A stretch of DNA of 64,000 bases from NCBI GenBank assembly GCA_027486655.1, contig JAIXOR010000001.1:124001-188000 (forward strand). The letters run 5' to 3'. Within the stretch, counting starts at the first letter, position 1; the number at the start of each line of letters is the position of its first letter. Shown piece after piece: positions 1-64,000 of the stretch. Position numbers and translations under genes: made by a program. The notes beneath the pieces were generated by a model. The model saw nothing but the letters and a program-made list of their open reading frames with translations, searched no databases and was not told where the DNA came from. The DNA comes from Verrucomicrobiaceae bacterium (GTDB lineage Bacteria > Verrucomicrobiota > Verrucomicrobiia > Verrucomicrobiales > Akkermansiaceae).

Positions 1-1578
1 AGCGGTGTTCACATAACCGTCGCCGTCCGGATCGCCCGCGCCGGTCTGATCGAGCGAGCCGAAGTTCTGCGTTTCCCACAGGTCCGCCAGGCCGTCGCCA
101 TCCATGTCGGATGGAGTTGAAAGCTTCCGGGTGGGGTCGGAACCCGCCTGGTATTCCGTCAGATTGTCGTTGCCGTCCTCATCGGGATCGGTGGTGGCGG
201 TCTGGTTGAGATTGCCGAAGAAACGAAACTCCCATTCATCCGGCAGCCCGTCCGGTTCGGAATCTCCGAGCAGCGTGCTCAGGACTTCGACTTCCGTGTA
301 ACTGTTCCACAGCGAAGTCGAATTGCCGTGGCCGACGATGCGCAGGTAGCGTGCAGGGCCGTCAGGGATATCAAAAGTCTCGGCAGCAAGCGAGGTGCCG
401 CTGCTGACCGCGCCCACCAGCGCATTCGTCCAGGTGATGCCGTCGTTGGAAAGCTGGATGTCGAACGTGCTGTTGCGCGTGTTGCCAAGGTGGAACGCGA
501 TGTTGACCGCTGAAACCCGTTCGACGCGTCCGAGGTCGTAGGCGATCCACTCACCGTCACCCAGCGCCGACCAACGGCTGGCCAGGTCTCCATCCAGCGT
601 GTGCTCCGGAGGATGATAGTCCGCCGTCACGTTCTGATAGCTGCTGGCCCCGAGAATCGAAATGCCTCCGAACACAAATTGATTCGCCTGCCGCGCCACG
701 CTGCTCAGCCGCACCTCGTCAATCAAGCCCACCCAGTTCTGATCCGAGCCTCCGGTCGCGCGACCGTCGTTGCCAATCGTCCAATCGGCGCTGCCCGTAG
801 GAAGGTCGTTCGTCATGGTCAGACTCGCCAGCAGGTCGGCCTGTGTGCGGTTCGATTCGACCTTGGTCCAGTAGAACTTGAGATTGTCCGCGGTGTTGGC
901 CAGGCCGTTGTAGGTGACGGCGACGTGATACCAGCCGTTGCTTGCGATGGCGTTGGGGCCGGACACCGGCAATGGGGCGGTGATGGTTTGAATCGGAGTG
1001 CCGATGTTGATGAACGTGATATCCGGGGTTGGATCGTTCACGCCACTCCATCCCAATTTGAATTGGAACAGCCTGACCGTTTCCTCGGCATCCGCCGAGA
1101 TAATCTGCATCGCGCGGCCTGTATCCGGCGCGACCGCCTGGCTGGCTGGGTCGAAGTCCACGCGCAGCAGCGCCTCGATCGTGAACGCGCCGTCAGCGCC
1201 AGTGAAGTTTAGCGTTGAATTGTCACCCGTGCCATTCACCAGCGGCAGAGGTCCGAGATACGCATTGCGTCCCGGGATCCCGCTCGGATTCGCGGCGAGG
1301 GTGGCACCGGGACCGGAGTCGTAGGTGCTCGCGGCAAAACCGAAGCCGGCGAATGAGGCATTGCCCAGCGTGGCTCCATCGCGGATCGCTGCCAGCGTGG
1401 TGCCGCCTGCGGCGTCGGCGGAACTCGTCGCGCCCGGTGCCTCATCGAGGTGCCAGAGGGCGCGGGTGTTGACGTCCGGAACGTAGGGGATCGGTTGCGC
1501 CAGAGCCGTTGAAACGGTTGCAAACAGGAGCAACAGGGATCCGCGCGATCGATCGAAATCAAGCGCTTTAGGGATCAT
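1..1578 (-). CDS. Secreted LamG/discoidin-type protein, 3' end outside window
   Basis: One open frame of 526 codons runs from ATG 1578 to the window edge without a stop, so the C-terminus is missing. Residues 1-26 form a Sec signal peptide (core LLLLFATVSTALA). Residues about 40-290 resemble a LamG/concanavalin-A-like sandwich (ALWHLDEAPGA, GWYHVAVTYNGL, WVGLIDEVRLS). Residues about 300-435 resemble an F5/8-type C discoidin module (ASRWSALGDGEWIAYDLG, ARYLRIVGHG). Two loops follow (DGLPDEWEFRFFGNLNQT and DGLADLWETQNFGSLDQT), each with acidic DPDxDG calcium-type motifs common in verrucomicrobial exoproteins. Binding to carbohydrate or a surface is inferred from the modules; no catalytic domain is visible in the part present. 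The ribosome site is weak. Confidence 0.85.
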   Translation of the reverse strand, partial: MIPKALDFDRSRGSLLLLFATVSTALAQPIPYVPDVNTRALWHLDEAPGATSSADAAGGTTLAAIRDGATLGNASFAGFGFAASTYDSGPGATLAANPSGIPGRNAYLGPLPLVNGTGDNSTLNFTGADGAFTIEALLRVDFDPASQAVAPDTGRAMQIISADAEETVRLFQFKLGWSGVNDPTPDITFINIGTPIQTITAPLPVSGPNAIASNGWYHVAVTYNGLANTADNLKFYWTKVESNRTQADLLASLTMTNDLPTGSADWTIGNDGRATGGSDQNWVGLIDEVRLSSVARQANQFVFGGISILGASSYQNVTADYHPPEHTLDGDLASRWSALGDGEWIAYDLGRVERVSAVNIAFHLGNTRNSTFDIQLSNDGITWTNALVGAVSSGTSLAAETFDIPDGPARYLRIVGHGNSTSLWNSYTEVEVLSTLLGDSEPDGLPDEWEFRFFGNLNQTATTDPDEDGNDNLTEYQAGSDPTRKLSTPSDMDGDGLADLWETQNFGSLDQTGAGDPDGDGYVNTA

Positions 1579-1823
1579 GGGTTTGTCGGGTCTTCTGGTG
1601 GGTTTTCGAGCGCTTGACTCGATGAAGCCCTCGCGGATTGGCATCGAGTGAATTCACCGGGTGGTTTTCTCGTCCGGGAAAAGGATTCGCGGCAGCTCGT
1701 CCCGCTTCACTGACAGGTTCTTGGCGGCGCTCCCAGCAAAAAGCAGAAAGCATGCGGTCGCCGACCCCAGTGTCCCATCGCCAGCATGGTGGCGATCCAC
1801 TGGTTACTCACGCGGGTTTTCGC

Positions 1824-1868
1824 GCATTTCCCACACCGCTGCGGCTTTGCAAGCGGAGTCGGAAATGC
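1824..1868. repeat. Large imperfect inverted repeat (hairpin)
   Basis: The left arm gcatttcccacaccgctgc and the right arm gcaagcggagtcggaaatgc are complementary except for two mismatches and a one-base bulge, around a short ggcttt loop. There is no T-run, so it is not a standard intrinsic terminator. It sits between the leftward LamG gene and the rpoD-tail copy, just past the tail's stop codon. Confidence 0.55.
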
Positions 1869-1908
1869 CATTTGAGGCTTCTAGCCTGAGCTTCGTGCCT
1901 ACGCTCCA

Positions 1909-1958
1909 GGCAGCTCGATGAAGCCTTCGAGCTTCCGGATGCGGGTGGGGTGGCGCAT
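1909..1958 (-). repeat. Copy of rpoD 3' end (att-like direct repeat, left)
   Basis: The first 44 bases are identical, and 49 of 50 in all, to 12292-12341 at the end of rpoD, in the same orientation. On the minus strand it reads [19 protein letters not shown] then TAG, exactly the last 19 residues of RpoD. The only difference is a synonymous CGC/CGT. Homology collapses a few bases further upstream (a one-base deletion, then unrelated sequence), so this is an isolated gene tail and not a decayed full copy. Confidence 0.85.
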
Positions 1959-2067
1959 GTTCGGAGTGGAGTTCGAACCTTCCATCCATGCTTAAAGGAC
2001 CAGATACACGTCACCCACCCCATCTCACAAAGGCAGATAGTGGCAGGATACCTGATTTTTTATGATT

Positions 2068-3168
2068 TTACACCATTGCGGACTTCTTGCGTAGGCCTAT
2101 TCCGCCACCCCTTACGAAACGAGCGTGCAGAACCTTAATGCCGCGCGTCTGATGTCCGCGCGACACTTCCCCAATCCACTTGAGCGTATGTTTCACCTGC
2201 TGGTCCAAAGGCCAGTCGAAGTAGGAGAGTTTTGTCGTACTGAACGCCAGATACGGGTCAGGACAGGTGCAGATTATAGAAACATCACGGGGCACGGACA
2301 GGCCGCGGTTGCCAAGAAACATCAGCACCGCCACGCAGTGGGAAGGATCCAGCGTAATGATCGCCGTCGGCGGAGTCACCCGGAACAAGGACTCCAGAAT
2401 TCTCTCCAGCCCTTCCGGGGTGTCGTCCCACTCCGGAAGGTGAAAAGACAAAGATACTCCACCCGCCCGCTCGGTCATCCTGCGGATGAATGCTGCCGGA
2501 GTGGGGCCGGGCTCCGGTTTCCTCCTCCAGCTTGCCGCAATCATCACACAACGGGTGTGCCCTGCATTTGCCAATGCATCCACGGCTTCACTCATTGGCG
2601 CGGTTAGATCCGCGTAACAACAAGCGACGGGCAACCCTTCGCATCTTCCGCCAAGTGCAAGAACGGGTTCCTGCCGTTTCGCCAGCCACTCCAGCATATC
2701 GCGGTCCACGGATCCCACGATCCAGGCATCTGCATGTGTGGTTTCAATCTTCTTCCGGATGCGCTTCCGATCCAGACGTTTTGATTTCGGACTCTTGGAG
2801 CAGGTAATCACCACGTAAGCATGACCGGCACGCTCCAGTTCCTGCATGATGGAAAGATAGAGGTATTGGATGAAGGCTACTTCTTCATTGAGGGGAAGTT
2901 CAAGCAACAAGCCGATTCGAAGGCCGCCCTCCATGGATGCTTGTGAACGACTGGCCACCTTCCGCGGTCGCCCCTGTCCTCCTTCTTCCAGCCATCCCTC
3001 GCCGGCAAGCATCGCCAGTGCGGCGCGAAGCACACCGCGGGAAACTCCAAGCTGTGCGGCCAGTGCCGGTTCACCCTCCAGCTCACCCTGTATTTCACCC
3101 GCGCGAATCCGGTCTTTGAGATGGTTTGCGACCTGCGTTTCTAACGGTTCCCGGCGGAAGGTGGGCAT
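2068..3168 (-). CDS. GntR-headed transcriptional regulator with LacI-type sensor domain
   Basis: 366 residues from the start at MPTFRREPLETQVANHLKDR; the frame stays open 56 codons further upstream, but that part is not family-like. Residues about 5-75 form a GntR winged helix (ALAAQLGVSRGVLRAALAML, GWLEEGGQGRPRKV). Residues about 85-355 resemble the periplasmic-binding-protein-like effector domain of LacI/GalR regulators (ADAWIVGSVDRDML, NAGHTRCVMIAASW, ITLDPSHCVAVLMFLGNRGL). Such chimeras usually sense a sugar or its derivative. It is transcribed away from the 3525-12228 exoprotein genes and is the obvious candidate to control them and itself. The ligand is unknown. Confidence 0.85.
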   Translation of the reverse strand: MPTFRREPLETQVANHLKDRIRAGEIQGELEGEPALAAQLGVSRGVLRAALAMLAGEGWLEEGGQGRPRKVASRSQASMEGGLRIGLLLELPLNEEVAFIQYLYLSIMQELERAGHAYVVITCSKSPKSKRLDRKRIRKKIETTHADAWIVGSVDRDMLEWLAKRQEPVLALGGRCEGLPVACCYADLTAPMSEAVDALANAGHTRCVMIAASWRRKPEPGPTPAAFIRRMTERAGGVSLSFHLPEWDDTPEGLERILESLFRVTPPTAIITLDPSHCVAVLMFLGNRGLSVPRDVSIICTCPDPYLAFSTTKLSYFDWPLDQQVKHTLKWIGEVSRGHQTRGIKVLHARFVRGGGIGLRKKSAMV

Positions 3169-3524
3169 GGCGTGATCTTTGCGCGAAGGCACGACGATAC
3201 CAAGCAGGATGTTCGGAAGATGGACAGGTCTTGCCCGGGCGGTCGGCATGGCGGAATGACCGGCTATTCCCGAAAGGGACCTCCTCCAGAAGGAATGCGG
3301 GTCCGATTTCAGGCACGCATCCGATGAATCCAACACGCGTCCAAAACATGTTCAGAAAAAGGACAAGAATCCGGGCCATTTCGACTGGATGAGTGGCATC
3401 CCGAGAGCTATTTGCCGCTGTGATCGTCGTTTTCCGTGGAATCCCAATCCCAGCTACCGCCACCTTTCTCAGCCTCTCCCCTCCCGTGCGAGTCCACTCA
3501 CATTCGATTCCTTTTCCATTTCCC
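3169..3524. other. Divergent intergenic region between regulator and exoprotein genes
   Basis: 356 bases that should carry back-to-back promoters for the regulator (leftward) and the repeat-protein gene (rightward). Frames on both strands extend into it, but the signal peptide and the winged helix place both starts outside. The palindrome AACATGTT (3345-3352) is the only small dyad noticed. No convincing -35/-10 pair could be chosen by eye. Confidence 0.45.
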
Positions 3525-6500
3525 ATGAAACCAAATCCGAATCCCTTCCTTGCCGTTCTTGCGTTGCCATGCGTTTTTCTGGCCGCTCCCATGGTGCATG
3601 CGGCCGACCGCATCTGGGACGCGTCCACCAACACCACCTGGAACACCACCACCGCGAACTGGACCTCGCTGGCTTTCTCAAATGGCGACAATGCCATCTT
3701 CAGCAGTGCGAGCACCAAGGGGGCGCTGACCCTGGGCTCCAGTGTATCGGCACTGAACCTTCGATCCAACGGAGCGAACACCCCAGCCACTACCACGATC
3801 ACCGGCGCGGCTGGTTTCACCCTGGCGTTGGGCAATAGCACCGCCGGAACTGGCAACATAACGGCCGCGGATGGAACCAGCGCCTTCGAACAGAGCCTGA
3901 CCTACAACCTGACCGGTGCCGGAAGCGCCCTCGCCCTGACGGCCGGCAGCGGAACCTCCGGCTCTCCGACCATTTGGAACATCGCCAGCGGAAAGACGTT
4001 CACTGTCAATGCCAACACTGCCGGACAAATCGCCGATCTCAATGCCAACACCGTAAACCTCACGGGAGCCGGCACCGTGACTGTCAGCAGCGGAGTCACT
4101 CTAAGGAGCAGCGGCGGCACAGGTACCTTCAACGTCAATGCGGGAACCCTTAACCTGATTGGCGGGGGTGGTCGAAACACCACGATCGACAGCAGCATCA
4201 CGGTGAATGTCGGGTCGTCTGGAAAGCTCTCCCTCGCCCCGAACTCCGGCACCGGAACGACCTACTCCCAAGCTACGATCCTCAATGGAGGCAACCTCAG
4301 CACCACAGGTGGAACCGCAGCCACTGTGGCAGGCACCGTCACGCTGGGAACCTCCACCACCAGCACCATTGCGGTTGGTCCAGCCATCACTGTCAATGCC
4401 CTCGCCGGTTCGGGAAATGCCAACATCACGACAGGCATTCTCAATCTCGCCGGGTCGAATCCCACTTTCAGCGGGAGATACATTGTCTCGTCAGGTGGTA
4501 CTCTCAAGCTCAACAACAGCATCGCATCCAGCAACGAAGTCACTCTCGTCCGCGGCGCTTCGAGCCGCGCAATGATCGACTTGGGCTCAGCTTCCGCCTG
4601 GAGCGGTGCCATCACCTTGGACAACACCGCCACCCAAACCTCCGGCACTCAGTTTTCCGGCTTCTGGGCCGGCGGCACGGATGCCGCCACCGCCAGCATC
4701 GTGTCTGGCAATATCGGATTCAGCACCCTGGGCAGTGCAGCGCAACCCGCTCTGGTTCTCCGTGGCAATGCCAAGACCGGCAAGGTAACCGGTTCCATTT
4801 CACTCTCCACCGGCACCGTGCAATTCCTCGATGGCACCCAGTGGGAATTCAGCAACGCCTCCAACACCTGGGGCAAACTCGATATCAATCACGCGAGTGG
4901 CATCGCCACTGTCGGCGCGGCCAACACGCTTTCATCGACCGGCGTGGTCTCCTCCACCGTCGGCGGGACGCTACAACTCAGCAACCTGGCTGGCACCACC
5001 GCCTACAGCCAGACCATCGCCGGTCTGGACGGTAACGTGAAAGTCGGCCTGAGCACCGGAAGCGCGACACTCACGCTCAACACCACCGCCGACCAGTCCG
5101 GTTCCGGTGTCATTTCCGGTGCCATCAGCCTGGTCAAATCCGGCCCAGCCAAACAAACGCTTACCGGTGCCAACACCTACACCGGAACCACCACCATCAA
5201 CGGCGGAACCCTCATCCTCGGTGCCACTGGCGCGATCAGTACGAACAACCTCGAGGTCAGCAACGCGACTCTCGACCTGCGCAAAGCCTTGTCCACCAGA
5301 TTTCAATCCGTTAACGACCTCACGCTGAGCAATGCCACTCTCGAGATCGGCATGAATGCGGAGCCAGACCAGATTGACGTCTCGGGTGCCACCTCCTTGA
5401 GCGGCACCAATGTCCTCAAACTCCATGGCAGCCTGCCTACCGGCACCTATGACATCATCACATCCCCCGGCACACTGACCGGCACCTTCATCCTCGATAC
5501 CACCAACGTGATCCCTTCGGGTTTCCCCGTATCCTACAGTGGCTCCGTAGTTGGTGGAAACTATGTTCTGACCGTGAGCGGAGCCGCCACTCCCTTTACC
5601 GCTTACTGGCGTGGCGATGTGAGCTCGGTCTGGAACGACTCCGCCTCGGCTCCCAACAGCAACTGGGCAGACAGCAGCGCGGGGACCAGCGATACCGGAC
5701 AAATCCCGGGTGCCATCACTGATGTGTACTTTTCTACGGTGTCTGCAGCCAACACCAACACCACGCTCGGAGGAAACCTTAGCATCAACAGCCTGAATTT
5801 CGAGAGCGGGTCCGCCACCGTGGGTGGTGCCAACACCCTCTCGATCCTGAGTCCTTTCGGCAACGGAATCAATGTCCAGTCCGGTGCCAACGCCACTCTC
5901 AACACCACCATCCTCTGCGCCACCACCACCGCCGTGCAAGACGGTGGCACACTCACGATAAGTGGCGGCAGTCTTGGAGATGGTCCGCTGATGGTGGATG
6001 GCACGCTCAATCTCAACACCAGCATCTCCAAAAGCACCTTGTTCGGTTCCAACGCCGGGGTCATCACCCGCTCCACGGCCGGTGCCAGTACACTGACGGT
6101 CGGCGGCACTGGCACCACGACCTACGACGGCGCGATCAATGACGGCACTGGCACCATTGCCCTGAACAAAACAGACAGCTCAACCCTGATTCTATCCGGT
6201 TCATCGAACGGATACAGCGGTGGCACCACCATCAACGGCGGAATTCTCCGAGCCAGCGGTTCCGGCACTCTCGGGACCGGTGCGGTTTCAGTCCTGACAA
6301 CCGCCGCCGCTTCCATTAGCCGGCTCGATCTCAGTGGAGCCACGGTTGGAAATGCCATCACACTGAACACTACGGCATCATCGGATTTCCTTGGAGCGCT
6401 CACCGCGAATGGTGGCGTCACCTCCACAGTCAATGGTGTTGTTACGGTTTCCGCGAACCCCAGCACCGGCGGCCATTTCGCCTCAAGCGGCGCGGGCTCC

Positions 6501-7697
6501 GTGCTGCGTCTCAATGGTGCCATCAACGTCACCGGCGGCCTCATTCCCAGAGTCCGTACCGGCGTTGTTGAAGTCGGCGGCGGTGGGGATTACACCCGTT
6601 TGGATGTGTTTGCCGGGACCTTGCGCCTCATCGCCGACAACGCGGTGAATCCGGCCGCGCGCCTCCACCTCGGCCAGTCCGCAACCGCGACATTCGACCT
6701 CAATGGTTACGCCCAGACCCTCTCGCAACTCACCCGCGATGTGAATGCCGCGGTGGTCACCAACAATGGAGCCTCTCCGTCCGTGCTGACGCTCGATTCG
6801 TCCGTAGATCACACCTATGCAGGCACCATCACCGCCGGCAGCGGAAACCTCAGCCTCGTGAAAAAAGGCACCGCCACCGTCACTCTTACCGGAGTCAACA
6901 CCTACACCGGAAACACCAGCATCGAGGCCGGCATATTTGCCCTTGCAGACAATGCCCGCCTCAAATTCGCCATCGGTGCCACCAGCGGCGTGAACAACAG
7001 CCTCACCGGCACCTCCGCCACACTCGCTGGGGATTTCGACATCGACACCAGTCTCGCCGATGCCAGTGCCCTCACCTCCGCCACATGGACCTTGGAAAAT
7101 GTCGCATCCCTTACCGGAGCCTACGCAAGCACTTTCCAGGTCGTCAGCGGAGCCACGACCTGGACCGCCACCGGCGATCAATGGACCAAGACCGTTGGAG
7201 CCAAGACCTACACCTTCGATGAAACCACGGGAATCCTCACTCTGACATCCGGCGGCTTCGATTCTTGGATCGCAAGCAAGGGCCTCACCGGTCTTGACGC
7301 CGCCTTCGATGCCGACCCTGACAACGACGGGCTCGAAAACGGGCTCGAGTTCGTCCTCGGTGGCGAACCGAATCCCGCCAACCCGGGCTCCAACTCCGCT
7401 TCACTCCTCCCTATCGTCTCGCACTCCTCCGGTGATCTGATCTTCACCTTCAAGCGCAAGGACCTCTCGGAATCCGGTGTCACGTTGAAGTTCCAATGGT
7501 CCACTGACCTGACCTTCCCGTCACCCGCCAATGACATTCCAATTGGTGCAGCGGATTCGACCACCGACACCATCACGGTCGATGTCACCGAGGACAGCCC
7601 GGATGCCGATACCGACACGATTGTCATCACCGTGCCCGCGGCCAAGGCAACCAGCGGCGAACTCTTCGGGCGTCTCAATGCAGCAATGATCCCGTAA
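3525..7697 (+). CDS. Secreted autotransporter-type beta-strand repeat protein
   Basis: 1390 residues. ATG 3525 is chosen because a clear Sec signal follows (MKPNPNPFLAVLALPCVFLA, cleavage after VHAA); the frame is open 44 codons upstream. The body is low-complexity Gly/Thr/Asn/Ser beta-helix sequence with autotransporter-associated repeats, for example KQTLTGANTYTGTTTINGG (about residue 540), STLILSGSSNGYSGGTTING (about 885) and TVTLTGVNTYTGNTSIEAG (about 1115). The C-terminus has an acidic DADPDNDGLENGLEFVLGG loop and a beta-rich tail, with neither an outer-membrane barrel nor a PEP-CTERM anchor. Probably a large surface or released exoprotein. Residues about 383-564 are nearly duplicated in the next gene. 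There is no Shine-Dalgarno; the gene lies 41 bases before the second repeat-protein gene, likely in one transcript. Confidence 0.88.
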   Translation: MKPNPNPFLAVLALPCVFLAAPMVHAADRIWDASTNTTWNTTTANWTSLAFSNGDNAIFSSASTKGALTLGSSVSALNLRSNGANTPATTTITGAAGFTLALGNSTAGTGNITAADGTSAFEQSLTYNLTGAGSALALTAGSGTSGSPTIWNIASGKTFTVNANTAGQIADLNANTVNLTGAGTVTVSSGVTLRSSGGTGTFNVNAGTLNLIGGGGRNTTIDSSITVNVGSSGKLSLAPNSGTGTTYSQATILNGGNLSTTGGTAATVAGTVTLGTSTTSTIAVGPAITVNALAGSGNANITTGILNLAGSNPTFSGRYIVSSGGTLKLNNSIASSNEVTLVRGASSRAMIDLGSASAWSGAITLDNTATQTSGTQFSGFWAGGTDAATASIVSGNIGFSTLGSAAQPALVLRGNAKTGKVTGSISLSTGTVQFLDGTQWEFSNASNTWGKLDINHASGIATVGAANTLSSTGVVSSTVGGTLQLSNLAGTTAYSQTIAGLDGNVKVGLSTGSATLTLNTTADQSGSGVISGAISLVKSGPAKQTLTGANTYTGTTTINGGTLILGATGAISTNNLEVSNATLDLRKALSTRFQSVNDLTLSNATLEIGMNAEPDQIDVSGATSLSGTNVLKLHGSLPTGTYDIITSPGTLTGTFILDTTNVIPSGFPVSYSGSVVGGNYVLTVSGAATPFTAYWRGDVSSVWNDSASAPNSNWADSSAGTSDTGQIPGAITDVYFSTVSAANTNTTLGGNLSINSLNFESGSATVGGANTLSILSPFGNGINVQSGANATLNTTILCATTTAVQDGGTLTISGGSLGDGPLMVDGTLNLNTSISKSTLFGSNAGVITRSTAGASTLTVGGTGTTTYDGAINDGTGTIALNKTDSSTLILSGSSNGYSGGTTINGGILRASGSGTLGTGAVSVLTTAAASISRLDLSGATVGNAITLNTTASSDFLGALTANGGVTSTVNGVVTVSANPSTGGHFASSGAGSVLRLNGAINVTGGLIPRVRTGVVEVGGGGDYTRLDVFAGTLRLIADNAVNPAARLHLGQSATATFDLNGYAQTLSQLTRDVNAAVVTNNGASPSVLTLDSSVDHTYAGTITAGSGNLSLVKKGTATVTLTGVNTYTGNTSIEAGIFALADNARLKFAIGATSGVNNSLTGTSATLAGDFDIDTSLADASALTSATWTLENVASLTGAYASTFQVVSGATTWTATGDQWTKTVGAKTYTFDETTGILTLTSGGFDSWIASKGLTGLDAAFDADPDNDGLENGLEFVLGGEPNPANPGSNSASLLPIVSHSSGDLIFTFKRKDLSESGVTLKFQWSTDLTFPSPANDIPIGAADSTTDTITVDVTEDSPDADTDTIVITVPAAKATSGELFGRLNAAMIP
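4671..5216 (+). repeat. Near-duplicate coding module, copy 1
   Basis: 546 bases that align without gaps to 8897-9442. Long stretches are identical, such as the run around 4796-4835. Both copies encode GGTDAATAS through KLDINHAS to the beta-strand repeat NTYTGTT. Flanking sequence on both sides diverges strongly. Confidence 0.85.
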
Positions 7698-7738
7698 GAC
7701 CCTTTCAGGAATCCTAAAGCCATCCGGAGAAACCAGTT

Positions 7739-9982
7739 ATGAAATATCGCTTCAGTTCCATTCACGTCGCCAGCACCGCGGCGCTCTTGTCTGCCTCATC
7801 GGCTGTTGCCCTTGATTACCAGTGGAAGGGCACCACCAATGATGTCTGGAACACCAACACCAACTGGCTCTTACAAGGCGGTCCGACAACAACCGCCCCG
7901 ATAACCGGAGGCACCTACACGAATGACCGTCTGCTCATCATGGACGGAACCGGAGTGGATGCCGTTTACAACCCGGGTGCCGGGGTGACCACCACCTTCG
8001 GAGGTGACCGTGGGATCCTGATCGGCACAAGCGGCTTCACCGGGGCCCTGACTGTGCAAAGCGGCATCCTGAGAACCACGGGTGGGACAAACAACCCACT
8101 CATGGCAAACGGAGTGAATGCGACGCTCCTCATCAATGGCGGCACGCTGGATGTGAGCAGCAACAACACCAACTTCCTCCAGATCTTCAACGGCACCGCC
8201 GGAGTACAATCCACCGTGACTATCAGCAATGGCGGCTCGTTCATCGGCAACGGGTTCGATCTGACTTCCAGCCAGAATACGGCAAACAACTCCGGCGTCG
8301 GCGTGATCAACCTGGACGGAGGAACCTTCGCGGTAAGAAAAATCCTACGCACTATCACGGCCGGCACGGGAACCAACACCCTCAATTTCAATGGCGGCGT
8401 GTTGCAGGCCAGAGCGAGCGACACCACGTTTTTCAGCGATCTTTACAACACCACGGCCATCGTGAAATCCGGCGGTGCCAAGGTGGATACGAACGCCTTC
8501 AATATCACCATCGGTGAGATTCTCGCCCACGATTCCGCGCTCGGTGCCACGCTTGATGGCGGACTGGCCAAGACTGGCAGCGGAACACTGACCCTCTCTG
8601 GCGCGAACACCTTCACAGGTGGTACCACCATCAGCAATCCCGACGACACCGGTGGCATCGTCGTCGCCAATGCAGCGGCGCTCGGCACGGGTTCCGTCCT
8701 CGTCAATGGTGCCCAGCAATTCAACCCCTCGCTCGCCGTCAATGGCGGCCTGACCGTGAACAATGCACTGACCCTCAAACGAGGCGTTGGCACTTCCACA
8801 TTCCGGGCCGTCCTCGGACTCGGTGCCGGATCGAACTGGAGCGGCAACGTCACCCTCGACAACACCAGTGCCAACGGATTCGCCGCCATCCTCGCAGGCG
8901 GCACGGACGCAGCCACCGCCAGCGTCGTTTCGGGAAACATCGGATTCAGCACCTTGGGCAGCGCAGCCCAGCCCGCGCTGGTTCTCCGCGGCGGCGGCAG
9001 GACAGGCAAGGTGACCGGCTCCATTTCACTCTCCACCGGCACCGTGCAATTCCTCGATGCCACGCAATGGGAGTTCAGCAATGCATCCAACACCTGGGGA
9101 AAACTTGACATCAATCACGCAAGTGCCATCGCCGCTGTCGGCGCGGTCAACACCCTTTCCTCCACCGGCGTGGTCTCCTCCACCGTCGGCGGAACCCTGA
9201 GACTGAACAATCTGGCTGGCACCACCGCTTACAGCCAGACCATCGCCGGTCTCGACGGAAACGTGAATGTCGGCCTGAGCACCGGAACCGCAACGCTCAC
9301 CCTCAACACCAGCGCCGACCAGTCCTCATCCGGTGTCATTTCCGGAGCCATCAGCCTGGTCAAAAGTGGCTCCGCCAAACAAACCCTCACTGGCACCAAT
9401 ACCTACACCGGCACCACGGCCGTCAACGCCGGAACGCTGGTGATCAACGGCAGCATCTCCACCAGCACCCTCACCACGGTGGCCAGCGGTGCCACTGTCG
9501 CCGGTTCCGGAACCGTCGGAGCCTTGACCGTGCTGGCAGGTGGCTTCGTGGCGCCGGGAAACAGCCCGGGCATTCTCAATGTTGCAGGCAATTACACTCA
9601 ATCCGGAACCTATAGCGCGGAGATCGCCGGACTCACCGCCGGGACCGGCTACGATCAGATCAACGTCACTGGCACGGTGGACATCACCGGCGGAAGCTTG
9701 GCCACGACATTCAGCGGCACCGGATATGCCAACGGCAACCTGCTCTTCATCCTGCTCAACGACGGTGCTGACGCCATCACCGGCACCTTCTCCGGTTTTG
9801 CCCAGGATGCCATCGTGACCAGCTTCGGAGGTTTCGATTGGAAGATCAGCTACAACGCCGATTCCACCGGGAACACGTTCACCGGCGGCAACGACATTGC
9901 GCTCATGGCCGTTCCGGAAGTCTCCTCGGCACTGTTAGGAGGTCTCGGCATGCTCGCCCTGCTGCGCCGCCGCCGGGCCTGA
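7739..9982 (+). CDS. Secreted beta-strand repeat protein with PEP-CTERM-like anchor
   Basis: 747 residues with an N-terminal signal peptide (MKYRFSSIHVASTAALLSAS, cleavage near AVA). The middle is autotransporter-type beta-strand repeat sequence, for example GSGTLTLSGANTFTGGTTIS (about residue 285) and KQTLTGTNTYTGTTAVNAG (about 550). The end has the PEP-CTERM arrangement: VPE, a hydrophobic stretch (SALLGGLGMLALL) and a basic cluster RRRRA, the signal for exosortase-type sorting. The protein is thus predicted to be exported and processed at the envelope. Exosortase is not in the window. It shares a 546-bp module with the upstream gene at the same depth in the protein. It follows that gene by 41 bases and is closed by a terminator-like hairpin. 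Confidence 0.88.
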   Translation: MKYRFSSIHVASTAALLSASSAVALDYQWKGTTNDVWNTNTNWLLQGGPTTTAPITGGTYTNDRLLIMDGTGVDAVYNPGAGVTTTFGGDRGILIGTSGFTGALTVQSGILRTTGGTNNPLMANGVNATLLINGGTLDVSSNNTNFLQIFNGTAGVQSTVTISNGGSFIGNGFDLTSSQNTANNSGVGVINLDGGTFAVRKILRTITAGTGTNTLNFNGGVLQARASDTTFFSDLYNTTAIVKSGGAKVDTNAFNITIGEILAHDSALGATLDGGLAKTGSGTLTLSGANTFTGGTTISNPDDTGGIVVANAAALGTGSVLVNGAQQFNPSLAVNGGLTVNNALTLKRGVGTSTFRAVLGLGAGSNWSGNVTLDNTSANGFAAILAGGTDAATASVVSGNIGFSTLGSAAQPALVLRGGGRTGKVTGSISLSTGTVQFLDATQWEFSNASNTWGKLDINHASAIAAVGAVNTLSSTGVVSSTVGGTLRLNNLAGTTAYSQTIAGLDGNVNVGLSTGTATLTLNTSADQSSSGVISGAISLVKSGSAKQTLTGTNTYTGTTAVNAGTLVINGSISTSTLTTVASGATVAGSGTVGALTVLAGGFVAPGNSPGILNVAGNYTQSGTYSAEIAGLTAGTGYDQINVTGTVDITGGSLATTFSGTGYANGNLLFILLNDGADAITGTFSGFAQDAIVTSFGGFDWKISYNADSTGNTFTGGNDIALMAVPEVSSALLGGLGMLALLRRRRA
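8897..9442 (+). repeat. Near-duplicate coding module, copy 2
   Basis: Partner of 4671-5216, same length and frame. Protein differences are few (for example NAKTGKV versus GGRTGKV, ASGIATVGAANT versus ASAIAAVGAVNT), while flanking residues share little beyond composition. Confidence 0.85.
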
Positions 9983-10004
9983 GCCGGAACTCCGATTCTC
10001 CATC

Positions 10005-10046
10005 ACCCGCCGTGACCGCCCATTCAATGGCGGCTCCGGCGGGTTT
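10005..10046 (+). terminator. Probable terminator after PEP-CTERM gene
   Basis: Outer arms CCCGCCG and CGGCGGG and inner arms CCGCC and GGCGG pair around a cattcaat-type loop, with a three-base internal mismatch, followed by tttgtatt. It lies 22 bases after the stop at 9982 and before the DUF2264 gene, which would then need its own promoter (TTGTAT 10044-10049 and TTAGAT 10068-10073 are a weak candidate). Confidence 0.55.
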
Positions 10047-10083
10047 GTATTCTAGTTCCAAATTCACGTTAGATATTCCGGCC

Positions 10084-12228
10084 ATGCATGATTCTCGATC
10101 TGGAAAACCCGAGGTTTCTTCCCTGCCGGCCCGTCTGGACCGAAGGAGTTTCATGGAACTCTCCATCGTTGCAATGGGTGCTGCGGGACTTGGTGGCAGA
10201 CTGGTTGCGGAAGAACCAGGCACAGCCGTGGCGGCGGATGCCACAATCATAGGTCCCTTCAAAAACGGGCGTCCCGACATGCAACTCTCGCCGTTCACCG
10301 GCATGAACCGCAAGTCCTGGTTGGCATGTGGCAGACACATCCTGGAGGGCGCGTTTTCGCATGTGAAGGGACTGGAGGATCCGATGTTTCTGCCGAAAAT
10401 GCCCGGTCCGGGCTATCCGGAGAACAATGAAACCGCCCCGCGACAACTGCGCAGTGCGGCGATCTTCGAGGCCATTGCACGCACCTTTAATGTGGCCGCT
10501 CCCTTACTGAAAGCGGACCCGGATCTGACCATTTGCGGCATCAGATTGCTGGACTATTACAAGCATCACCTGATGCGCCTTATCACCGACGACCAGTGCG
10601 ACTACTTCATCGGCCGCGCCACGGATTACACGGCACAGGTGCAGCAGACCTGCGAGCTCGGGAATCTCTCGATGTGGTGCCTCATCGCGCCCGAGGCATT
10701 CTGGGATCAACTCGACCAAGGTCAGAAGGACAAGCTTGCCGCCGCTATAGGCCCATGGGCCTTGGGGCACACCTTGCCCCACAATTGGCGATGGTTCAAT
10801 GTGATGATGCTTACCTTCCTCGATCTAACAGGATATCCTGGCGACAAGGAGGCGATGCGCAATCATCTGGAGCATCTCATCGTCCTACATGCCGGCGATG
10901 GCTGGTATCGCGACACCGGATACGACTACTACACCGCCCACGTGTTTCACCTGTATGGAGCCATTTGGAGCAGTCGCTACGGAAGCAAGCATCTGCCCGG
11001 ACACGCCGCCGCCCTGGACCGACAGTTCGGGGCGTTCCTCCATCACTATCCACAGATATTCAGCCGCGAGGGCCACGTGATCATGATGGGCCGCAGCGCG
11101 CTCTATCGTCTCGGGGCGAGCGCCGGAATGGCGGCCGCGCAATTCAGTAAGGAAAGCGATCCGTTTCTAACACCCGGTCACGCGCGGCGCATCGCGTCAG
11201 CCGCATTGCTGCAGTTCGTCACCCATCCGGAGTTTTTCCAGATGGGCATCCCCGCGCTGGGATTCTATGGGCCGTTTCCCGCCGCCATCCAGGGATACAG
11301 TTGTTCCGCCAGCCCGTATTGGATGTTTCTCGGTTTCTCCTGCCTCACGCTTCCGGAGGATCACCCGTTCTGGTCGTCTCGCGAAGAAATGGGCTTCTGG
11401 GAAAACATCGCGCCCGATTCCGCTCGAACCGAGTTCTGGCCGGGACCGGGTTTCCTGGTCACCAATCACGGACCCTCCGGTACGACCGATGTCAGACCCG
11501 GAAAAATCAACAACCGGGACCCCAACTACTCGCGTCTCGTGTATAACTCCGCCTTCCCATGGTCGGCGGACGGTCCCACCGCGATCTCCAATGCCATCAC
11601 GTTGCTGGATGAAGGAGGCAAGGCAATCCTGCCCATGCACGTCAGCCTCGCCGGTTACAGGCAGGGCGTGCTTTATCGCCAAGCGGTTTTCCCAGGCCAT
11701 CTGCCGCCTTCGGTGGACATGGCAACGATCCCCATTCCCGGTGGAGAAATCCGGGTGGACCGCTTCCGCCGACTGCGCCCCGCCAAGCTGACGGTCGGTC
11801 ACTTCGCGATACCCCATAGCGGTGGAAAAAGTCCGATCATCCGCAGATTTGATGCCGAAAACCACCCTTGCATCGTGGCCGCCATTCCGGGACGTCAACT
11901 GGCCCTTACGATCTATCAGGATTGGGACAGGCTGGAAACCGTCGTCCATCAAAACACCCATCCAGAGGCGAAGGAATGCACCATACTCCACGCCACGCGC
12001 ACCGATCCGCCACAACCCGCTTGCCCGCTCGTGCTTTGTATTTCCATCCTCCTGCACCGTGCCGACGACAAGACATGGGCACCACGGGAACTCCAGCCGA
12101 TCGCGTCCGTGATGCCGCTCGTATCCGGTGGCAGTCCAGCCCTCTGCGGAATCCGTATCCGCCTGCGCGACGGGACAGAGGTTCCAGTCGCCTTCGGCGA
12201 CATCGATGGATGCAACTCGACCTGGTAA
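10084..12228 (+). CDS. Tat-exported DUF2264 protein, probable polysaccharide-active enzyme
   Basis: 714 residues from ATG 10084, chosen because it clears the upstream gene and puts a twin-arginine motif near the N-terminus (LDRRSFMELS at residues 19-28, then a hydrophobic AMGAAGLGG). Residues about 60-420 match the DUF2264 family: alpha-helical, with MWCLIAPEAFWDQLDQ, LPHNWRWFNVMMLTFLDLTG and GDGWYRDTGYDYYTAHVFHL. Residues about 430-714 are a beta-rich second half. DUF2264 proteins often sit in plant or algal polysaccharide loci, and the fold recalls alpha/alpha-toroid hydrolases or lyases, but no substrate can be named. It is convergent with rpoD and shares the block with two exoproteins and the regulator. 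Confidence 0.82.
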   Translation: MHDSRSGKPEVSSLPARLDRRSFMELSIVAMGAAGLGGRLVAEEPGTAVAADATIIGPFKNGRPDMQLSPFTGMNRKSWLACGRHILEGAFSHVKGLEDPMFLPKMPGPGYPENNETAPRQLRSAAIFEAIARTFNVAAPLLKADPDLTICGIRLLDYYKHHLMRLITDDQCDYFIGRATDYTAQVQQTCELGNLSMWCLIAPEAFWDQLDQGQKDKLAAAIGPWALGHTLPHNWRWFNVMMLTFLDLTGYPGDKEAMRNHLEHLIVLHAGDGWYRDTGYDYYTAHVFHLYGAIWSSRYGSKHLPGHAAALDRQFGAFLHHYPQIFSREGHVIMMGRSALYRLGASAGMAAAQFSKESDPFLTPGHARRIASAALLQFVTHPEFFQMGIPALGFYGPFPAAIQGYSCSASPYWMFLGFSCLTLPEDHPFWSSREEMGFWENIAPDSARTEFWPGPGFLVTNHGPSGTTDVRPGKINNRDPNYSRLVYNSAFPWSADGPTAISNAITLLDEGGKAILPMHVSLAGYRQGVLYRQAVFPGHLPPSVDMATIPIPGGEIRVDRFRRLRPAKLTVGHFAIPHSGGKSPIIRRFDAENHPCIVAAIPGRQLALTIYQDWDRLETVVHQNTHPEAKECTILHATRTDPPQPACPLVLCISILLHRADDKTWAPRELQPIASVMPLVSGGSPALCGIRIRLRDGTEVPVAFGDIDGCNSTW

Positions 12229-12281
12229 ATCGTTGTTCGTAGCCCACCGATTGAAGTGGGAAAGGAACCAGCGGCCGCCAA

Positions 12282-14324
<2,043 letters not shown>

Positions 14325-14581
14325 GGAGTGAATGCGCTTTGGTCGGGAAATCAGGATACACCTCGCCCAGTCTATGGGCACTGCGGAAAAACCGCGGGCG
14401 GGCGGAATGAAATGACGGAGGGGAGGTGCGTCAAGTCCTTTCTTTTCAGGATTTTCCGCGGTTTCGCCGGGGGGCTCCCGACGTTCAGGGATTCTTTAGA
14501 TTTTGCCCGCCTCGGGGGCCCGGCGTGACGGTGCATCCGGAGGGTTTGGAAAGGGGCTGGAAAATTTCTTTCACTGGTGGA
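14325..14581. other. rpoD-rpmH divergent spacer
   Basis: No gene is seen. It must hold the leftward rpoD promoter. On the minus strand TTGACG (14434-14429) is a plausible -35, but the matching -10 is poor. The rest is GC-rich with a short AT patch (ttctttagattttgc). Confidence 0.4.
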
Positions 14582-14609
14582 TTGACAAGGTGGGTTCCGT
14601 CCCTAGAGT
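14582..14609 (+). promoter_or_regulatory. rpmH promoter
   Basis: TTGACA (14582-14587), 16-base spacer, TAGAGT (14604-14609), followed by a GC-rich start region (tcgcgccccgagccgcg). The start codon of rpmH is 57 bases downstream. The rpsL promoter has the same form with the same cctaga block. Confidence 0.65.
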
Positions 14610-14665
14610 TCGCGCCCCGAGCCGCGCGGCGGTCGGGTTCCCAACTTTTCAAAGAGTCTCCAGCC

Positions 14666-14848
14666 ATGAGCAAACGCACTTACCAGCCCTCCAAGCGCAC
14701 CCGCAAGCAGCAGTTCGGATTCCGCGCCCGCATGGCGACCAAGGCCGGCCGCGATCTTCTCCGCCGTCGTCGTCAGAAGGGCCGCAAGCGCCTGGTGCCG
14801 AAGGGTGTTGAGATTCCCTTCAAGCGCCACACCACGCAGCACGGTTGA
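14666..14848 (+). CDS. rpmH: 50S ribosomal protein L34
   Basis: 60 residues beginning [20 protein letters not shown], followed by [20 protein letters not shown], the L34 core. It binds 23S rRNA in the large subunit. Family members are usually about 44-50 residues; here a basic tail ([19 protein letters not shown]) extends the end. It heads the rpmH-rnpA-yidD-yidC cluster found in most bacteria, with dnaA not adjacent. A good promoter lies just upstream. Confidence 0.95.
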
Positions 14849-14892
14849 TCCGCTGGTGATCGCCTTGTGGCGGGCCCTCGTGCCATCCATCC

Positions 14893-15258
14893 ATGCGACT
14901 TCCCAGGAAATGCAGCATGAAGGAGCGTGCGGACTTCGCACGGGTCAAGAAAACCGGTCGGGCGAAAGCCGGCCGGTTTGTCATTTTAAGCACGCTTGAG
15001 GACGAGTCGCTCGCCTCGTTGATGACCGGGTTCATCACCACCAAACGGAGCGGCAAGGCACACGATCGCAATCGGTTGCGCCGTCGTTTCCGTTCTCTGG
15101 TGCAGGCTCATGCACCGGCATTTGGGGAAATCCGCCGCTATCTGGTCACGATCGCGCGGCCGGGAGCCGCACAGGCGACATTTGAGGAGCTGGAGGCCGA
15201 TTGGCTCCGGCAGGCCCGTCGCCTCGGGTTGCTGAAGGGTCCGGAGGTGGGTTCGTGA
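14893..15258 (+). CDS. rnpA: Ribonuclease P protein component
   Basis: 121 residues. The small basic protein binds the RNase P RNA and helps it cleave 5' leaders from precursor tRNAs. Hallmarks are LPRKCSMKERADFARVKKTG near the start and the arginine-rich helix KAHDRNRLRRRFRSLV (RNR-type motif) at about residues 55-71. It starts 44 bases after rpmH and its TGA overlaps the GTG of yidD by four bases. The RNA subunit gene is not in the window. Confidence 0.95.
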   Translation: MRLPRKCSMKERADFARVKKTGRAKAGRFVILSTLEDESLASLMTGFITTKRSGKAHDRNRLRRRFRSLVQAHAPAFGEIRRYLVTIARPGAAQATFEELEADWLRQARRLGLLKGPEVGS

Positions 15259-15560
15259 TTTCTGCCATCCTGAGTGCATTGATCCGTGTTTGCATTCGCA
15301 TTTACCAGCGCGTGCTCAATCCGATGATCAAGTTCACGGCCGGTCCCGGCGCGGGGTGCCGCTTCACGCCGACCTGTTCGAATTACTTTCTGCAGGCCGT
15401 GGAGGCTCATGGGCCGTTCCGTGGATCCTGGATGGGAATTTGCCGGATTTTCCGCTGTCATCCATGGGGGGGCAGTGGTTATGACCCCGTCCGTCCGGCG
15501 CGGGATTCCGGCGGAACCTCGCCAAGCAGGCCTCAATCCGAACCTTCCTCCCGCTCCTAA
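15255..15560 (+). CDS. yidD: Membrane protein insertion efficiency factor YidD
   Basis: 101 residues. GTG 15255 is chosen because it overlaps the rnpA stop (GTGA) and starts the family core ISAILSALIRVCIRIYQRVL. The diagnostic CRFTPTCSNYFLQAVEAHG and CRIFRCHPWGGSGYDPV motifs are complete. YidD is a small amphipathic inner-membrane-associated protein that assists YidC; its exact role is still poorly defined. The last ~20 residues (SGGTSPSRPQSEPSSRS) are a variable tail. yidC begins 18 bases later. Confidence 0.94.
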   Translation: MISAILSALIRVCIRIYQRVLNPMIKFTAGPGAGCRFTPTCSNYFLQAVEAHGPFRGSWMGICRIFRCHPWGGSGYDPVRPARDSGGTSPSRPQSEPSSRS

Positions 15561-15578
15561 CACTTTCCAACCGCATCC

Positions 15579-17432
15579 ATGTACGATCGTAAAACCTGGG
15601 TAGTCCTCGCCATTTGCGGCGGCCTGCTCGCAGCCAACATCTATTACTCGGCCCAGACCCAGAAGGCGCAGGCCGTGGCAAGGGCAAAAGAGGAGGCCCA
15701 AAAGAAGGCACACGCCGCAGCCGAAGGCCTTGTCAATGAAACCAACGCCGCACTCACGGTGGAGCCGCCTCCGCCTCCGACCGAGGAAAAGCTGGTGGTC
15801 TTGAAAAATGACCGGATCGCCTTCACCCTCACCAACGTCGGGGGTGGTGTGAAATTCGCCGAGCTTCAGGACGAATTCGAGGTCGGTAGCCGGATCAACA
15901 AGGTGCAGGTGAACCGCTTCGGCGCGGGCCCGATCGGGGCGATCGCCGGGCTCGGTGACTCGTTGGAGAACGTGCCGTATGCCTACAAACCGGAAGACTC
16001 GGAGGAAGGGCGCAAGGCCGTGTTTATCGCCAAGCTCCCATCCGGGCTGATCGCCAAGAAAACCTTCACGCTCAATTCCGGAAATGAGCCCGGTGCGGCC
16101 TACCTTCTGGACTTCACACTGGATATCGAGAACTCAGCGGCCACGGCGCTGAATCTCGGGCAGTGGAGCATTTTCCTGGGGGAGGCCTCGCCGCTCTACC
16201 AGGCGGAGGTTCCCCAGCAGACCGGCTTCTTCCGCCGGGAGAGCGGCAAGATCCACTTCATTGACGGCAGTTCGTTCAAGGGTGGTTGGTTTTCGTCGGC
16301 CAAGTCCGTGATCAACAGCGGGGAAGGGGAGACGATCGAGTTCGCAGGGGTGACAAACCAGTTTTTCGCCACCGTGCTGCGTCCGGAGAAACCGATGGGG
16401 GCCTCGATGTGGGCGCGCTCCGCCCAGGTCAATCTGCCGAAAGGCACCGCTCCGGTCACCTCGGTGAGCGCCGGTCTCAGACTGCCCGCCGGCGAGATCA
16501 AGCCGGCCGAGAAAAAGTCGTTCAACTACCGTGTGTTCATCGGCCCGAAGCACAATCCTCTGCTCCGCAAGATGGACAAGCACTGGGGAGACGGATGGGG
16601 AGACGTGATGCAGTACGGCTGGTTCTGGTTCGTCTCGCGCCCTCTCAATTTCCTGCTCAACACCTACCACAACTGGCTCGATGGCGCAGCCAGCAAGTGG
16701 TCCTGGGGGCTGGCCATCATCCTGCTTACGATCACCGTCCGCTTTGTGATCTGGCCGCTGCACGCCAAGTCGACGCACACGATGAAGCGCATGGCCAAGC
16801 TCAAGCCCGAGATGGACAAGCTCAAGGAGCGCTATCCGGATGACCCGAACAAGCTCAACACCGAGATGATGGGCCTCTACCGGAAGTATGGCATCAACCC
16901 TCTGGGCGGCTGCCTTCCGATGTTCATCCAGATCCCGATCTTCTTCGGTTTCTACCGGATGTTGCAGTATGCCGTGGAACTCCGCGGCCAGGGTTTCCTG
17001 TGGGTGGACGATCTTTCGCAACCGGACACGCTCATGCATCTCGCCGGCGTTCCGATCAACATCCTGCCGGTGGTGATGGCGATTTCAAGTTTCCTGCAGA
17101 TCAAGATGACTCCGATGACGGGCGACAAGATGCAGCAGCGCATCATCATGTTCATGCCCTTCATGTTCTTCTTCTTCTGCTACAACTTCGCCTCGGCCCT
17201 CGCGCTTTATTGGACCACCCAGAACATCTTCTCGATCGGCCAGACCTGGCTGATGAACAAGGTGCCCGAGCCCGAGCTCAAACCTGTGAAAGGTGCCGGC
17301 AAATCCTGGGTCCAGCGCATGGCTGAAAAACAGGCGGAAGCCCAACGCCTGCTAAAGGCGCGCGGTGCGCAGGGCGAGCCCCGGGACGTGACTCCAGACA
17401 AGAAGAAGCGCCCCCCGCGCACCGGTGGCTGA
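15579..17432 (+). CDS. yidC: Membrane protein insertase YidC
   Basis: 617 residues. It inserts and folds inner-membrane proteins, alone or with SecYEG. A first membrane segment (TWVVLAICGGLLAANIYYSA, about 6-25) is followed by the large periplasmic P1 domain (about 60-345). The conserved Oxa1/YidC core occupies about 370-560 (WGLAIILLTITVRFVIWPLH, YRKYGINPLGGCLPMFIQIP, FMPFMFFFFCYNFASALALY). The basic C-terminus (KKKRPPRTGG) is typical of ribosome-binding tails. Length and order are normal for a Gram-negative YidC. It ends 15 bases from the convergent pyrD. Confidence 0.96.
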   Translation: MYDRKTWVVLAICGGLLAANIYYSAQTQKAQAVARAKEEAQKKAHAAAEGLVNETNAALTVEPPPPPTEEKLVVLKNDRIAFTLTNVGGGVKFAELQDEFEVGSRINKVQVNRFGAGPIGAIAGLGDSLENVPYAYKPEDSEEGRKAVFIAKLPSGLIAKKTFTLNSGNEPGAAYLLDFTLDIENSAATALNLGQWSIFLGEASPLYQAEVPQQTGFFRRESGKIHFIDGSSFKGGWFSSAKSVINSGEGETIEFAGVTNQFFATVLRPEKPMGASMWARSAQVNLPKGTAPVTSVSAGLRLPAGEIKPAEKKSFNYRVFIGPKHNPLLRKMDKHWGDGWGDVMQYGWFWFVSRPLNFLLNTYHNWLDGAASKWSWGLAIILLTITVRFVIWPLHAKSTHTMKRMAKLKPEMDKLKERYPDDPNKLNTEMMGLYRKYGINPLGGCLPMFIQIPIFFGFYRMLQYAVELRGQGFLWVDDLSQPDTLMHLAGVPINILPVVMAISSFLQIKMTPMTGDKMQQRIIMFMPFMFFFFCYNFASALALYWTTQNIFSIGQTWLMNKVPEPELKPVKGAGKSWVQRMAEKQAEAQRLLKARGAQGEPRDVTPDKKKRPPRTGG

Positions 17433-17447
17433 AGCATTCCGGAGGCC

Positions 17448-18503
17448 TCAGAGACAGCGGGCCAAATCGCGGACCAGCGATGGCCCCTGATAGATGAAAG
17501 AGGTGTAGATCTGCACGAGACTAGCACCTCGGCGCAGTTTCTCCCGAGCTTGATCGAGGTTTGAGACGCCGCCCACGCCAATGATCGGAATGCGTCCCGC
17601 GAGATGGCTGGCAAAGGCCTCGAGCACTTCGTTGCTTTTCTCGAAAACCGGTGGCCCGGAAAGCCCTCCGGCCTCGGTCGCCTTCGGATGATCCGCGACG
17701 GCGGACCGATCCAGAGTGGTGTTCGTGGCGATCAGCCCGTCCAGGCCGCCGTTGAGAAACACATCGCTGAGGTCCCGGATGTGGGCGGCATCGAGGTCCG
17801 GCGCGACCTTGAAGAGGAGGGGCACCCGCCGACCGTGCTCTTCGGCCAGTTTTTCCTGCTCCTTCTTGAGCGTCTCCAGAAGGCGGGCGCTTGCCTCCGC
17901 ACCCTGAAGGTCCCGGAGCCCCGGCGTGTTCGGGGATGAGAGGTTGACGGCGATGTAACCGGCCACCGGATAAGCGGCACGCAGACAGGCCAGGTAATCC
18001 GAAGCCGCATCCTCGTTTGGCGTGTCCTTGTTCTTGCCAATGTTGAAACCGATGACGCCATCAAAGGTCTTCGATCGCAGCACGTTCCTCACTCCTTCCT
18101 CGATGCCCGGGTTGTTGAAGCCCATCCGGTTGATGATCGCCTCATGCGGGACCAGCCTGAAGAGCCGGGGCTTGGGGTTCCCCCCTTGCGGACGCGGGGT
18201 GATCGTGCCGATTTCGATCGATCCGAAGCCGAGTCTGCCAAGGGCGTCGATGGTGTTTCCCTCTTTGTCGAGCCCGGCGGCAAGGCCGATGCGATTCGGA
18301 AACTTGAGCCCCATGATTTCCACCGGAGCCACCCATTCGTCCACCGGACAGGTCAGTGCGAGCAAACCGAGTTTCTCCGCCGTCCTGAGACAGGACATGC
18401 TGAGATGATGAGCCTTTTCCGGATCCAGGCGGAAGAGCCCGGCCTTCATGATGGGATAAATCGCGTCGAACACAGACAGATCGTGAAATCGGCGCCGCTC
18501 CAT
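17448..18503 (-). CDS. pyrD: Dihydroorotate dehydrogenase, class 2 (quinone)
   Basis: 351 residues from ATG 18503 (MERRRFHDLSVFDAIYPIMK); an in-frame start 22 codons upstream adds an unlikely segment. It oxidises dihydroorotate to orotate at the inner membrane, the fourth step of pyrimidine synthesis, passing electrons to quinone through FMN. The N-terminal helical membrane-associating part (AGLFRLDPEKAHHLS) marks class 2. Core motifs are GLAAGLDKEGNTIDALGRLG, GTITPRPQGGNPKPRLFRL, the catalytic-serine loop NLSSPNTPGLRDLQ, and the FMN phosphate motif IIGVGGVSNLDQAREKLRRG. Transcribed towards yidC. Confidence 0.95.
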   Translation of the reverse strand: MERRRFHDLSVFDAIYPIMKAGLFRLDPEKAHHLSMSCLRTAEKLGLLALTCPVDEWVAPVEIMGLKFPNRIGLAAGLDKEGNTIDALGRLGFGSIEIGTITPRPQGGNPKPRLFRLVPHEAIINRMGFNNPGIEEGVRNVLRSKTFDGVIGFNIGKNKDTPNEDAASDYLACLRAAYPVAGYIAVNLSSPNTPGLRDLQGAEASARLLETLKKEQEKLAEEHGRRVPLLFKVAPDLDAAHIRDLSDVFLNGGLDGLIATNTTLDRSAVADHPKATEAGGLSGPPVFEKSNEVLEAFASHLAGRIPIIGVGGVSNLDQAREKLRRGASLVQIYTSFIYQGPSLVRDLARCL

Positions 18504-18822
18504 GTCGAACCCCGGTTTCTGGAATTCTTCGGCCGACCTTGTCTCAGTTTCAACAGTTGGACGCGTCAAATTGTCTCAATCCATGGGCACTTTGGTTGCC
18601 GGATCCACTGGGTCGGCAGGCGTCGACAAAATAGGCATTGATAATCAACGACTTTTGAATCCAACCCAACGGGCACAGGGATTGCTCGACAGTTTTGTGG
18701 TTCGCCACCAATTCCAAAATCGATTCATTTTGTATTTACTTTTTAACCACAATGAAGGTATTTTCAAAGAAATGGGAATAAAACGTTCCCGGTGACGTTC
18801 AACCAATCAACCCCACACGACC
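18504..18822. other. Intergenic region, AT-rich, upstream of second sigma gene
   Basis: 319 bases between divergent pyrD and the sigma gene; no gene seen. The right half (about 18640-18790) is notably AT-rich for this window (ttttgtatttactttttaac, aaggtattttcaaag) and probably contains the sigma gene's promoter and leader. TTTACT followed 18 bases later by TATTTT is one weak candidate. Confidence 0.4.
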
Positions 18823-19683
18823 ATGGCCTACGAATCAGATGGCAGTTTGAAGCTTTACCTGAGGGAGATCTCCAAAACCCCCCTCCTCACTGCGGAAGAA
18901 GAGATCGCCCTCTCCGAGCGCATCAAGAAAGGCGACCCGGAAGCGCGTTCCCACATGATCCGCGCCAACCTGCGACTTGTCGTCAAGATCGCCCAGGACT
19001 ACGCGAACTACGGAATGCCCGTCACCGACCTGATTTCCGAGGGAAACATCGGTCTGATGAAAGCGGTGGAGCGCTTCGATCCCGAGAAAGGGGGCAAGCT
19101 CTCGACTTATGCGGCCTGGTGGATCAAGCAGTCGATCAAACGGGCGCTCGCCAACCAGTCGAAGACCATCCGGCTTCCCGTTCACATGGTCGACAAGATT
19201 GCCAAAATGCGCCGGATTGCGGCCATACTGACCGAGGCTCTCGGCCGGGAACCGACCGACGAGGAACTCGCCGACGAAATCGGAGTGCCCCGCCGCAAGC
19301 TCGCGATGCTTCGCCAGGCTTCGCACCGCCCGACTTCGCTGGATGCCCCGATCAACGAGGGGGAAGCCACGGAATACGGTGAAGTGATCAGCGACGAGCG
19401 CGCGGTCAACCCGCTGGACATGCTCTCGGACAAAAACCTCCACAACGAGCTGGATGGGCTTCTTTCCGTGCTGGACGAGCGCGAGCGCCGGATCATCGAC
19501 GAGCGTTTCGGCCTGAGCGGGCGCAAGGCCCTCACTCTCGAAGAGGTCGGTCGCGAGTTCGGAGTCACCCGCGAGCGCATCCGCCAACTCCAGAACTCGG
19601 CGCTCACCAAAATGCGCAGAGCACTGAGGAAGAAGGAGAAACCAATGCCAAAGCCTCTCGCCGCCGGTCTCGCGGAGGCCTGA
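18823..19683 (+). CDS. Short sigma-70 family factor (group 2-like)
   Basis: 286 residues with complete regions 1.2 (GSLKLYLREISKTPLLTAEE), 2 (ANLRLVVKIAQDYANYGMPV, STYAAWWIKQSIKRALANQS), 3 (ALGREPTDEELADEIGVPRR) and 4 ([20 protein letters not shown]), but no region 1.1. This makes it an RpoD-like alternative factor of the RpoS/SigB/HrdB type, not an ECF sigma. Conserved promoter-contact residues suggest it reads promoters like those of RpoD. It lies alone between pyrD and the rpsL operon, with a long AT-rich upstream region and its own terminator. What it responds to cannot be told from the sequence. Confidence 0.9.
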   Translation: MAYESDGSLKLYLREISKTPLLTAEEEIALSERIKKGDPEARSHMIRANLRLVVKIAQDYANYGMPVTDLISEGNIGLMKAVERFDPEKGGKLSTYAAWWIKQSIKRALANQSKTIRLPVHMVDKIAKMRRIAAILTEALGREPTDEELADEIGVPRRKLAMLRQASHRPTSLDAPINEGEATEYGEVISDERAVNPLDMLSDKNLHNELDGLLSVLDERERRIIDERFGLSGRKALTLEEVGREFGVTRERIRQLQNSALTKMRRALRKKEKPMPKPLAAGLAEA

Positions 19684-19711
19684 TTTCAAGTGTGTGATTG
19701 TTTCCGGTGGG

Positions 19712-19747
19712 CAACCGCGGCGGGTCATTCCGCCGCGGTTGTTTTTT
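19712..19747 (+). terminator. Intrinsic terminator after sigma gene
   Basis: A perfect 12-bp stem (caaccgcggcgg / ccgccgcggttg) with a gtcatt loop is followed directly by TTTTTT. It lies 28 bases after the stop at 19683 and separates the sigma gene from the ribosomal operon. Confidence 0.92.
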
Positions 19748-19850
19748 GTGCGATCTCCGGCATCGCCAGTGGTGCACCAAGGATTCGACCCTCTGGAGGA
19801 CCGATCTTTTGAGGGATGCGGGAAATTTTCGAAAAAAGTCAAATTAGGGC

Positions 19851-19878
19851 TTGTCAGGTCGCGGCCGCGCCCTAGATT
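19851..19878 (+). promoter_or_regulatory. rpsL operon promoter
   Basis: TTGTCA (19851-19856), 16-base spacer, TAGATT (19873-19878), preceded by an AT-rich, UP-like stretch (gaaaaaagtcaaattaggg) and followed by a GC-rich discriminator (cgccgcccccg). The start should lie near 19885, giving a leader of about 150 bases. Confidence 0.65.
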
Positions 19879-19895
19879 CGCCGCCCCCGCAACGC

Positions 19896-19997
19896 GATCC
19901 GCCGCATTTTACATTCAGCGGATCATTCACATAGGGAAAATTTATCGGGTCAGCTCCGGAGAAAAGCTTCAGCGAGGTTTCCTCGTCGTCGCTCCGG
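19896..19997 (+). promoter_or_regulatory. Structured 5' leader of the rpsL operon
   Basis: Two dyads lie between promoter and start codon: GATCCGC/GCGGATC (19896-19902 with 19918-19924) and a longer one, CCGGAG/CTCCGG (19956-19961 with 19992-19997), enclosing GCGAGG-ttt-CCTCG. Such leaders in other bacteria can bind an operon-encoded ribosomal protein; whether this one does is inference. Confidence 0.35.
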
Positions 19998-20034
19998 TTT
20001 GTCCCCATGCCAAACCAGAACCACGCAGGAAATC

Positions 20035-20439
20035 ATGCCGACCATCAATCAGCTCGTTCGCAAGGGACGCCTCACTCCGGCCGAAAAGTCGAAGTCACCC
20101 GCACTTGTGAACTGTCCACAGCGCCGCGGAGTCTGCCTTCAGGTGATGACCCGCACGCCCAAGAAGCCGAACTCGGCTCTTCGGAAAGTCGCGAAAGTCC
20201 GCCTCACGAACGGTTTCGAAGTCATCGCCTACATCGGCGGTGAGGGCCACAACCTCCAGGAGCACTCCATCGTGCTCGTCCGTGGTGGTCGTGTGAAAGA
20301 CCTTCCGGGTGTCCGCTACCACATCGTTCGTGGTTCGCTCGACACCCTCGGCGTCGACAAGCGCCGCCAGTCCCGCTCGAAGTATGGCGCGAAGCGTCCG
20401 AAGCCCGGCCAACCCGCCGCGACCGGCAAGAAGAAGTAA
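20035..20439 (+). CDS. rpsL: 30S ribosomal protein S12
   Basis: 134 residues; ATG 20035 gives the standard start [13 protein letters not shown]12 sits at the decoding centre and controls accuracy. The streptomycin loops [12 protein letters not shown] and [13 protein letters not shown] are intact, so no resistance substitution is visible. First gene of the str block, followed by rpsG after 33 bases. Confidence 0.97.
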
Positions 20440-20472
20440 TTTCCGCAACCCAACCTTTACCCCAATTCCGCC

Positions 20473-20946
20473 ATGCCACGCCGCAAGCGCATTTTCACCA
20501 AGCCGGACCGCCGCGATCCGCGCTACGACAGCTCCCTCGTCGGACACCTCATCAGCAAGGTCATGACCGATGGCAAACGTTCCCTCGCCCAGCGTATCGT
20601 GTATGCTGCGATCGACCGCGCCAACGAAGGCATCGACACCGTCGATCCCCTCGAGGTCGTCACCCGCGCCGTTGAGAACTCCAAGCCACGCGTCGAGGTG
20701 AAGTCCCGCCGCGTCGGTGGTGCCACCTATCAGGTGCCCCTCGAAGTGGCTCCCGACCGTTCCGAGTCGCTCGCCATGCGCTGGCTTGTCACCTACGCCC
20801 GCAACCGCAAGGGCACCCCGATGCACGTCGCTCTCGCCAACGAGATCAAGGACGCCGCCAACAACCAGGGTGCCGCTGTCCGCAAGCGAGACGACGTTCA
20901 CAAGATGGCCCAGGCCAACCGCGCCTTCGCCCACTTCCGCTTCTAA
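20473..20946 (+). CDS. rpsG: 30S ribosomal protein S7
   Basis: 157 residues (MPRRKRIFTKPDRRDPRYDS start, RWLVTYARNRKGTPMHVALA near residue 115). A primary binder of the 16S 3' domain that organises the head of the 30S subunit and contacts E-site tRNA. It lies between rpsL and fusA as in the classic str operon; S7 is the usual autoregulator of that operon in Escherichia coli. Confidence 0.97.
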   Translation: MPRRKRIFTKPDRRDPRYDSSLVGHLISKVMTDGKRSLAQRIVYAAIDRANEGIDTVDPLEVVTRAVENSKPRVEVKSRRVGGATYQVPLEVAPDRSESLAMRWLVTYARNRKGTPMHVALANEIKDAANNQGAAVRKRDDVHKMAQANRAFAHFRF

Positions 20947-20982
20947 TCGACTCCAGCGCCCGAGAAACAGAATCCGCCCGTC

Positions 20983-23124
20983 GTGAATCCCAACAGTCCA
21001 AACCGCCAATACGTGCTCGAGCGCACCCGGAATATCGGGATCGCCGCGCACATTGACGCGGGCAAGACGACCCTCACGGAGCGGATCCTTTTCTACACGG
21101 GCATGATCCACAAGATCGGCGAGGTGCACGACGGTGCCGCCACGACCGACTGGATGGAGCAGGAGCGCGAGCGGGGCATCACGATCACCTCCGCGGCAGT
21201 CACCACCGAGTGGTGGCAACGCGCCGAGGAGGGAACCGTCAAGCTCTTCTCCGAGCAAAAGCAACGCATCAACATCATCGACACTCCCGGTCACGTGGAT
21301 TTCACGGCCGAGGTCGAGCGCTCCCTCCGCGTTCTGGATGGAGCCATTGTTGTGTTCTGTGGAGTCGCCGGCGTCCAGCCCCAGACCGAGACCGTCTGGA
21401 GGCAGGCCACCAAGTATCACGTGCCGCGCATCGTGTTCGTCAACAAGATGGACCGGACCGGTGCCGACTTCGACAATGTGTTCCAAGAGGTGAAGGAAAA
21501 GCTCGGTGCCAATGCCGTGCGCATCCTCATCCCGATCGGCGCCGAAGACCACCTGAAGGGGCAGATCGACGTGGTGAACCAGAAAGCCGTCTATTACTCG
21601 GACGATGACAAGTTCGGTTCGACCTACACCATCTCCGAACTGGAGGGCGATCTCAAGGATATCGCCGCCGAGGCATACCAGGAACTGGTCAATGCCGTCG
21701 CCGATGTCGACGATCAGGTCGGCGAGAAGTTCCTCATGGAGGAGCCGCTCACTCTTGAGGAACTCAAGCAGGGCATCCGCCGTGCCACCATCGCCAACAA
21801 GCTGGTTCCGGTCGCCGGTGGCTCGGCTTTCAAGAACAAGGGCGTCCAGTATCTGCTAGATGCTGTGGTGGATTATCTTCCCAGCCCCCTCGATATCCCA
21901 GCGGCTGTCGGCATGAATCCCGACAACGAGGAGGAGAAGATCGAGGTCGTTACTTCCGACAACGGAAAATTCTGCGCTCTCGCCTTCAAACTCTGGGCGG
22001 ACAAGTTTGTCGGAAAACTCGTTTTCTTCCGTGTCTACTCCGGCGTCATCCGGAAGGGCGACACCGTTTACAACCCACGCACACGGCGCTCCGAGCGTGT
22101 CGGTCGTCTGATCCAGATCCAGGCAAACGAGCACAAGGACATCGATGCCTGTTACGCCGGAGACATCGCTGCGATGGTCGGCCTGAAAAACGTCACCACC
22201 GGTGACACCCTGGCCGCTGAAAAGCACGACGTCGTCCTCGAGCCCCCGACCTTCCCCGAGCCGGTCATCTCAATGGCCGTCGAGCCGAAAACCAAGGCCG
22301 ATCAGGAAAAGCTCGCTCTCGCCCTCGGCCGCCTTTCCGAAGAGGACCCCACCTTTACCGTCAAAACCGACGAGGAAACCGGGCAGACCATCATCTCGGG
22401 CATGGGCGAGCTCCACCTCGAAATCATCGTCGACCGTCTCCGCCGCGAGTTCAAAGTCGAGGCCAACACCGGCGCTCCTCAGATCGCCTACCGCGAAACC
22501 ATCACCGCCGCAGCCGGCGGGGAGGGCAAGCTGGTCAAGCAGTCCGGCGGCCGCGGCCAGTATGGACACGTCATCCTCGCGATGAAGCCCAACGAAAAGG
22601 GCAAGGGGCTCACCATCGAAAACAAGGTCGTCGGCGGCACCATCCCCAAGGAATACATCAGTGCCGTCATCAAGGGAGTCAACGAGGCGATGACCAACGG
22701 CATCATCGCCGGATACCCCGTCATCGATGTTCATGTCGACATTCTTGATGGTTCCTACCACGATGTGGATTCGAACGAAAACGCCTTCACCATGGCCGCC
22801 ATCTTCGCCATGAAGGATGGTTTCAAGAAGGCCAAATCCATTCTCCTCGAGCCCATCATGGCGGTCGAAGTCTCCACCCCGGATGATTACCAGGGGGATG
22901 TCATGGGAGACCTGAGCCGCCGCCGTGGCCAGATCCAGAACACGGAGTCCAAAGGCAAGCTCTCGATCGTGCATGCCAATGTCCCCCTCAAGGAAATGTT
23001 CGGCTACTCGACCGCCGTCCGCACCCTCTCCTCGGGCCGTGCCTCGTATGCGATGACCCCGTCGCATTTCGAGCAAGTCCCCAACAATATCGTCGAAGAG
23101 ATCGTAAGCGACCGCTTAGGCTGA
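20983..23124 (+). CDS. fusA: Elongation factor G
   Basis: 713 residues from GTG 20983. This GTPase drives translocation of mRNA and tRNAs and works with RRF in ribosome recycling. G motifs are present: P-loop AHIDAGKTT, switch [14 protein letters not shown]. Domains II-V follow, ending in [20 protein letters not shown] and the usual C-terminal [19 protein letters not shown]. tuf, the usual next gene, is absent; rpsJ follows after 48 bases. Confidence 0.97.
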
Positions 23125-23172
23125 TCACTCGCCCTGTAGAACCACCACGTAAACCGTCAATCAACCTCCACC

Positions 23173-23481
<309 letters not shown>

Positions 23482-23543
23482 GTCGTCGCCTCCGGCAGCG
23501 AACCTCGAATTTCAATCTTCAAATCTCACCTTCTCTCACCGCC

Positions 23544-24179
23544 ATGTCACTCGGCCTCCTCGGCAAAAAACTCGGCATGACCCGCTTGTTCGACGAACAG
23601 GCCGGTTCCATGATTCCCGTCACCGTCATCGAAGTTTCCGGAAACACGATCCTTCAGGTCAAAACCCCTGAAAAGGACGGATACACCGCCGTTCAAGTCG
23701 GATACGGCGACCAGAAGGAGCAGCGCGTCTCCAAGCCGGACCTCGCCCGCTTCAAAAAGGCGGGTTCCACTCCGAAGCGCTTCGTCAAGGAGTTCCGCTT
23801 CGAGACCGGTGCCGCCACTCCGGAGACCCACCCCGGCTTCGAAACCTTCACCGCCGGCCAATGGGTCGACGTGATCGGTGACAGCAAGGGACACGGTTTC
23901 CAAGGTGCCGTCAAACGCCACGGCTTCGGCGGTCTGCGCATGACCCACGGCTCCATGATGCACCGCAGAACCGGTGCCATCGGCTGCCGCTCGACCCCCG
24001 GTCGCGTCTGGAAAAACCAGAAAATGCCCGGTCACATGGGAACCACCAAGACCACCGTGCAGAATCTCAAAATCGTCGCCGTCCGTCCAGAGGATGGAGT
24101 GATCCTCGTCTCCGGCGCGGTTCCCGGCTCCAAGGGTGGCTATGTCACCGTCCGCCCCGCCAAGAAAAAGTCCGCCTGA
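23544..24179 (+). CDS. rplC: 50S ribosomal protein L3
   Basis: 211 residues (LLGKKLGMTRLFDEQAGSMI; HGFGGLRMTHGSMMHRRTGA; GRVWKNQKMPGHMG). An early assembly protein whose long loop reaches near the peptidyl transferase centre. Normal length and order in the S10 block. Confidence 0.96.
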   Translation: MSLGLLGKKLGMTRLFDEQAGSMIPVTVIEVSGNTILQVKTPEKDGYTAVQVGYGDQKEQRVSKPDLARFKKAGSTPKRFVKEFRFETGAATPETHPGFETFTAGQWVDVIGDSKGHGFQGAVKRHGFGGLRMTHGSMMHRRTGAIGCRSTPGRVWKNQKMPGHMGTTKTTVQNLKIVAVRPEDGVILVSGAVPGSKGGYVTVRPAKKKSA

Positions 24180-24216
24180 TCCGGCGGCTCCTCGTTAACT
24201 TCCACGAATCAACGTC

Positions 24217-24825
24217 ATGTCCGCAAAGTCCCTCACCGTCGAAGACGCCCAGGCCGCCAATCTCGTTCTGGTTGGCCCGGAAAAAGGCCGCCAGGCCGTT
24301 CACGACCTTGTGACCGCCTACCGCGCCAACCGCCGCACCGGCTCCGCCAACACCAAGACCCGTGGCGAAGTCTCCGGCAACAACAAGAAAATCTACAAAC
24401 AGAAGGGCACCGGTAACGCCCGTCACGGTGACAAGCGTGCCCCGATCTTCGTGGGTGGCGGCATCGTCTTCGGACCCCGTCCCCGCGATTACTCCAAGAA
24501 GGTCACCAAGACCGTCCGCAAGCTGGCCTTCCGCCGGGTTCTCGGCGACCTCGTCCGCGGCGGCAAGATCGTCAGCGTGGACTCTCTCTCCATCGCCGAT
24601 GGCAAGACCAAGTCCTTCATCGCGACGCTCAAGTCCATCACGCAACCCGGCAAGGTCCTCGTCGTCGCCAACAGCTTCGATGATTCCACCTACCTCGCCG
24701 CCCGCAACGTCGCCTGGGCCCAGTTGGTCACGGCCTCGGATGTGAACGTCGAACAACTCCTCCTCGCGAACTCCGTCGTCCTCGTCGGTGACGCGCTTCA
24801 AACCATCGCGCAGCGCAGCGCCTGA
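24217..24825 (+). CDS. rplD: 50S ribosomal protein L4
   Basis: 202 residues. The tunnel-lining loop is recognisable (GSANTKTRGEVSGNNKKIYK, QKGTGNARHGDKRAPIFVGG). It binds 23S domain I and in E. coli also represses the S10 operon. The N-terminus is the less conserved part (MSAKSLTVEDAQAANLVLVG). Confidence 0.95.
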   Translation: MSAKSLTVEDAQAANLVLVGPEKGRQAVHDLVTAYRANRRTGSANTKTRGEVSGNNKKIYKQKGTGNARHGDKRAPIFVGGGIVFGPRPRDYSKKVTKTVRKLAFRRVLGDLVRGGKIVSVDSLSIADGKTKSFIATLKSITQPGKVLVVANSFDDSTYLAARNVAWAQLVTASDVNVEQLLLANSVVLVGDALQTIAQRSA

Positions 24826-24848
24826 ACCCCGGACCCCACACCGAGATC

Positions 24849-25133
24849 ATGAAAGACATTTACCAGGTCATCAAAAACGTCCGCCTCAGCGAGAAGGCCA
24901 CCCTTCTTCAGGAGACGAACAACGAAGTCACCCTTGAGGTGGATCGCAAGGCCAACAAGCTGGAGATCAAGCAAGCCGTTGAGCAACTGCTCGGCAAAAC
25001 CGTCGTCGGGGTCCGCACCGCCAACTACGACGGCAAAGCACGCCGCAAGCGCCGTGCCGACGCCGGTCGCACCAACCACTGGAAAAAAGCCGTCGTGCGC
25101 CTCAAGGAAGGCGAATCGCTCGACCTCATCTGA
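24849..25133 (+). CDS. rplW: 50S ribosomal protein L23
   Basis: 94 residues (IYQVIKNVRLSEKATLLQET; LEIKQAVEQLLGKTVVGVRT). A tunnel-exit protein that docks SRP and trigger factor. It keeps the basic loop RRKRRADAGRTNHWKKAVV. Confidence 0.95.
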   Translation: MKDIYQVIKNVRLSEKATLLQETNNEVTLEVDRKANKLEIKQAVEQLLGKTVVGVRTANYDGKARRKRRADAGRTNHWKKAVVRLKEGESLDLI

Positions 25134-25181
25134 GCCCGCCCTCCGCAGCTCCAAACGTAACACTTCACCGTTCCGCGAGTC

Positions 25182-26021
25182 ATGCCATTGAAAAACTTCA
25201 AGCCAATCACCCCGTCCGCGCGCTACAAGAATCTCCCGTCCTTCGAGGAGATCACCAAGAAGACGCCGGAAAAGAGCCTTCTTGTGCCCCTCAAGCGCAC
25301 CGGTGGCCGCAACAACACGGGCCGCATCACCACCCGCCACATCGGCGGCGGTGCCAAGCGCCACTACCGTCTCGTAGACTTCAAGCGCGGCAAGCACGAC
25401 GTGCCTGCCACCGTGGTCGGCATCGAGTATGATCCGAACCGCACCTGCCGCATCGCGTTGATCCAATACGCCGATGGACAGAAGTCCTACATCCTCGCGC
25501 CGCTTGGCCTTGAGGTCGGACAAACGGTGGTCTCCGGCCAGAATGTTGCTCCCAAGACCGGCAACGCCATGCCGCTCAGCGCCGTTCCGCTCGGAACCTC
25601 GATCCACAACATCGAGCTCATCCCGGGCAATGGCGGCAAGGTCGCCCGCGCCGCAGGCCAGCTCGCCGTGCTCTCCAACCGCGATGGCGGTTGGGCGCTC
25701 GTCAAAATGCCTTCCGGTGAAATCCGCCGCTTCAACGATCGTTGCTTCTGCACGATCGGTCAGGTCGGAAACCGCGATCACATGAACGAAACCTCGGGCA
25801 AGGCTGGCCGCACCCGCTGGATGGGCGTCCGTCCGACCGTCCGCGGAATGTGCATGAACCCCGTCGACCACCCGAACGGTGGTGGTGAGGGCAAATCCAA
25901 GTCCGGTGGTGGCCGTCAGCACCTTCTCAGCCCCTGGGGCCACGCGAAGGGTCAGAAGACCCGCAATCACAAGAAGACCACCAGCGTCTTCATTGTCGAA
26001 TCCCGCCACAAGAAGAAGTAA
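25182..26021 (+). CDS. rplB: 50S ribosomal protein L2
   Basis: 279 residues ([20 protein letters not shown] start; [40 protein letters not shown]). Needed for subunit joining and close to the peptidyl transferase centre. One oddity: the normally near-invariant HPHGGGEG loop reads HPNGGGEG, with Asn at residue 232 where E. coli has His229 (codon AAC at 25875-25877). Confidence 0.97.
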
Positions 26022-26063
26022 GCCGGTTACCCTCACGCCTGAATCCCCAACTCAACGATTCCC

Positions 26064-26336
26064 ATGCCACGCTCTCTCAAGAAAGGCCCTTTCGTCGATC
26101 AAAAGCTCCTCGCCAAGATCGACGCCGTTGCCGAAGCCGGATCCGACCGCAAGCCCATCAAAACCTGGAGCCGCAAGTCGATGATCACTCCGGACTTCGT
26201 CGGACACAACTTCGCCGTCCACAATGGCAAAACCTTCGTTCCCGTCTATGTCACGGAGAACATGGTCGGCCACAAACTCGGTGAATTCGCGCCGACCCGC
26301 ATTTTCCGCCAGCACGGCGGCATCGGCAAGAAGTAA
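26064..26336 (+). CDS. rpsS: 30S ribosomal protein S19
   Basis: 90 residues ([56 protein letters not shown]). A 30S head protein. In other bacteria rplV follows directly; here a coiled-coil gene starts 21 bases downstream. Confidence 0.97.
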
Positions 26337-26357
26337 GCCACAGACCGTCATCCGCTC

Positions 26358-27077
26358 ATGCGTTCCACCATCCATTCCAAAACCCTCGCCGCCGCCCTCG
26401 GGCTGCTCGCGGGGCTTGGAATCTGCGTGGCGCAGGTGCCGGATGCCGAACAACTTCAGCAGGCCCTCGTCGACCTCCAGGAACAGAATCAAGCCCTCCA
26501 GCGGAGCCTCGCCGAGGCCAACCGTGGCGAGAAACAGGCTTCCGAGCAGCTCGCCCAAGTTCGCGAGCGTCTCGAAGCCCTCGGCAAGAATCTGCTCGAT
26601 GGAGGGGACGATCGCCTCGTGCAGGCTGCCGCGGATCTCCAGCTCGCCAACGAACGGATTTCCGAGCTCGAGGGCTCGGTCACCCGTCTCGCCTCGGCGG
26701 TCAGCGACTATCTCCGCCAGGCCGTGGTTTCCGATCCGGATGCCCGGCTCCGTGTCGAAACTTCGCTAAGAGAGCTTGACGCGGTTCTCGGACTGCGGCA
26801 GAAGCCCCGCCCCGATATCCGCTCCGGGTCCCTGCAACAGGCTCGCATCGTCAGCCTCGATCAGGAAAGCGGTATGCTGGTTCTCAACATTGGCGAAAGC
26901 CAGGGAGCCCGCATCGGCATGACCTTCCAACTCTCCCGCGGGCAGCAGCCTTACGGAAAAGCCATTCTCGCAGATGTCCGCAAGGGCGTCAGCGGACTTT
27001 TTGTCGAATCGCTCGACAATTCCGCGGACTCCCCGCGACCTGGCGATCTCGCCATTCTTGAAACACAACCTGAGTAA
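26358..27077 (+). CDS. Exported coiled-coil protein embedded in the S10 operon
   Basis: 239 residues, not a ribosomal protein. Residues 1-25 form a Sec signal (LAAALGLLAGLGICVA then Q). About 28-110 are a heptad-rich coiled coil (EQLQQALVDLQEQNQALQRS, ASEQLAQVRERLEALGKNLL, ERISELEGSVTRLASAVSDY). About 155-239 look like a small beta domain (ARIVSLDQESGMLVLNIGES, GARIGMTFQLSRGQQPYGKA) of the kind seen at the end of other exported coiled-coil proteins. It lies 21 bases after rpsS and 23 before rplV on the same strand, with no terminator or promoter visible, so it should be made with the ribosome. The role is unknown; envelope or periplasmic location is inferred from the signal. Confidence 0.88.
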   Translation: MRSTIHSKTLAAALGLLAGLGICVAQVPDAEQLQQALVDLQEQNQALQRSLAEANRGEKQASEQLAQVRERLEALGKNLLDGGDDRLVQAAADLQLANERISELEGSVTRLASAVSDYLRQAVVSDPDARLRVETSLRELDAVLGLRQKPRPDIRSGSLQQARIVSLDQESGMLVLNIGESQGARIGMTFQLSRGQQPYGKAILADVRKGVSGLFVESLDNSADSPRPGDLAILETQPE

Positions 27078-27100
27078 TCAACCTTCACGCCCGACGCTTT

Positions 27101-27526
27101 ATGGAAGTCAAAAGCACCAGTAAATTCGTACGTCTCTCGCCCAAGAAGGCGCGTGACGTCGCCCGCGAGATCCAAGGCCTGCCCGTCTCCAGCGCCCTCG
27201 ACATCCTCAATTTCACGCCCAAGAAGGCCGCCCAGCTGATCGGCAAAACCCTGAAGACCGCCATCGCGGACGCCGACAACAACTTCGGCCTCGACACCGG
27301 CACCCTGGTCATCAAGGAAGCCGTCATTGGCGCAGCCCCCACGCTCCGCCGCTTCAAGCCGCGCGCCAAGGGCTCCGCTGGCCCGATCATCCGCCGCACC
27401 AGCCACATCTCCATCACCCTCGTGGGATCCGCCCCCGAGAAGAAAAAGAAGGTCGCCCGCAAGACGACCTCCAAGAAAACCGACGAAGCCGCCGCCGCTC
27501 CCGCCGCGACGGAGGAACAAGCCTGA
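27101..27526 (+). CDS. rplV: 50S ribosomal protein L22
   Basis: 141 residues (FVRLSPKKARDVAREIQGLP; RFKPRAKGSAGPIIRRTSHI). Its beta hairpin lines the exit tunnel and is a site of macrolide resistance mutations. The last ~28 residues (KKKKVARKTTSKKTDEAAAA) are an extra Lys/Ala tail beyond the usual ~110-residue length. It follows the inserted coiled-coil gene. Confidence 0.95.
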   Translation: MEVKSTSKFVRLSPKKARDVAREIQGLPVSSALDILNFTPKKAAQLIGKTLKTAIADADNNFGLDTGTLVIKEAVIGAAPTLRRFKPRAKGSAGPIIRRTSHISITLVGSAPEKKKKVARKTTSKKTDEAAAAPAATEEQA

Positions 27527-27558
27527 TTCATCTCCCAAAATCTCATCCCTCAGCAAAC

Positions 27559-28296
27559 ATGGGCCAGAAAGTAAATCCGATCGCATTCCGCCTCGCAGTC
27601 AACAAGGACTGGCGTTCGAAGTGGTATGCCAGCGGCAAGGACTACACCGACAAGCTCCACGAAGACCTCGCCGTCCGTGGATACCTGAAGAAGAAACTCC
27701 AAAACGCCGGCTTGGCCCGTGTGGTGATCGAGCGCGCTTGGAACAGCGTCCGCGTCACCCTTCACACCTCGCGTCCCGGTCTCATCATCGGCCGTCAGGG
27801 CAAGGAAATCGAAGTGATGACCAAGGACATCACCGACCTTTGCAAGGGAGCCCAGGTCAAGATCGACATCGTCGAGATCCGCAAGCCGGAGCTCGACGCC
27901 CAGCTTGTCGCCGAGCAGATCGCCGTGCAGCTTGAGCGCCGGATCAGCTTCCGCCGCGCCATGAAGCGTGCCCTCCAAACCGCCATGGAATTCGGAGCCG
28001 AAGGCATCCGCCTCCGTTGCGCCGGCCGCCTCGGTGGTGCCGACATCGCCCGTGCCGAAGGATACCGCGAAGGCAAGGTTCCGCTTCAAACCCTCCGCGT
28101 TCCCCTCGACTACGGTTTTGCCGAAGCCCGCACCGTTTACGGGATCATCGGCGTGAAGTGCTGGGTCAACAAGAAGGACGACGACGGCACCGGCGGCCGA
28201 CCCCAGGGCGAGCGCGGTGATCGCGGCGGCCGTGGTGGCCGTGGCGACCGCGGTGGAGATCGTGGCGGCGACCGCCGTCCCCAGAACCGCAACTGA
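27559..28296 (+). CDS. rpsC: 30S ribosomal protein S3 with Gly/Arg-rich tail
   Basis: 245 residues (MGQKVNPIAFRLAVNKDWRS). The KH domain carries GLIIGRQGKEIEV (about residues 74-86) and the C-terminal domain ends at ...IIGVKCWVNKK. S3 lines the mRNA entry channel and helps unwind mRNA. The last ~35 residues are disordered and GR-rich (RGDRGGRGGRGDRGGDRGGD), an RGG-like extension that most S3 proteins lack and that recalls the one at the N-terminus of S5 here. Confidence 0.96.
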   Translation: MGQKVNPIAFRLAVNKDWRSKWYASGKDYTDKLHEDLAVRGYLKKKLQNAGLARVVIERAWNSVRVTLHTSRPGLIIGRQGKEIEVMTKDITDLCKGAQVKIDIVEIRKPELDAQLVAEQIAVQLERRISFRRAMKRALQTAMEFGAEGIRLRCAGRLGGADIARAEGYREGKVPLQTLRVPLDYGFAEARTVYGIIGVKCWVNKKDDDGTGGRPQGERGDRGGRGGRGDRGGDRGGDRRPQNRN

Positions 28297-28342
28297 TTTC
28301 ATTCATCATCCAACACCAACATTTTCCAAGGAGGACTGAGCC

Positions 28343-28762
28343 ATGCCTTTGATGCCCAAACGAACCAAGTTCCGCAAGAGCCACCGCGGAAGCCGCTCCG
28401 GCAACGCCCAGAGCGGAACCACCGTCGCCTTCGGTGACTTCGGACTTCAAACCCTCGACCGCGGATGGATGACCAACCGCCAGATCGAAGCCTGCCGTAT
28501 CGCGATCAACCGCTCGCTGAAACGTAAGGGCAAGGTCTGGATCCGCATCTTCCCGCACAAATCCATCACCGCCCGCCCGCCGGAAACCCGGATGGGTAAA
28601 GGTAAGGGTGCCGTTGATGGCTGGGTGGCCGTCGTCCGCCCCGGCAACGTGCTCTTCGAAGTCGGCGGTGTCACCGAATCCGCCGCCAAGGAGGCCATGA
28701 GGCTCGCCTCATACAAGCTGGGCATCCGCACCCGCCTCATCACCCGCAATCCGCACGCCTGA
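28343..28762 (+). CDS. rplP: 50S ribosomal protein L16
   Basis: 139 residues ([40 protein letters not shown]). It contacts A-site tRNA and is needed for late 50S assembly. It is unusual here in having a strong Shine-Dalgarno, AAGGAGG at 28328-28334, 8 bases before the ATG; most genes in this operon have none. Confidence 0.96.
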
Positions 28763-28785
28763 TCCACTCCCACACCAGTCTCACC

Positions 28786-28986
28786 ATGGCCAAAACCAAA
28801 GCCAAAGACATCAAGGACCTCTCCACCGACGAGCTGGCGCTCCGCCTCCGCGACCTCAAGCAGGAGGCACTCAACCTCCGCCTCCAGAAGGCCATCGGCC
28901 AGCTTGAGAATCCCGCACGCATCCGCCAGGTGCGCCGCGAAACCGCTCAGGTCATGACCGCCATCACCGCGAAGTCCCTCGCCTGA
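28786..28986 (+). CDS. rpmC: 50S ribosomal protein L29
   Basis: 66 residues, helical hairpin ([40 protein letters not shown]). Sits by the tunnel exit next to L23. Confidence 0.94.
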
Positions 28987-29021
28987 TCCACACGCACCAG
29001 CCTCCAACCGATTTCCTCACC

Positions 29022-29291
29022 ATGAGCGATACTTCCCAGGAATCCAACACCCACGTCCGCAAGACCCGCGTCGGCGTCGTCATCTCCGACAAGATGGACA
29101 AGACCCTCGTTGTCGAACACGTGGCCCGCGTGCCCCATCCCCGCTTCAACAAGATCGTCAAGCGCTCCAAGAAATACTACGTGCACGACGAAAAGAGCGA
29201 AGCCAAGATCGGCGACCGCGTCCGCATCATCGAAACCCGTCCGCTCTCCAAGCTCAAGCGCTGGGCGCTCGCCGAGGTGCTCAGCCACTGA
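29022..29291 (+). CDS. rpsQ: 30S ribosomal protein S17
   Basis: 89 residues ([40 protein letters not shown]-type OB fold; [20 protein letters not shown]). An early 16S 5'-domain binder. Confidence 0.95.
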
Positions 29292-29347
29292 GATCGCTTC
29301 CAGCGTTTCTCGTATCCCCAAGTTCTAATCTCCAATTCTTCCAAGCC

Positions 29348-29713
29348 ATGATCCAGATGGAAACCATGCTCGCCGTCGCCGATAACACCGGTGCCCGCAG
29401 CGCAAAAATGATCGGCGTGCTCGGCACCCGCAGCCGCACCGCCCGCGTTGGTGACGTGATCACCGCCCACATCCGCGATTCCATCCCGACCGCCGCCGTC
29501 AAGAAGGGCAGCGTCGTCAAGGCCGTCGTCGTTCGCACCGCGTTTCCGATCCGCCGCCCCGATGGTTCGATCCTTCGCTTCGACTCCAACGCCATCGTCA
29601 TCATCGACAAGGACAACAACCCCCGCGGCACCCGTATCTTCGGCCCCGTCGCCCGCGAACTTCGCGAAAAGTCCTTCATGAAGATCGTTTCCCTCGCCCC
29701 CGAGGTGCTCTGA
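29348..29713 (+). CDS. rplN: 50S ribosomal protein L14
   Basis: 121 residues ([60 protein letters not shown]). Forms an intersubunit bridge and is the docking site of the silencing factor RsfS. Confidence 0.96.
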
Positions 29714-29741
29714 TCCATCCATCCCCAGCATTTCTATTCCC

Positions 29742-29975
29742 ATGAGCCGCATCAAGACACACGTCAAAAAAGGCGACCAAGTCGAAATCATCACCGGCAA
29801 CCACAAGGGCAAGCGCGGCACCGTGCTCCTCGTGGATGCCGTCAAGGGCCGCGTCGTCGTCGAAGGCGGCCGCCCGGTCAAGAAGGCTACCAAGCCGAGC
29901 GAAGCCGACCCTTCCGGCGGCATCAAGACCATCGACGGTTCCGTTCACATCTCCAACGTCAAGAAAGTGGGCTGA
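29742..29975 (+). CDS. rplX: 50S ribosomal protein L24
   Basis: 77 residues with the KOW motif ([20 protein letters not shown]). An assembly initiator protein at the tunnel exit. Somewhat shorter than the ~100-residue norm; the end ([10 protein letters not shown]) is complete for a short L24. Confidence 0.93.
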
Positions 29976-30037
29976 AGCCCCGTGCTTCCGCCCGCGCTTA
30001 AGCGCAAAGCCAAACCAAGCGCTGACCCGCAAAACCA

Positions 30038-30625
30038 ATGAAACTACCCGTAATCCAACAACATTATAAGGACAAGGTGGTGCCCGCTCTTCAGAAGAAG
30101 ATGGGCTATGCCAACATCCACCAGGTTCCCCGCCTCGAGAAAATCGTGGTGACCTCTTGCATGGGCAAGTCCCCCGACCGCAAGGTCGCCGTGGACGACG
30201 CCGTCAACGAGATCCAGAAGATCACCGGCCAGCGCCCGTCGATGACCTACTCCCGCAAGGCTGTGGCCAACTTCAAGCTGCGCGAAGGTGAAGTCCTCGG
30301 TGCCCGCGTCACCCTCCGTGGTGCACGCATGTGGGAATTCCTCCATCGCTTCATCCACATCACCGCGCCGAACATCCGCGACTTCCGCGGAATCTCCTCC
30401 AAGTCCTTCGACGGACGTGGGAACTACGCCTGCGGCATCAACGACCAGTCCATTTTCCCGGAAATCGAGATCGATCAGATCAAGCGCCACATCGGCTTTG
30501 ACCTGATCTTCGTCACCTCCGCCAACACCGACGCCGAAGGCCGCGCGCTCCTTTCCGAGCTGGGCATGCCCTTCCGCGACATGAAGAAAGCCAACGAAGA
30601 AACCGCGGAGGCCGCCGCAGTCTGA
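30038..30625 (+). CDS. rplE: 50S ribosomal protein L5
   Basis: 195 residues (LEKIVVTSCMGKSPDRKVAV; ITGQRPSMTYSRKAVANFKL; FDGRGNYACGINDQSIFPEI). Binds 5S rRNA in the central protuberance. rpsN (S14), which normally comes next, is absent: only 36 bases separate rplE from rpsH. Confidence 0.96.
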   Translation: MKLPVIQQHYKDKVVPALQKKMGYANIHQVPRLEKIVVTSCMGKSPDRKVAVDDAVNEIQKITGQRPSMTYSRKAVANFKLREGEVLGARVTLRGARMWEFLHRFIHITAPNIRDFRGISSKSFDGRGNYACGINDQSIFPEIEIDQIKRHIGFDLIFVTSANTDAEGRALLSELGMPFRDMKKANEETAEAAAV

Positions 30626-30661
30626 TCTGCCAAACCCCATCCATCCGAAAGAATCACCACC

Positions 30662-31057
30662 ATGGCAGTTCTCACCGATCCCATTTCCGACTTCCTCACC
30701 CGTTTCAAGAACGCGGCACGTGCCGGCAACGAGGAATTCACCGCCCCCTATTCCAAGATGAAGGCGGACATCGCCCGCATCCTCCAGGAAGAAGGCTACA
30801 TCTGGAACTACGAAGTCGTCACCGGCAAGCGCACCGAAATCAAGGTGAAGCCGAAGTTCGTCGACGGCCGTTCCGTGCTCACCGACCTCAAGCGCGTCTC
30901 CACTCCGGGCCGCCGCCACTACGTCGGTGCCAATGAAGTCCCCCGCGTCATGTCGGGCCTCGGCATCTCCATCCTTTCGACTTCGAAGGGCGTGATGTCC
31001 GGCGGCAATGCCAAGCGTCAGAACCTCGGTGGCGAACTCCTCGCCAACGTCTGGTAA
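30662..31057 (+). CDS. rpsH: 30S ribosomal protein S8
   Basis: 131 residues (DPISDFLTRFKNAARAGNEE; GRRHYVGANEVPRVMSGLGI; ILSTSKGVMSGGNAKRQNLG). A central-domain 16S binder, and the autoregulator of the spc operon in E. coli. Confidence 0.96.
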   Translation: MAVLTDPISDFLTRFKNAARAGNEEFTAPYSKMKADIARILQEEGYIWNYEVVTGKRTEIKVKPKFVDGRSVLTDLKRVSTPGRRHYVGANEVPRVMSGLGISILSTSKGVMSGGNAKRQNLGGELLANVW

Positions 31058-31089
31058 GAACCCTCAACTCGCGAAAGGAAAACATCACC

Positions 31090-31629
31090 ATGTCACGAGT
31101 CGGACTCAAACCCATCTCACTTCCCGAAAAAGTCGCCGTCAAACTCGACGGCAGGACGGTCGTTGTCGAAGGCCCCAAGGGCAAACTCGACTTCAGCCTT
31201 CCGCAAGGCATCGATCTCAAGGCCGGTGACGGAAACGTCATCCTGTCCCGTACAACCGAAACCCGCCAGCTCAAGGCGCTTCACGGCACCGCGCGCAGCC
31301 TGATCAACAACATGATCATCGGCGTCTCCAAAGGCTTCGTCAAAGATCTTGAAATCCACGGCGTCGGTCTCCGCGCCGCCGTCAAGGGAACGGATCTCGA
31401 CCTCTCCCTCGGTCGCTCCCATCCACTGCTCCACCCGATCCCTTCCGGTCTGACTGTCACGGTCAACGAGAACACCAAGATCAAGGTGGAAGGCATCGAC
31501 AAACAGCTCGTCGGCCAGTTCGCCGCCGAAGTGCGCGGTTACTATCCGCCGGAGCCCTACAAGGGCAAGGGCGTCCGCTACTCCGGTGAGCACGTCCGCC
31601 GCAAGGAAGGCAAGAGCGTCGGCAAGTAA
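31090..31629 (+). CDS. rplF: 50S ribosomal protein L6
   Basis: 179 residues ([60 protein letters not shown]). Located near the sarcin-ricin loop and factor-binding site. Confidence 0.96.
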
Positions 31630-31664
31630 GCCGCAGGCCGAAACCATACAATCATCACGGCAAC

Positions 31665-32021
31665 ATGAGCACCATCCAACGCAAGACGATTCGCCAGCGC
31701 ATCCACAAACGCATCCGCCGCAAGGTCAGCGGAACTGCGGAGCGCCCGCGCCTCGCCGTTCATTACTCCAACCAGCACATCTACGCCCAGGTCATCGACG
31801 ATACCGCCGGCAAGACCCTGGTCTCCGCTTCGACCATGGACAAGTCCTTCGAAAAGGCGTCCTCCAACATCGAAAGCGCCCAGAAAGTCGGCAAGCTCCT
31901 CGCCGAGCGCGCCAAGGGTTCCAACATCAGCGCCGTGGTCTTCGACCGGGGCGGCCACCTCTATCATGGCAAGGTCAAGGCCCTTGCCGACGCCGCGCGC
32001 GAAGGCGGACTCCAATTCTAA
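31665..32021 (+). CDS. rplR: 50S ribosomal protein L18
   Basis: 118 residues ([60 protein letters not shown]). Binds 5S rRNA together with L5. Confidence 0.96.
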
Positions 32022-32042
32022 CGCTCCGACCCGATTCCCATC

Positions 32043-32723
32043 ATGGTAACAAATTCCGATAACGAAACTCCCGTTCCAGCGGCTGCCGAACCGGCACCCG
32101 CTCCAGTGGAAGCGGTCGCCGCCAGTGCTCCTTCGCACGGCGGATATCAAGGCAACCGCGGACAAGGCGGCTATCAGGGCGGTGGCGGCCGCGGTCGCGG
32201 TGGTCCGCGCCGCGAGGAGCGCCAGGCTCCCACGGACTCCGAGGGCAACGAGCTTTCCGAGAAGGTCGTCTTCATCAACCGCTGCGCCAAGGTGGTGAAG
32301 GGTGGACGTCGTTTCAGCTTCTCCGCACTGGTGGTTTCCGGTGACAAGATCGGCAAGGTCGGTCTTGGCTTCGGCAAGGCCAACGAAGTGGCGGATGCCA
32401 TCAAGAAGGCCAGCGAGGGCGCCCGCAAGGTGCTCAAGCCCATGAGCATTGTGGACGGGACCATCCCCCACGAAATCTACGCCGAATACGGCGGCGGCAA
32501 GGTGCTGCTCAAGCCCGCTTCGCCGGGAACGGGCATCATCGCCGGTGGCGGTGTCCGCGCGGTTTGCGAGGCTGTCGGTATCCGTGACGTGCTTGCCAAG
32601 TCGATGGGTTCCTCGAACCATGCCAACGTGGTGAAAGCCACTCTCAAGGCACTTTCCCAACTCCGCACCCGCGATCAGGTTCTCTCCGGTCGTGGCAAGA
32701 AGAAGAAGGAAAAGGCCATCTGA
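32043..32723 (+). CDS. rpsE: 30S ribosomal protein S5 with Gly/Arg-rich N-terminal extension
   Basis: 226 residues. The S5 core starts near residue 70 ([20 protein letters not shown]) and continues through [20 protein letters not shown] and [21 protein letters not shown]5 acts in decoding accuracy and mRNA entry. The first ~68 residues are an added acidic/Pro/Ala stretch, then a glycine-arginine segment ([20 protein letters not shown]). Start ATG 32043 is 21 bases after rplR and the extension stays in frame, so it looks real. The next spacer is 115 bases with no rpmD (L30). Confidence 0.95.
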
Positions 32724-32838
32724 GATCCAGGATCATAGATCGGGGATGTCCGTTTGAAAACCAGGCGAAAGCCTCCCTTTCACTTCAGTCCTTCCCGGTC
32801 CATCCAGAATCCACAATCCACAATCCACTATCTTTCCC

Positions 32839-33282
32839 ATGCAACTTCACAACTACAGCCCCAATCCGGGAGCCAAGCGCAAGGTGAAACGCCTCGGCTG
32901 CGGCGAAAGCTCCGGTCACGGCAAGACCTCCTGCAAAGGCAACAAAGGTCAGAAGGCCCGTTCCGGCAGCGGCACCCGCGTCGGCTTCGAAGGTGGCCAG
33001 ATGCCCCTTCACCGTCGTTTGCCCAAGCGCGGATTCAACAACTACGACTTCCGCGACAAGATCGGAACCGTCAATGTCGGTGACCTGGATGGCCGCTTCG
33101 AGGCCGGTGCCGTCATCAACGAGGAATCCCTCCGCAAGGCGGGTCTTCTCAATGGCCGCTGCGACGCCGTCAAGCTGCTCGCCGATGGCGAGGTCGAGAA
33201 GGCCTACACGATTGAAGTCGACAAGGTGAGCGCCGCGGCGCGCGCCAAGATCGAGAAGGCGGGTGGCACGATCAAGGCCTGA
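32839..33282 (+). CDS. rplO: 50S ribosomal protein L15
   Basis: 147 residues (MQLHNYSPNPGAKRKVKRLG; SSGHGKTSCKGNKGQKARSG; FEGGQMPLHRRLPKRGFNN). A late assembly protein. It is preceded by a 115-base spacer containing short tandem aatccac units (about 32810-32830). Confidence 0.96.
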   Translation: MQLHNYSPNPGAKRKVKRLGCGESSGHGKTSCKGNKGQKARSGSGTRVGFEGGQMPLHRRLPKRGFNNYDFRDKIGTVNVGDLDGRFEAGAVINEESLRKAGLLNGRCDAVKLLADGEVEKAYTIEVDKVSAAARAKIEKAGGTIKA

Positions 33283-33320
33283 ATCCCTTGAATCAAGCCC
33301 CCTCCATCGCCTGATTTCCG

Positions 33321-33348
33321 TTGGGGAAGCGCTTGCGCGCTTCCTCAA
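33321..33348 (+). promoter_or_regulatory. Hairpin in the rplO-secY spacer
   Basis: Arms ttggggaagcgc and gcgcttcctcaa form a 12-bp stem (one G-U pair) with a TTGC tetraloop, followed by cgtgtatataaacc without a T-run. It could be an attenuator or processing site that sets secY expression apart from ribosomal genes; TATATA just downstream could also belong to a secY promoter. Confidence 0.45.
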
Positions 33349-33389
33349 CGTGTATATAAACCGCGCTTCGTTTTCCTTACCCATCCGTC

Positions 33390-34907
33390 ATGATCTCCGC
33401 ATTCGCCAATACCTGGAAGATCCCCGAACTCCGGGACCGCATTCTTTTCACGCTTGCCCTCATCGTCATCATCCGCCTCGGCGTGCACATCACCCTTCCG
33501 GGTGTGGATGCCACCGTGATCAAGGCCTGGTTGGACGACCTCTCGAAGCAGGATCCGACGAGCCCGACGGGTGGCGTGACCGCGCTGCTCACCGTCTTCT
33601 CCGGTGGGGGTCTGCAACAGGCAGGCATCTTCGCTCTGGGGATCATGCCGTATATCTCTGCATCGATCATGGTTCAGCTCATGACGGCTGTGGTGCCGAA
33701 ACTGTCCCGCCTTGCCCGTGAGGACGGAGGGCGTCAGAAGATCACCCAATACACCCGTTACATCACCATCGGTATCGCGATTGTCCAAGGGTTCTTCGTG
33801 GCGAAGTCGCTCACCAATCCGGGCAGCATTCCCTACATGTCCGGCATCGAGCGCTTTGGCAATCTGGTTCCGGATCCGTCCGCGCTCTGGATGATTCTCA
33901 CGGTGGTGACCATCGTCGCAGGCACCGTGCTTCTGATGTGGATCGGTGACCAAATCACCGACAAGGGGATCGGAAACGGGACCTCGATCATCATTACGGT
34001 GAACATCATTTCCTCGCTCCCCGGAGCTCTGATCCAAGCTTGGAAGTATTTCGTCGGCGGTCAGGGTGCTAGCCCGCAGGAAACAGGCTTCAAGGCCATC
34101 ATGATGGTGGTGATGATCGCTCTGCTTCTCGTGGTGATCGCGGCAACGATTGCAATCACCCAGGCCCAGCGCCGGATTGCCGTGCAGTATGCGAAGCGTG
34201 TGGTTGGCCGCAAGCAGTTCGGTGGTCAGACCCAGTATCTGCCTTTGAAAGTGAACTACGCCGGTGTGATGCCGATCATTTTCGCATCTGCCGTTCTCTC
34301 GCTGCCCCCGATGATGCTTCAGTGGTTCTTCGCCGGTCAGCCTTGGGCGACCAAGATCTACGGTGAGTTTGTGGGTGGCGGCACGACTTATTATGTGGCC
34401 GGTGGTATTGGTATCTTCCTCTTCTCCTATTTCTGGGTGGCCATGATGTTCCAGCCTTCCCAGATCGCCGAGGACCTCAAGCGCAACGGTGGTTACATCC
34501 CCGGTGTGCGTCCTGGCAAGCCGACTGCGGATTTCCTGGATTTTACGATGACCCGCCTGACCTTTGCAGGTGCGATTTTCCTGACGGCGTTGTTCGTGCT
34601 TCCGGTGCTCACCGGGCATCTGGTGGGTCTTCCTCCCGGATCGCTGGTTCTGCATTTCTTCGGCGGCACATCCCTGCTCATCATGGTGGGCGTTGTGCTC
34701 GATGTGATGCGCCAGGTGGAAACCCAGTTGCTCCAGAAGCATTACGACGGGTTCCTCCGCAAGGGCAAGATGAAGGGACGCTACGACCGTTTGGCACAGG
34801 GCAGCAACGCGGCCCCGCGCACGGCGATTGTGTATCTCTGGACGGTCATCGCGGTTTTGATCGTGGTGGGCATCACCGCCTACATCTACAATAAGACCGG
34901 CCATTGA
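33390..34907 (+). CDS. secY: Protein translocase subunit SecY
   Basis: 505 residues, ten membrane segments. Forms the protein-conducting channel of the Sec translocon. Motifs: TM1 (DRILFTLALIVIIRLGVHIT), the plug/TM2 region with ALGIMPYISASIMVQLM, and TM5-TM10 with FFAGQPWATKIYGEF and EDLKRNGGYIPGVRPGKPTA. Somewhat longer than E. coli SecY (443) because of loops. The stop overlaps the TTG start of adk by four bases (TTGA). Confidence 0.96.
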   Translation: MISAFANTWKIPELRDRILFTLALIVIIRLGVHITLPGVDATVIKAWLDDLSKQDPTSPTGGVTALLTVFSGGGLQQAGIFALGIMPYISASIMVQLMTAVVPKLSRLAREDGGRQKITQYTRYITIGIAIVQGFFVAKSLTNPGSIPYMSGIERFGNLVPDPSALWMILTVVTIVAGTVLLMWIGDQITDKGIGNGTSIIITVNIISSLPGALIQAWKYFVGGQGASPQETGFKAIMMVVMIALLLVVIAATIAITQAQRRIAVQYAKRVVGRKQFGGQTQYLPLKVNYAGVMPIIFASAVLSLPPMMLQWFFAGQPWATKIYGEFVGGGTTYYVAGGIGIFLFSYFWVAMMFQPSQIAEDLKRNGGYIPGVRPGKPTADFLDFTMTRLTFAGAIFLTALFVLPVLTGHLVGLPPGSLVLHFFGGTSLLIMVGVVLDVMRQVETQLLQKHYDGFLRKGKMKGRYDRLAQGSNAAPRTAIVYLWTVIAVLIVVGITAYIYNKTGH

Positions 34908-35563
34908 CCGAGCAAGCAGCCAGTCCGGCTCGTATCATCCTGCTGGGCCCTCCGGCTTCCGGCAAGGGGACGCAGGGCAGGCGGCTCGCGCAGGCCCTCG
35001 GGCTTGGTTACCTCAGCACGGGGGCTCTGCTTCGCGAGGAAGTGGAGGCCCGCAGTCCGCTGGGAGCCCTCGCCAAACCGATCCTCGACCGGGGGGAGTA
35101 TCTCCCGGATGACCTGATGTGCCGCATCATCGGTGAGTGGCTGGGCAAACAGACCGGAGGATGGGTGCTCGACGGATTCCCCCGCAGCGTGCCGCAGGCT
35201 GAGTTTCTTGACGGGCATCTCGCTTCCTGCGGGTTGTCATTGACGGCGGCGATCTCGCTGGAGGTGCCGCGTTCCGAGTTGCTGACTCGCATGCGCGGGA
35301 GGGTGGAATGCCCGGATTGCCGTTGGACCGGTCAGATTCAGCAGGTCGATGATCGCCAATGTCCCTCTTGCGGGGCGGGTGTCGTGGCCCGTGCGGATGA
35401 CCATGAGGAGAATTTCCTGAGCCGTTATGCGGAGTTCGAGCGGTTGACTCGCCCGGTGATTGCACGGTATGCAGCTCTCGGGCTGTTGTTGCCATGTGAC
35501 GCGACAGCGGCCCCGGACCATGTGGCCCGGACGCTGCTCAACCACTTTCCACCCCAGTCGTGA
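34904..35563 (+). CDS. adk: Adenylate kinase (zinc-type lid)
   Basis: 219 residues from TTG 34904, which overlaps the secY stop. Interconverts ATP + AMP and 2 ADP. P-loop GPPASGKGTQ; AMP-binding GYLSTGALLREE and VLDGFPRSVPQAEFLD; lid with four cysteines CPDC...CPSC (about residues 139-160), a structural zinc site of the long bacterial type. The end (DHVARTLLNHFPPQS) is normal. Its GTGA overlap with map suggests translational coupling. Confidence 0.95.
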   Translation: MTEQAASPARIILLGPPASGKGTQGRRLAQALGLGYLSTGALLREEVEARSPLGALAKPILDRGEYLPDDLMCRIIGEWLGKQTGGWVLDGFPRSVPQAEFLDGHLASCGLSLTAAISLEVPRSELLTRMRGRVECPDCRWTGQIQQVDDRQCPSCGAGVVARADDHEENFLSRYAEFERLTRPVIARYAALGLLLPCDATAAPDHVARTLLNHFPPQS

Positions 35564-36417
35564 AACCCGAAGGTATCGGCTTCCGCATTCTCAAATCCTT
35601 TTTCCCATCCATCGTGTCCCGCAAAGTCCGCATCCCCATCAAGTCCCCCCGCGAAATTGAATTCATGCGGACGGCCGGAGCGATCGCTTCGAAGATTCTC
35701 CAGCAACTGGCCCGCGAGGTGGCTCCCGGCAAGACGACGGGCGAGATCGACAGTCTGGCTGCCGAGTTGATGCGTGAGAACGACTGCAAGAGCGCCTTTC
35801 TCGGCTATCGGGGATTTCCCGGTTACATCTGCATCTCGGTGAACGAGGAGGTGGTGCACGGCATCGGCGGGGATCGCAGGATCCTTCCCGGGGACATCGT
35901 CAAGATCGACGTCGGCATCATCAAGAGCGGCTTCATCGGTGACAATGCGACCACGGTGGCTGCCGGAGATGTTCCTCTGGAAACCAAGCGCCTTCTGGCT
36001 GCCACCGAGCAGTCGTTGTTTGAAGCCATCGATCACGCAAGGGCGGGTCGCCGGTTGGCGGACCTTTGCGGAGCGGTGGAGGAGTTTGTTGCTCCCCGGG
36101 GTTTTACGGTGGTTCGTGAGTTTGTAGGCCACGGTGTGGGTCGCCGTCTTCATGAGGAGCCGCAGGTGCCAAACTACCGGCCGCAGGGGAAGACACCGGT
36201 GCTCATGCCGGGAATGACTCTGGCCATCGAGCCGATGGTCAACGCGGGCGTGCCCTCGGTCCGGATTCTGGAGGATGGCTGGACGGTCATCACAGAGGAT
36301 CGCAAGCCGTCAGCCCACTTCGAGCATACGGTCCTCGTCACCAGCGGCGAGCCTGAGATCCTGACCTGGCGGCCGCGGGAAGCCCTGCCGGAGATGTTGG
36401 GGTTACCTGCCTGGTGA
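35560..36417 (+). CDS. map: Methionine aminopeptidase, type I
   Basis: 285 residues from GTG 35560 (overlaps adk stop); a second GTG at about 35614 (VSRKVRIPIKSPREI) would give the more usual ~267. Removes the initiator methionine from nascent proteins. Metal ligands are visible: KIDVGIIKSGFIGDNATTV (two Asp), FVGHGVGRRLHEEP (His), MTLAIEPMVN (Glu) and HFEHTVLVT (Glu). The substrate His lies in EEVVHGIGGDR. The usual followers infA, rpmJ and rpsM are absent; unrelated genes come next. Confidence 0.95.
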   Translation: MKPEGIGFRILKSFFPSIVSRKVRIPIKSPREIEFMRTAGAIASKILQQLAREVAPGKTTGEIDSLAAELMRENDCKSAFLGYRGFPGYICISVNEEVVHGIGGDRRILPGDIVKIDVGIIKSGFIGDNATTVAAGDVPLETKRLLAATEQSLFEAIDHARAGRRLADLCGAVEEFVAPRGFTVVREFVGHGVGRRLHEEPQVPNYRPQGKTPVLMPGMTLAIEPMVNAGVPSVRILEDGWTVITEDRKPSAHFEHTVLVTSGEPEILTWRPREALPEMLGLPAW

Positions 36418-36474
36418 GGCGCACCGTCCGGGTTGCCGCTTGTTCGATCGACGTTCATTCGCTATGGCCCGGGC

Positions 36475-36664
36475 ATGAACGGATTGAAGACCCTTCTGTT
36501 GATCAAGGCATCCAACGTCTTCATGACCTTTGCCCGGTATGCCCATTTGCGGGACATGCGCGGGAATCCTTGGATCCTTGCGGTGTTGTTTGAAAGTCAG
36601 GTGGAACTACCTGGGAGCGGCAGTCCGTCTTGGTGGAGCCGTTTTTTTCATCTTCCGAAAATGA
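36475..36664 (+). pseudogene. DUF486 (DMT-type membrane protein) remnant with internal deletion
   Basis: The frame from ATG 36475 reads MNGLKTLLLIKASNVFMTFA RYAHL, the N-terminus of DUF486 proteins (~110-120 residues, four membrane segments). After about residue 40 (LAVLFES) the family's middle is missing. In another frame the bases from about 36602 read WNYLGAAVRLGGAVFFIFRK then TGA at 36662, which is exactly the family's C-terminus. About 55-60 central codons are therefore deleted and the ends are out of frame. The gene cannot make the four-helix protein. It lies between map and the rluE-like gene. Confidence 0.8.
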
Positions 36665-36671
36665 ATGCCCG

Positions 36672-37241
36672 ATGGTGATCCTGTTCCACAAACCCTACGG
36701 CGTGCTTTGCCAGTTCACTCCCGATCAACCGGGGCAATGTACGCTTGCGGAGTTCGGCTTTCCGGCGGGCGTGTATCCTGTCGGCCGCCTCGACATGGAT
36801 TCCGAGGGACTGCTGCTGCTCACCGATGAAGCGGGATTCAATCACCGCTTTCTCGATCCGAAGGCGGCCCATCCGCGGACCTACCTCGCACAGGTTGAGG
36901 GCGTGCCAGCGAGCGAAGCGCTGGATCGTCTCCGGCGCGGCGGTTTGACGATTCAGGGCTACCGCACGAAGCCCTGTGGCGTCGAGATTCCGGATCCGCC
37001 GCCGGAGATTTCCGAACGGGTGCCGCCAGTGCGTTTCCGCAAGGAAATCCCGACCACTTGGATCCGCTTGACCCTGATCGAGGGCAAGAACCGGCAGGTG
37101 AGGAGGATGACGGCGATGGTGGGAAATCCGACGCTGCGTCTGATCCGCTGCGGCATCGGAGCCCTGGTCGCCGCGGATCTGCGCGAAGGGACATGGCGGC
37201 AGCTCAACGCGGCGGAAATCCGGATGCTGTGGCAAAGGTGA
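36672..37241 (+). CDS. rluE: 23S rRNA pseudouridine synthase, RluE type
   Basis: 189 residues from ATG 36672 (MVILFHKPYGVLCQFTPDQP), with no S4 domain before it. Isomerises a uridine in rRNA (U2457 of 23S for E. coli RluE). The catalytic aspartate is in VGRLDMDSEGLLLLT (about residue 42), with KTYLA-like RTYLAQVEG and the RsuA-family end EGKNRQVRRMTAMVGNPTLR. Assignment to RluE and not RsuA rests on the lack of an S4 domain and the short length. Confidence 0.88.
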   Translation: MVILFHKPYGVLCQFTPDQPGQCTLAEFGFPAGVYPVGRLDMDSEGLLLLTDEAGFNHRFLDPKAAHPRTYLAQVEGVPASEALDRLRRGGLTIQGYRTKPCGVEIPDPPPEISERVPPVRFRKEIPTTWIRLTLIEGKNRQVRRMTAMVGNPTLRLIRCGIGALVAADLREGTWRQLNAAEIRMLWQR

Positions 37242-37273
37242 GGGGCGGCGAAGGTGCCGGTTTTCCTCCCATG

Positions 37274-37308
37274 GCCCCGATCACTCGTTTGGGGGGAGCG
37301 ACCGGGGC
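37274..37308. terminator. Possible hairpin between convergent genes
   Basis: Arms gccccgatcactc and gagcgaccggggc pair except at two positions, which become G-U pairs if transcribed from the minus strand. It lies between the ends of the rluE-like gene and the leftward pseudopilin gene. It lacks a T-run, so at best a weak terminator. Confidence 0.35.
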
Positions 37309-37444
37309 ATGACACACACTATACTGGGGGGAGCCCCATGGTGCCGGGTCTCAGAACTCCGCGGCGGGGCAGGAAAGCCATGGCGGATGCTGTCACAATT
37401 CCGGCCGCGAGTCACTTACGTCTTCACGTGGTCCGCAAGCCCCG

Positions 37445-37900
37445 TCACCAATCGCCGGTGAGTGTGGGAATGTGATCGTCGGTCGTGCTGAGCGAGCACT
37501 CCATGTATAGCTCGCCGATCGGTGGAATCGTATCCGGCCCGTAAGTGGGGCCGTAGGTGTAGGAACCGGCGGCGGGGCAGTTCGGCGTCGCTTCGATGAA
37601 CTTGCCCAGGCCGATGATCTGGTTCTGCAAGTTGGGCGCCGTCCCTCCCGGGGCGTATCCGTAAAGATTGGAGTAACTCCGAACGGCCTTTTGGACCGCT
37701 TGGATGTTGATCAGGCAAATCACCCGGTCCGATCCGCGCTTCCACGAGCGGGTGGCGAAGAAGAGGACGGAAATCAGCGTGATCAAAACCAGAATAACCA
37801 CCGTCATTTCCAGAAGCGTCATGCCTCGGGTCCGCCTGGGACACCTCGGCTTTCGGCGGTAGCGGGAGTGCCGATTTTGTGAATTTTTTGGGACTTTCAT
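37445..37900 (-). CDS. Lone type II secretion/type IV pseudopilin
   Basis: 151 residues. A basic leader (about 26 residues, ending RRTRG) precedes MTLLEMTVVILVLITLISVL, the class III signal with Glu at +5, cleaved by prepilin peptidase after Gly. The globular part (IQAVQKAVRSYSNLYGYAPG, CPAAGSYTYGPTYG) resembles the many GspG-like pseudopilins of verrucomicrobia. It stands alone, not next to the cassette at 53.7 kb, and its upstream region is AT-rich with palindromes. Role in a pseudopilus is inferred. Confidence 0.87.
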   Translation of the reverse strand: MKVPKNSQNRHSRYRRKPRCPRRTRGMTLLEMTVVILVLITLISVLFFATRSWKRGSDRVICLINIQAVQKAVRSYSNLYGYAPGGTAPNLQNQIIGLGKFIEATPNCPAAGSYTYGPTYGPDTIPPIGELYMECSLSTTDDHIPTLTGDW

Positions 37901-38054
37901 GGGCTGGCTGCTGACCCATAAAACTCTGAAATTTTGAAATAATCAATATTCTTTATTAAAAAGAACTCCCAAATACGGCCGTAAATGACTCATTATCAGT
38001 ATTGAAATTTCAATTTGGTCGCAAATCCGGCCATAAGAATCGGGTCCGCATCGC
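37901..38054. promoter_or_regulatory. AT-rich upstream region with palindromes
   Basis: The most AT-rich short stretch of this part of the window, upstream of the leftward pseudopilin. It contains the perfect dyads ATTGAAATTTCAAT (38001-38014) and TACGGCCGTA (37974-37983), plus a second, imperfect copy of the latter's surroundings (aaatccggccataa, 38033-38046). It probably contains the pseudopilin promoter and regulator sites; no single -35/-10 pair is clear. Confidence 0.45.
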
Positions 38055-39971
38055 TCATTTGGCTGCGGGTTTCGGGGGGGCTGCCTGGGTTTCGGCGAGG
38101 ATGGCTGCAAGGCGGTCGGCGGCGGTGGCGTCGGTCTTTCGGAGGCGGTCGAGAGCGGTCCGGTTGAGAAAATCCCTTCCGCGCGAGGCAATCAGGTCGA
38201 TTTCAAGGAGGATTCGGGGACCGGAAGCGGTGTCTGCGACGGGGTAGAGGGTGTCGATGGTCTTGCCGTCGGTGATTCTGCGGGTGGCGACGGCGGTGAT
38301 CGATCCCGCGGTGTGGGTACCGACCACATTGGCGGCTTGGGACGAAGTGCGGTAGCCGGCCATTTCGTGGCCGAGGTTGCGCAAGAGCGAGATGCCGCTG
38401 TCTGGCAAGACGAGCCGGGCGGTCTGGCGCAATGCGTCGCTGACATTTGTGGCGACTGCGGACTTGAGGAAGGCTTCGACCACTCGGACCGCGTCGTCGG
38501 GCGTGGGGGGGGCGGTGTCCTGCGTGCGGGTTTCCGGGCAGGCTTGGAGGAGCTGGTCCCGCCACGATTTTTGCCAGCGCGGGGTGTTCTCATCGACCCA
38601 TGGCTGGGTCACGGCGAGGATCTCATCCGAGGGCAGGGGATTCCAGAGCCATCCCATTCCGGTCTTTTCGAGGTGGAGGATGCGGAGGTCGGACTTGTCG
38701 GGATTCCGTGCGTCGAAGAACTGGATTGCGACGGCTGCCACCTGTTCCTTTTCCAGAAAATCCAAAGGCTCCGCGAGGCTAGGGGCGGATGGGCAGGCGG
38801 CGTCCCACCAGATTCTTGCGGCGCGTGCACACGCGTCCCGTTTGCGTGCGGGTTCACCCTGCAAGTGCATCAAGCGGGCCCAGTCCATCGATTTCCGGTT
38901 GCGCAGTGCGGCGATCAGGGCAGCGCGGGCCTCCGTCGCGGTGCCTGCCGGCGAGGGTGGATAAAGGCCTGCGAATCTCGAGGGAAACAGGTCGAGCAGG
39001 CTTGCGTCCGCCGGAGCTCCTTGAGTTTGGGATTCCTCGGCAGAAGCGAAGAACTCCTGCGGGGGATTGACCTGCCAGAGGCCATCGCGGTTGCGCGAGA
39101 CGGGCACATGGATGATTTCGATTTTGCCAGTGGTGGATCGTGGCGAGGCACCGGCCGGATCGAGGCAGGCGACTGAGTGGATCGCGCTTGCTTCATCCGG
39201 TTCCTGATCGTGGAAAACCGGCATGCGAAGCACGGACGCGGACGTGAGGAGTCGCCATGGACGGGGGCACTCCGCAGCGTTGCTCACGGCAAGTTCGGCC
39301 AAGCGCAGGCGCTCTGGCCAGTTCGGCGGAAGGGGAGTGCAAAGCCCGCCAAGCATGCCGAGGATCTCGGGAAGGCTGCGGCGCGAACACGCGGACAGGA
39401 AACGTGTCGCCGCCTGTTCGGAAGAAAAACCGCGAACTTCCTCTTCAGCCAGGTGTTTGCGAATCGACCGCCGCAATCGGGCCTCGGCATCCTCGCGGAG
39501 GTTCTCAAGATCGACCACCTGCTCCCTTTGCATCCAGGTCTCCAGTGCATCCAGCCGCGGGCGGATGCCGGCCGCGTAGGAGATTCCGGTGTTTTCAAAG
39601 GACGCGGGCACCGGAGTGGGCTGCCAGGAATCCCCACTGCGCACCAAACCCACCGGGAAAACCTGAAGGCGGGAGGGGTCGAAGCCGCCGATCTTCCGGA
39701 CAAGCACCGCAGCGAGATTGTCATCGACTTTCACCGGGCCGATTTCCAGAGGAGAGACGCCGATGTCGCGGGCGATGCGTTGGAGACGGCGTTTGATCTC
39801 GTCGCGTTTGCGCTCGGTCACCTGGGCCGAGATCGCAGTGTCCGCGCCGGGTTCGAGGCTGACGTTTCCGGAGCGCACTTTTTCGAGAAACCCGACGGCG
39901 GAATTCCCTGGATCCCCGGGACCTGCGGCGGCGATGCCTGCCAAGGCGAACAATGTGGAAACAAATTTCAC
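38055..39971 (-). CDS. Secreted hypothetical protein
   Basis: 638 residues from GTG 39971, chosen because the signal peptide then starts at once (KFVSTLFALAGIAAAGPGDP); a GTG at 40019 that overlaps the upstream stop is the alternative. I recognise no domain. The protein is alpha-helical and Arg/Ala-rich. The region around residues 60-110 (RKRDEIKRRLQRIARDIGVS, FDPSRLQVFPVGLVRSGDSW) and the end (DRLAAILAETQAAPPKPAAK) suggest a periplasmic protein. It is immediately downstream of the YdjM-type gene and likely co-transcribed with it. No function is assigned. Confidence 0.8.
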   Translation of the reverse strand: MKFVSTLFALAGIAAAGPGDPGNSAVGFLEKVRSGNVSLEPGADTAISAQVTERKRDEIKRRLQRIARDIGVSPLEIGPVKVDDNLAAVLVRKIGGFDPSRLQVFPVGLVRSGDSWQPTPVPASFENTGISYAAGIRPRLDALETWMQREQVVDLENLREDAEARLRRSIRKHLAEEEVRGFSSEQAATRFLSACSRRSLPEILGMLGGLCTPLPPNWPERLRLAELAVSNAAECPRPWRLLTSASVLRMPVFHDQEPDEASAIHSVACLDPAGASPRSTTGKIEIIHVPVSRNRDGLWQVNPPQEFFASAEESQTQGAPADASLLDLFPSRFAGLYPPSPAGTATEARAALIAALRNRKSMDWARLMHLQGEPARKRDACARAARIWWDAACPSAPSLAEPLDFLEKEQVAAVAIQFFDARNPDKSDLRILHLEKTGMGWLWNPLPSDEILAVTQPWVDENTPRWQKSWRDQLLQACPETRTQDTAPPTPDDAVRVVEAFLKSAVATNVSDALRQTARLVLPDSGISLLRNLGHEMAGYRTSSQAANVVGTHTAGSITAVATRRITDGKTIDTLYPVADTASGPRILLEIDLIASRGRDFLNRTALDRLRKTDATAADRLAAILAETQAAPPKPAAK

Positions 39972-40015
39972 GTCACCCACCCATAGCCTATGGACGGGCT
40001 GAAGAAAGCGAAGAA

Positions 40016-41140
40016 TCACGGGGTTGCGGCAGGGCTGTCGATGCTGGACAGGAACTCGGGCAGGCTGCCGGTGATTCCCGCGAGCCTGGGATTGGCTTCC
40101 CAGGCCTGGTGGTTTCCGGCGATTCTGGCTGCCATGCGGCGCAGCGTTTCTCCGGCGTTTGCACGGGACATGCGGATCGGCCGCAGCCTGTCACCGGATG
40201 CGTCCGGCAGAATGTCCCAAGCGAAGACGAGGCGGCCGTCGACCACGCCCTTTTTGTCGCCCCAGCTCCGGGATTCGCCGAAGCGGATGTCACCCACCCA
40301 CACGCCCTTCGCGTGGGGTCTGGCGATCCACCATCCGTCGGAAAACCACTTCACCATCCGTGCCTCGCGCAGTTCAGCGTAAGGCGCGAGGGCCTGAGCG
40401 CCTTTTGGATAGACGGTCCAGCGGACCGGGTTTGAATCGCTTTCGAAAACACTGCGGTATCCCACCCAAAACTCGTCACCCCGGTCCACCACGCAGCGCC
40501 AGAGGACGATGTTGAATGGGGTGGGTGCCTCCATGCGGCGCTGCCACGAGACTCCGTGTTTTTTCAGATCCGCTTCAAACCCCGCGGAGGCAACGAACTT
40601 CATGGCCACGCTCAGCAGCGCGTAAGCCGAGGCGAGGCCGAGCCCCCATGCGTTGATCCGGCGGCGTTTCGGCAATTGCTTTTTCGTGCGGAGAAACGCG
40701 AGCCAGATCAGGGCCACCAGCATCGGCAGGGTGAATGCCGGGTCGATGATGAAAAGATGGTTGAAGCCCACCCGGATCCCGGAAAACGGCCAGAATACGG
40801 AAGTGCCATAGACCGTGAAGCAATCGATCAACACATGGGTGCTCCATGCGGCAAACACGAACCAACCCGCCCGCTGGCGGGAGATCCGGTCCTTTTTCCA
40901 AAGCTTGGCGAGCCAGGGCGCGAGAAACCATGAAGCGGCGACCATCACCAGAAGCGAATGACTCGGTCCCCGGTGCCACCAAAGATTCCACGACTGGCTC
41001 AGCAGCGGGGAAAGCAGCACGTCGAGATCCGGGAGCGTTCCGAACAACGCTCCCCACGCGAGGGCGCGGTTGCCGAGGCGTTTGCCCAGCACCGCCTCGC
41101 CGACCGCCGCTCCCAAGGCTGCCTGTGTCAATGAATCCAC
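40016..41140 (-). CDS. YdjM-type inner-membrane metal-dependent hydrolase
   Basis: 374 residues from GTG 41140 (VDSLTQAALGAAVGEAVLGK); the frame stays open far upstream, antisense to ilvD, but family similarity begins here. The family (PF04307, formerly DUF457) has several membrane segments and conserved His/Asp: GTLPDLDVLLSPLL, WWHRGPSHSLLVMVAASWF, WSTHVLIDCFTVYGTSVFWP. In some bacteria it is SOS-induced. The last ~150 residues (WRCVVDRGDEFWVGYRSVFE) are a soluble tail. It is followed without a gap by the secreted hypothetical gene and divergent from ilvD. Confidence 0.85.
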   Translation of the reverse strand: MDSLTQAALGAAVGEAVLGKRLGNRALAWGALFGTLPDLDVLLSPLLSQSWNLWWHRGPSHSLLVMVAASWFLAPWLAKLWKKDRISRQRAGWFVFAAWSTHVLIDCFTVYGTSVFWPFSGIRVGFNHLFIIDPAFTLPMLVALIWLAFLRTKKQLPKRRRINAWGLGLASAYALLSVAMKFVASAGFEADLKKHGVSWQRRMEAPTPFNIVLWRCVVDRGDEFWVGYRSVFESDSNPVRWTVYPKGAQALAPYAELREARMVKWFSDGWWIARPHAKGVWVGDIRFGESRSWGDKKGVVDGRLVFAWDILPDASGDRLRPIRMSRANAGETLRRMAARIAGNHQAWEANPRLAGITGSLPEFLSSIDSPAATP

Positions 41141-41177
41141 GCCCGGAAAGATGCCGGAAATCCGTCGTTCGCAAATA

Positions 41178-41191
41178 GAAAACCGGTTTTC
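41178..41191. promoter_or_regulatory. Perfect 14-bp palindrome in divergent spacer
   Basis: GAAAACCGGTTTTC lies in the 96-base region between the YdjM-type gene and ilvD. TTGACG (41198-41203) follows it and could be an ilvD -35 element, but the matching -10 is poor. Candidate operator; the regulator is unknown. Confidence 0.4.
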
Positions 41192-41236
41192 CCCGCCTTG
41201 ACGCGGACCCCGATCCGGCGGGATGCTCCGCCCGCG

Positions 41237-42937
41237 ATGAACGATACCACCCGCCCTTATTCCAGCCCGATGCTTGACGGCCCCGACCGCGCGCCCAGCC
41301 GCGCCATGCTCTATGCCGTCGGATTCAAAAAGGAGGATTTCTCCAAACCCCACATCGGCGTCGCCTCGACGTGGAGCCAAGTCACTCCCTGCAACGTGCA
41401 CATCGACAAACTCGCCATCGAGTCCCGCAACGGCGTGGACGCCGCCGGCGGCAAGGGTGTCATCTTCAACACCATCACCATCTCCGACGGCATCTCGATG
41501 GGGACCGAGGGCATGAAATACTCGCTGGTTTCCCGCGAAGTCATCGCCGACTCGATCGAAACGGTCGTCGGCTGCGAAGGCATGGACGGCTTTGTGGCCA
41601 TCGGCGGATGTGACAAGAACATGCCGGCCTGCGTCATGGCCATGGCGCGCATGAACCGCCCTTCCGTCTTCGTCTATGGCGGCACCATCCTTCCCGGTTG
41701 CGCCACGCTCAAGGGAGAGAAGAAGGACCTGGACATCGTTTCGGTCTTCGAGGCGGTGGGCAAGCATGCCAACGGCGAATACTCGGATGAGGAGTTGGAA
41801 ACCGTCGAGTCCTGCGCCATCCCCGGTGCCGGATCCTGCGGCGGGATGTACACCGCCAACACGATGGCCAGCGCCATCGAGGCGCTCGGCATGTCCCTGC
41901 CTAACAGCTCCGCGCAGGCCGCCATCTCGGATGACAAGATGCGCGATTGCTTTGATGCCGGCGCCGCCGTGGTCAATCTCATCCAGCTCGGCATCAAACC
42001 CCGCGACATCATGACCCGCGAGGCCTTTGAAAACGCGATCACCGTGCTCATCGCGCTCGGTGGCTCCACCAACGCCGCCCTCCACATCCCCGCCATGGCG
42101 CATGCCGCCGGAGTGGACATCACGTTGGACGACTTCGAGCGCATCGGCCGCCGGGTGCCCGTGCTTGCCGACCTCAAGCCATCCGGCAAATACGTCATGG
42201 CCGATCTCGTCCGCATCGGCGGCACCGTGCCGCTCATGAAGATGCTGCTCGACGCAGGCCTTCTGCATGGCGAATGCATGACCGTCACCGGCCGCACGAT
42301 GCGCGAGAATCTTGAGAAACTCGCCAAACCCTATCCTGAAGGCCAGCAGATCATCCGCCCGGTCTCGGATCCGATCAAGAAGGACAGCCACCTCCGCGTG
42401 CTTTACGGCAACCTCGCCGAGGGTGGGGCTGTTGCCAAAATCTCCGGCAAGGAGGGTGAAGTCTTCACCGGCCGGGCGAAGGTGTTCAATTCCGAGGACG
42501 ATGGCATGAAGGCCATTCTCGGCAAACAGATCCAGAAGGGCGATGTGATCGTGATCCGCATGGAAGGACCGAAGGGCGGCCCCGGCATGCGCGAGATGCT
42601 CGGCCCCACCAGCGCGGTCATGGGGCTCGGCCTCGGCAAGGACGTCGCCCTGATCACGGACGGACGTTTCTCGGGTGGCAGCCACGGGTTCGTCGTCGGC
42701 CACATCACTCCGGAAGCCTGGATGGGCGGCACCATCGGCATCCTCGAAGATGGCGACGAGATCACCATCGACGCTGTGAAAAACCGCATCGATGTGAAGC
42801 TCGATGAGGCGGAGATCGCACGCCGCAAGGCATCCTGGGTTCAGCCCGCGCCACGCTACACGCATGGCGTTCTGGCCAAGTATGCGAAGCTCGTCTCCAC
42901 CGCCTCCGAGGGCGCGGTGACCGACAAGTATCTGTGA
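41237..42937 (+). CDS. ilvD: Dihydroxy-acid dehydratase
   Basis: 566 residues from ATG 41237 (MNDTTRPYSSPMLDGPDRAP). Dehydrates 2,3-dihydroxy acids to 2-oxo acids, the third common step of valine, leucine and isoleucine synthesis, using an Fe-S cluster. Cluster cysteines lie in TPCNVH, GGCDKNMPACVMAMARMN and PGAGSCGGMYTANTM; the C-terminal GRFSGGSHGFVVGHITPEAW is diagnostic. Normal length for the family. Other ilv genes are not nearby. A zinc-ribbon membrane protein gene starts 22 bases later. Confidence 0.97.
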   Translation: MNDTTRPYSSPMLDGPDRAPSRAMLYAVGFKKEDFSKPHIGVASTWSQVTPCNVHIDKLAIESRNGVDAAGGKGVIFNTITISDGISMGTEGMKYSLVSREVIADSIETVVGCEGMDGFVAIGGCDKNMPACVMAMARMNRPSVFVYGGTILPGCATLKGEKKDLDIVSVFEAVGKHANGEYSDEELETVESCAIPGAGSCGGMYTANTMASAIEALGMSLPNSSAQAAISDDKMRDCFDAGAAVVNLIQLGIKPRDIMTREAFENAITVLIALGGSTNAALHIPAMAHAAGVDITLDDFERIGRRVPVLADLKPSGKYVMADLVRIGGTVPLMKMLLDAGLLHGECMTVTGRTMRENLEKLAKPYPEGQQIIRPVSDPIKKDSHLRVLYGNLAEGGAVAKISGKEGEVFTGRAKVFNSEDDGMKAILGKQIQKGDVIVIRMEGPKGGPGMREMLGPTSAVMGLGLGKDVALITDGRFSGGSHGFVVGHITPEAWMGGTIGILEDGDEITIDAVKNRIDVKLDEAEIARRKASWVQPAPRYTHGVLAKYAKLVSTASEGAVTDKYL

Positions 42938-42959
42938 GTCTCATCGAATCGGAAACCTG

Positions 42960-43625
42960 ATGAGTCCTGCCGTTTACCACTGCGTTTCGTGCAGGGCACC
43001 CATCGCGCTGGAGGATGTGAACGTCTCGACCGACATCGCCCTATGCCGTTCTTGCGGCCGGACGATGTCGTTTTCGGAAGTGGTTCTCATCCCCGGTGCG
43101 GATGGGGTGGACCCGGCCCGGCCGCCCAAGGGACTGCGCATCGAGGAAAGCGCGATCCACGGGAAATCCCTGATCTATCGGAAGGTTCCGGCCGCTCTGC
43201 TTTTCCTCATTCCATTCACTGCGGTGTGGTCTGGGTTTTCGATGTTCGGAATTTACGGCACGCAGATCAAGGAGGGGGTGTTTGACCCCGCGCGCAGCCT
43301 TTTCGGCATTCCGTTCCTGCTGGGGACCATCGTCTTGCTTTCGATCATCCTGTTCGGCCTGTTCGGCCGCTGGCGCATCGGGTTTTCCGGCGGCGTGCTC
43401 TCGGTGGCTCTTGAGATCGGCCCCTTCGGTTGGACCCGCCGCCTCGTCTGCGACAGCAGCGCCACCGTGGGCATCAAGACGGCGAACTGGCAGAAGAACA
43501 ATGTCCCGCAGAAGGTCATCGAGGTCGAGTGCCTTGGCAACAAGCTGCGCTTTGGATCGCCCCTTCCGGAAGAGGCCAAAGTCTTTGTGGCGGAGACGCT
43601 GCGGCGGATGATCCATGGCGCTTGA
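42960..43625 (+). CDS. Membrane protein with N-terminal zinc ribbon
   Basis: 221 residues, family not recognised. The N-terminus has two CxxC pairs (YHCVSCRAPIALED, LCRSCGRTM), a likely zinc ribbon. Two membrane segments follow (AALLFLIPFTAVWSGFSMFG and FGIPFLLGTIVLLSIILFGL), then a cytoplasmic domain ending PLPEEAKVFVAETLRRMIHG. Closely spaced between ilvD and an acyltransferase gene, so possibly co-transcribed. No function is assigned. Confidence 0.8.
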   Translation: MSPAVYHCVSCRAPIALEDVNVSTDIALCRSCGRTMSFSEVVLIPGADGVDPARPPKGLRIEESAIHGKSLIYRKVPAALLFLIPFTAVWSGFSMFGIYGTQIKEGVFDPARSLFGIPFLLGTIVLLSIILFGLFGRWRIGFSGGVLSVALEIGPFGWTRRLVCDSSATVGIKTANWQKNNVPQKVIEVECLGNKLRFGSPLPEEAKVFVAETLRRMIHGA

Positions 43626-43640
43626 TCCCTGCGAAAACGC

Positions 43641-44747
43641 GTGCAGTCCGCCGTGCTTCGTGGTTTCTCGTCCCGGGTGAACGGACGCGCGGCTCAACTC
43701 GACGGACTACGGGCGGTGGCCATGCTGGCGATCTGCTGGGACCACTGGCGTCCGGTGTCCTGGACGCGGGTGTTCCCCTACGAGATCTTCCTGTTCTTCT
43801 TCCTGGTGATGACCGGTTATCTCATCACCGGTTCCCTTCTCCGTGAGAGGGAGCGCTCGGAGTCCGCCGGGAAGCCGTGGCGCATGCAGGCGATGCGCGT
43901 CTATCAGATCCGGCGCGGCCTGCGAATCCTGGCTCCGTATTACGCCGCTCTGGCGCTTGCTTTCGTGCTGGGTGCGAAGGACCTTTGCAATGCGCCATGG
44001 TGGTATCTTCTGCATGGATCCAACCTTCACATGGCCACGCTGGCGGAGTGGCCGGATGGCACCAACCACTTCTGGTCGCTCTCGATGCAGCAGCAGTTCT
44101 ATCTGGTCTGGCCTTTTGTAATCTGGTTCCTCCCGAGAAGGCTTCTCGTCTGGGCGATCTGCGCGTTCGCCGCAGTGGGGCCGCTGGCCCGTTGGAACCA
44201 TGGATTCCTGACCCAGTGGTTCGCGCGCCCTGAGGTGCTGACCCCCTCATGTTTGGATTACTTCGGGATCGGCGGATTGCTCGCACTCGCCGTTCACCGC
44301 GGGATGAGACTGGAAAGTCCGGCCCTGCGCGGGATCGCCGCGGCGTGCTTCGCAGGCTATCTCGCCATTTTCGGGGCTAACGCGTTTGGGGTGCCCACAC
44401 CGGGATTCCTTTCCTTCCAACAGACGCTTCTATCCATTGCGCTCTGCGGATTCATCGCCGCGGCCTCCGTCGGTTTCCCTGGGCCTGTTGGGCGCTTTCT
44501 GATGCACCCCGTGCTTCAGCGCATCGGCGCGCTCTCGTATGGAGTCTATCTGTTTCACAACCTCGCGCCGCTGCTTGCGGGCAAGCCGTTCTGGTTCCTC
44601 TGGGGCCCCGGATTCTCCGGGACCTTCTGGGACTTTGTCCGCATCCTGATCTTCGCCATGTTCACCTGGCTGCTTGCACTCGCCTCGTGGAAATGGATCG
44701 AGGAGCCGCTCCAGCGCGTGCGCGGACGGGTGAACCGCGGCGCATGA
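43641..44747 (+). CDS. Acyltransferase family 3 membrane protein
   Basis: 368 residues from GTG 43641. Ten or so membrane segments. Family hallmarks are QLDGLRAVAMLAICWDHW (the His is the likely catalytic residue), FLVMTGYLITGSLLRERE, HFWSLSMQQQFYLVWPFVIW (usual VEEQFYL varied to MQQQFYL) and LSYGVYLFHNLAPLL. Such enzymes transfer acetyl or other acyl groups to surface sugars, lipids or peptidoglycan. The substrate is not predictable. 15 bases after the zinc-ribbon gene. Confidence 0.88.
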   Translation: MQSAVLRGFSSRVNGRAAQLDGLRAVAMLAICWDHWRPVSWTRVFPYEIFLFFFLVMTGYLITGSLLRERERSESAGKPWRMQAMRVYQIRRGLRILAPYYAALALAFVLGAKDLCNAPWWYLLHGSNLHMATLAEWPDGTNHFWSLSMQQQFYLVWPFVIWFLPRRLLVWAICAFAAVGPLARWNHGFLTQWFARPEVLTPSCLDYFGIGGLLALAVHRGMRLESPALRGIAAACFAGYLAIFGANAFGVPTPGFLSFQQTLLSIALCGFIAAASVGFPGPVGRFLMHPVLQRIGALSYGVYLFHNLAPLLAGKPFWFLWGPGFSGTFWDFVRILIFAMFTWLLALASWKWIEEPLQRVRGRVNRGA

Positions 44748-44776
44748 ATCACCGCGGCCCACCGCCATGTCTGGCT

Positions 44777-45691
44777 TCAGCCGTTCGGATAGAGGCTGAT
44801 CAACTGGTCCAACCGGGCGCGGATGGTGGCCTGATTGCCCATGACGATCCAATAGCTGTAGGTGAACTGGGTCATCCGGTCCAGAGCCACGGTCGCGAGC
44901 GGTGCCACGTGCATGGTGTCGCCATGATAGGGATCGGTGGATGCCGAGGTGCCGGTGGCACCGCAGTTCCACGCCGTGGTCGAGCGCGGGCAATAGATAC
45001 CGATGCCGAAATCATTCTGCAGGAAGAACGCCATCGCCTTGGTGGGTGGATTCGGCCGGCCCCATCCGCTGGACGAGAGAAGGGGATAGGCATAGTCGCT
45101 CCACGATCCACCGCCGTTGTAGATCTTGGCGCGGTTGAGGGCGCGGATGAAGTAACATGCGGGCAGTTCCTGATGGCGGTTCACGGGGCCGCCCCAGGCA
45201 TCGGTGTTGCTGCGCAGGCAGGCCAGTTGGTTGTTCACGCGGATCACCTGTGACATGCCGGGCTCAAACTGCGTCCACTGCTTGATGACGGCCTGCGCGG
45301 TTTCGTTCGGCATGTCCCAGAGCTTGGGTCTCGTCCACGAGTATAGCACGCCGTTGTTGAGTGAGAACGAATCGACGATCGAGCGGGTGTTGTTGAAGCT
45401 GCCTGCCTGCACGGGGTTCCACGACCAGGGAGTCCATGCCGGAGACTGACCCTCGGCGAGGCGGTCGCGGTTGGCTCCTGCATAGTAGGATTGCTGGATC
45501 AACCTGCCGTGATCGGCGAGGTTGACGAAGTTCATCGTGCTGTTGGCCGTGGAGAGCCAGACGATGGCTCCTCCGTAGGTGTTGTCTGTCCTGACCTTCA
45601 GCGTGCCGTTGTTTAACTCGAGCTGCGCTGCCGGGGAGGTGGCTGCTAGGAGCGCGATGGCTCCCGCGGTTCCAAGGATGGATCGGATCAT
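44777..45691 (-). CDS. Secreted beta-sandwich protein, unknown function
   Basis: 304 residues with a Sec signal (MIRSILGTAGAIALLAATSP, cleavage near PAA). The body has recurring YGGAIVWLSTANSTMNFVNL, LIQQSYYAGANRDRL and AMAFFLQNDFGIGIYCPRS patterns; I have an impression of related secreted proteins in planctomycetes and verrucomicrobia but can name no family. Could bind or process a polysaccharide; this is a guess. It converges with the acyltransferase gene and is divergent from tdh. Confidence 0.8.
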   Translation of the reverse strand: MIRSILGTAGAIALLAATSPAAQLELNNGTLKVRTDNTYGGAIVWLSTANSTMNFVNLADHGRLIQQSYYAGANRDRLAEGQSPAWTPWSWNPVQAGSFNNTRSIVDSFSLNNGVLYSWTRPKLWDMPNETAQAVIKQWTQFEPGMSQVIRVNNQLACLRSNTDAWGGPVNRHQELPACYFIRALNRAKIYNGGGSWSDYAYPLLSSSGWGRPNPPTKAMAFFLQNDFGIGIYCPRSTTAWNCGATGTSASTDPYHGDTMHVAPLATVALDRMTQFTYSYWIVMGNQATIRARLDQLISLYPNG

Positions 45692-45899
45692 ATGGGTTTG
45701 TGGTTTTTGTTTCGGGTTTGCGACCTGTCAGATGATAGAAGTCGACCATGAGATGATGCATGTTTCCAGTTGTGTCATCCATCACGAGTTCACGGTGCGC
45801 GGATGGGGTGGAAGCGCCGAAGGCGGAACCCGAGCCTGAATTTTGCACTCGCCTGCGCTCGCGGCGGATGCACCATCGGGGTGTTCCTTATTTTTGACC

Positions 45900-46928
45900 A
45901 TGAAAGCACTTGTGAAAGCGAAGGCGGAGCCTGGATTGTGGCTTCAGGAGATTCCGGAGCCCGAAGTCGGCCCGATGGATGTGTTGATCCGCATCCGCAA
46001 GACATCGATCTGCGGGACGGACGTGCACATCTGGAAATGGGACTCCTGGGCGCAGCGGACGATTCCGGTCCCGATGCACGTCGGTCACGAATTCTGCGGG
46101 GTGGTCGAAGCGGTGGGATCCGGCGTCACGGACGTGTCGCCCGGCGAGCTGGTTTCCGGGGAAGGGCACATCGTTTGCGGCCGTTGCCGGAACTGCCTCG
46201 CAGGCCGCCGCCATCTCTGCCCGAACACCCTGGGAGTGGGCGTGAACCGTCCCGGTGCCTTTGCGGAGTTCCTCTCGATCCCCTACCGCAATGTTTACAA
46301 GGTGGATCCATCGATTCCCGAGGAAATCATCTCGACCTTCGATCCGCTTGGAAACGCGGTCCACACGGCACTGTCATGGGACCTGGTGGCCGAGGATGTG
46401 CTGATCACCGGAGCGGGTCCCATCGGCTGCATGGCCGCGGCGGTTTGCAAGTTCGCAGGGGCGCGTCATGTGGTGGTGACCGACGTCAATCCCTACCGCC
46501 TTGAACTCGCCGCGAAGCTGGGCGCCACCCGTGTGGTGAACGTCGCGAAGGAAAATCTCCACGATGTGAAACGCGAGCTCGGGATGAGCGAGGGCTTCGA
46601 TGTGGCGCTCGAAATGTCCGGGCATCCCACGGGCCTCGGGGATATTCTGGAACACACGTCCAATGGCGCGAAGGTGTCCCTGCTCGGCATCTTCCCGGAG
46701 AAGGTCGCCATCGATTGGGACAAGGTGATTTTCAAAGGCCTCGTGCTCAAGGGGATCTACGGTCGGGAAATGTTCGAGACCTGGTACAAAATGAGCAGCA
46801 TGATCCGCGCCGGGCTCGATATCTCCCCGGTGATCACCCACCGCTACCACTACACCGAGTTCGCCAAAGGCTTTGAGATGATGATGTCCGGGCAATCCGG
46901 CAAAATCGTCCTGGATTGGAGCGATTGA
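45900..46928 (+). CDS. tdh: L-threonine 3-dehydrogenase (zinc alcohol dehydrogenase family)
   Basis: 342 residues from ATG 45900 ([20 protein letters not shown]). Oxidises L-threonine to 2-amino-3-oxobutyrate with NAD. Catalytic zinc residues lie in [14 protein letters not shown] and HVGHEFCG; the structural zinc has four cysteines in [15 protein letters not shown]; the NAD fold has [18 protein letters not shown]. Length and motifs match Tdh rather than generic alcohol dehydrogenases. The partner gene kbl is not adjacent. Confidence 0.92.
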
Positions 46929-46991
46929 CACCAACCTCGCTGTGGGTGGATACATTTGCCCCCCGGGCACCCCGCACCACCCACACCCACC

Positions 46992-48653
46992 ATGGCATCC
47001 TCCTTTCTCCCGAAACCGTTCAGCCACCACTACGAAATCGCGCCGGAATACTCGAAGAGCGTCGCCTACTTTTCATGCGAGTTCGCGATCGACCAGAGCT
47101 TCAAGATCTACTCCGGCGGCCTTGGTTTCCTCGCCGGGTCGCACATGCGTTCGGCGGCGGACCTGAAGCAGAACCTTTGCGGAATCGGCATCCTCTGGAC
47201 CTACGGCTACTACAACCAGGCGCGCGGTGAGGATCGCGAACTGGCCGTGCAGTTCCGCAAGAAGGAGTATGCGTTCCTGCAGGACACGGGCATCCGTTTC
47301 ACCGTGCCGGTCCATGGTCACCCGGTCTGGGTGAAGGCCTATTTCCTGCCCGGTGACATCTTCGGCAACGTGCCGATGTTTTTCCTCAGTACGGATGTGG
47401 AGGAGAACGATCCGCTGTCCAAGGCCATCACGCATCGCTTGTATGATCAGGATCACCTCAGGCGCATCGCCCAGTACATCATTCTGGGTGCCGGGGGCGC
47501 GAGGCTGTTGGAAGAGCTCGGAGTGGATCCCGAGGTCTGGCACCTCAATGAAGCCCACGGGCTTTCCGCCGCTTTCCGGATCTATGAGAAACACCGCAGC
47601 CTTGACGCGGTGAAAAAGCGCCTGGTCTTCACCACGCACACCCCCGAGGAAGCGGGTAACGAGCGCCATGACTTCAACCTGCTTCGCGACTTCACGTTCT
47701 TCGGCGGAGTGCCGGAGGATGAAGTGAGGAGCATCACGGGAATCGAGGGCTCCGAGTTCAACCACTCGCTGGCCGCGTTGAGGTTGGCGCGCATTGCCAA
47801 CGGGGTTTCCAAGCTCCACGGCGAGGTCTCGCGCCAAATGTGGAAGGGTTATCCCGGCACCTGCGAAATCACCCATGTGACCAACGCCCAGAACAAGAAA
47901 TACTGGGCGGACCACGGTCTGGAACATGCCCGCAACAGCGGGGACTCCGAGGAACTCCGGCACCGCAAGCGGGAACTCAAGGAGCGGCTGTTCCGCGTGG
48001 TGGCGGATCAGACCGGCAAGCTTTTCAAACCGAACATCCTGACCATCGTCTGGGCGCGCCGATTCGCGGGCTACAAGCGGCCCGACCTCATTACCCGGGA
48101 CATCCATCTGTTCCGCGAGTTGCTCAACAACACGAAACATCCGGTGCAGATGATCTGGGCGGGCAAGCCCTATCCATTCGACTATGGCGCGATCGAGACC
48201 TTCAACCATCTGATCCGGCTCACCCGCGACTATCCGAATGCCACGGTTCTCGTCGGCTATGAGCTCGAGCTGTCCCGCTTCCTCAAGAACGGATCGGACA
48301 TCTGGCTGAACAATCCGGTGGTCACCCGCGAGGCCTCAGGGACCTCGGGCATGACGGCAGCCATGAATGCCTCCGTCAACCTGTCCACCTTCGATGGCTG
48401 GGTTTGCGAATTCGCCAGGGATGGTGAGAACTCGTTCATCATCCCCGAGGCGGACCGCTCGCTGAGTCCGGAGGACCGCGATCGTCACGATCTGCTGGGA
48501 TTCTATCAGGTGCTCAAGGAGAAGGTGCTCCCCGCGTATTACGAGCGCCCGGACGACTGGAGCCGGATCGTTTTCAACTCGATGAACGACGTCGTGCCCT
48601 TCTTCGATGCCGATCGCATGGCGGACGAGTATTACCGGCGGATCTACCGGTGA
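46992..48653 (+). CDS. glgP: GT35 alpha-glucan phosphorylase-like protein lacking the PLP lysine
   Basis: 553 residues from ATG 46992. The N-terminus SVAYFSCEFAIDQSFKIYSG GLGFLAGSH and WHLNEAHGLSAAF, TTHTPEEAG, ARRFAGYKRPDLI and the C-terminal NNPVVTREASGTSGMTAAMN place it in the short alpha-glucan phosphorylase group (TIGR02094-like). The phosphorylase signature normally reads SGMKAAMN or NMK, whose lysine holds pyridoxal phosphate. Here it is SGMTAAMN (ATG ACG at about 48351-48356). Unless this subgroup works differently, phosphorolysis is in doubt. Expected role is breakdown of glycogen or maltodextrin. Stands between tdh and a GlcD-type gene. Confidence 0.88.
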   Translation: MASSFLPKPFSHHYEIAPEYSKSVAYFSCEFAIDQSFKIYSGGLGFLAGSHMRSAADLKQNLCGIGILWTYGYYNQARGEDRELAVQFRKKEYAFLQDTGIRFTVPVHGHPVWVKAYFLPGDIFGNVPMFFLSTDVEENDPLSKAITHRLYDQDHLRRIAQYIILGAGGARLLEELGVDPEVWHLNEAHGLSAAFRIYEKHRSLDAVKKRLVFTTHTPEEAGNERHDFNLLRDFTFFGGVPEDEVRSITGIEGSEFNHSLAALRLARIANGVSKLHGEVSRQMWKGYPGTCEITHVTNAQNKKYWADHGLEHARNSGDSEELRHRKRELKERLFRVVADQTGKLFKPNILTIVWARRFAGYKRPDLITRDIHLFRELLNNTKHPVQMIWAGKPYPFDYGAIETFNHLIRLTRDYPNATVLVGYELELSRFLKNGSDIWLNNPVVTREASGTSGMTAAMNASVNLSTFDGWVCEFARDGENSFIIPEADRSLSPEDRDRHDLLGFYQVLKEKVLPAYYERPDDWSRIVFNSMNDVVPFFDADRMADEYYRRIYR

Positions 48654-48751
48654 TTCGAGAGGCGGACGCCAGCCCGTACGTCACGATGGCGGCATGGGCC
48701 GTGCGGGATTGACTCCGGGCGGGCGGCGGCCGAGCCTTGGGCATTCCCGCC

Positions 48752-50131
48752 ATGAATCCACCGCCCGATTGGTCCGCCGCGCTGGTTGCGCTGCTAGGTC
48801 CTGAAAAAGTCAGCCACGCTTCGGATGCGATTGCCGCGCATTCCGGGGACAAATGGTCCGCCTCGCATCCGCCGGAGATGGTCGTGTTTGCGGAAAACAC
48901 TGCGGATGTTTCCGCCACACTTGCCTTTGCCAGCGAACGCGGAATCCCGGTGACGACCCGTGGGGCGGGCGTGGGTTATGTGGGTGGATGCGTCCCGGTG
49001 CGGGGTGGCATCGCCCTTTCGGTGATGAGGATGAACCGTATTCTAGGCATCCACCCGGAGGATGGCGTGGCCGTCGTCCAGCCGGGTGTGATCACCCGGG
49101 ATCTGCAGGATGCGGTGCGGGCCGTGGGGTGGGAGTATCCGCCGGATCCCGCATCGCTCAAGGAATGCTCGCTGGGCGGCAACATCGCCACCAATGCGGG
49201 AGGCCCGCGTTGCCTGAAGTACGGCGTCACCCGTAGTTACGTCCTGGGGCTGGAAGTGGTGTTGGCGGATGGACGCGTTCTGCGCACCGGCGGACGGTTG
49301 CACAAGAACAAGACCGGCTTTGATCTGATAGGAATCTTCACCGGCTCCGAGGGCATGTTGGGCGTGGTCACCGAGGCCACGCTGCGGCTCATCCCGAAGC
49401 CGGCCTGCCGCTCGATGTTGGCGGCGGTGTTTCCCGAGTTCCCGATGGCGGCGGCCGCGGTCCAGGCGGTGCTCAATGCCGGCCACCTTCCCTCCGCCCT
49501 GGAGATCACCGATACCTTCACGCTCGATGCGGCCCGCAAGCGGCTGGGGGAGGGGACTTTCCCCCCCGGCAAGGCGCATCTCATCGTTGAGATCGACGGC
49601 CGCCACGCCGCCGTGGCTGCGGAGTTGGAGGAGCTCCACGCACTGCTCACCCGTCTCGGGGCGACCTTCATCGAACGTGCGCCCGACGAGGCCTCGTGCG
49701 AGCGCATCTGGCAGCTGCGCCGCGAATTCTCCTACTCCCTCCGGGATACGGGCCTGCACAAGCTCAACGAGGACATCGTCGTGCCGCGTTCCAAGCTGGT
49801 GGAACTCGTCGCCTTCGCCCGCGCCCTCCAGGAGGAAACGGGAATCCCGGTCGCCTGTTTCGGACACGCGGGGGATGGAAACATCCACACCAACCTGATG
49901 GTCGGCGACTACCAGGATCCGGAAGTGAGGGAACGCGCGGACGAGGCTCTGGACCGATTGTTCAAATGGGTGCTCGCCAACCAAGGTGCGATCACCGGCG
50001 AGCACGGCGTGGGCCTGGCCAAGAAACGCTGGCTCCGCGATGCCATCGGCGGGGTTTCCTTCGATGTCCATCAAGCGATCAAGCAGGCGCTGGATTCGCA
50101 AGGCCTGCTCAATCCCGGCAAGTTCCTGTGA
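48752..50131 (+). CDS. glcD: GlcD-type FAD-linked 2-hydroxy-acid oxidase
   Basis: 459 residues from ATG 48752. FAD-binding PCMH domain: PVTTRGAGVGYVGGCVPVRG, LGGNIATNAGGPRCLKYGVT and GSEGMLGVVTEATLRLIP. C-terminal cap: FGHAGDGNIHTNLM and TGEHGVGLAKKRWLR. Oxidises glycolate or D-lactate, probably feeding the respiratory chain. glcE and glcF are not adjacent, so it may act alone, as D-lactate dehydrogenases of this family do. The choice between glycolate and D-lactate cannot be made from sequence. Confidence 0.9.
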   Translation: MNPPPDWSAALVALLGPEKVSHASDAIAAHSGDKWSASHPPEMVVFAENTADVSATLAFASERGIPVTTRGAGVGYVGGCVPVRGGIALSVMRMNRILGIHPEDGVAVVQPGVITRDLQDAVRAVGWEYPPDPASLKECSLGGNIATNAGGPRCLKYGVTRSYVLGLEVVLADGRVLRTGGRLHKNKTGFDLIGIFTGSEGMLGVVTEATLRLIPKPACRSMLAAVFPEFPMAAAAVQAVLNAGHLPSALEITDTFTLDAARKRLGEGTFPPGKAHLIVEIDGRHAAVAAELEELHALLTRLGATFIERAPDEASCERIWQLRREFSYSLRDTGLHKLNEDIVVPRSKLVELVAFARALQEETGIPVACFGHAGDGNIHTNLMVGDYQDPEVRERADEALDRLFKWVLANQGAITGEHGVGLAKKRWLRDAIGGVSFDVHQAIKQALDSQGLLNPGKFL

Positions 50132-50146
50132 GCCCGGCCAGGCCGG

Positions 50147-51187
50147 TCAGGAGGCCTTGACCTCGTCCCAGGTTTTCGACCAAAGGGCGAGCGCGTCGCC
50201 GAGGTCGTCGATCGGCTCAAGCTTCGCAAACACTTCATCCGGCGGAAACAGCGCTTCGTTGCCGCGGAAATCCTCGGTCAGCAGTTTGTAGGCGGAGGCG
50301 TTCGGCGCGCGGTAGGCGATGAACTCCATGTTTTTCGCTGCGTTGGCGGGATCGGTGACGAAGTTGATGAAGCGGTGGGCGAGATCCACGGAAAGTGCGT
50401 CCTTGGGGATGCAGAGGTCATCGCAGGAAAACGCGGTGCCTTCCCTGGGGATCTTCACCACGATGTCCTCGTTCTCATCCGCGACTTGAAGCAGGTCGCC
50501 GGCGTAGCCTTGGACGAGGTGGAACTCGCCGGATGCGATGCCGCTTTTGTATTGCTCGTTGTCGAACTTGGCGATGTTCGGTTTCCAGCGTCGCACGACG
50601 TCGCGCGCCTGGGCGAGTTGGGCGGGGTCTTTGGAGTTGATCGAGAAACCAAGCGACCGGAGCGCCGCGCCGAGGACTTCGCGCATGTCATCGAGCAGGG
50701 TGATGCGCCCCTTGAGGTCGGCACGGTCGAACATTGTGTAGGACGCCACCGGATCGGAAACCTTGGAGGCCAGCCAGGCGAGACAGGTCGGTGCCATCAT
50801 GTAGGGAACCGAGTGGGTCATTTGCGGGTCGAGCGCCTGTTTGAGATAGGCGGGATCGACGTGGGAAAGGTTGGGGAGTTTCGCGTGGTCGAGCTGGAGC
50901 AGTTTGTTTTCGCGGGCCAGGGTTTTGACCATGTAGGAAGAGGGCATGAGGACGTCGTATCCGCTGGCTCCCGCCGAGAGTTTGGCATACATCGCTTCGT
51001 TGGAATCGAAGGTGTCGATTTGCAGCTTGCAGCCGTTTTTGGCCTCGAAGGACTTGGCGAGTTCGGGATCGAGATAGTCCGCCCAGGTGTAGACACGGAG
51101 GGTGGTCTGGCTGCCTTTGCAGGAGGTGGAAAGAGCGGCGGAGGCGAGAGCGGCCGAGGTGGATGCGAGGAAATGACGGCGTTTCAT
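50147..51187 (-). CDS. PotD-like polyamine-binding protein (orphan)
   Basis: 346 residues from ATG 51187. MKRRHFLASTSAALASAALS has a twin-arginine start and a Cys after LSTS, so Tat export and possibly lipid anchoring. Bacterial SBP family as in PotD/PotF: LRVYTWADYLDPELAKSFEA, GYDVLMPSSYMVKTLARENK, PYMMAPTCLAWLASKVSD, FINFVTDPANAAKNMEFIAY. Binds spermidine, putrescine or a similar cation for ABC import. No potA, B or C genes lie nearby, so its transporter must be elsewhere or it has another role. Convergent with glcD, divergent from the AsmA-like gene. Confidence 0.88.
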   Translation of the reverse strand: MKRRHFLASTSAALASAALSTSCKGSQTTLRVYTWADYLDPELAKSFEAKNGCKLQIDTFDSNEAMYAKLSAGASGYDVLMPSSYMVKTLARENKLLQLDHAKLPNLSHVDPAYLKQALDPQMTHSVPYMMAPTCLAWLASKVSDPVASYTMFDRADLKGRITLLDDMREVLGAALRSLGFSINSKDPAQLAQARDVVRRWKPNIAKFDNEQYKSGIASGEFHLVQGYAGDLLQVADENEDIVVKIPREGTAFSCDDLCIPKDALSVDLAHRFINFVTDPANAAKNMEFIAYRAPNASAYKLLTEDFRGNEALFPPDEVFAKLEPIDDLGDALALWSKTWDEVKAS

Positions 51188-51310
51188 GGTTTCGTCATGG
51201 GAAAACCATGAATCGGGCGCTTTGCCCAATGAATTCTGAGGGAAGCGGCGGATTCCCGGTTCCGTTGATGGATCCTTGAAGTCGCCGCCGCCTCCGCTAG
51301 CTTGCGGGCA

Positions 51311-52810
51311 ATGAGCAGAAGATCGAGGAGACGGAGCGGAGCTTCGATGGCGGGGTGGGCGGGCAAGGCCGCCATCGGCCTGATCCTTGCCGGCGTGGTG
51401 GGTGCCGGGGTTTTGTTTGCGGTGATCCGCGGCTACCTGCACAGCGAATCGTTCCGCGGGCTTCTATCAGAACGGGTGAGCCGCACCGCCGGGGTGGAAG
51501 GCCGTTTCACCCCCTTCCGCTGGCAGGGGCTTGCGGTGGATTCGGATTCCTTCGAGGCGACCGGTTCAGGGCCGGTCGAGGGACTCAAAGTCGAGGGGCT
51601 CCACACCGAAGTGGGCCTCGGCGGCCTCGGCCGGGGCGTCTGGGAACTGGAAAACTCGAACATCCGGCGCGTCGAAGTGCGACTCGGGAAAGCCGCGGCG
51701 TCTGCGGCCCTGCCGACGGAGGGCCCCGGAAAACCTTCCGCAAATGCGGGCCCGGACTGGCTGCCCAAAGAGGTGGAGATGAAGTCCGCGGACGTGCTCG
51801 AATTCGCGGTCAAGGGCGAGCTTGAAGCCGGCCCGGTCGCACTCTCCGGCATGCGGGTGCGGGCCGCCTCGGAAGGCGGCGGGCGCTCCTATCGCATCGA
51901 AACCACCGGCGGCCGGATCCAGCCGCCGTTTCCATGGATCCCCGAGCTGCGCATGGAGCGGGCCAAGCTGCGCTGGCAGGGTGGCCAGGTGTTTCTCCAA
52001 AGCGCGGAGGCCTCGGTGCATGAAGACGGCAGGATCCTTTTCGCAGGAGAGTGGGATCCCCGATCCGGCCTCTACGCCATCGATGGCGGAGTCTCGGGCT
52101 TGAAGTGCTCGGAAGTCTTCAACGAGGACTGGGCCAAGCGCGTCACCGGCCTGGTGGCCACCGACTTCGTCATCGAAAAACGCGACGGCGAACCCTCGGC
52201 GCGAGGGCATCTCAAGATCACCGATGCGACCGTCACCGCCCTTCCCATGCTGGATGCCCTTGCGGCCTACGCGGACACCCGGCGCTTTCGAGTGCTCGAT
52301 TTGAGCGCCGCCCATACCGACTGGCGCTGGAAACCCGACGAGCTTCTGCTCACGGATCTGGCGATCGCCAGCGAGGGGCTGGTCCGGCTTGAGGGCACGC
52401 TTCGGATCCGGGCAGGACAACTTGACGGAGACTTCCGCCTCGGCCTCGCTCCAGGCACCTTGGCGGGGATTCCGGGGGCCGAGACCGATGTCTTCGCTCC
52501 AGGCGAAAAAGGCCTGCTGTGGACGAAGTTGCGGGTCACCGGGACGCTCGATGACCCCAAGGAGGATCTAACAGATCGACTCGTCGCCGCCGCAGGAAAC
52601 CGCATGTTCGACGTGATTCCTCAAACCGGGGAAAAAGTGATCCGCTTTTCCCGCTCCGTCATCGGCGACGCACCCGCAAAGGTCGTCGACCAAGGTGCCA
52701 AGATCATCGACGAAGGTGCTGGCCTCATTCAGGGAGTCGGTGGCGTCCTGGATGGCATCCTCGGCGGGACAACCCGCCCGGAACCGGAAAAGAAGGACGA
52801 AAGCCAGTGA
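51311..52810 (+). CDS. AsmA-like envelope protein
   Basis: 499 residues from ATG 51311. A basic N-terminus and one membrane anchor (AAIGLILAGVVGAGVLFAVI, about 19-38) are followed by a long beta-rich periplasmic region with an early VEGRFTPFRWQGLAVDSDSF and a C-terminal AsmA-type part (IRAGQLDGDFRLGLAPGTLA, LLWTKLRVTGTLDDPKEDLT). AsmA/TamB/YhdP-type proteins act in lipid transport or outer-membrane assembly. Similarity is of pattern and not close. The GTGA overlap with the next gene suggests coupling. Confidence 0.75.
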   Translation: MSRRSRRRSGASMAGWAGKAAIGLILAGVVGAGVLFAVIRGYLHSESFRGLLSERVSRTAGVEGRFTPFRWQGLAVDSDSFEATGSGPVEGLKVEGLHTEVGLGGLGRGVWELENSNIRRVEVRLGKAAASAALPTEGPGKPSANAGPDWLPKEVEMKSADVLEFAVKGELEAGPVALSGMRVRAASEGGGRSYRIETTGGRIQPPFPWIPELRMERAKLRWQGGQVFLQSAEASVHEDGRILFAGEWDPRSGLYAIDGGVSGLKCSEVFNEDWAKRVTGLVATDFVIEKRDGEPSARGHLKITDATVTALPMLDALAAYADTRRFRVLDLSAAHTDWRWKPDELLLTDLAIASEGLVRLEGTLRIRAGQLDGDFRLGLAPGTLAGIPGAETDVFAPGEKGLLWTKLRVTGTLDDPKEDLTDRLVAAAGNRMFDVIPQTGEKVIRFSRSVIGDAPAKVVDQGAKIIDEGAGLIQGVGGVLDGILGGTTRPEPEKKDESQ

Positions 52811-53538
52811 AACCCCAGGTCTCACTCGTCATCCCGGCTCACAACGAGGAGGACTTCCTCCCTGACTGCCTCGCGGCCGCCAGGGCGGCGGAAGCCCTGG
52901 CCGGGATCCGCATGGAGGTGATCGTCGTCCTCAACCGCTGCACGGATCGCACCGAGGCGATCGCCCGGGACGCCCGATGCCTGTTGATCCGCGAGGACGC
53001 GAAAAACCTCTCCATCATCCGTAATGCCGGAATCGCCGCCGCCACGGGCGAAATCATCATCACCTGCGACGCGGACAGCCGGATGCATCCCGGGACGGTC
53101 GTCGAGGTCCTGCGCCGCATCCGCAGCGGTCGCTTTGTCGGAGGAGGCGCTCTGGTGCTCCCGGAACGCTGGTCGCCCGGCATCGTGGCCAGCGCCATGG
53201 CCGTGCTCCCCTACCTCGTATTCTCGGGAGTCAGCTTCGGCCTGTTCTGGTTCCGAAAACAGGATTTCGAGGCCATCGGTGGCTTTGACGATCGATTCGT
53301 ATCCGTGGAGGACCTCGATTTCGCCCGCCGACTGAAGGCGCACGGCAAGCTCGGCGGACGCGCATGGGGAACTCTTGTTCGCTCATTCTTAACGACTTCC
53401 TGCCGGAAATTCGACGAATTCGGCGATTGGTATTTGTTTCGCAATCCCGCCTTTGTCCGGCGTGTCTTCCGAGGGGACGATCGCAAGGCGGCGGATCATT
53501 TCTGGTACGATGTCCGCTCCGGCGACGCCAAGGAATAG
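52807..53538 (+). CDS. Family 2 glycosyltransferase
   Basis: 243 residues from GTG 52807, overlapping the previous stop. GT-A fold: VSLVIPAHNEEDFLPDCLAA, NLSIIRNAGIAAATGEIIIT CDADSRM (DxD metal site CDADS near residue 90) and EDLDFARRLKAHGK. A membrane-adjacent hydrophobic segment lies in the middle (MAVLPYLVFSGVSFGLFWF). Transfers a sugar from a nucleotide donor to an unknown acceptor. Coupled to the AsmA-like envelope gene, so cell-envelope glycans are plausible. Confidence 0.88.
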   Translation: MKPQVSLVIPAHNEEDFLPDCLAAARAAEALAGIRMEVIVVLNRCTDRTEAIARDARCLLIREDAKNLSIIRNAGIAAATGEIIITCDADSRMHPGTVVEVLRRIRSGRFVGGGALVLPERWSPGIVASAMAVLPYLVFSGVSFGLFWFRKQDFEAIGGFDDRFVSVEDLDFARRLKAHGKLGGRAWGTLVRSFLTTSCRKFDEFGDWYLFRNPAFVRRVFRGDDRKAADHFWYDVRSGDAKE

Positions 53539-53653
53539 GTTGCGCAGGGGGCAATCGCGATTTTCTTCTTCCGGCTTCCGTGTCGCTTGTGTCACATGCC
53601 AGACATCGCGTGAGCGATTTTCATCAGGTCTCCTTGTTGTGTTTACTCCGTGT

Positions 53654-53669
53654 TGGCACGAAGCATGCA
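53654..53669 (+). promoter_or_regulatory. Sigma-54 promoter of the pseudopilin cassette
   Basis: TGGCACG (53654-53660), four bases, then ATGCA (53665-53669) match the sigma-54 -24/-12 consensus TGGCACG-N4-TTGCW except for one T. The start would fall near 53680, 12 bases before the first codon. No activator (enhancer-binding protein) gene is in the window. Confidence 0.65.
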
Positions 53670-53691
53670 ACCACCCCCTCGCTCCTGACAT

Positions 53692-54372
53692 TTGAAAGCC
53701 GTGATCCTCCCGCCCCATTCCAACCGCTCCACCGCCCGTGACGGATTCTCGCTCGTCGAGATGGTGGCGGTGATCGCAGTGGTGGTCATCCTCCTGATCG
53801 CGGGTGTCAATTTGATCGGAAACACCTCCGCGCAGGCAAGAAAAGCCGCTACGGACCAGATCTCAGGCCTGATCGAACAGGCGAGGACGACGGCAATCGC
53901 CTCGCGGGCCACGGTGGTTCTGGCGATCGCCGAACCGGGCGACCTTCCTGCAACCGACGAGCGCTGCCGGCTCGGTCTTTTCCGCGTGGAAGGGGAGTGG
54001 AATCCGGAAACCACCACAGGCCCCGTGCCTGCCGTGCTTCTCAGCCGATGGAAGCCTCTCGAAACCGGGGTGATCCTCCTCGGGGCCGATCAGACAGCGG
54101 GTGCGGAGACCTTGGTCAATCCCCTTAGCACCGATGAACTCACGTTGACCTACAAGACGAACAAATCCTACTCGGTCAAAATCCACGCCCTCGCCTTCAA
54201 CTCGCGCGGCGGCCTGATGTATCCCACCGGCAGCTCCCCGGCCAATCTGCGAATCGCCGAAGGCGGGTATCGCGGCGGGAAAGCCTCTCCCAACAGACGC
54301 GGCAACACGATTGCCGAAAATTTCCTCAGAATCGGCCGCGTGACTGCACGGCCTTACCGCATCGACGGATGA
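53692..54372 (+). CDS. Verru_Chthon cassette pseudopilin, GspH-like position
   Basis: 226 residues from TTG 53692 (GTG 53701 is possible). A short basic leader ends RDG, then FSLVEMVAVIAVVVILLIAG, the class III signal with Glu +5. The globular part has DERCRLGLFRVEGEW and a long C-terminal extension (YKTNKSYSVKIHALAFNSRG). In position and size it matches minor pseudopilin H and cassette protein D as I recall the scheme. Its ATGA overlap with the next gene starts a chain of overlapping genes. Supposed to be part of a tip complex of a type II-like pseudopilus; inferred. Confidence 0.85.
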   Translation: MKAVILPPHSNRSTARDGFSLVEMVAVIAVVVILLIAGVNLIGNTSAQARKAATDQISGLIEQARTTAIASRATVVLAIAEPGDLPATDERCRLGLFRVEGEWNPETTTGPVPAVLLSRWKPLETGVILLGADQTAGAETLVNPLSTDELTLTYKTNKSYSVKIHALAFNSRGGLMYPTGSSPANLRIAEGGYRGGKASPNRRGNTIAENFLRIGRVTARPYRIDG

Positions 54373-54884
54373 AAACCGCAGCCTCCAACTCCCGCCGCAG
54401 CTCCGGCGCCACCCTTGTGGAGGCGGTCATCGCCATCGGAGTGCTCGCCGTGGCCATCCCCATGGTCTTCGGTGCCATCGCGGAGGCCGGTAAATCCACC
54501 ATGGCCTCGGAGGCGGAAACCCGCAGCACCTGGATGGTCCCTGTCTGCCTCGACGAGGTTCTCGCCTCCCGCGCCAAGCGCCCGGTCTATTTCACGTCCA
54601 CCGAGGTCGGCCAGATTTTCCCGCCTTCCGGTGATGTCTGGGCACTCGCGTTCTCGGAGGAAGGCAAACCGGTCGGCAAGCTCACCAAGGCTCAATATGA
54701 CAAGGGCCTCCGCGATTTGTCCGGCAAACCAGTCCGCTACATCGCCACTCTCAGCTCCACCACCGAGTCCGTCAGTTCCCCGGGCGTTACCCCCATGCTC
54801 CGGATGAAAATCTCCATTGAGTATCCCGCGATCTCAAGGGCTGGAAAACGCGGCAAGCTCGACTTCCACTCCCGCATCCCATGA
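54369..54884 (+). CDS. Verru_Chthon cassette pseudopilin, GspI-like position
   Basis: 171 residues; ATG overlaps the previous stop by four bases. After SRRSSG comes ATLVEAVIAIGVLAVAIPMV with Glu +5. The small globular part (STWMVPVCLDEVLASRAKRP, PVRYIATLSSTTESV) is the length of GspI-type minor pseudopilins. Cassette protein B by position. Its own stop overlaps the next ATG by four bases. Confidence 0.85.
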   Translation: MKTAASNSRRSSGATLVEAVIAIGVLAVAIPMVFGAIAEAGKSTMASEAETRSTWMVPVCLDEVLASRAKRPVYFTSTEVGQIFPPSGDVWALAFSEEGKPVGKLTKAQYDKGLRDLSGKPVRYIATLSSTTESVSSPGVTPMLRMKISIEYPAISRAGKRGKLDFHSRIP

Positions 54885-55642
54885 TCGCGTCCGCATCCCG
54901 TCATCGTGGCTTCACGCTGATCGAGCTGATGTGCTCGATGGTCATCGGAAGCATCGTCCTGCTCGCTGCGGCAGCAATGCTCGGCAGCTCCGGGGAAGGA
55001 TACGAACGTGTGGGTGGCAGCGTCGCCTCCGAACGCGAGGCCCGCGCCATCCTCACCCAGATGTCGTCGGATTTCTCCACCGCCCGGTTTTACAAAGGCA
55101 CACTCCTGGAAAAGTCCACAACCGCCTGGCGATCGGACAAAGCCGGCTTCCTCTCCCTGCAGCCCGCCGCCGCCCAGTCCAAGGAAGGCCGCATCGGCGA
55201 CCTCTGCGCCGTGGTCTACTACCTCAAGGACCTCACCTACAACGGCGTCACCACCCGCTGCCTCATGCGCGGATTCCGTGAAAGCTCGGAAACCTTCAAA
55301 GCCCTCGCCAACGAGAACCTCTCCCCGCTCTTCGTCGAGCGACCCCAGGTGGACGAACCGGTGGCTTTCGGCGTCGTCTCCTTCGAAGCCACTCCCAAAA
55401 CCCTCTCCCCCACCGGCGTGTGGATCGATTGGACACCCAATGACCTGATTGGTCCCGGAGCCATTGACGTCCGTATCACCGTGGTCAGGCGATCCCTCGC
55501 CGGCCGCCTCCGTACAAGTGCGGACTGGGACGGCGGCGGCTCCGCGGGCCGCTTCCTTGGCGACCCCGCCAAGGCGGATCTCAACAAGGAACTTCAAGTC
55601 TACAGCACCATCATCCGCTTTGGAAACGATGAGAAATCCTGA
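54881..55642 (+). CDS. Verru_Chthon cassette pseudopilin, GspJ-like position
   Basis: 253 residues, ATGA overlap with the previous gene. The leader ends RHRG, then FTLIELMCSMVIGSIVLLAA, a clean class III signal. The body (ILTQMSSDFSTARFYKGTLL, DLCAVVYYLKDLTYNGVTTR, IDVRITVVRRSLAGRLRTSA) fits a GspJ-like minor pseudopilin. Cassette protein C by position. It overlaps the next gene by 14 bases. Confidence 0.86.
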   Translation: MIASASRHRGFTLIELMCSMVIGSIVLLAAAAMLGSSGEGYERVGGSVASEREARAILTQMSSDFSTARFYKGTLLEKSTTAWRSDKAGFLSLQPAAAQSKEGRIGDLCAVVYYLKDLTYNGVTTRCLMRGFRESSETFKALANENLSPLFVERPQVDEPVAFGVVSFEATPKTLSPTGVWIDWTPNDLIGPGAIDVRITVVRRSLAGRLRTSADWDGGGSAGRFLGDPAKADLNKELQVYSTIIRFGNDEKS

Positions 55643-58600
55643 TACCCAGCCCCAACCGGTGAAAGGTGGTTTCGCGCTTCCCGCCGTCCTCGTGGTCGTC
55701 GGCGGTCTGCTCATCCTCGCCATCGGTATCCTGCTCATCGCTGGCATCGAGCGGAACACCGCCCGATCCTTCGTCGACAGGGAGCGCGCCGAACTCGCCG
55801 CCCGCGCCGGCCTTGAGGACATCCGTGGGATCCTCAACAACCAGGCCGCCAACGATGATTTCCTGATCCTCGAATCCAAGCATCCGGAAGCCTTCGATGC
55901 AAACAGCGGAGGCACCCCGGATTTCGAAAACTACCAGACCCCCTCGTTTCTTTTCCTGGCGCGCGGAAAGCCAGGAACATCCGGCAGCTTTGAGTATTCC
56001 TATCGCCCGCTTTTCAGCGCCACCTCCAATCCCGCCAACAAGGTGCTCTCTCCGCCGGATGTGATCACCACCCTGCCCACCGGTGAGAATCAATACATCG
56101 ATTTCCAAACCCTGCCGTATCGGGATGAGGTGCGGGCCGCTTGGTTGCCCGTGCGCGATGAGAGCGGTCGAACCGTTGGCCGCTATGCCTACTGGGTGGA
56201 GGATCTCCAGGCCCGCGTTGATCCGCTCGTTGCCGGCAACGAAGACGGCGTCGGCGGGATTCATGTTAGAGAACCCTGGCCGTTCCCTGCTCCCGGACTC
56301 GACAACGTCGCCACCGGAGCCGCCGATCAAGCCAACCTCAACCAGATCGCTCTCTATGCAATGGATCCAAGCGCCCTTGAGGACAAACAGGGAACGGTCG
56401 GCAAGACGCTCTTCAAAAACCGCAGGTTCCTCATCTCGCCCGAGTCCTCCATGCCGGGCGCGGGATTTGAGCCCGCCCTTGTCCGCTTGACCTACCCGGA
56501 GGGCCCACCGGATCCCAAGTATCCCGAATTTTTCGCCACCCCCGGGCAACTCTCGGATCCCGCCGCACGCGCTGTGGAAGAAGGTCTGTTTCCCGGACTC
56601 AAATCCTACAGGGAACAACCCATCGTGCCTTTCGAAGACGGCATCGACGCCTCCGTCGCCGGCCAACCGAAGCTCAATCTCAACAAACTGCTGGCCACCG
56701 GTGGTGATGCCGCCGTCACCGAAATGGCGGACTTCATCAAGAAGGCGCTGCCGAAGTTTGAGGAGCGCAAGGGCGGCTTTCCCGAGGACTACTACAAAAC
56801 GCTCGCCGCCAATGCCATCGATTACGCGGACAGCGATTCCGCACCCTTGGTCAAGTCCGGCCAATACCGCGGCCTGGATGCCAACCCGCTGGTCAGCGAG
56901 TTCCTCATGCGCTTCCGCTGGGAAAACGTGCTCACCGAAAACGGCCGCAAGTTCCTCGTGCTTTCCGCATCCACCTACGTCGAGCTCTGGAACATGTCCT
57001 CCAAGGACCTGAGCGGCGATGTGCAGGTCAGTTATGAAACCAAGTATCGTTTCCCGCTCGGCGCAAATCCGGAGGTCACCCTCGAAGACATGGCGGATGC
57101 CACGCCCGCCCTCCCGGAAAGCGACGGATACCGCTGGTTTCCCCCACAGTCCATCACCCTCAAAGCCAACGAATACCGGGTCATTCGCTGCGGAACCGTT
57201 ACCTACAAAATCGATGCGGGCCCCTCATCCGTCTTCATCCCCAGCCCCCTCGTTCTCGAGGGCGAGACCTACGGCAGCTCCGGTGCCGGTTACCGCATGC
57301 GGTGGAACGGTGTCCTCGTCGACCAGTCCAGAGGCGGCCTCCACCGCAACAACAGCAGCTTGAACTACCCCTCGGACACCACCGGCCAACCCCGCCAGCG
57401 CACCCGCACCACCATTCCCTCCCACTCCCACACCCGCAGCGGAAACTTCGTCAACAACATGGGCGATCCGCGCATGAGTTATTACAACGCATGCCCCCAG
57501 GATGCCAATGTCTATCCGGATAACTACAGCCCCAACCGCCGCAACATCCGCTGGGGCACGATCTACAATCCAAGCGATGACGGCCCCACCAAACCCAAGG
57601 TCTACGGCCGCGTGATGCCCTCGGAGTGGCCGGATGGAGGGCATAACTCGACCTACGAATCCAATGCCTTCTACACCACGGACCAGCGCGTGCTCCCGGA
57701 TGATCCGCGTTTCTTCCCCTCCGCCACCTCCGCGCTCCGCAACCCGTCCGCCGATGAGGCTCCGATGCGGCTTTCCAATCTCGGCCGGTTCTACAGCGCC
57801 ACCGAACTCGGCCGCGTCTACGATCCCGTCATGTGGTTGGTCTCCGGCCCCGCCTCTGCCAACGGCCCTTGGGGCGATGTCCTCGCCACCAGCACCTCCA
57901 GCACCGATAACGGCGGCGGCAATACCCTGCGCATCGGCCGTCCCGAACACGCCCGCTTCAACAAACCCGGCGAGCCCGGCCTCGAGGCCTGGCGGCTGCT
58001 CGACCTCTTCCACACCGGCCTCGCCAATTCCCAAGTCCCTGCCGAACGCGAAGGCCCGCTGCAGACGATCAAGGGCCACGTCAATCTCAACACAGCCACT
58101 CACGACGTGATCCGCGCCCTCGTGGTCGGTGCCCTCACCATGGACCCGAAAATGGCCGTGCGCACATCGGAAAACCACAACACCACCGCTCTCATGGCTC
58201 CTCCCGTGGCCCCGTTCCGCATGACTCCTGCTCAAATCGATGCAGAGGCGGACCGCATCGCCAATGCCATTCTCAGGGCCCGGAAAATCAAACCCTTCGC
58301 CACCTCCGCTTCCATCGCCGATATCCTCGACGCCGATTCGAAGTCCATCTTCGGCAAGCCACTGGTCTCCAACGTCAATCAAGTCCATCTCACGGATTCC
58401 GCCCAGGAGGAACTCTTCGCCCGCATCTACGAATCCACCACCGTCCGCTCCCGCAACTTCCGCATCTGGGTGGTCGGCCAGGCCATCAGCCCGCTCTCGG
58501 CCACCGCCCCCGCAAATACCAAACCCGAGGTCCTCGCCGAAGTCCGTCGCGCCTACACGGTCTTCGCAGATCCCGGCGACCGCCGAGCGGATGGCACCAT

Positions 58601-58649
58601 CGATCCCACGAAAACCAAACTCACCGTCGTCCATGAGAACGATTTCTAA
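55629..58649 (+). CDS. Verru_Chthon cassette large protein A, GspK/PilX-like
   Basis: 1006 residues from ATG 55629; the in-frame open stretch upstream overlaps the previous gene and is not used. VKGG then FALPAVLVVVGGLLILAIGI is a pilin-like signal without Glu +5, as in GspK. A helix RERAELAARAGLEDIRGILN follows, then a very large exposed region (GspK is about 320 residues). It ends with NLNTATHDVIRALVVGALTM-type helix-hairpin sequence, also as in GspK, and SKSIFGKPLVSNVN. Likely the tip or cargo-binding subunit. Overlaps the following gene by 17 bases. Confidence 0.86.
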   Translation: MRNPDTQPQPVKGGFALPAVLVVVGGLLILAIGILLIAGIERNTARSFVDRERAELAARAGLEDIRGILNNQAANDDFLILESKHPEAFDANSGGTPDFENYQTPSFLFLARGKPGTSGSFEYSYRPLFSATSNPANKVLSPPDVITTLPTGENQYIDFQTLPYRDEVRAAWLPVRDESGRTVGRYAYWVEDLQARVDPLVAGNEDGVGGIHVREPWPFPAPGLDNVATGAADQANLNQIALYAMDPSALEDKQGTVGKTLFKNRRFLISPESSMPGAGFEPALVRLTYPEGPPDPKYPEFFATPGQLSDPAARAVEEGLFPGLKSYREQPIVPFEDGIDASVAGQPKLNLNKLLATGGDAAVTEMADFIKKALPKFEERKGGFPEDYYKTLAANAIDYADSDSAPLVKSGQYRGLDANPLVSEFLMRFRWENVLTENGRKFLVLSASTYVELWNMSSKDLSGDVQVSYETKYRFPLGANPEVTLEDMADATPALPESDGYRWFPPQSITLKANEYRVIRCGTVTYKIDAGPSSVFIPSPLVLEGETYGSSGAGYRMRWNGVLVDQSRGGLHRNNSSLNYPSDTTGQPRQRTRTTIPSHSHTRSGNFVNNMGDPRMSYYNACPQDANVYPDNYSPNRRNIRWGTIYNPSDDGPTKPKVYGRVMPSEWPDGGHNSTYESNAFYTTDQRVLPDDPRFFPSATSALRNPSADEAPMRLSNLGRFYSATELGRVYDPVMWLVSGPASANGPWGDVLATSTSSTDNGGGNTLRIGRPEHARFNKPGEPGLEAWRLLDLFHTGLANSQVPAEREGPLQTIKGHVNLNTATHDVIRALVVGALTMDPKMAVRTSENHNTTALMAPPVAPFRMTPAQIDAEADRIANAILRARKIKPFATSASIADILDADSKSIFGKPLVSNVNQVHLTDSAQEELFARIYESTTVRSRNFRIWVVGQAISPLSATAPANTKPEVLAEVRRAYTVFADPGDRRADGTIDPTKTKLTVVHENDF

Positions 58650-59316
58650 CATCCTTGCCGCCGCCGCCCTTCTCGTCACCCCCGGGCTCTTCGCCCAGGA
58701 AGGACCTCCGCAGGTCGGATTCGTGCGCATCGTCCACGCCGTGGCCGCCGGTGAGGGCAAGGCGAACATCGTGATCGATGGCGAGGACATCTTTCCCAAA
58801 GGCTATCAACTCGGACAGCGCACCGGCGGCTTCGGCCTCAAGGCCGGCGCCCACTCGATCACCGTGAAGAAAAACGGCGTCGAACCCGGCACCACCAAAA
58901 TCACACTCAACACCGGCGAAACGATGACGCTCATCGCCTTCTCGGAAAAAGTCCCGGCCAAAAAGGAAGGCGATCCGCCGGTCTGGCAAACCAAGATCCT
59001 CCGCCTGAAACAAAGCGACCCCGAACGCGGCTACCGAATGACGCTCGTTTCGGTCTGCGACAAGGACGAGGTCACCGTGAAGGCCGCCAACCAGGGCAAG
59101 GGAGCCATCGAGACCGCTCACGTGAAACGCCTCACCACCACCATGGTCGACCTCGGTGGCGCACGCGGCGAGGTCCTGGTGAAAGCCGGTGAGGAGATCG
59201 TCACCACCCTCTCGCCGGAAGACCCCGGCAACTACGTGGTCGTGCTCTATCAGGACGAAAAGGGTGCCATCAAGGCCCTGTCGTTCTTCGATCCCAAGTT
59301 CGTCATCGCCGGCTGA
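58633..59316 (+). CDS. Secreted DUF4397-like protein after the pseudopilin cassette
   Basis: 227 residues from ATG 58633, 17 bases inside the end of the large cassette gene, so translationally linked. Sec signal MRTISNILAAAALLVTPGLF AQ. Residues about 28-100 resemble a DUF4397 beta domain (VGFVRIVHAVAAGEGKANIV, GAHSITVKKNGVEPGTTKIT). A second similar beta unit follows (GYRMTLVSVCDKDEVTVKAA). It may be an exported partner or substrate of the pseudopilus; inferred from overlap only. Confidence 0.78.
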   Translation: MRTISNILAAAALLVTPGLFAQEGPPQVGFVRIVHAVAAGEGKANIVIDGEDIFPKGYQLGQRTGGFGLKAGAHSITVKKNGVEPGTTKITLNTGETMTLIAFSEKVPAKKEGDPPVWQTKILRLKQSDPERGYRMTLVSVCDKDEVTVKAANQGKGAIETAHVKRLTTTMVDLGGARGEVLVKAGEEIVTTLSPEDPGNYVVVLYQDEKGAIKALSFFDPKFVIAG

Positions 59317-59360
59317 GGCTTTTCGCTTCGATTCCCGCATGGGGCGTGGCAGGATGCCTC

Positions 59361-60578
59361 ATGCGCCGTCTTCGCAACGATCTCCCCTACACGTTCCGCC
59401 CGCCCCAGCCGAAAGCCTGGCTGCGCCCCGCCGCGCTCTGGATCAATCAACACGTCCATCTCAGCCGCAAATACCGCGTCACCACCCTCCACGATGAGGG
59501 CTTCCAACACGTGGCCGAACTCTGCGCCGCCGGCCACTCGGTGCTTCTCGCGCCCAACCATTCGGATCACTCGGATCCCCACGTGCTGCTCGAAGTCGCC
59601 GCGCGCCACTCGCTCCGCCCGTCGTTCATGGGCGCACGCGAAATCTTCGAAGTCAGCCCCATCGCCGCCTGGGCGCTCCAGTCCATCGGAGTCTTCTCGG
59701 TGGATCGCGACGGCCCCGACCTCTCCGCCATCAAAACCGCCATTTCCCTGCTGGAGGAGGGTGGTGATCCACTTGTCATGTTTCCCGAAGGCGAGATCTA
59801 TCACCACCACCGCCGCCTCGATCCACTCAACGAAGGAGTGGCCTCCATCCTGATCAAGGCTGCCGCCCGCCTGCCCGCCGGACGCAGTGCCTTCCTCGTC
59901 CCGGTGGCGATGCGTTTCTTCCACGATCCTTCCGCAGCCGCCACCTTCCGCGACCGGCTGTCCCGCCTCGAGGACCGCATCGGCTGGATACCCCGACCCG
60001 CCATGGACGTGGACTCGCGCATCCAACGCCTCGCCACCGGCGTGCTCGCCCTCAAGGAAACCGAATACCTCGGCAGCGCCGGATCCGGCGGCATCCAGGA
60101 CCGCCTCTCCCAACTCTGCGAAAACCTCCTCGCCGAAGTCGAAAGCCGCTACCCGCGCGATGCCCGCGCCGCCACCCCTCCCGAACGCGTCCGTGCCCTC
60201 CGCTACCGCATCCGCCGCCGCCTCCTCGATGCCGAAAACCCAGCCCCGCCCGCCGCACGCTCCATCCTGCTCGATGACCTCGACCGCGTCTTCACCGCCC
60301 TCCAGGCCCACAGCTACATCGGCGACTACCTCACCGAAAACCCCGACACCGACCGCCGCGCCGAGATGATCATGAAACTCGAAGAAGACCTCCTCGGTTT
60401 CCCCACCTACCCCGTCGACCGCCGCGCCCACATCGTCGCAGGAGACCCCATCCACGTCTCCAACCTCCTCGCCACCGGCACCCTCCCCGCCAAAGGCGGC
60501 TCCATCGCCCTCACCGAAACCCTCGAATCCCACCTCTCCACCCTCCTCTCCCACCCATCCCCAAGTACGGATTCCTGA
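59361..60578 (+). CDS. PlsC-type 1-acylglycerol-3-phosphate acyltransferase
   Basis: 405 residues from ATG 59361. Acyltransferase box APNHSDHSDPHVLLEVAARH contains the HX4D catalytic pair; ARE-type FMGAREIFEVSP and the glycerol-phosphate site VMFPEGEIYHHHRRLDPLNE follow. About 200 C-terminal residues (RALRYRIRRRLLDAENPAPP onward) go beyond the ~240-residue PlsC length and are of unknown role. Phospholipid synthesis or a lipid-modifying reaction at the inner membrane is likely. The last codons (S-T-D-S-stop) lie inside the left inverted repeat at 60565. Confidence 0.85.
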   Translation: MRRLRNDLPYTFRPPQPKAWLRPAALWINQHVHLSRKYRVTTLHDEGFQHVAELCAAGHSVLLAPNHSDHSDPHVLLEVAARHSLRPSFMGAREIFEVSPIAAWALQSIGVFSVDRDGPDLSAIKTAISLLEEGGDPLVMFPEGEIYHHHRRLDPLNEGVASILIKAAARLPAGRSAFLVPVAMRFFHDPSAAATFRDRLSRLEDRIGWIPRPAMDVDSRIQRLATGVLALKETEYLGSAGSGGIQDRLSQLCENLLAEVESRYPRDARAATPPERVRALRYRIRRRLLDAENPAPPAARSILLDDLDRVFTALQAHSYIGDYLTENPDTDRRAEMIMKLEEDLLGFPTYPVDRRAHIVAGDPIHVSNLLATGTLPAKGGSIALTETLESHLSTLLSHPSPSTDS

Positions 60579-60592
60579 TGCGGCCGCATCAA
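60565..60592. repeat. 28-bp inverted repeat, left copy (with 16-bp palindrome)
   Basis: All 28 bases match the reverse complement of 61409-61436. Contains the perfect palindrome TGATGCGGCCGCATCA (60576-60591). It overlaps the stop codon of the upstream acyltransferase gene and ends 37 bases before the PaaX-like ATG, so it is placed to act as an operator. Confidence 0.92.
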
Positions 60593-60629
60593 TAATCTGC
60601 TAACAGAAATTCAATTCCCAGATAAGATC

Positions 60630-61412
60630 ATGAAAGCCAGGACCGAGTTGTTTCTCTATCAGATGATGTGGATGTCCGGAGTGGTGCTGCGTCCCACGTG
60701 GCGGGGTTTGCATGGGTCGTTTGAGGAGTGGGCGTATCGTGGGGGTTGTCTGCGGCAGGTGCGGGAGCTGGAAGCGCGGGGGCTTCTGGAGACTGCGGAG
60801 GCGGCCGATGGCACGGGGCGGGTTTACCGGCTGACCAGGCAGGGCAGCCTTGCGGCGATGGGCGGCGGCGATCCGGAGGAGCGGTGGAACCGGTCATGGG
60901 ATGGAAGGTGGCGGATGGCGGTTTTCGATCTGCCGGAGGAGAAACGCGGGCTGCGCAACGAGCTGCGGCGGATTCTGAAAAAGGCGCGCTTCGGTTGCCT
61001 GCAGGGGAGCGTCTGGATCACTCCGGACCCGATGGATGGTGTGCGCGAAGATCTCGAAAAGGTGCGGGCCGGCTGCGGGATTCTCGCGTTCTTCGAAGGG
61101 AAACCCTGCGGCGGCGAGAGCGATGCGGATCTGGTCTCCGCCGCATGGGATTTTGAAAAGATCGGCCAACGGCACGCCGAATACCTCGCCCATCTGGATG
61201 AGGCACCCAAGCGATCGACCTGCACCAGGGAGCTGCTTTTCGAATGGGGGAAACGGGAGCGGGAACTCTGGCTTGCCTGCCTCGCGTTGGATCCCTTGCT
61301 GCCTGCCGAACTGCTTCCGAAGTCCTACGTCGGCCGCGCCGCCTCACGCAGGCGGCTTGAGGTCCTGACCAGAACCGCCCGCCTTGCAGCGCGGGTGATG
61401 ACGGATTCTTGA
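60630..61412 (+). CDS. PaaX-like regulator between inverted repeats
   Basis: 260 residues from ATG 60630. About 1-85: winged helix (GCLRQVRELEARGLLETAEA, GRVYRLTRQGSLAAM). About 88-175: Cas2-like middle domain typical of PaaX (WDGRWRMAVFDLPEEKRGLR NELRR, FGCLQGSVWITPDPM). About 190-260: PaaX C-terminal region (FEWGKRERELWLACLALDPL, LPAELLPKSYVGRAASRRRL). PaaX represses phenylacetate degradation; no paa genes are here. Only 37 bases, AT-rich, separate the left palindrome from the ATG; gataagat just before the ATG may be a -10 of a leaderless transcript. The stop is inside the right repeat. It may regulate itself through the palindromes, or be part of a mobile cassette. Confidence 0.85.
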   Translation: MKARTELFLYQMMWMSGVVLRPTWRGLHGSFEEWAYRGGCLRQVRELEARGLLETAEAADGTGRVYRLTRQGSLAAMGGGDPEERWNRSWDGRWRMAVFDLPEEKRGLRNELRRILKKARFGCLQGSVWITPDPMDGVREDLEKVRAGCGILAFFEGKPCGGESDADLVSAAWDFEKIGQRHAEYLAHLDEAPKRSTCTRELLFEWGKRERELWLACLALDPLLPAELLPKSYVGRAASRRRLEVLTRTARLAARVMTDS

Positions 61413-61436
61413 TGCGGCCGCATCAGGAATCCGTAC
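61401..61436. repeat. 28-bp inverted repeat, right copy, within a 15-bp hairpin
   Basis: 61409-61436 is the exact inverted partner of 60565-60592. In addition 61401-61415 and 61420-61434 pair over 15 bp (one G-U) with a GGCC loop, and the stop codon of the PaaX-like gene is within the stem. Direct similarity also exists: ACGGATTCYTGATGCGGCCG CATCA occurs at both sites in the same orientation (60567 and 61401). Confidence 0.92.
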
Positions 61437-61493
61437 GGAGGGGGGTGGAAATCCTGGGTTGCGTTTTCGGGGAAATCCGGAAGATTGGCGGGC

Positions 61494-62894
61494 ATGCGTC
61501 TTGCAACCCTACTGCTTATCGCGACGTCCGGTGTGGCGTTTTCCCAGAAGAAAATGAAGGTGGATGAGATCTACGGGCAGTATTGCTCGGGATGTCACGG
61601 GGCGAAGTTCGAGGGTGGCATGGGAGGCTCGCTGGTGGATGGCGAGTGGAAGCACGGGTCGAAGGACGAGGATCTCTACCGTTCGATCGCGAAGGGCAAT
61701 CCCCAGTTGGGGATGACGCCGTGGGAAGGTGTGCTTTCCGCGGACCAGATCCGGTCGCTGGTGATTTTCCTGCGGGAGAAGGAGAAGCAAACACTGACGA
61801 AAGGGATCGAGTATCCGAAGCCGTCTCCGGACAAGGTGACCAAGACCGAGCTTCACGATTACCGGATCGAAACGGTGGTGGATGGCGGGTTGAAAAGTCC
61901 GTGGGCGATCGCCTTCCTTCCGGACGGCAGCCGCCTTGTGACCGAGAAGCCGGGCCGGCTGCGGTTGGTGGATGCCAAGGGCGTGCTGGATCCTGAACCG
62001 GTGAAGGGTCTGCCCCACGTGGTCGAGCAGGGCCAGGGTGGGCTCATGGAGGTGGCCGTTCATCCGGACTACAAGAAAAACGGCTGGATTTACCTTGGAT
62101 TTGCGGATGGGGAGAAGGGTGACAAGAAATGCATCACGGCGGTGGTGCGGGGGCGGATCAAGGACAAGGAGTGGACCGATCAGGAGTGGATTTACCGACC
62201 GGATCCGAAGTTCCGTTCCAATGCGGGCGTTCACTTCGGCACGCGCTTCGTGTTCGACAAGGGCTACCTTTATTTCCCGATCGGCGAGCGTGGCGGGATG
62301 ATGGAGGCGCAGAAGCTGTCCAGCCCGGTGGGCAAGATTTTCCGCCTGCATGACGACGGCCGGGTGCCGAAGGACAATCCGTTTGTGAAGGACAAGGAGG
62401 CGATTCCGGCGATCTGGAGCATCGGCCACCGCAATCCGCAGGGGCTGACGATGGATCCGCGCGATGGCGCTCTCTACAACACCGAGCACGGCCCGCGTGG
62501 CGGGGATGAACTCAACCTGGTGAAACCCGGTTCCAACTATGGCTGGCCGGTGATCACCTATGGCATGAATTACGATGGCACGCCGATGGTCTCCATCACG
62601 GAGAAGGAAGGCATGGAGCAGCCGCTCACCTATTGGGTGCCCTCGATCGCCACCTGCGGGCTGGATTGTTACACGGGCGAGAAGTTTCCGAAATGGAAGC
62701 ACGATCTTCTGGTGGGAGCTCTCGCGCAGCAGGAAGTCCGCCGCGTCCGCATGAAGGACAAGAAAGTAGTCTCCCAGGAAATCATCCTCAAGAACATCGG
62801 CCGCGTGCGCGACGTGACGGGAGCGCCGGATGGATTCATCTACGTCATCCTCAACGGACCGGACCGGATCATCCGGCTGGTTCCCGCGGATTGA
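61494..62894 (+). CDS. Cytochrome c - PQQ-dependent sugar dehydrogenase fusion
   Basis: 466 residues from ATG 61494. Sec signal (MRLATLLLIATSGVAFS). Residues about 22-100 are a cytochrome c domain with heme site CSGCH (31-35) and a likely axial Met in LGMTPWEG (74). From about 115 on is the beta-propeller of soluble aldose sugar dehydrogenases (YliI/GSDH): LKSPWAIAFLPDGSRLVTEK, GGLMEVAVHPDYKKNGWIYL, SIGHRNPQGLTMDPRDGALY, EHGPRGGDELNLVKPGSNYG. It should oxidise sugars in the periplasm with PQQ and pass electrons to its own heme. No PQQ synthesis genes are nearby. Confidence 0.9.
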   Translation: MRLATLLLIATSGVAFSQKKMKVDEIYGQYCSGCHGAKFEGGMGGSLVDGEWKHGSKDEDLYRSIAKGNPQLGMTPWEGVLSADQIRSLVIFLREKEKQTLTKGIEYPKPSPDKVTKTELHDYRIETVVDGGLKSPWAIAFLPDGSRLVTEKPGRLRLVDAKGVLDPEPVKGLPHVVEQGQGGLMEVAVHPDYKKNGWIYLGFADGEKGDKKCITAVVRGRIKDKEWTDQEWIYRPDPKFRSNAGVHFGTRFVFDKGYLYFPIGERGGMMEAQKLSSPVGKIFRLHDDGRVPKDNPFVKDKEAIPAIWSIGHRNPQGLTMDPRDGALYNTEHGPRGGDELNLVKPGSNYGWPVITYGMNYDGTPMVSITEKEGMEQPLTYWVPSIATCGLDCYTGEKFPKWKHDLLVGALAQQEVRRVRMKDKKVVSQEIILKNIGRVRDVTGAPDGFIYVILNGPDRIIRLVPAD

Positions 62895-62917
62895 TCGTCC
62901 GTTGTGAACCCAGAGGC

Positions 62918-64000
62918 ATGAAGGCGAGGCCTGGCAGACGCGTTGTCGAGGCCCGCGCCGTTCGCTTCGGGAACCTGCGGGATGCTGGCCCGCTGGATGT
63001 ATTGATCACCGGAGCGGGCATTTCCGGGGCGGCGATCTATCAGGAGTTGGCCCGGAGCGGCTATCGTGTGGGGATTGTGGACCGCGGGGACTTCGCTTCG
63101 GGCACGAGTCAGGCTTCCGGGATGTTGATTTGGGGAGGCTTGCTGTATTTGAGGAATCTGGACTTCGCCACGGTGGTGGCTCTCTGTCGGTCCCGGCAGC
63201 GATTGTTAGAGAAAAACCCGGAAGATGCCTCGGTCGTTGATTTGCACTTTTCAACAGGGCATCTCGGGGTTTTTGGCAAGGCCTTCATGTGGAGCGCGCT
63301 CCAGCTTTACTGGGGTCTGGGTGGCTGCCATCTGGCAAAGCCGCGGTTTTGTGATGGGGAGGCGGGGCCGTCGCTGGTCTATCAGGAGGGCATGCTGAGG
63401 GAATCCGACAGCCGTTTTGTTCTTGGGCGGATCGCAGGAAGGACGTCCGCGGACTGCGTTTCGGTGAATCACTGCGAGCTTGTGAGTGCATCGAGAGACG
63501 CAGCGGCAGCTTGCTGGAGGGTGGGTTTGAAGGACCGCATCACGGGTGATGAGCATGTCATCAGGGCGAAGGTGCTGGTGAATGCGGCGGGTGTCTGGGC
63601 CGATGATGTGGACCGCATCGCCGGCTTGGTTTCCCCTTGCAAGCATGTGTTCAGCAAGGGCGTTTACCTCATGTTTCCGCGCAACGGGGAGCGTGCGGCA
63701 CGGGTGCATCCTATGGTTGGGAGACAGGATGTTCTGACCCACGTGCCCTGGGGGCCTGTGATGATGTGGGGTCCCACCGAAACGCCCATTCGCGATCTGG
63801 AGGAGGGCTTTGCTCCGAGCCGGGATGATGTTGAGTTTTTGTTGGCCCAGGCGCGGTCAAGTCTGCGGGGAAGGGTGGGCAAGGAGGATGTGGTTTCCAT
63901 GCGGAGCGGAGTGCGGCCCTTGGCGGTCCCGCGGAATTTTGAGAAGGAGGTGTATCCGTTGGATCTGTCGCGGAAGCACCGTGTGGTGGTGCATGCCGGT
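62918..64000 (+). CDS. GlpD-like FAD-dependent glycerol-3-phosphate dehydrogenase, 3' end outside window
   Basis: 361 codons from ATG 62918 (AGAGG just upstream), open to the window edge. The FAD-binding start [40 protein letters not shown] fits GlpD and related DAO-fold oxidases; KVLVNAAGVWADDVDRIAG and SRKHRVVVHAG also fit. Oxidises sn-glycerol-3-phosphate at the membrane if truly GlpD; other FAD oxidoreductases of this fold are possible. The C-terminal part is missing. Confidence 0.82.
   Translation, partial: MKARPGRRVVEARAVRFGNLRDAGPLDVLITGAGISGAAIYQELARSGYRVGIVDRGDFASGTSQASGMLIWGGLLYLRNLDFATVVALCRSRQRLLEKNPEDASVVDLHFSTGHLGVFGKAFMWSALQLYWGLGGCHLAKPRFCDGEAGPSLVYQEGMLRESDSRFVLGRIAGRTSADCVSVNHCELVSASRDAAAACWRVGLKDRITGDEHVIRAKVLVNAAGVWADDVDRIAGLVSPCKHVFSKGVYLMFPRNGERAARVHPMVGRQDVLTHVPWGPVMMWGPTETPIRDLEEGFAPSRDDVEFLLAQARSSLRGRVGKEDVVSMRSGVRPLAVPRNFEKEVYPLDLSRKHRVVVHAG

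Follow-up and report, generated by a model that had tools for sequence, protein, structure and literature searches.

Why a gene for an exported-looking protein should stand inside the S10 operon, whose gene order ranks with the best conserved in bacteria, is the question raised by this locus. The window, meaning the whole 64,000-nucleotide stretch of DNA that was analysed, carries the gene (here called X) on the same strand as its neighbours rpsS and rplV, and the remaining S10-operon genes around it encode ribosomal proteins. The identities of rplB, rpsS and rplV rest on Pfam matches; fusA, rpsJ, rplC, rplD and rplW on the upstream side, and rpsC and rplP on the downstream side, were named from their translations. 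The open reading frame of X starts with ATG and stops with TAA. The features of the locus, in window coordinates, were as follows.

26064..26336, + strand: rpsS (S19), the upstream neighbour of X; Pfam PF00203, E 1.2e-37.
26337..26357, no strand: spacer of 21 bases from rpsS to X, read from the sequence; no Shine-Dalgarno-like motif by eye.
26358..27077, + strand: X, the inserted gene, encoding an exported-looking coiled-coil and barrel protein of 239 aa; evidence from the open reading frame, homologues in place and a dN/dS of 0.22.
26358..26435, + strand: putative N-terminal export signal of X, residues 1-26; evidence from the sequence and a hydropathy scan; the fastest-evolving part.
26445..26786, + strand: long helices of X, residues 30-125 and 127-143, a probable coiled coil; evidence from the AlphaFold2 model and invariant residues.
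26835..27065, + strand: predicted C-terminal six-stranded barrel of X, residues 160-236, with a FlgT_C-like fold; evidence from AlphaFold2 on the domain alone and from fold matches.
27078..27100, no strand: spacer of 23 bases from X to rplV, read from the sequence.
27101..27526, + strand: rplV (L22), the fixed neighbour of X on its downstream side; Pfam PF00237, E 8.6e-34, and adjacency.

That X fills the rpsS-rplV gap and is set off from its neighbours by 21 and 23 bases, as claimed in the initial annotation, was borne out by the open reading frame and by the Pfam matches of the neighbours. When the rpsS-rplV gap was scanned with consensus sequences, no promoter-like or terminator-like site was found on the + strand. 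Since X runs in the same direction as the rest of the S10 operon, has short spacers on both sides and lies in a gap that held no such match, X is likely transcribed as one message with rpsS and rplV, as far as sequence features can tell. A clear Shine-Dalgarno-like AAGGAGGA was seen upstream of rplP (window 28321-28342); by eye, the starts of the genes from rpsJ to rpsC and that of X were without such a clear motif. The codon adaptation index of X was 0.51 compared with 0.59-0.81 in 17 ribosomal and fusA genes under leave-one-out scoring, a value below every one of the genes compared, and translation of X may be weaker than that of the genes next to it.

A significant X homologue was detected in 56 of the 59 genomes searched, the window's own counted. 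The three genomes without a homologue had completeness values of 59-84%; among the good genomes, 42 of 42 carried X. When same-genus loci were examined, X stood between rpsS and rplV in 34 of 34 (again counting the window's own). Five other families of the order supplied 22 loci; 21 held both rpsS and rplV, with the gap filled by an ORF of 235-310 aa, and the 22nd was cut by a contig end and had X before rplV. One scan of named genomes, with labels such as Akkermansiaceae, Luteolibacter, Prosthecobacter and Verrucomicrobiales, gave the order rpsS-X-rplV in 57 of the 57 named loci found, and rplB and rpsC were also in view in 54. The median dN/dS of X was 0.22 (57 sequences, 758 pairs of moderate divergence); in the same named loci the medians were 0.05 (rpsS), 0.10 (rplV), 0.08 (rpsC) and 0.11 (rplB). 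Along the X gene, pN/pS was 0.61 in the signal region, 0.33 in the helix and 0.29 in the barrel. X is under purifying selection where tested.

Beyond the order, the phylum sample was examined at 60 loci in 59 genomes, which were picked from ranked lists and not at random. Both rpsS and rplV were present in 49 of the 60 loci; the gap between them was at least 350 nt in 29 and smaller, without X, in the other 20. Of the 29 gaps of at least 350 nt, 28 contained an ORF that shares the C-terminal domain of X, the exception being L089. This locus, from family f18, had a 552-nt rpsS-rplV gap with no barrel-profile match. In L109 and L112 the gaps were 206 and 178 nt and each held one 52-codon ORF with no barrel match. 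An order-only profile of 63 rows, built from the window's own order to limit circularity (with its columns delimited on the joint alignment), found all 28 inserted ORFs of distant families (E 1e-28 to 3.8e-5), all 12 ORFs upstream of rplV without an adjacent rpsS, and all 11 further loci, one of which (L194) belonged to the window's own family; the remaining 25 of the 76 loci gave no match below E 0.3. Counted by hand, copies of X in the operon occurred under at least 36 of the 67 family labels used for the phylum samples, Akkermansiaceae included.

A comparison of rpsS-rplV spacing across Verrucomicrobiota, proposed in the initial annotation, shows X recurring across the phylum in 28 of the 29 longer gaps and absent from 20 of the 49 measured. 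The chance insertion that it had also envisaged, with X absent from all relatives, fails on the homologues in 56 of 59 genomes and at 57 of 57 named loci. Conservation, dN/dS and the homologues in distant families rule out X as a chance ORF or a recent insertion. Because X was missing from 20 of the 49 measured gaps, several families being without it, and short forms of the protein (see below) are without the helix, X is not indispensable: it is dispensable or replaceable in the phylum. Two results, the low codon adaptation of 0.51 and these 20 gaps, stand against a simple dosage coupling of X.

The constant parts of the X family were an N-terminal hydrophobic segment and the C-terminal barrel. 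In the hydropathy scan the segment was present in 90 of 91 X homologues, and none of six ribosomal control proteins passed; the start codon of the lone exception, L098, may be wrong. The segment would be an export signal or a membrane anchor. Invariant or nearly invariant barrel residues were G30, G34, G38, R45, R59, G80 and D81, numbered as in A4, a barrel profile of 45 rows; in the helix, E73, G76 and A90 were invariant in the 19 rows of alignment A1. The middle part of X varied, with a long helix in the window's order and shorter stretches elsewhere. In families f7, f9, f13, f14, f16 and f17 (of the same class) and in f41, the whole protein was 108-130 aa, leaving no room for a long helix. 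The conserved core of X is the barrel, and the coiled coil is dispensable. As the short forms consist of the signal and the barrel alone, the name coiled-coil protein fits the version in the window's lineage and not the family. The earlier description of a signal-peptide, coiled-coil protein stood in part: a helix and a hydrophobic N terminus were predicted, but the coiled coil proved dispensable, and both the conserved barrel and the recurrence of the insertion across the phylum had been missed. Matches of X to coiled-coil families in Pfam and NCBIfam (Phage_scaffold, DUF3450, SMC, ZapB and others) were discarded, all being below the curated cut-offs and nearly all lying within the helix.

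The AlphaFold2 model of full-length X had a 96-residue helix (residues 30-125) and a six-stranded C-terminal domain, with a mean pLDDT of 75.8 and a pTM of 0.33; the barrel modelled alone reached a pLDDT of 83.2 and a pTM of 0.72. In one fold search, the top match was a chain of the LPHT ring, 8z5n (Z 11.3, rmsd 1.9, 73 aligned), which we take to be FlgT, and the second was FlgT itself, 3w1e (Z 10.3, rmsd 2.4, 75 aligned). The same two structures led again with the barrel alone (Z 10.6 and 10.0), and they led each of three structure searches, Foldseek included. The N-terminal barrels of F1-ATPase subunits trailed FlgT by 0.4 to 1.3 Z, and the best Foldseek match, at E 1.5e-3, missed the limit of 1e-3. 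With the F1-ATPase barrels so close behind and the best Foldseek match so weak, the fold names no function; the X barrel is predicted to be FlgT_C-like by a small margin over other barrels, and function does not follow. Profile searches against solved structures gave TsaP a whole-sequence E of 2.7e-5, which is the sum of two partial stretches of which the better reached 0.052 alone, followed by a MexC-like protein (0.062), a LysM protein (0.12) and an MreC (0.38). Sub-threshold matches among the 45 barrel members were to FlgT_C in 14 (best E 2.7e-3), HutF_N in 4, HypC in 4 and MreC in 3, HutF_N and HypC being unrelated families. The sequence profiles agree weakly with a FlgT_C-like fold.

Four known systems were compared with X. 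The C-terminal domain of FlgT (PF16538, FlgT_C; 3w1e, 8z5n) is the nearest solved fold to the X barrel; however, no FlgT_C match was obtained, either with full-length X at E up to 1 or with the 90-residue domain alone at a limit of E 5. A passage of PMC9093738 associates FlgT with a periplasmic flagellar ring, the Vibrio H ring. FlgH was absent from the window's genome and present in only 30 of 288 genomes; all 31 genomes from the window's family carried X and were without FlgH. The LysM protein TsaP (PDB 3jc8) resembled X through its profile match to the barrel family, but no LysM match was found in X or in eight homologues at E up to 1. According to a passage of PMC10653833, TsaP stabilises the PilQ secretin of the type IV pilus. 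A secretin was detected in 281 of the 288 genomes, those without it being six f8 genomes and G203, and secretins are too widespread in the sample for co-occurrence to bear on a TsaP-like role. The sample gave no evidence of a link between X and secretins: the two f8 genomes measured were without X, but G203 carried X and many genomes with a secretin did not. MreC is built of a membrane segment, a coiled coil and a barrel, in that order. X has the same order of parts, and one of eight full X homologues matched MreC (PF04085) at E 0.0012, below the cut-off; however, X itself had no MreC match and the genome's own MreC, which scored above the cut-off, was encoded elsewhere (contig C40, E 1.5e-31). 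The general shape of Skp/OmpH (PF03938), an exported coiled coil with a beta body, is also shared by X, but X had no OmpH match and two OmpH proteins were encoded elsewhere in the genome. The domain searches, the genome's own MreC and OmpH proteins and the absence of FlgH led us to reject X as FlgT, MreC or Skp.

The explanation that we tentatively favour, and which we hold to be quite possible though short of probable, is that X serves, once exported, as an envelope scaffold or adaptor and is produced from a ribosomal-protein message. It would share the transcript of the S10 operon, leave the cytoplasm through Sec and oligomerise through its helix, where a helix exists, and its barrel would bind a partner in the periplasm, in the manner of FlgT and TsaP within their own machines. 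Given its place in the operon, the supply of X would follow ribosomal-protein synthesis and so the growth rate.

The association of X with rplV was examined by searching 288 genomes of the phylum with profile A4. A match at E up to 1e-3 was obtained in 208 of the 288, weaker copies elsewhere in the genome included. The best 91 of the 150 matches listed (E up to 1.3e-15) came from 91 genomes and all lay directly upstream of rplV; for 73 of them, coordinates placed rplV on the same strand within 300 nt downstream, and for the other 18 the same placement was seen when the loci were inspected (six plus twelve loci). As many as 56 of these 91 genomes had no row in the profile. X was directly upstream of rplV in all 12 loci without an adjacent rpsS (L104, L106, L113, L116, L119, L123, L129, L197 and L204-L207), none of four rpsS-side loci (L105, L107, L128 and L130) had X, and the spacers from X to rplV were mostly short. 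In G207 and G178, rpsS was found far off on the same contig, indicating that the S10 operon was broken just upstream of X.

Weaker copies matching the barrel profile were also seen outside the operon in many genomes, and judging from these matches the barrel domain seems common in Verrucomicrobiota. A tandem pair of related frames outside the operon was observed in the window's own genome (contig C32; L208, 4160-5161 and 5014-5892, - strand) and in L053-L058. These frames, found elsewhere in genomes of this order, had a membrane segment, a helix and the same kind of barrel as X. No shared gene context was found for this second set of related genes among 10 neighbour proteins at four loci. The neighbours were HemD, two radical SAM proteins, a 3-keto-disaccharide hydrolase, a beta-helix protein, a GH114 protein, an ABC transporter, a methyltransferase and two proteins without a match.

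When the 76 loci were placed in a tree based on four ribosomal proteins, X was present on both sides of the midpoint root. Equal-cost parsimony preferred X at the root by one change (11 vs 12), with one of the two root branches ambiguous; the result reversed when a loss cost twice a gain, and the 76 loci had been chosen partly for carrying X. An early origin of X is plausible. Passages of PMC8046335 report that in Gammaproteobacteria and Bacilli insertions into the S10 cluster often precede its break-up, and the loci without an adjacent rpsS fit this pattern of insertion and then break, X being kept on the rplV side. The insertions of other phyla in those passages are likewise non-ribosomal genes in a conserved cluster that is sometimes then broken up, but they differ in kind, the four consisting of tusDCB, bfd-bfr, nrdHEF and genes for amino-acid synthesis, with a putative transporter in one case (PMC8046335). 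Neither rpsS nor Verrucomicrobi occurs in the main text of that paper. A literature search, which reached few subscription papers, found no published account of an rpsS-rplV insertion in Verrucomicrobiota and no described function for an X-type protein. The insertion of X is real and old, and it is new relative to the literature searched.

The plainest alternative to an envelope scaffold supplied from the S10 message is that X is an ordinary envelope gene which was inserted early in the phylum and kept by history, its position having no regulatory meaning. The insertion and break-up described for Gammaproteobacteria and Bacilli (PMC8046335), the 12 loci with X-rplV and no adjacent rpsS, and a codon adaptation unlike that of the neighbours agree with such a history. 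However, the pairing of X with rplV outlasts both operon breaks and deep sequence divergence, suggesting that the pairing itself is selected, and we consider an explanation by history unlikely.

Ribosomal operons often hold export genes, such as secY, secE, yidC, lepB and ffh, and for this reason X could also be read as a periplasmic accessory of protein export, either a Sec translocon helper or a chaperone, for which demand would scale with translation. The predicted export signature in an S10-operon gene is consistent with this, as is the chaperone-like shape given by the helix and barrel of the AlphaFold2 model. However, two proteins of the OmpH/Skp type are already present in the genome, and the short forms of X have no room for the long helix; we judge an export accessory distinctly unlikely. 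It is very improbable that X is a secretion monitor for L22, its translation or export regulating the downstream rplV as SecM regulates SecA, since conservation lies in the folded barrel and not in an arrest-like C-terminal peptide, even though X stays with rplV in 12 of 12 loci that have no rpsS beside it, and the spacers from X to rplV are mostly short. RNAalifold gave one helix of 5 pairs at the X-rplV junction, for which the column-shuffle control was degenerate, with almost no variance.

An exported envelope scaffold or adaptor remains our preferred reading of X. In its full form, the proposal is that such a scaffold was hard-wired into ribosome synthesis at the root of the phylum or close to it, with X made from the L22 message, attached to rplV through operon breaks and supplied in step with translation capacity; we put this forward as a rather doubtful proposition. 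As a member of the S10 operon, X would provide a testable handle on how envelope growth is matched to ribosome production.
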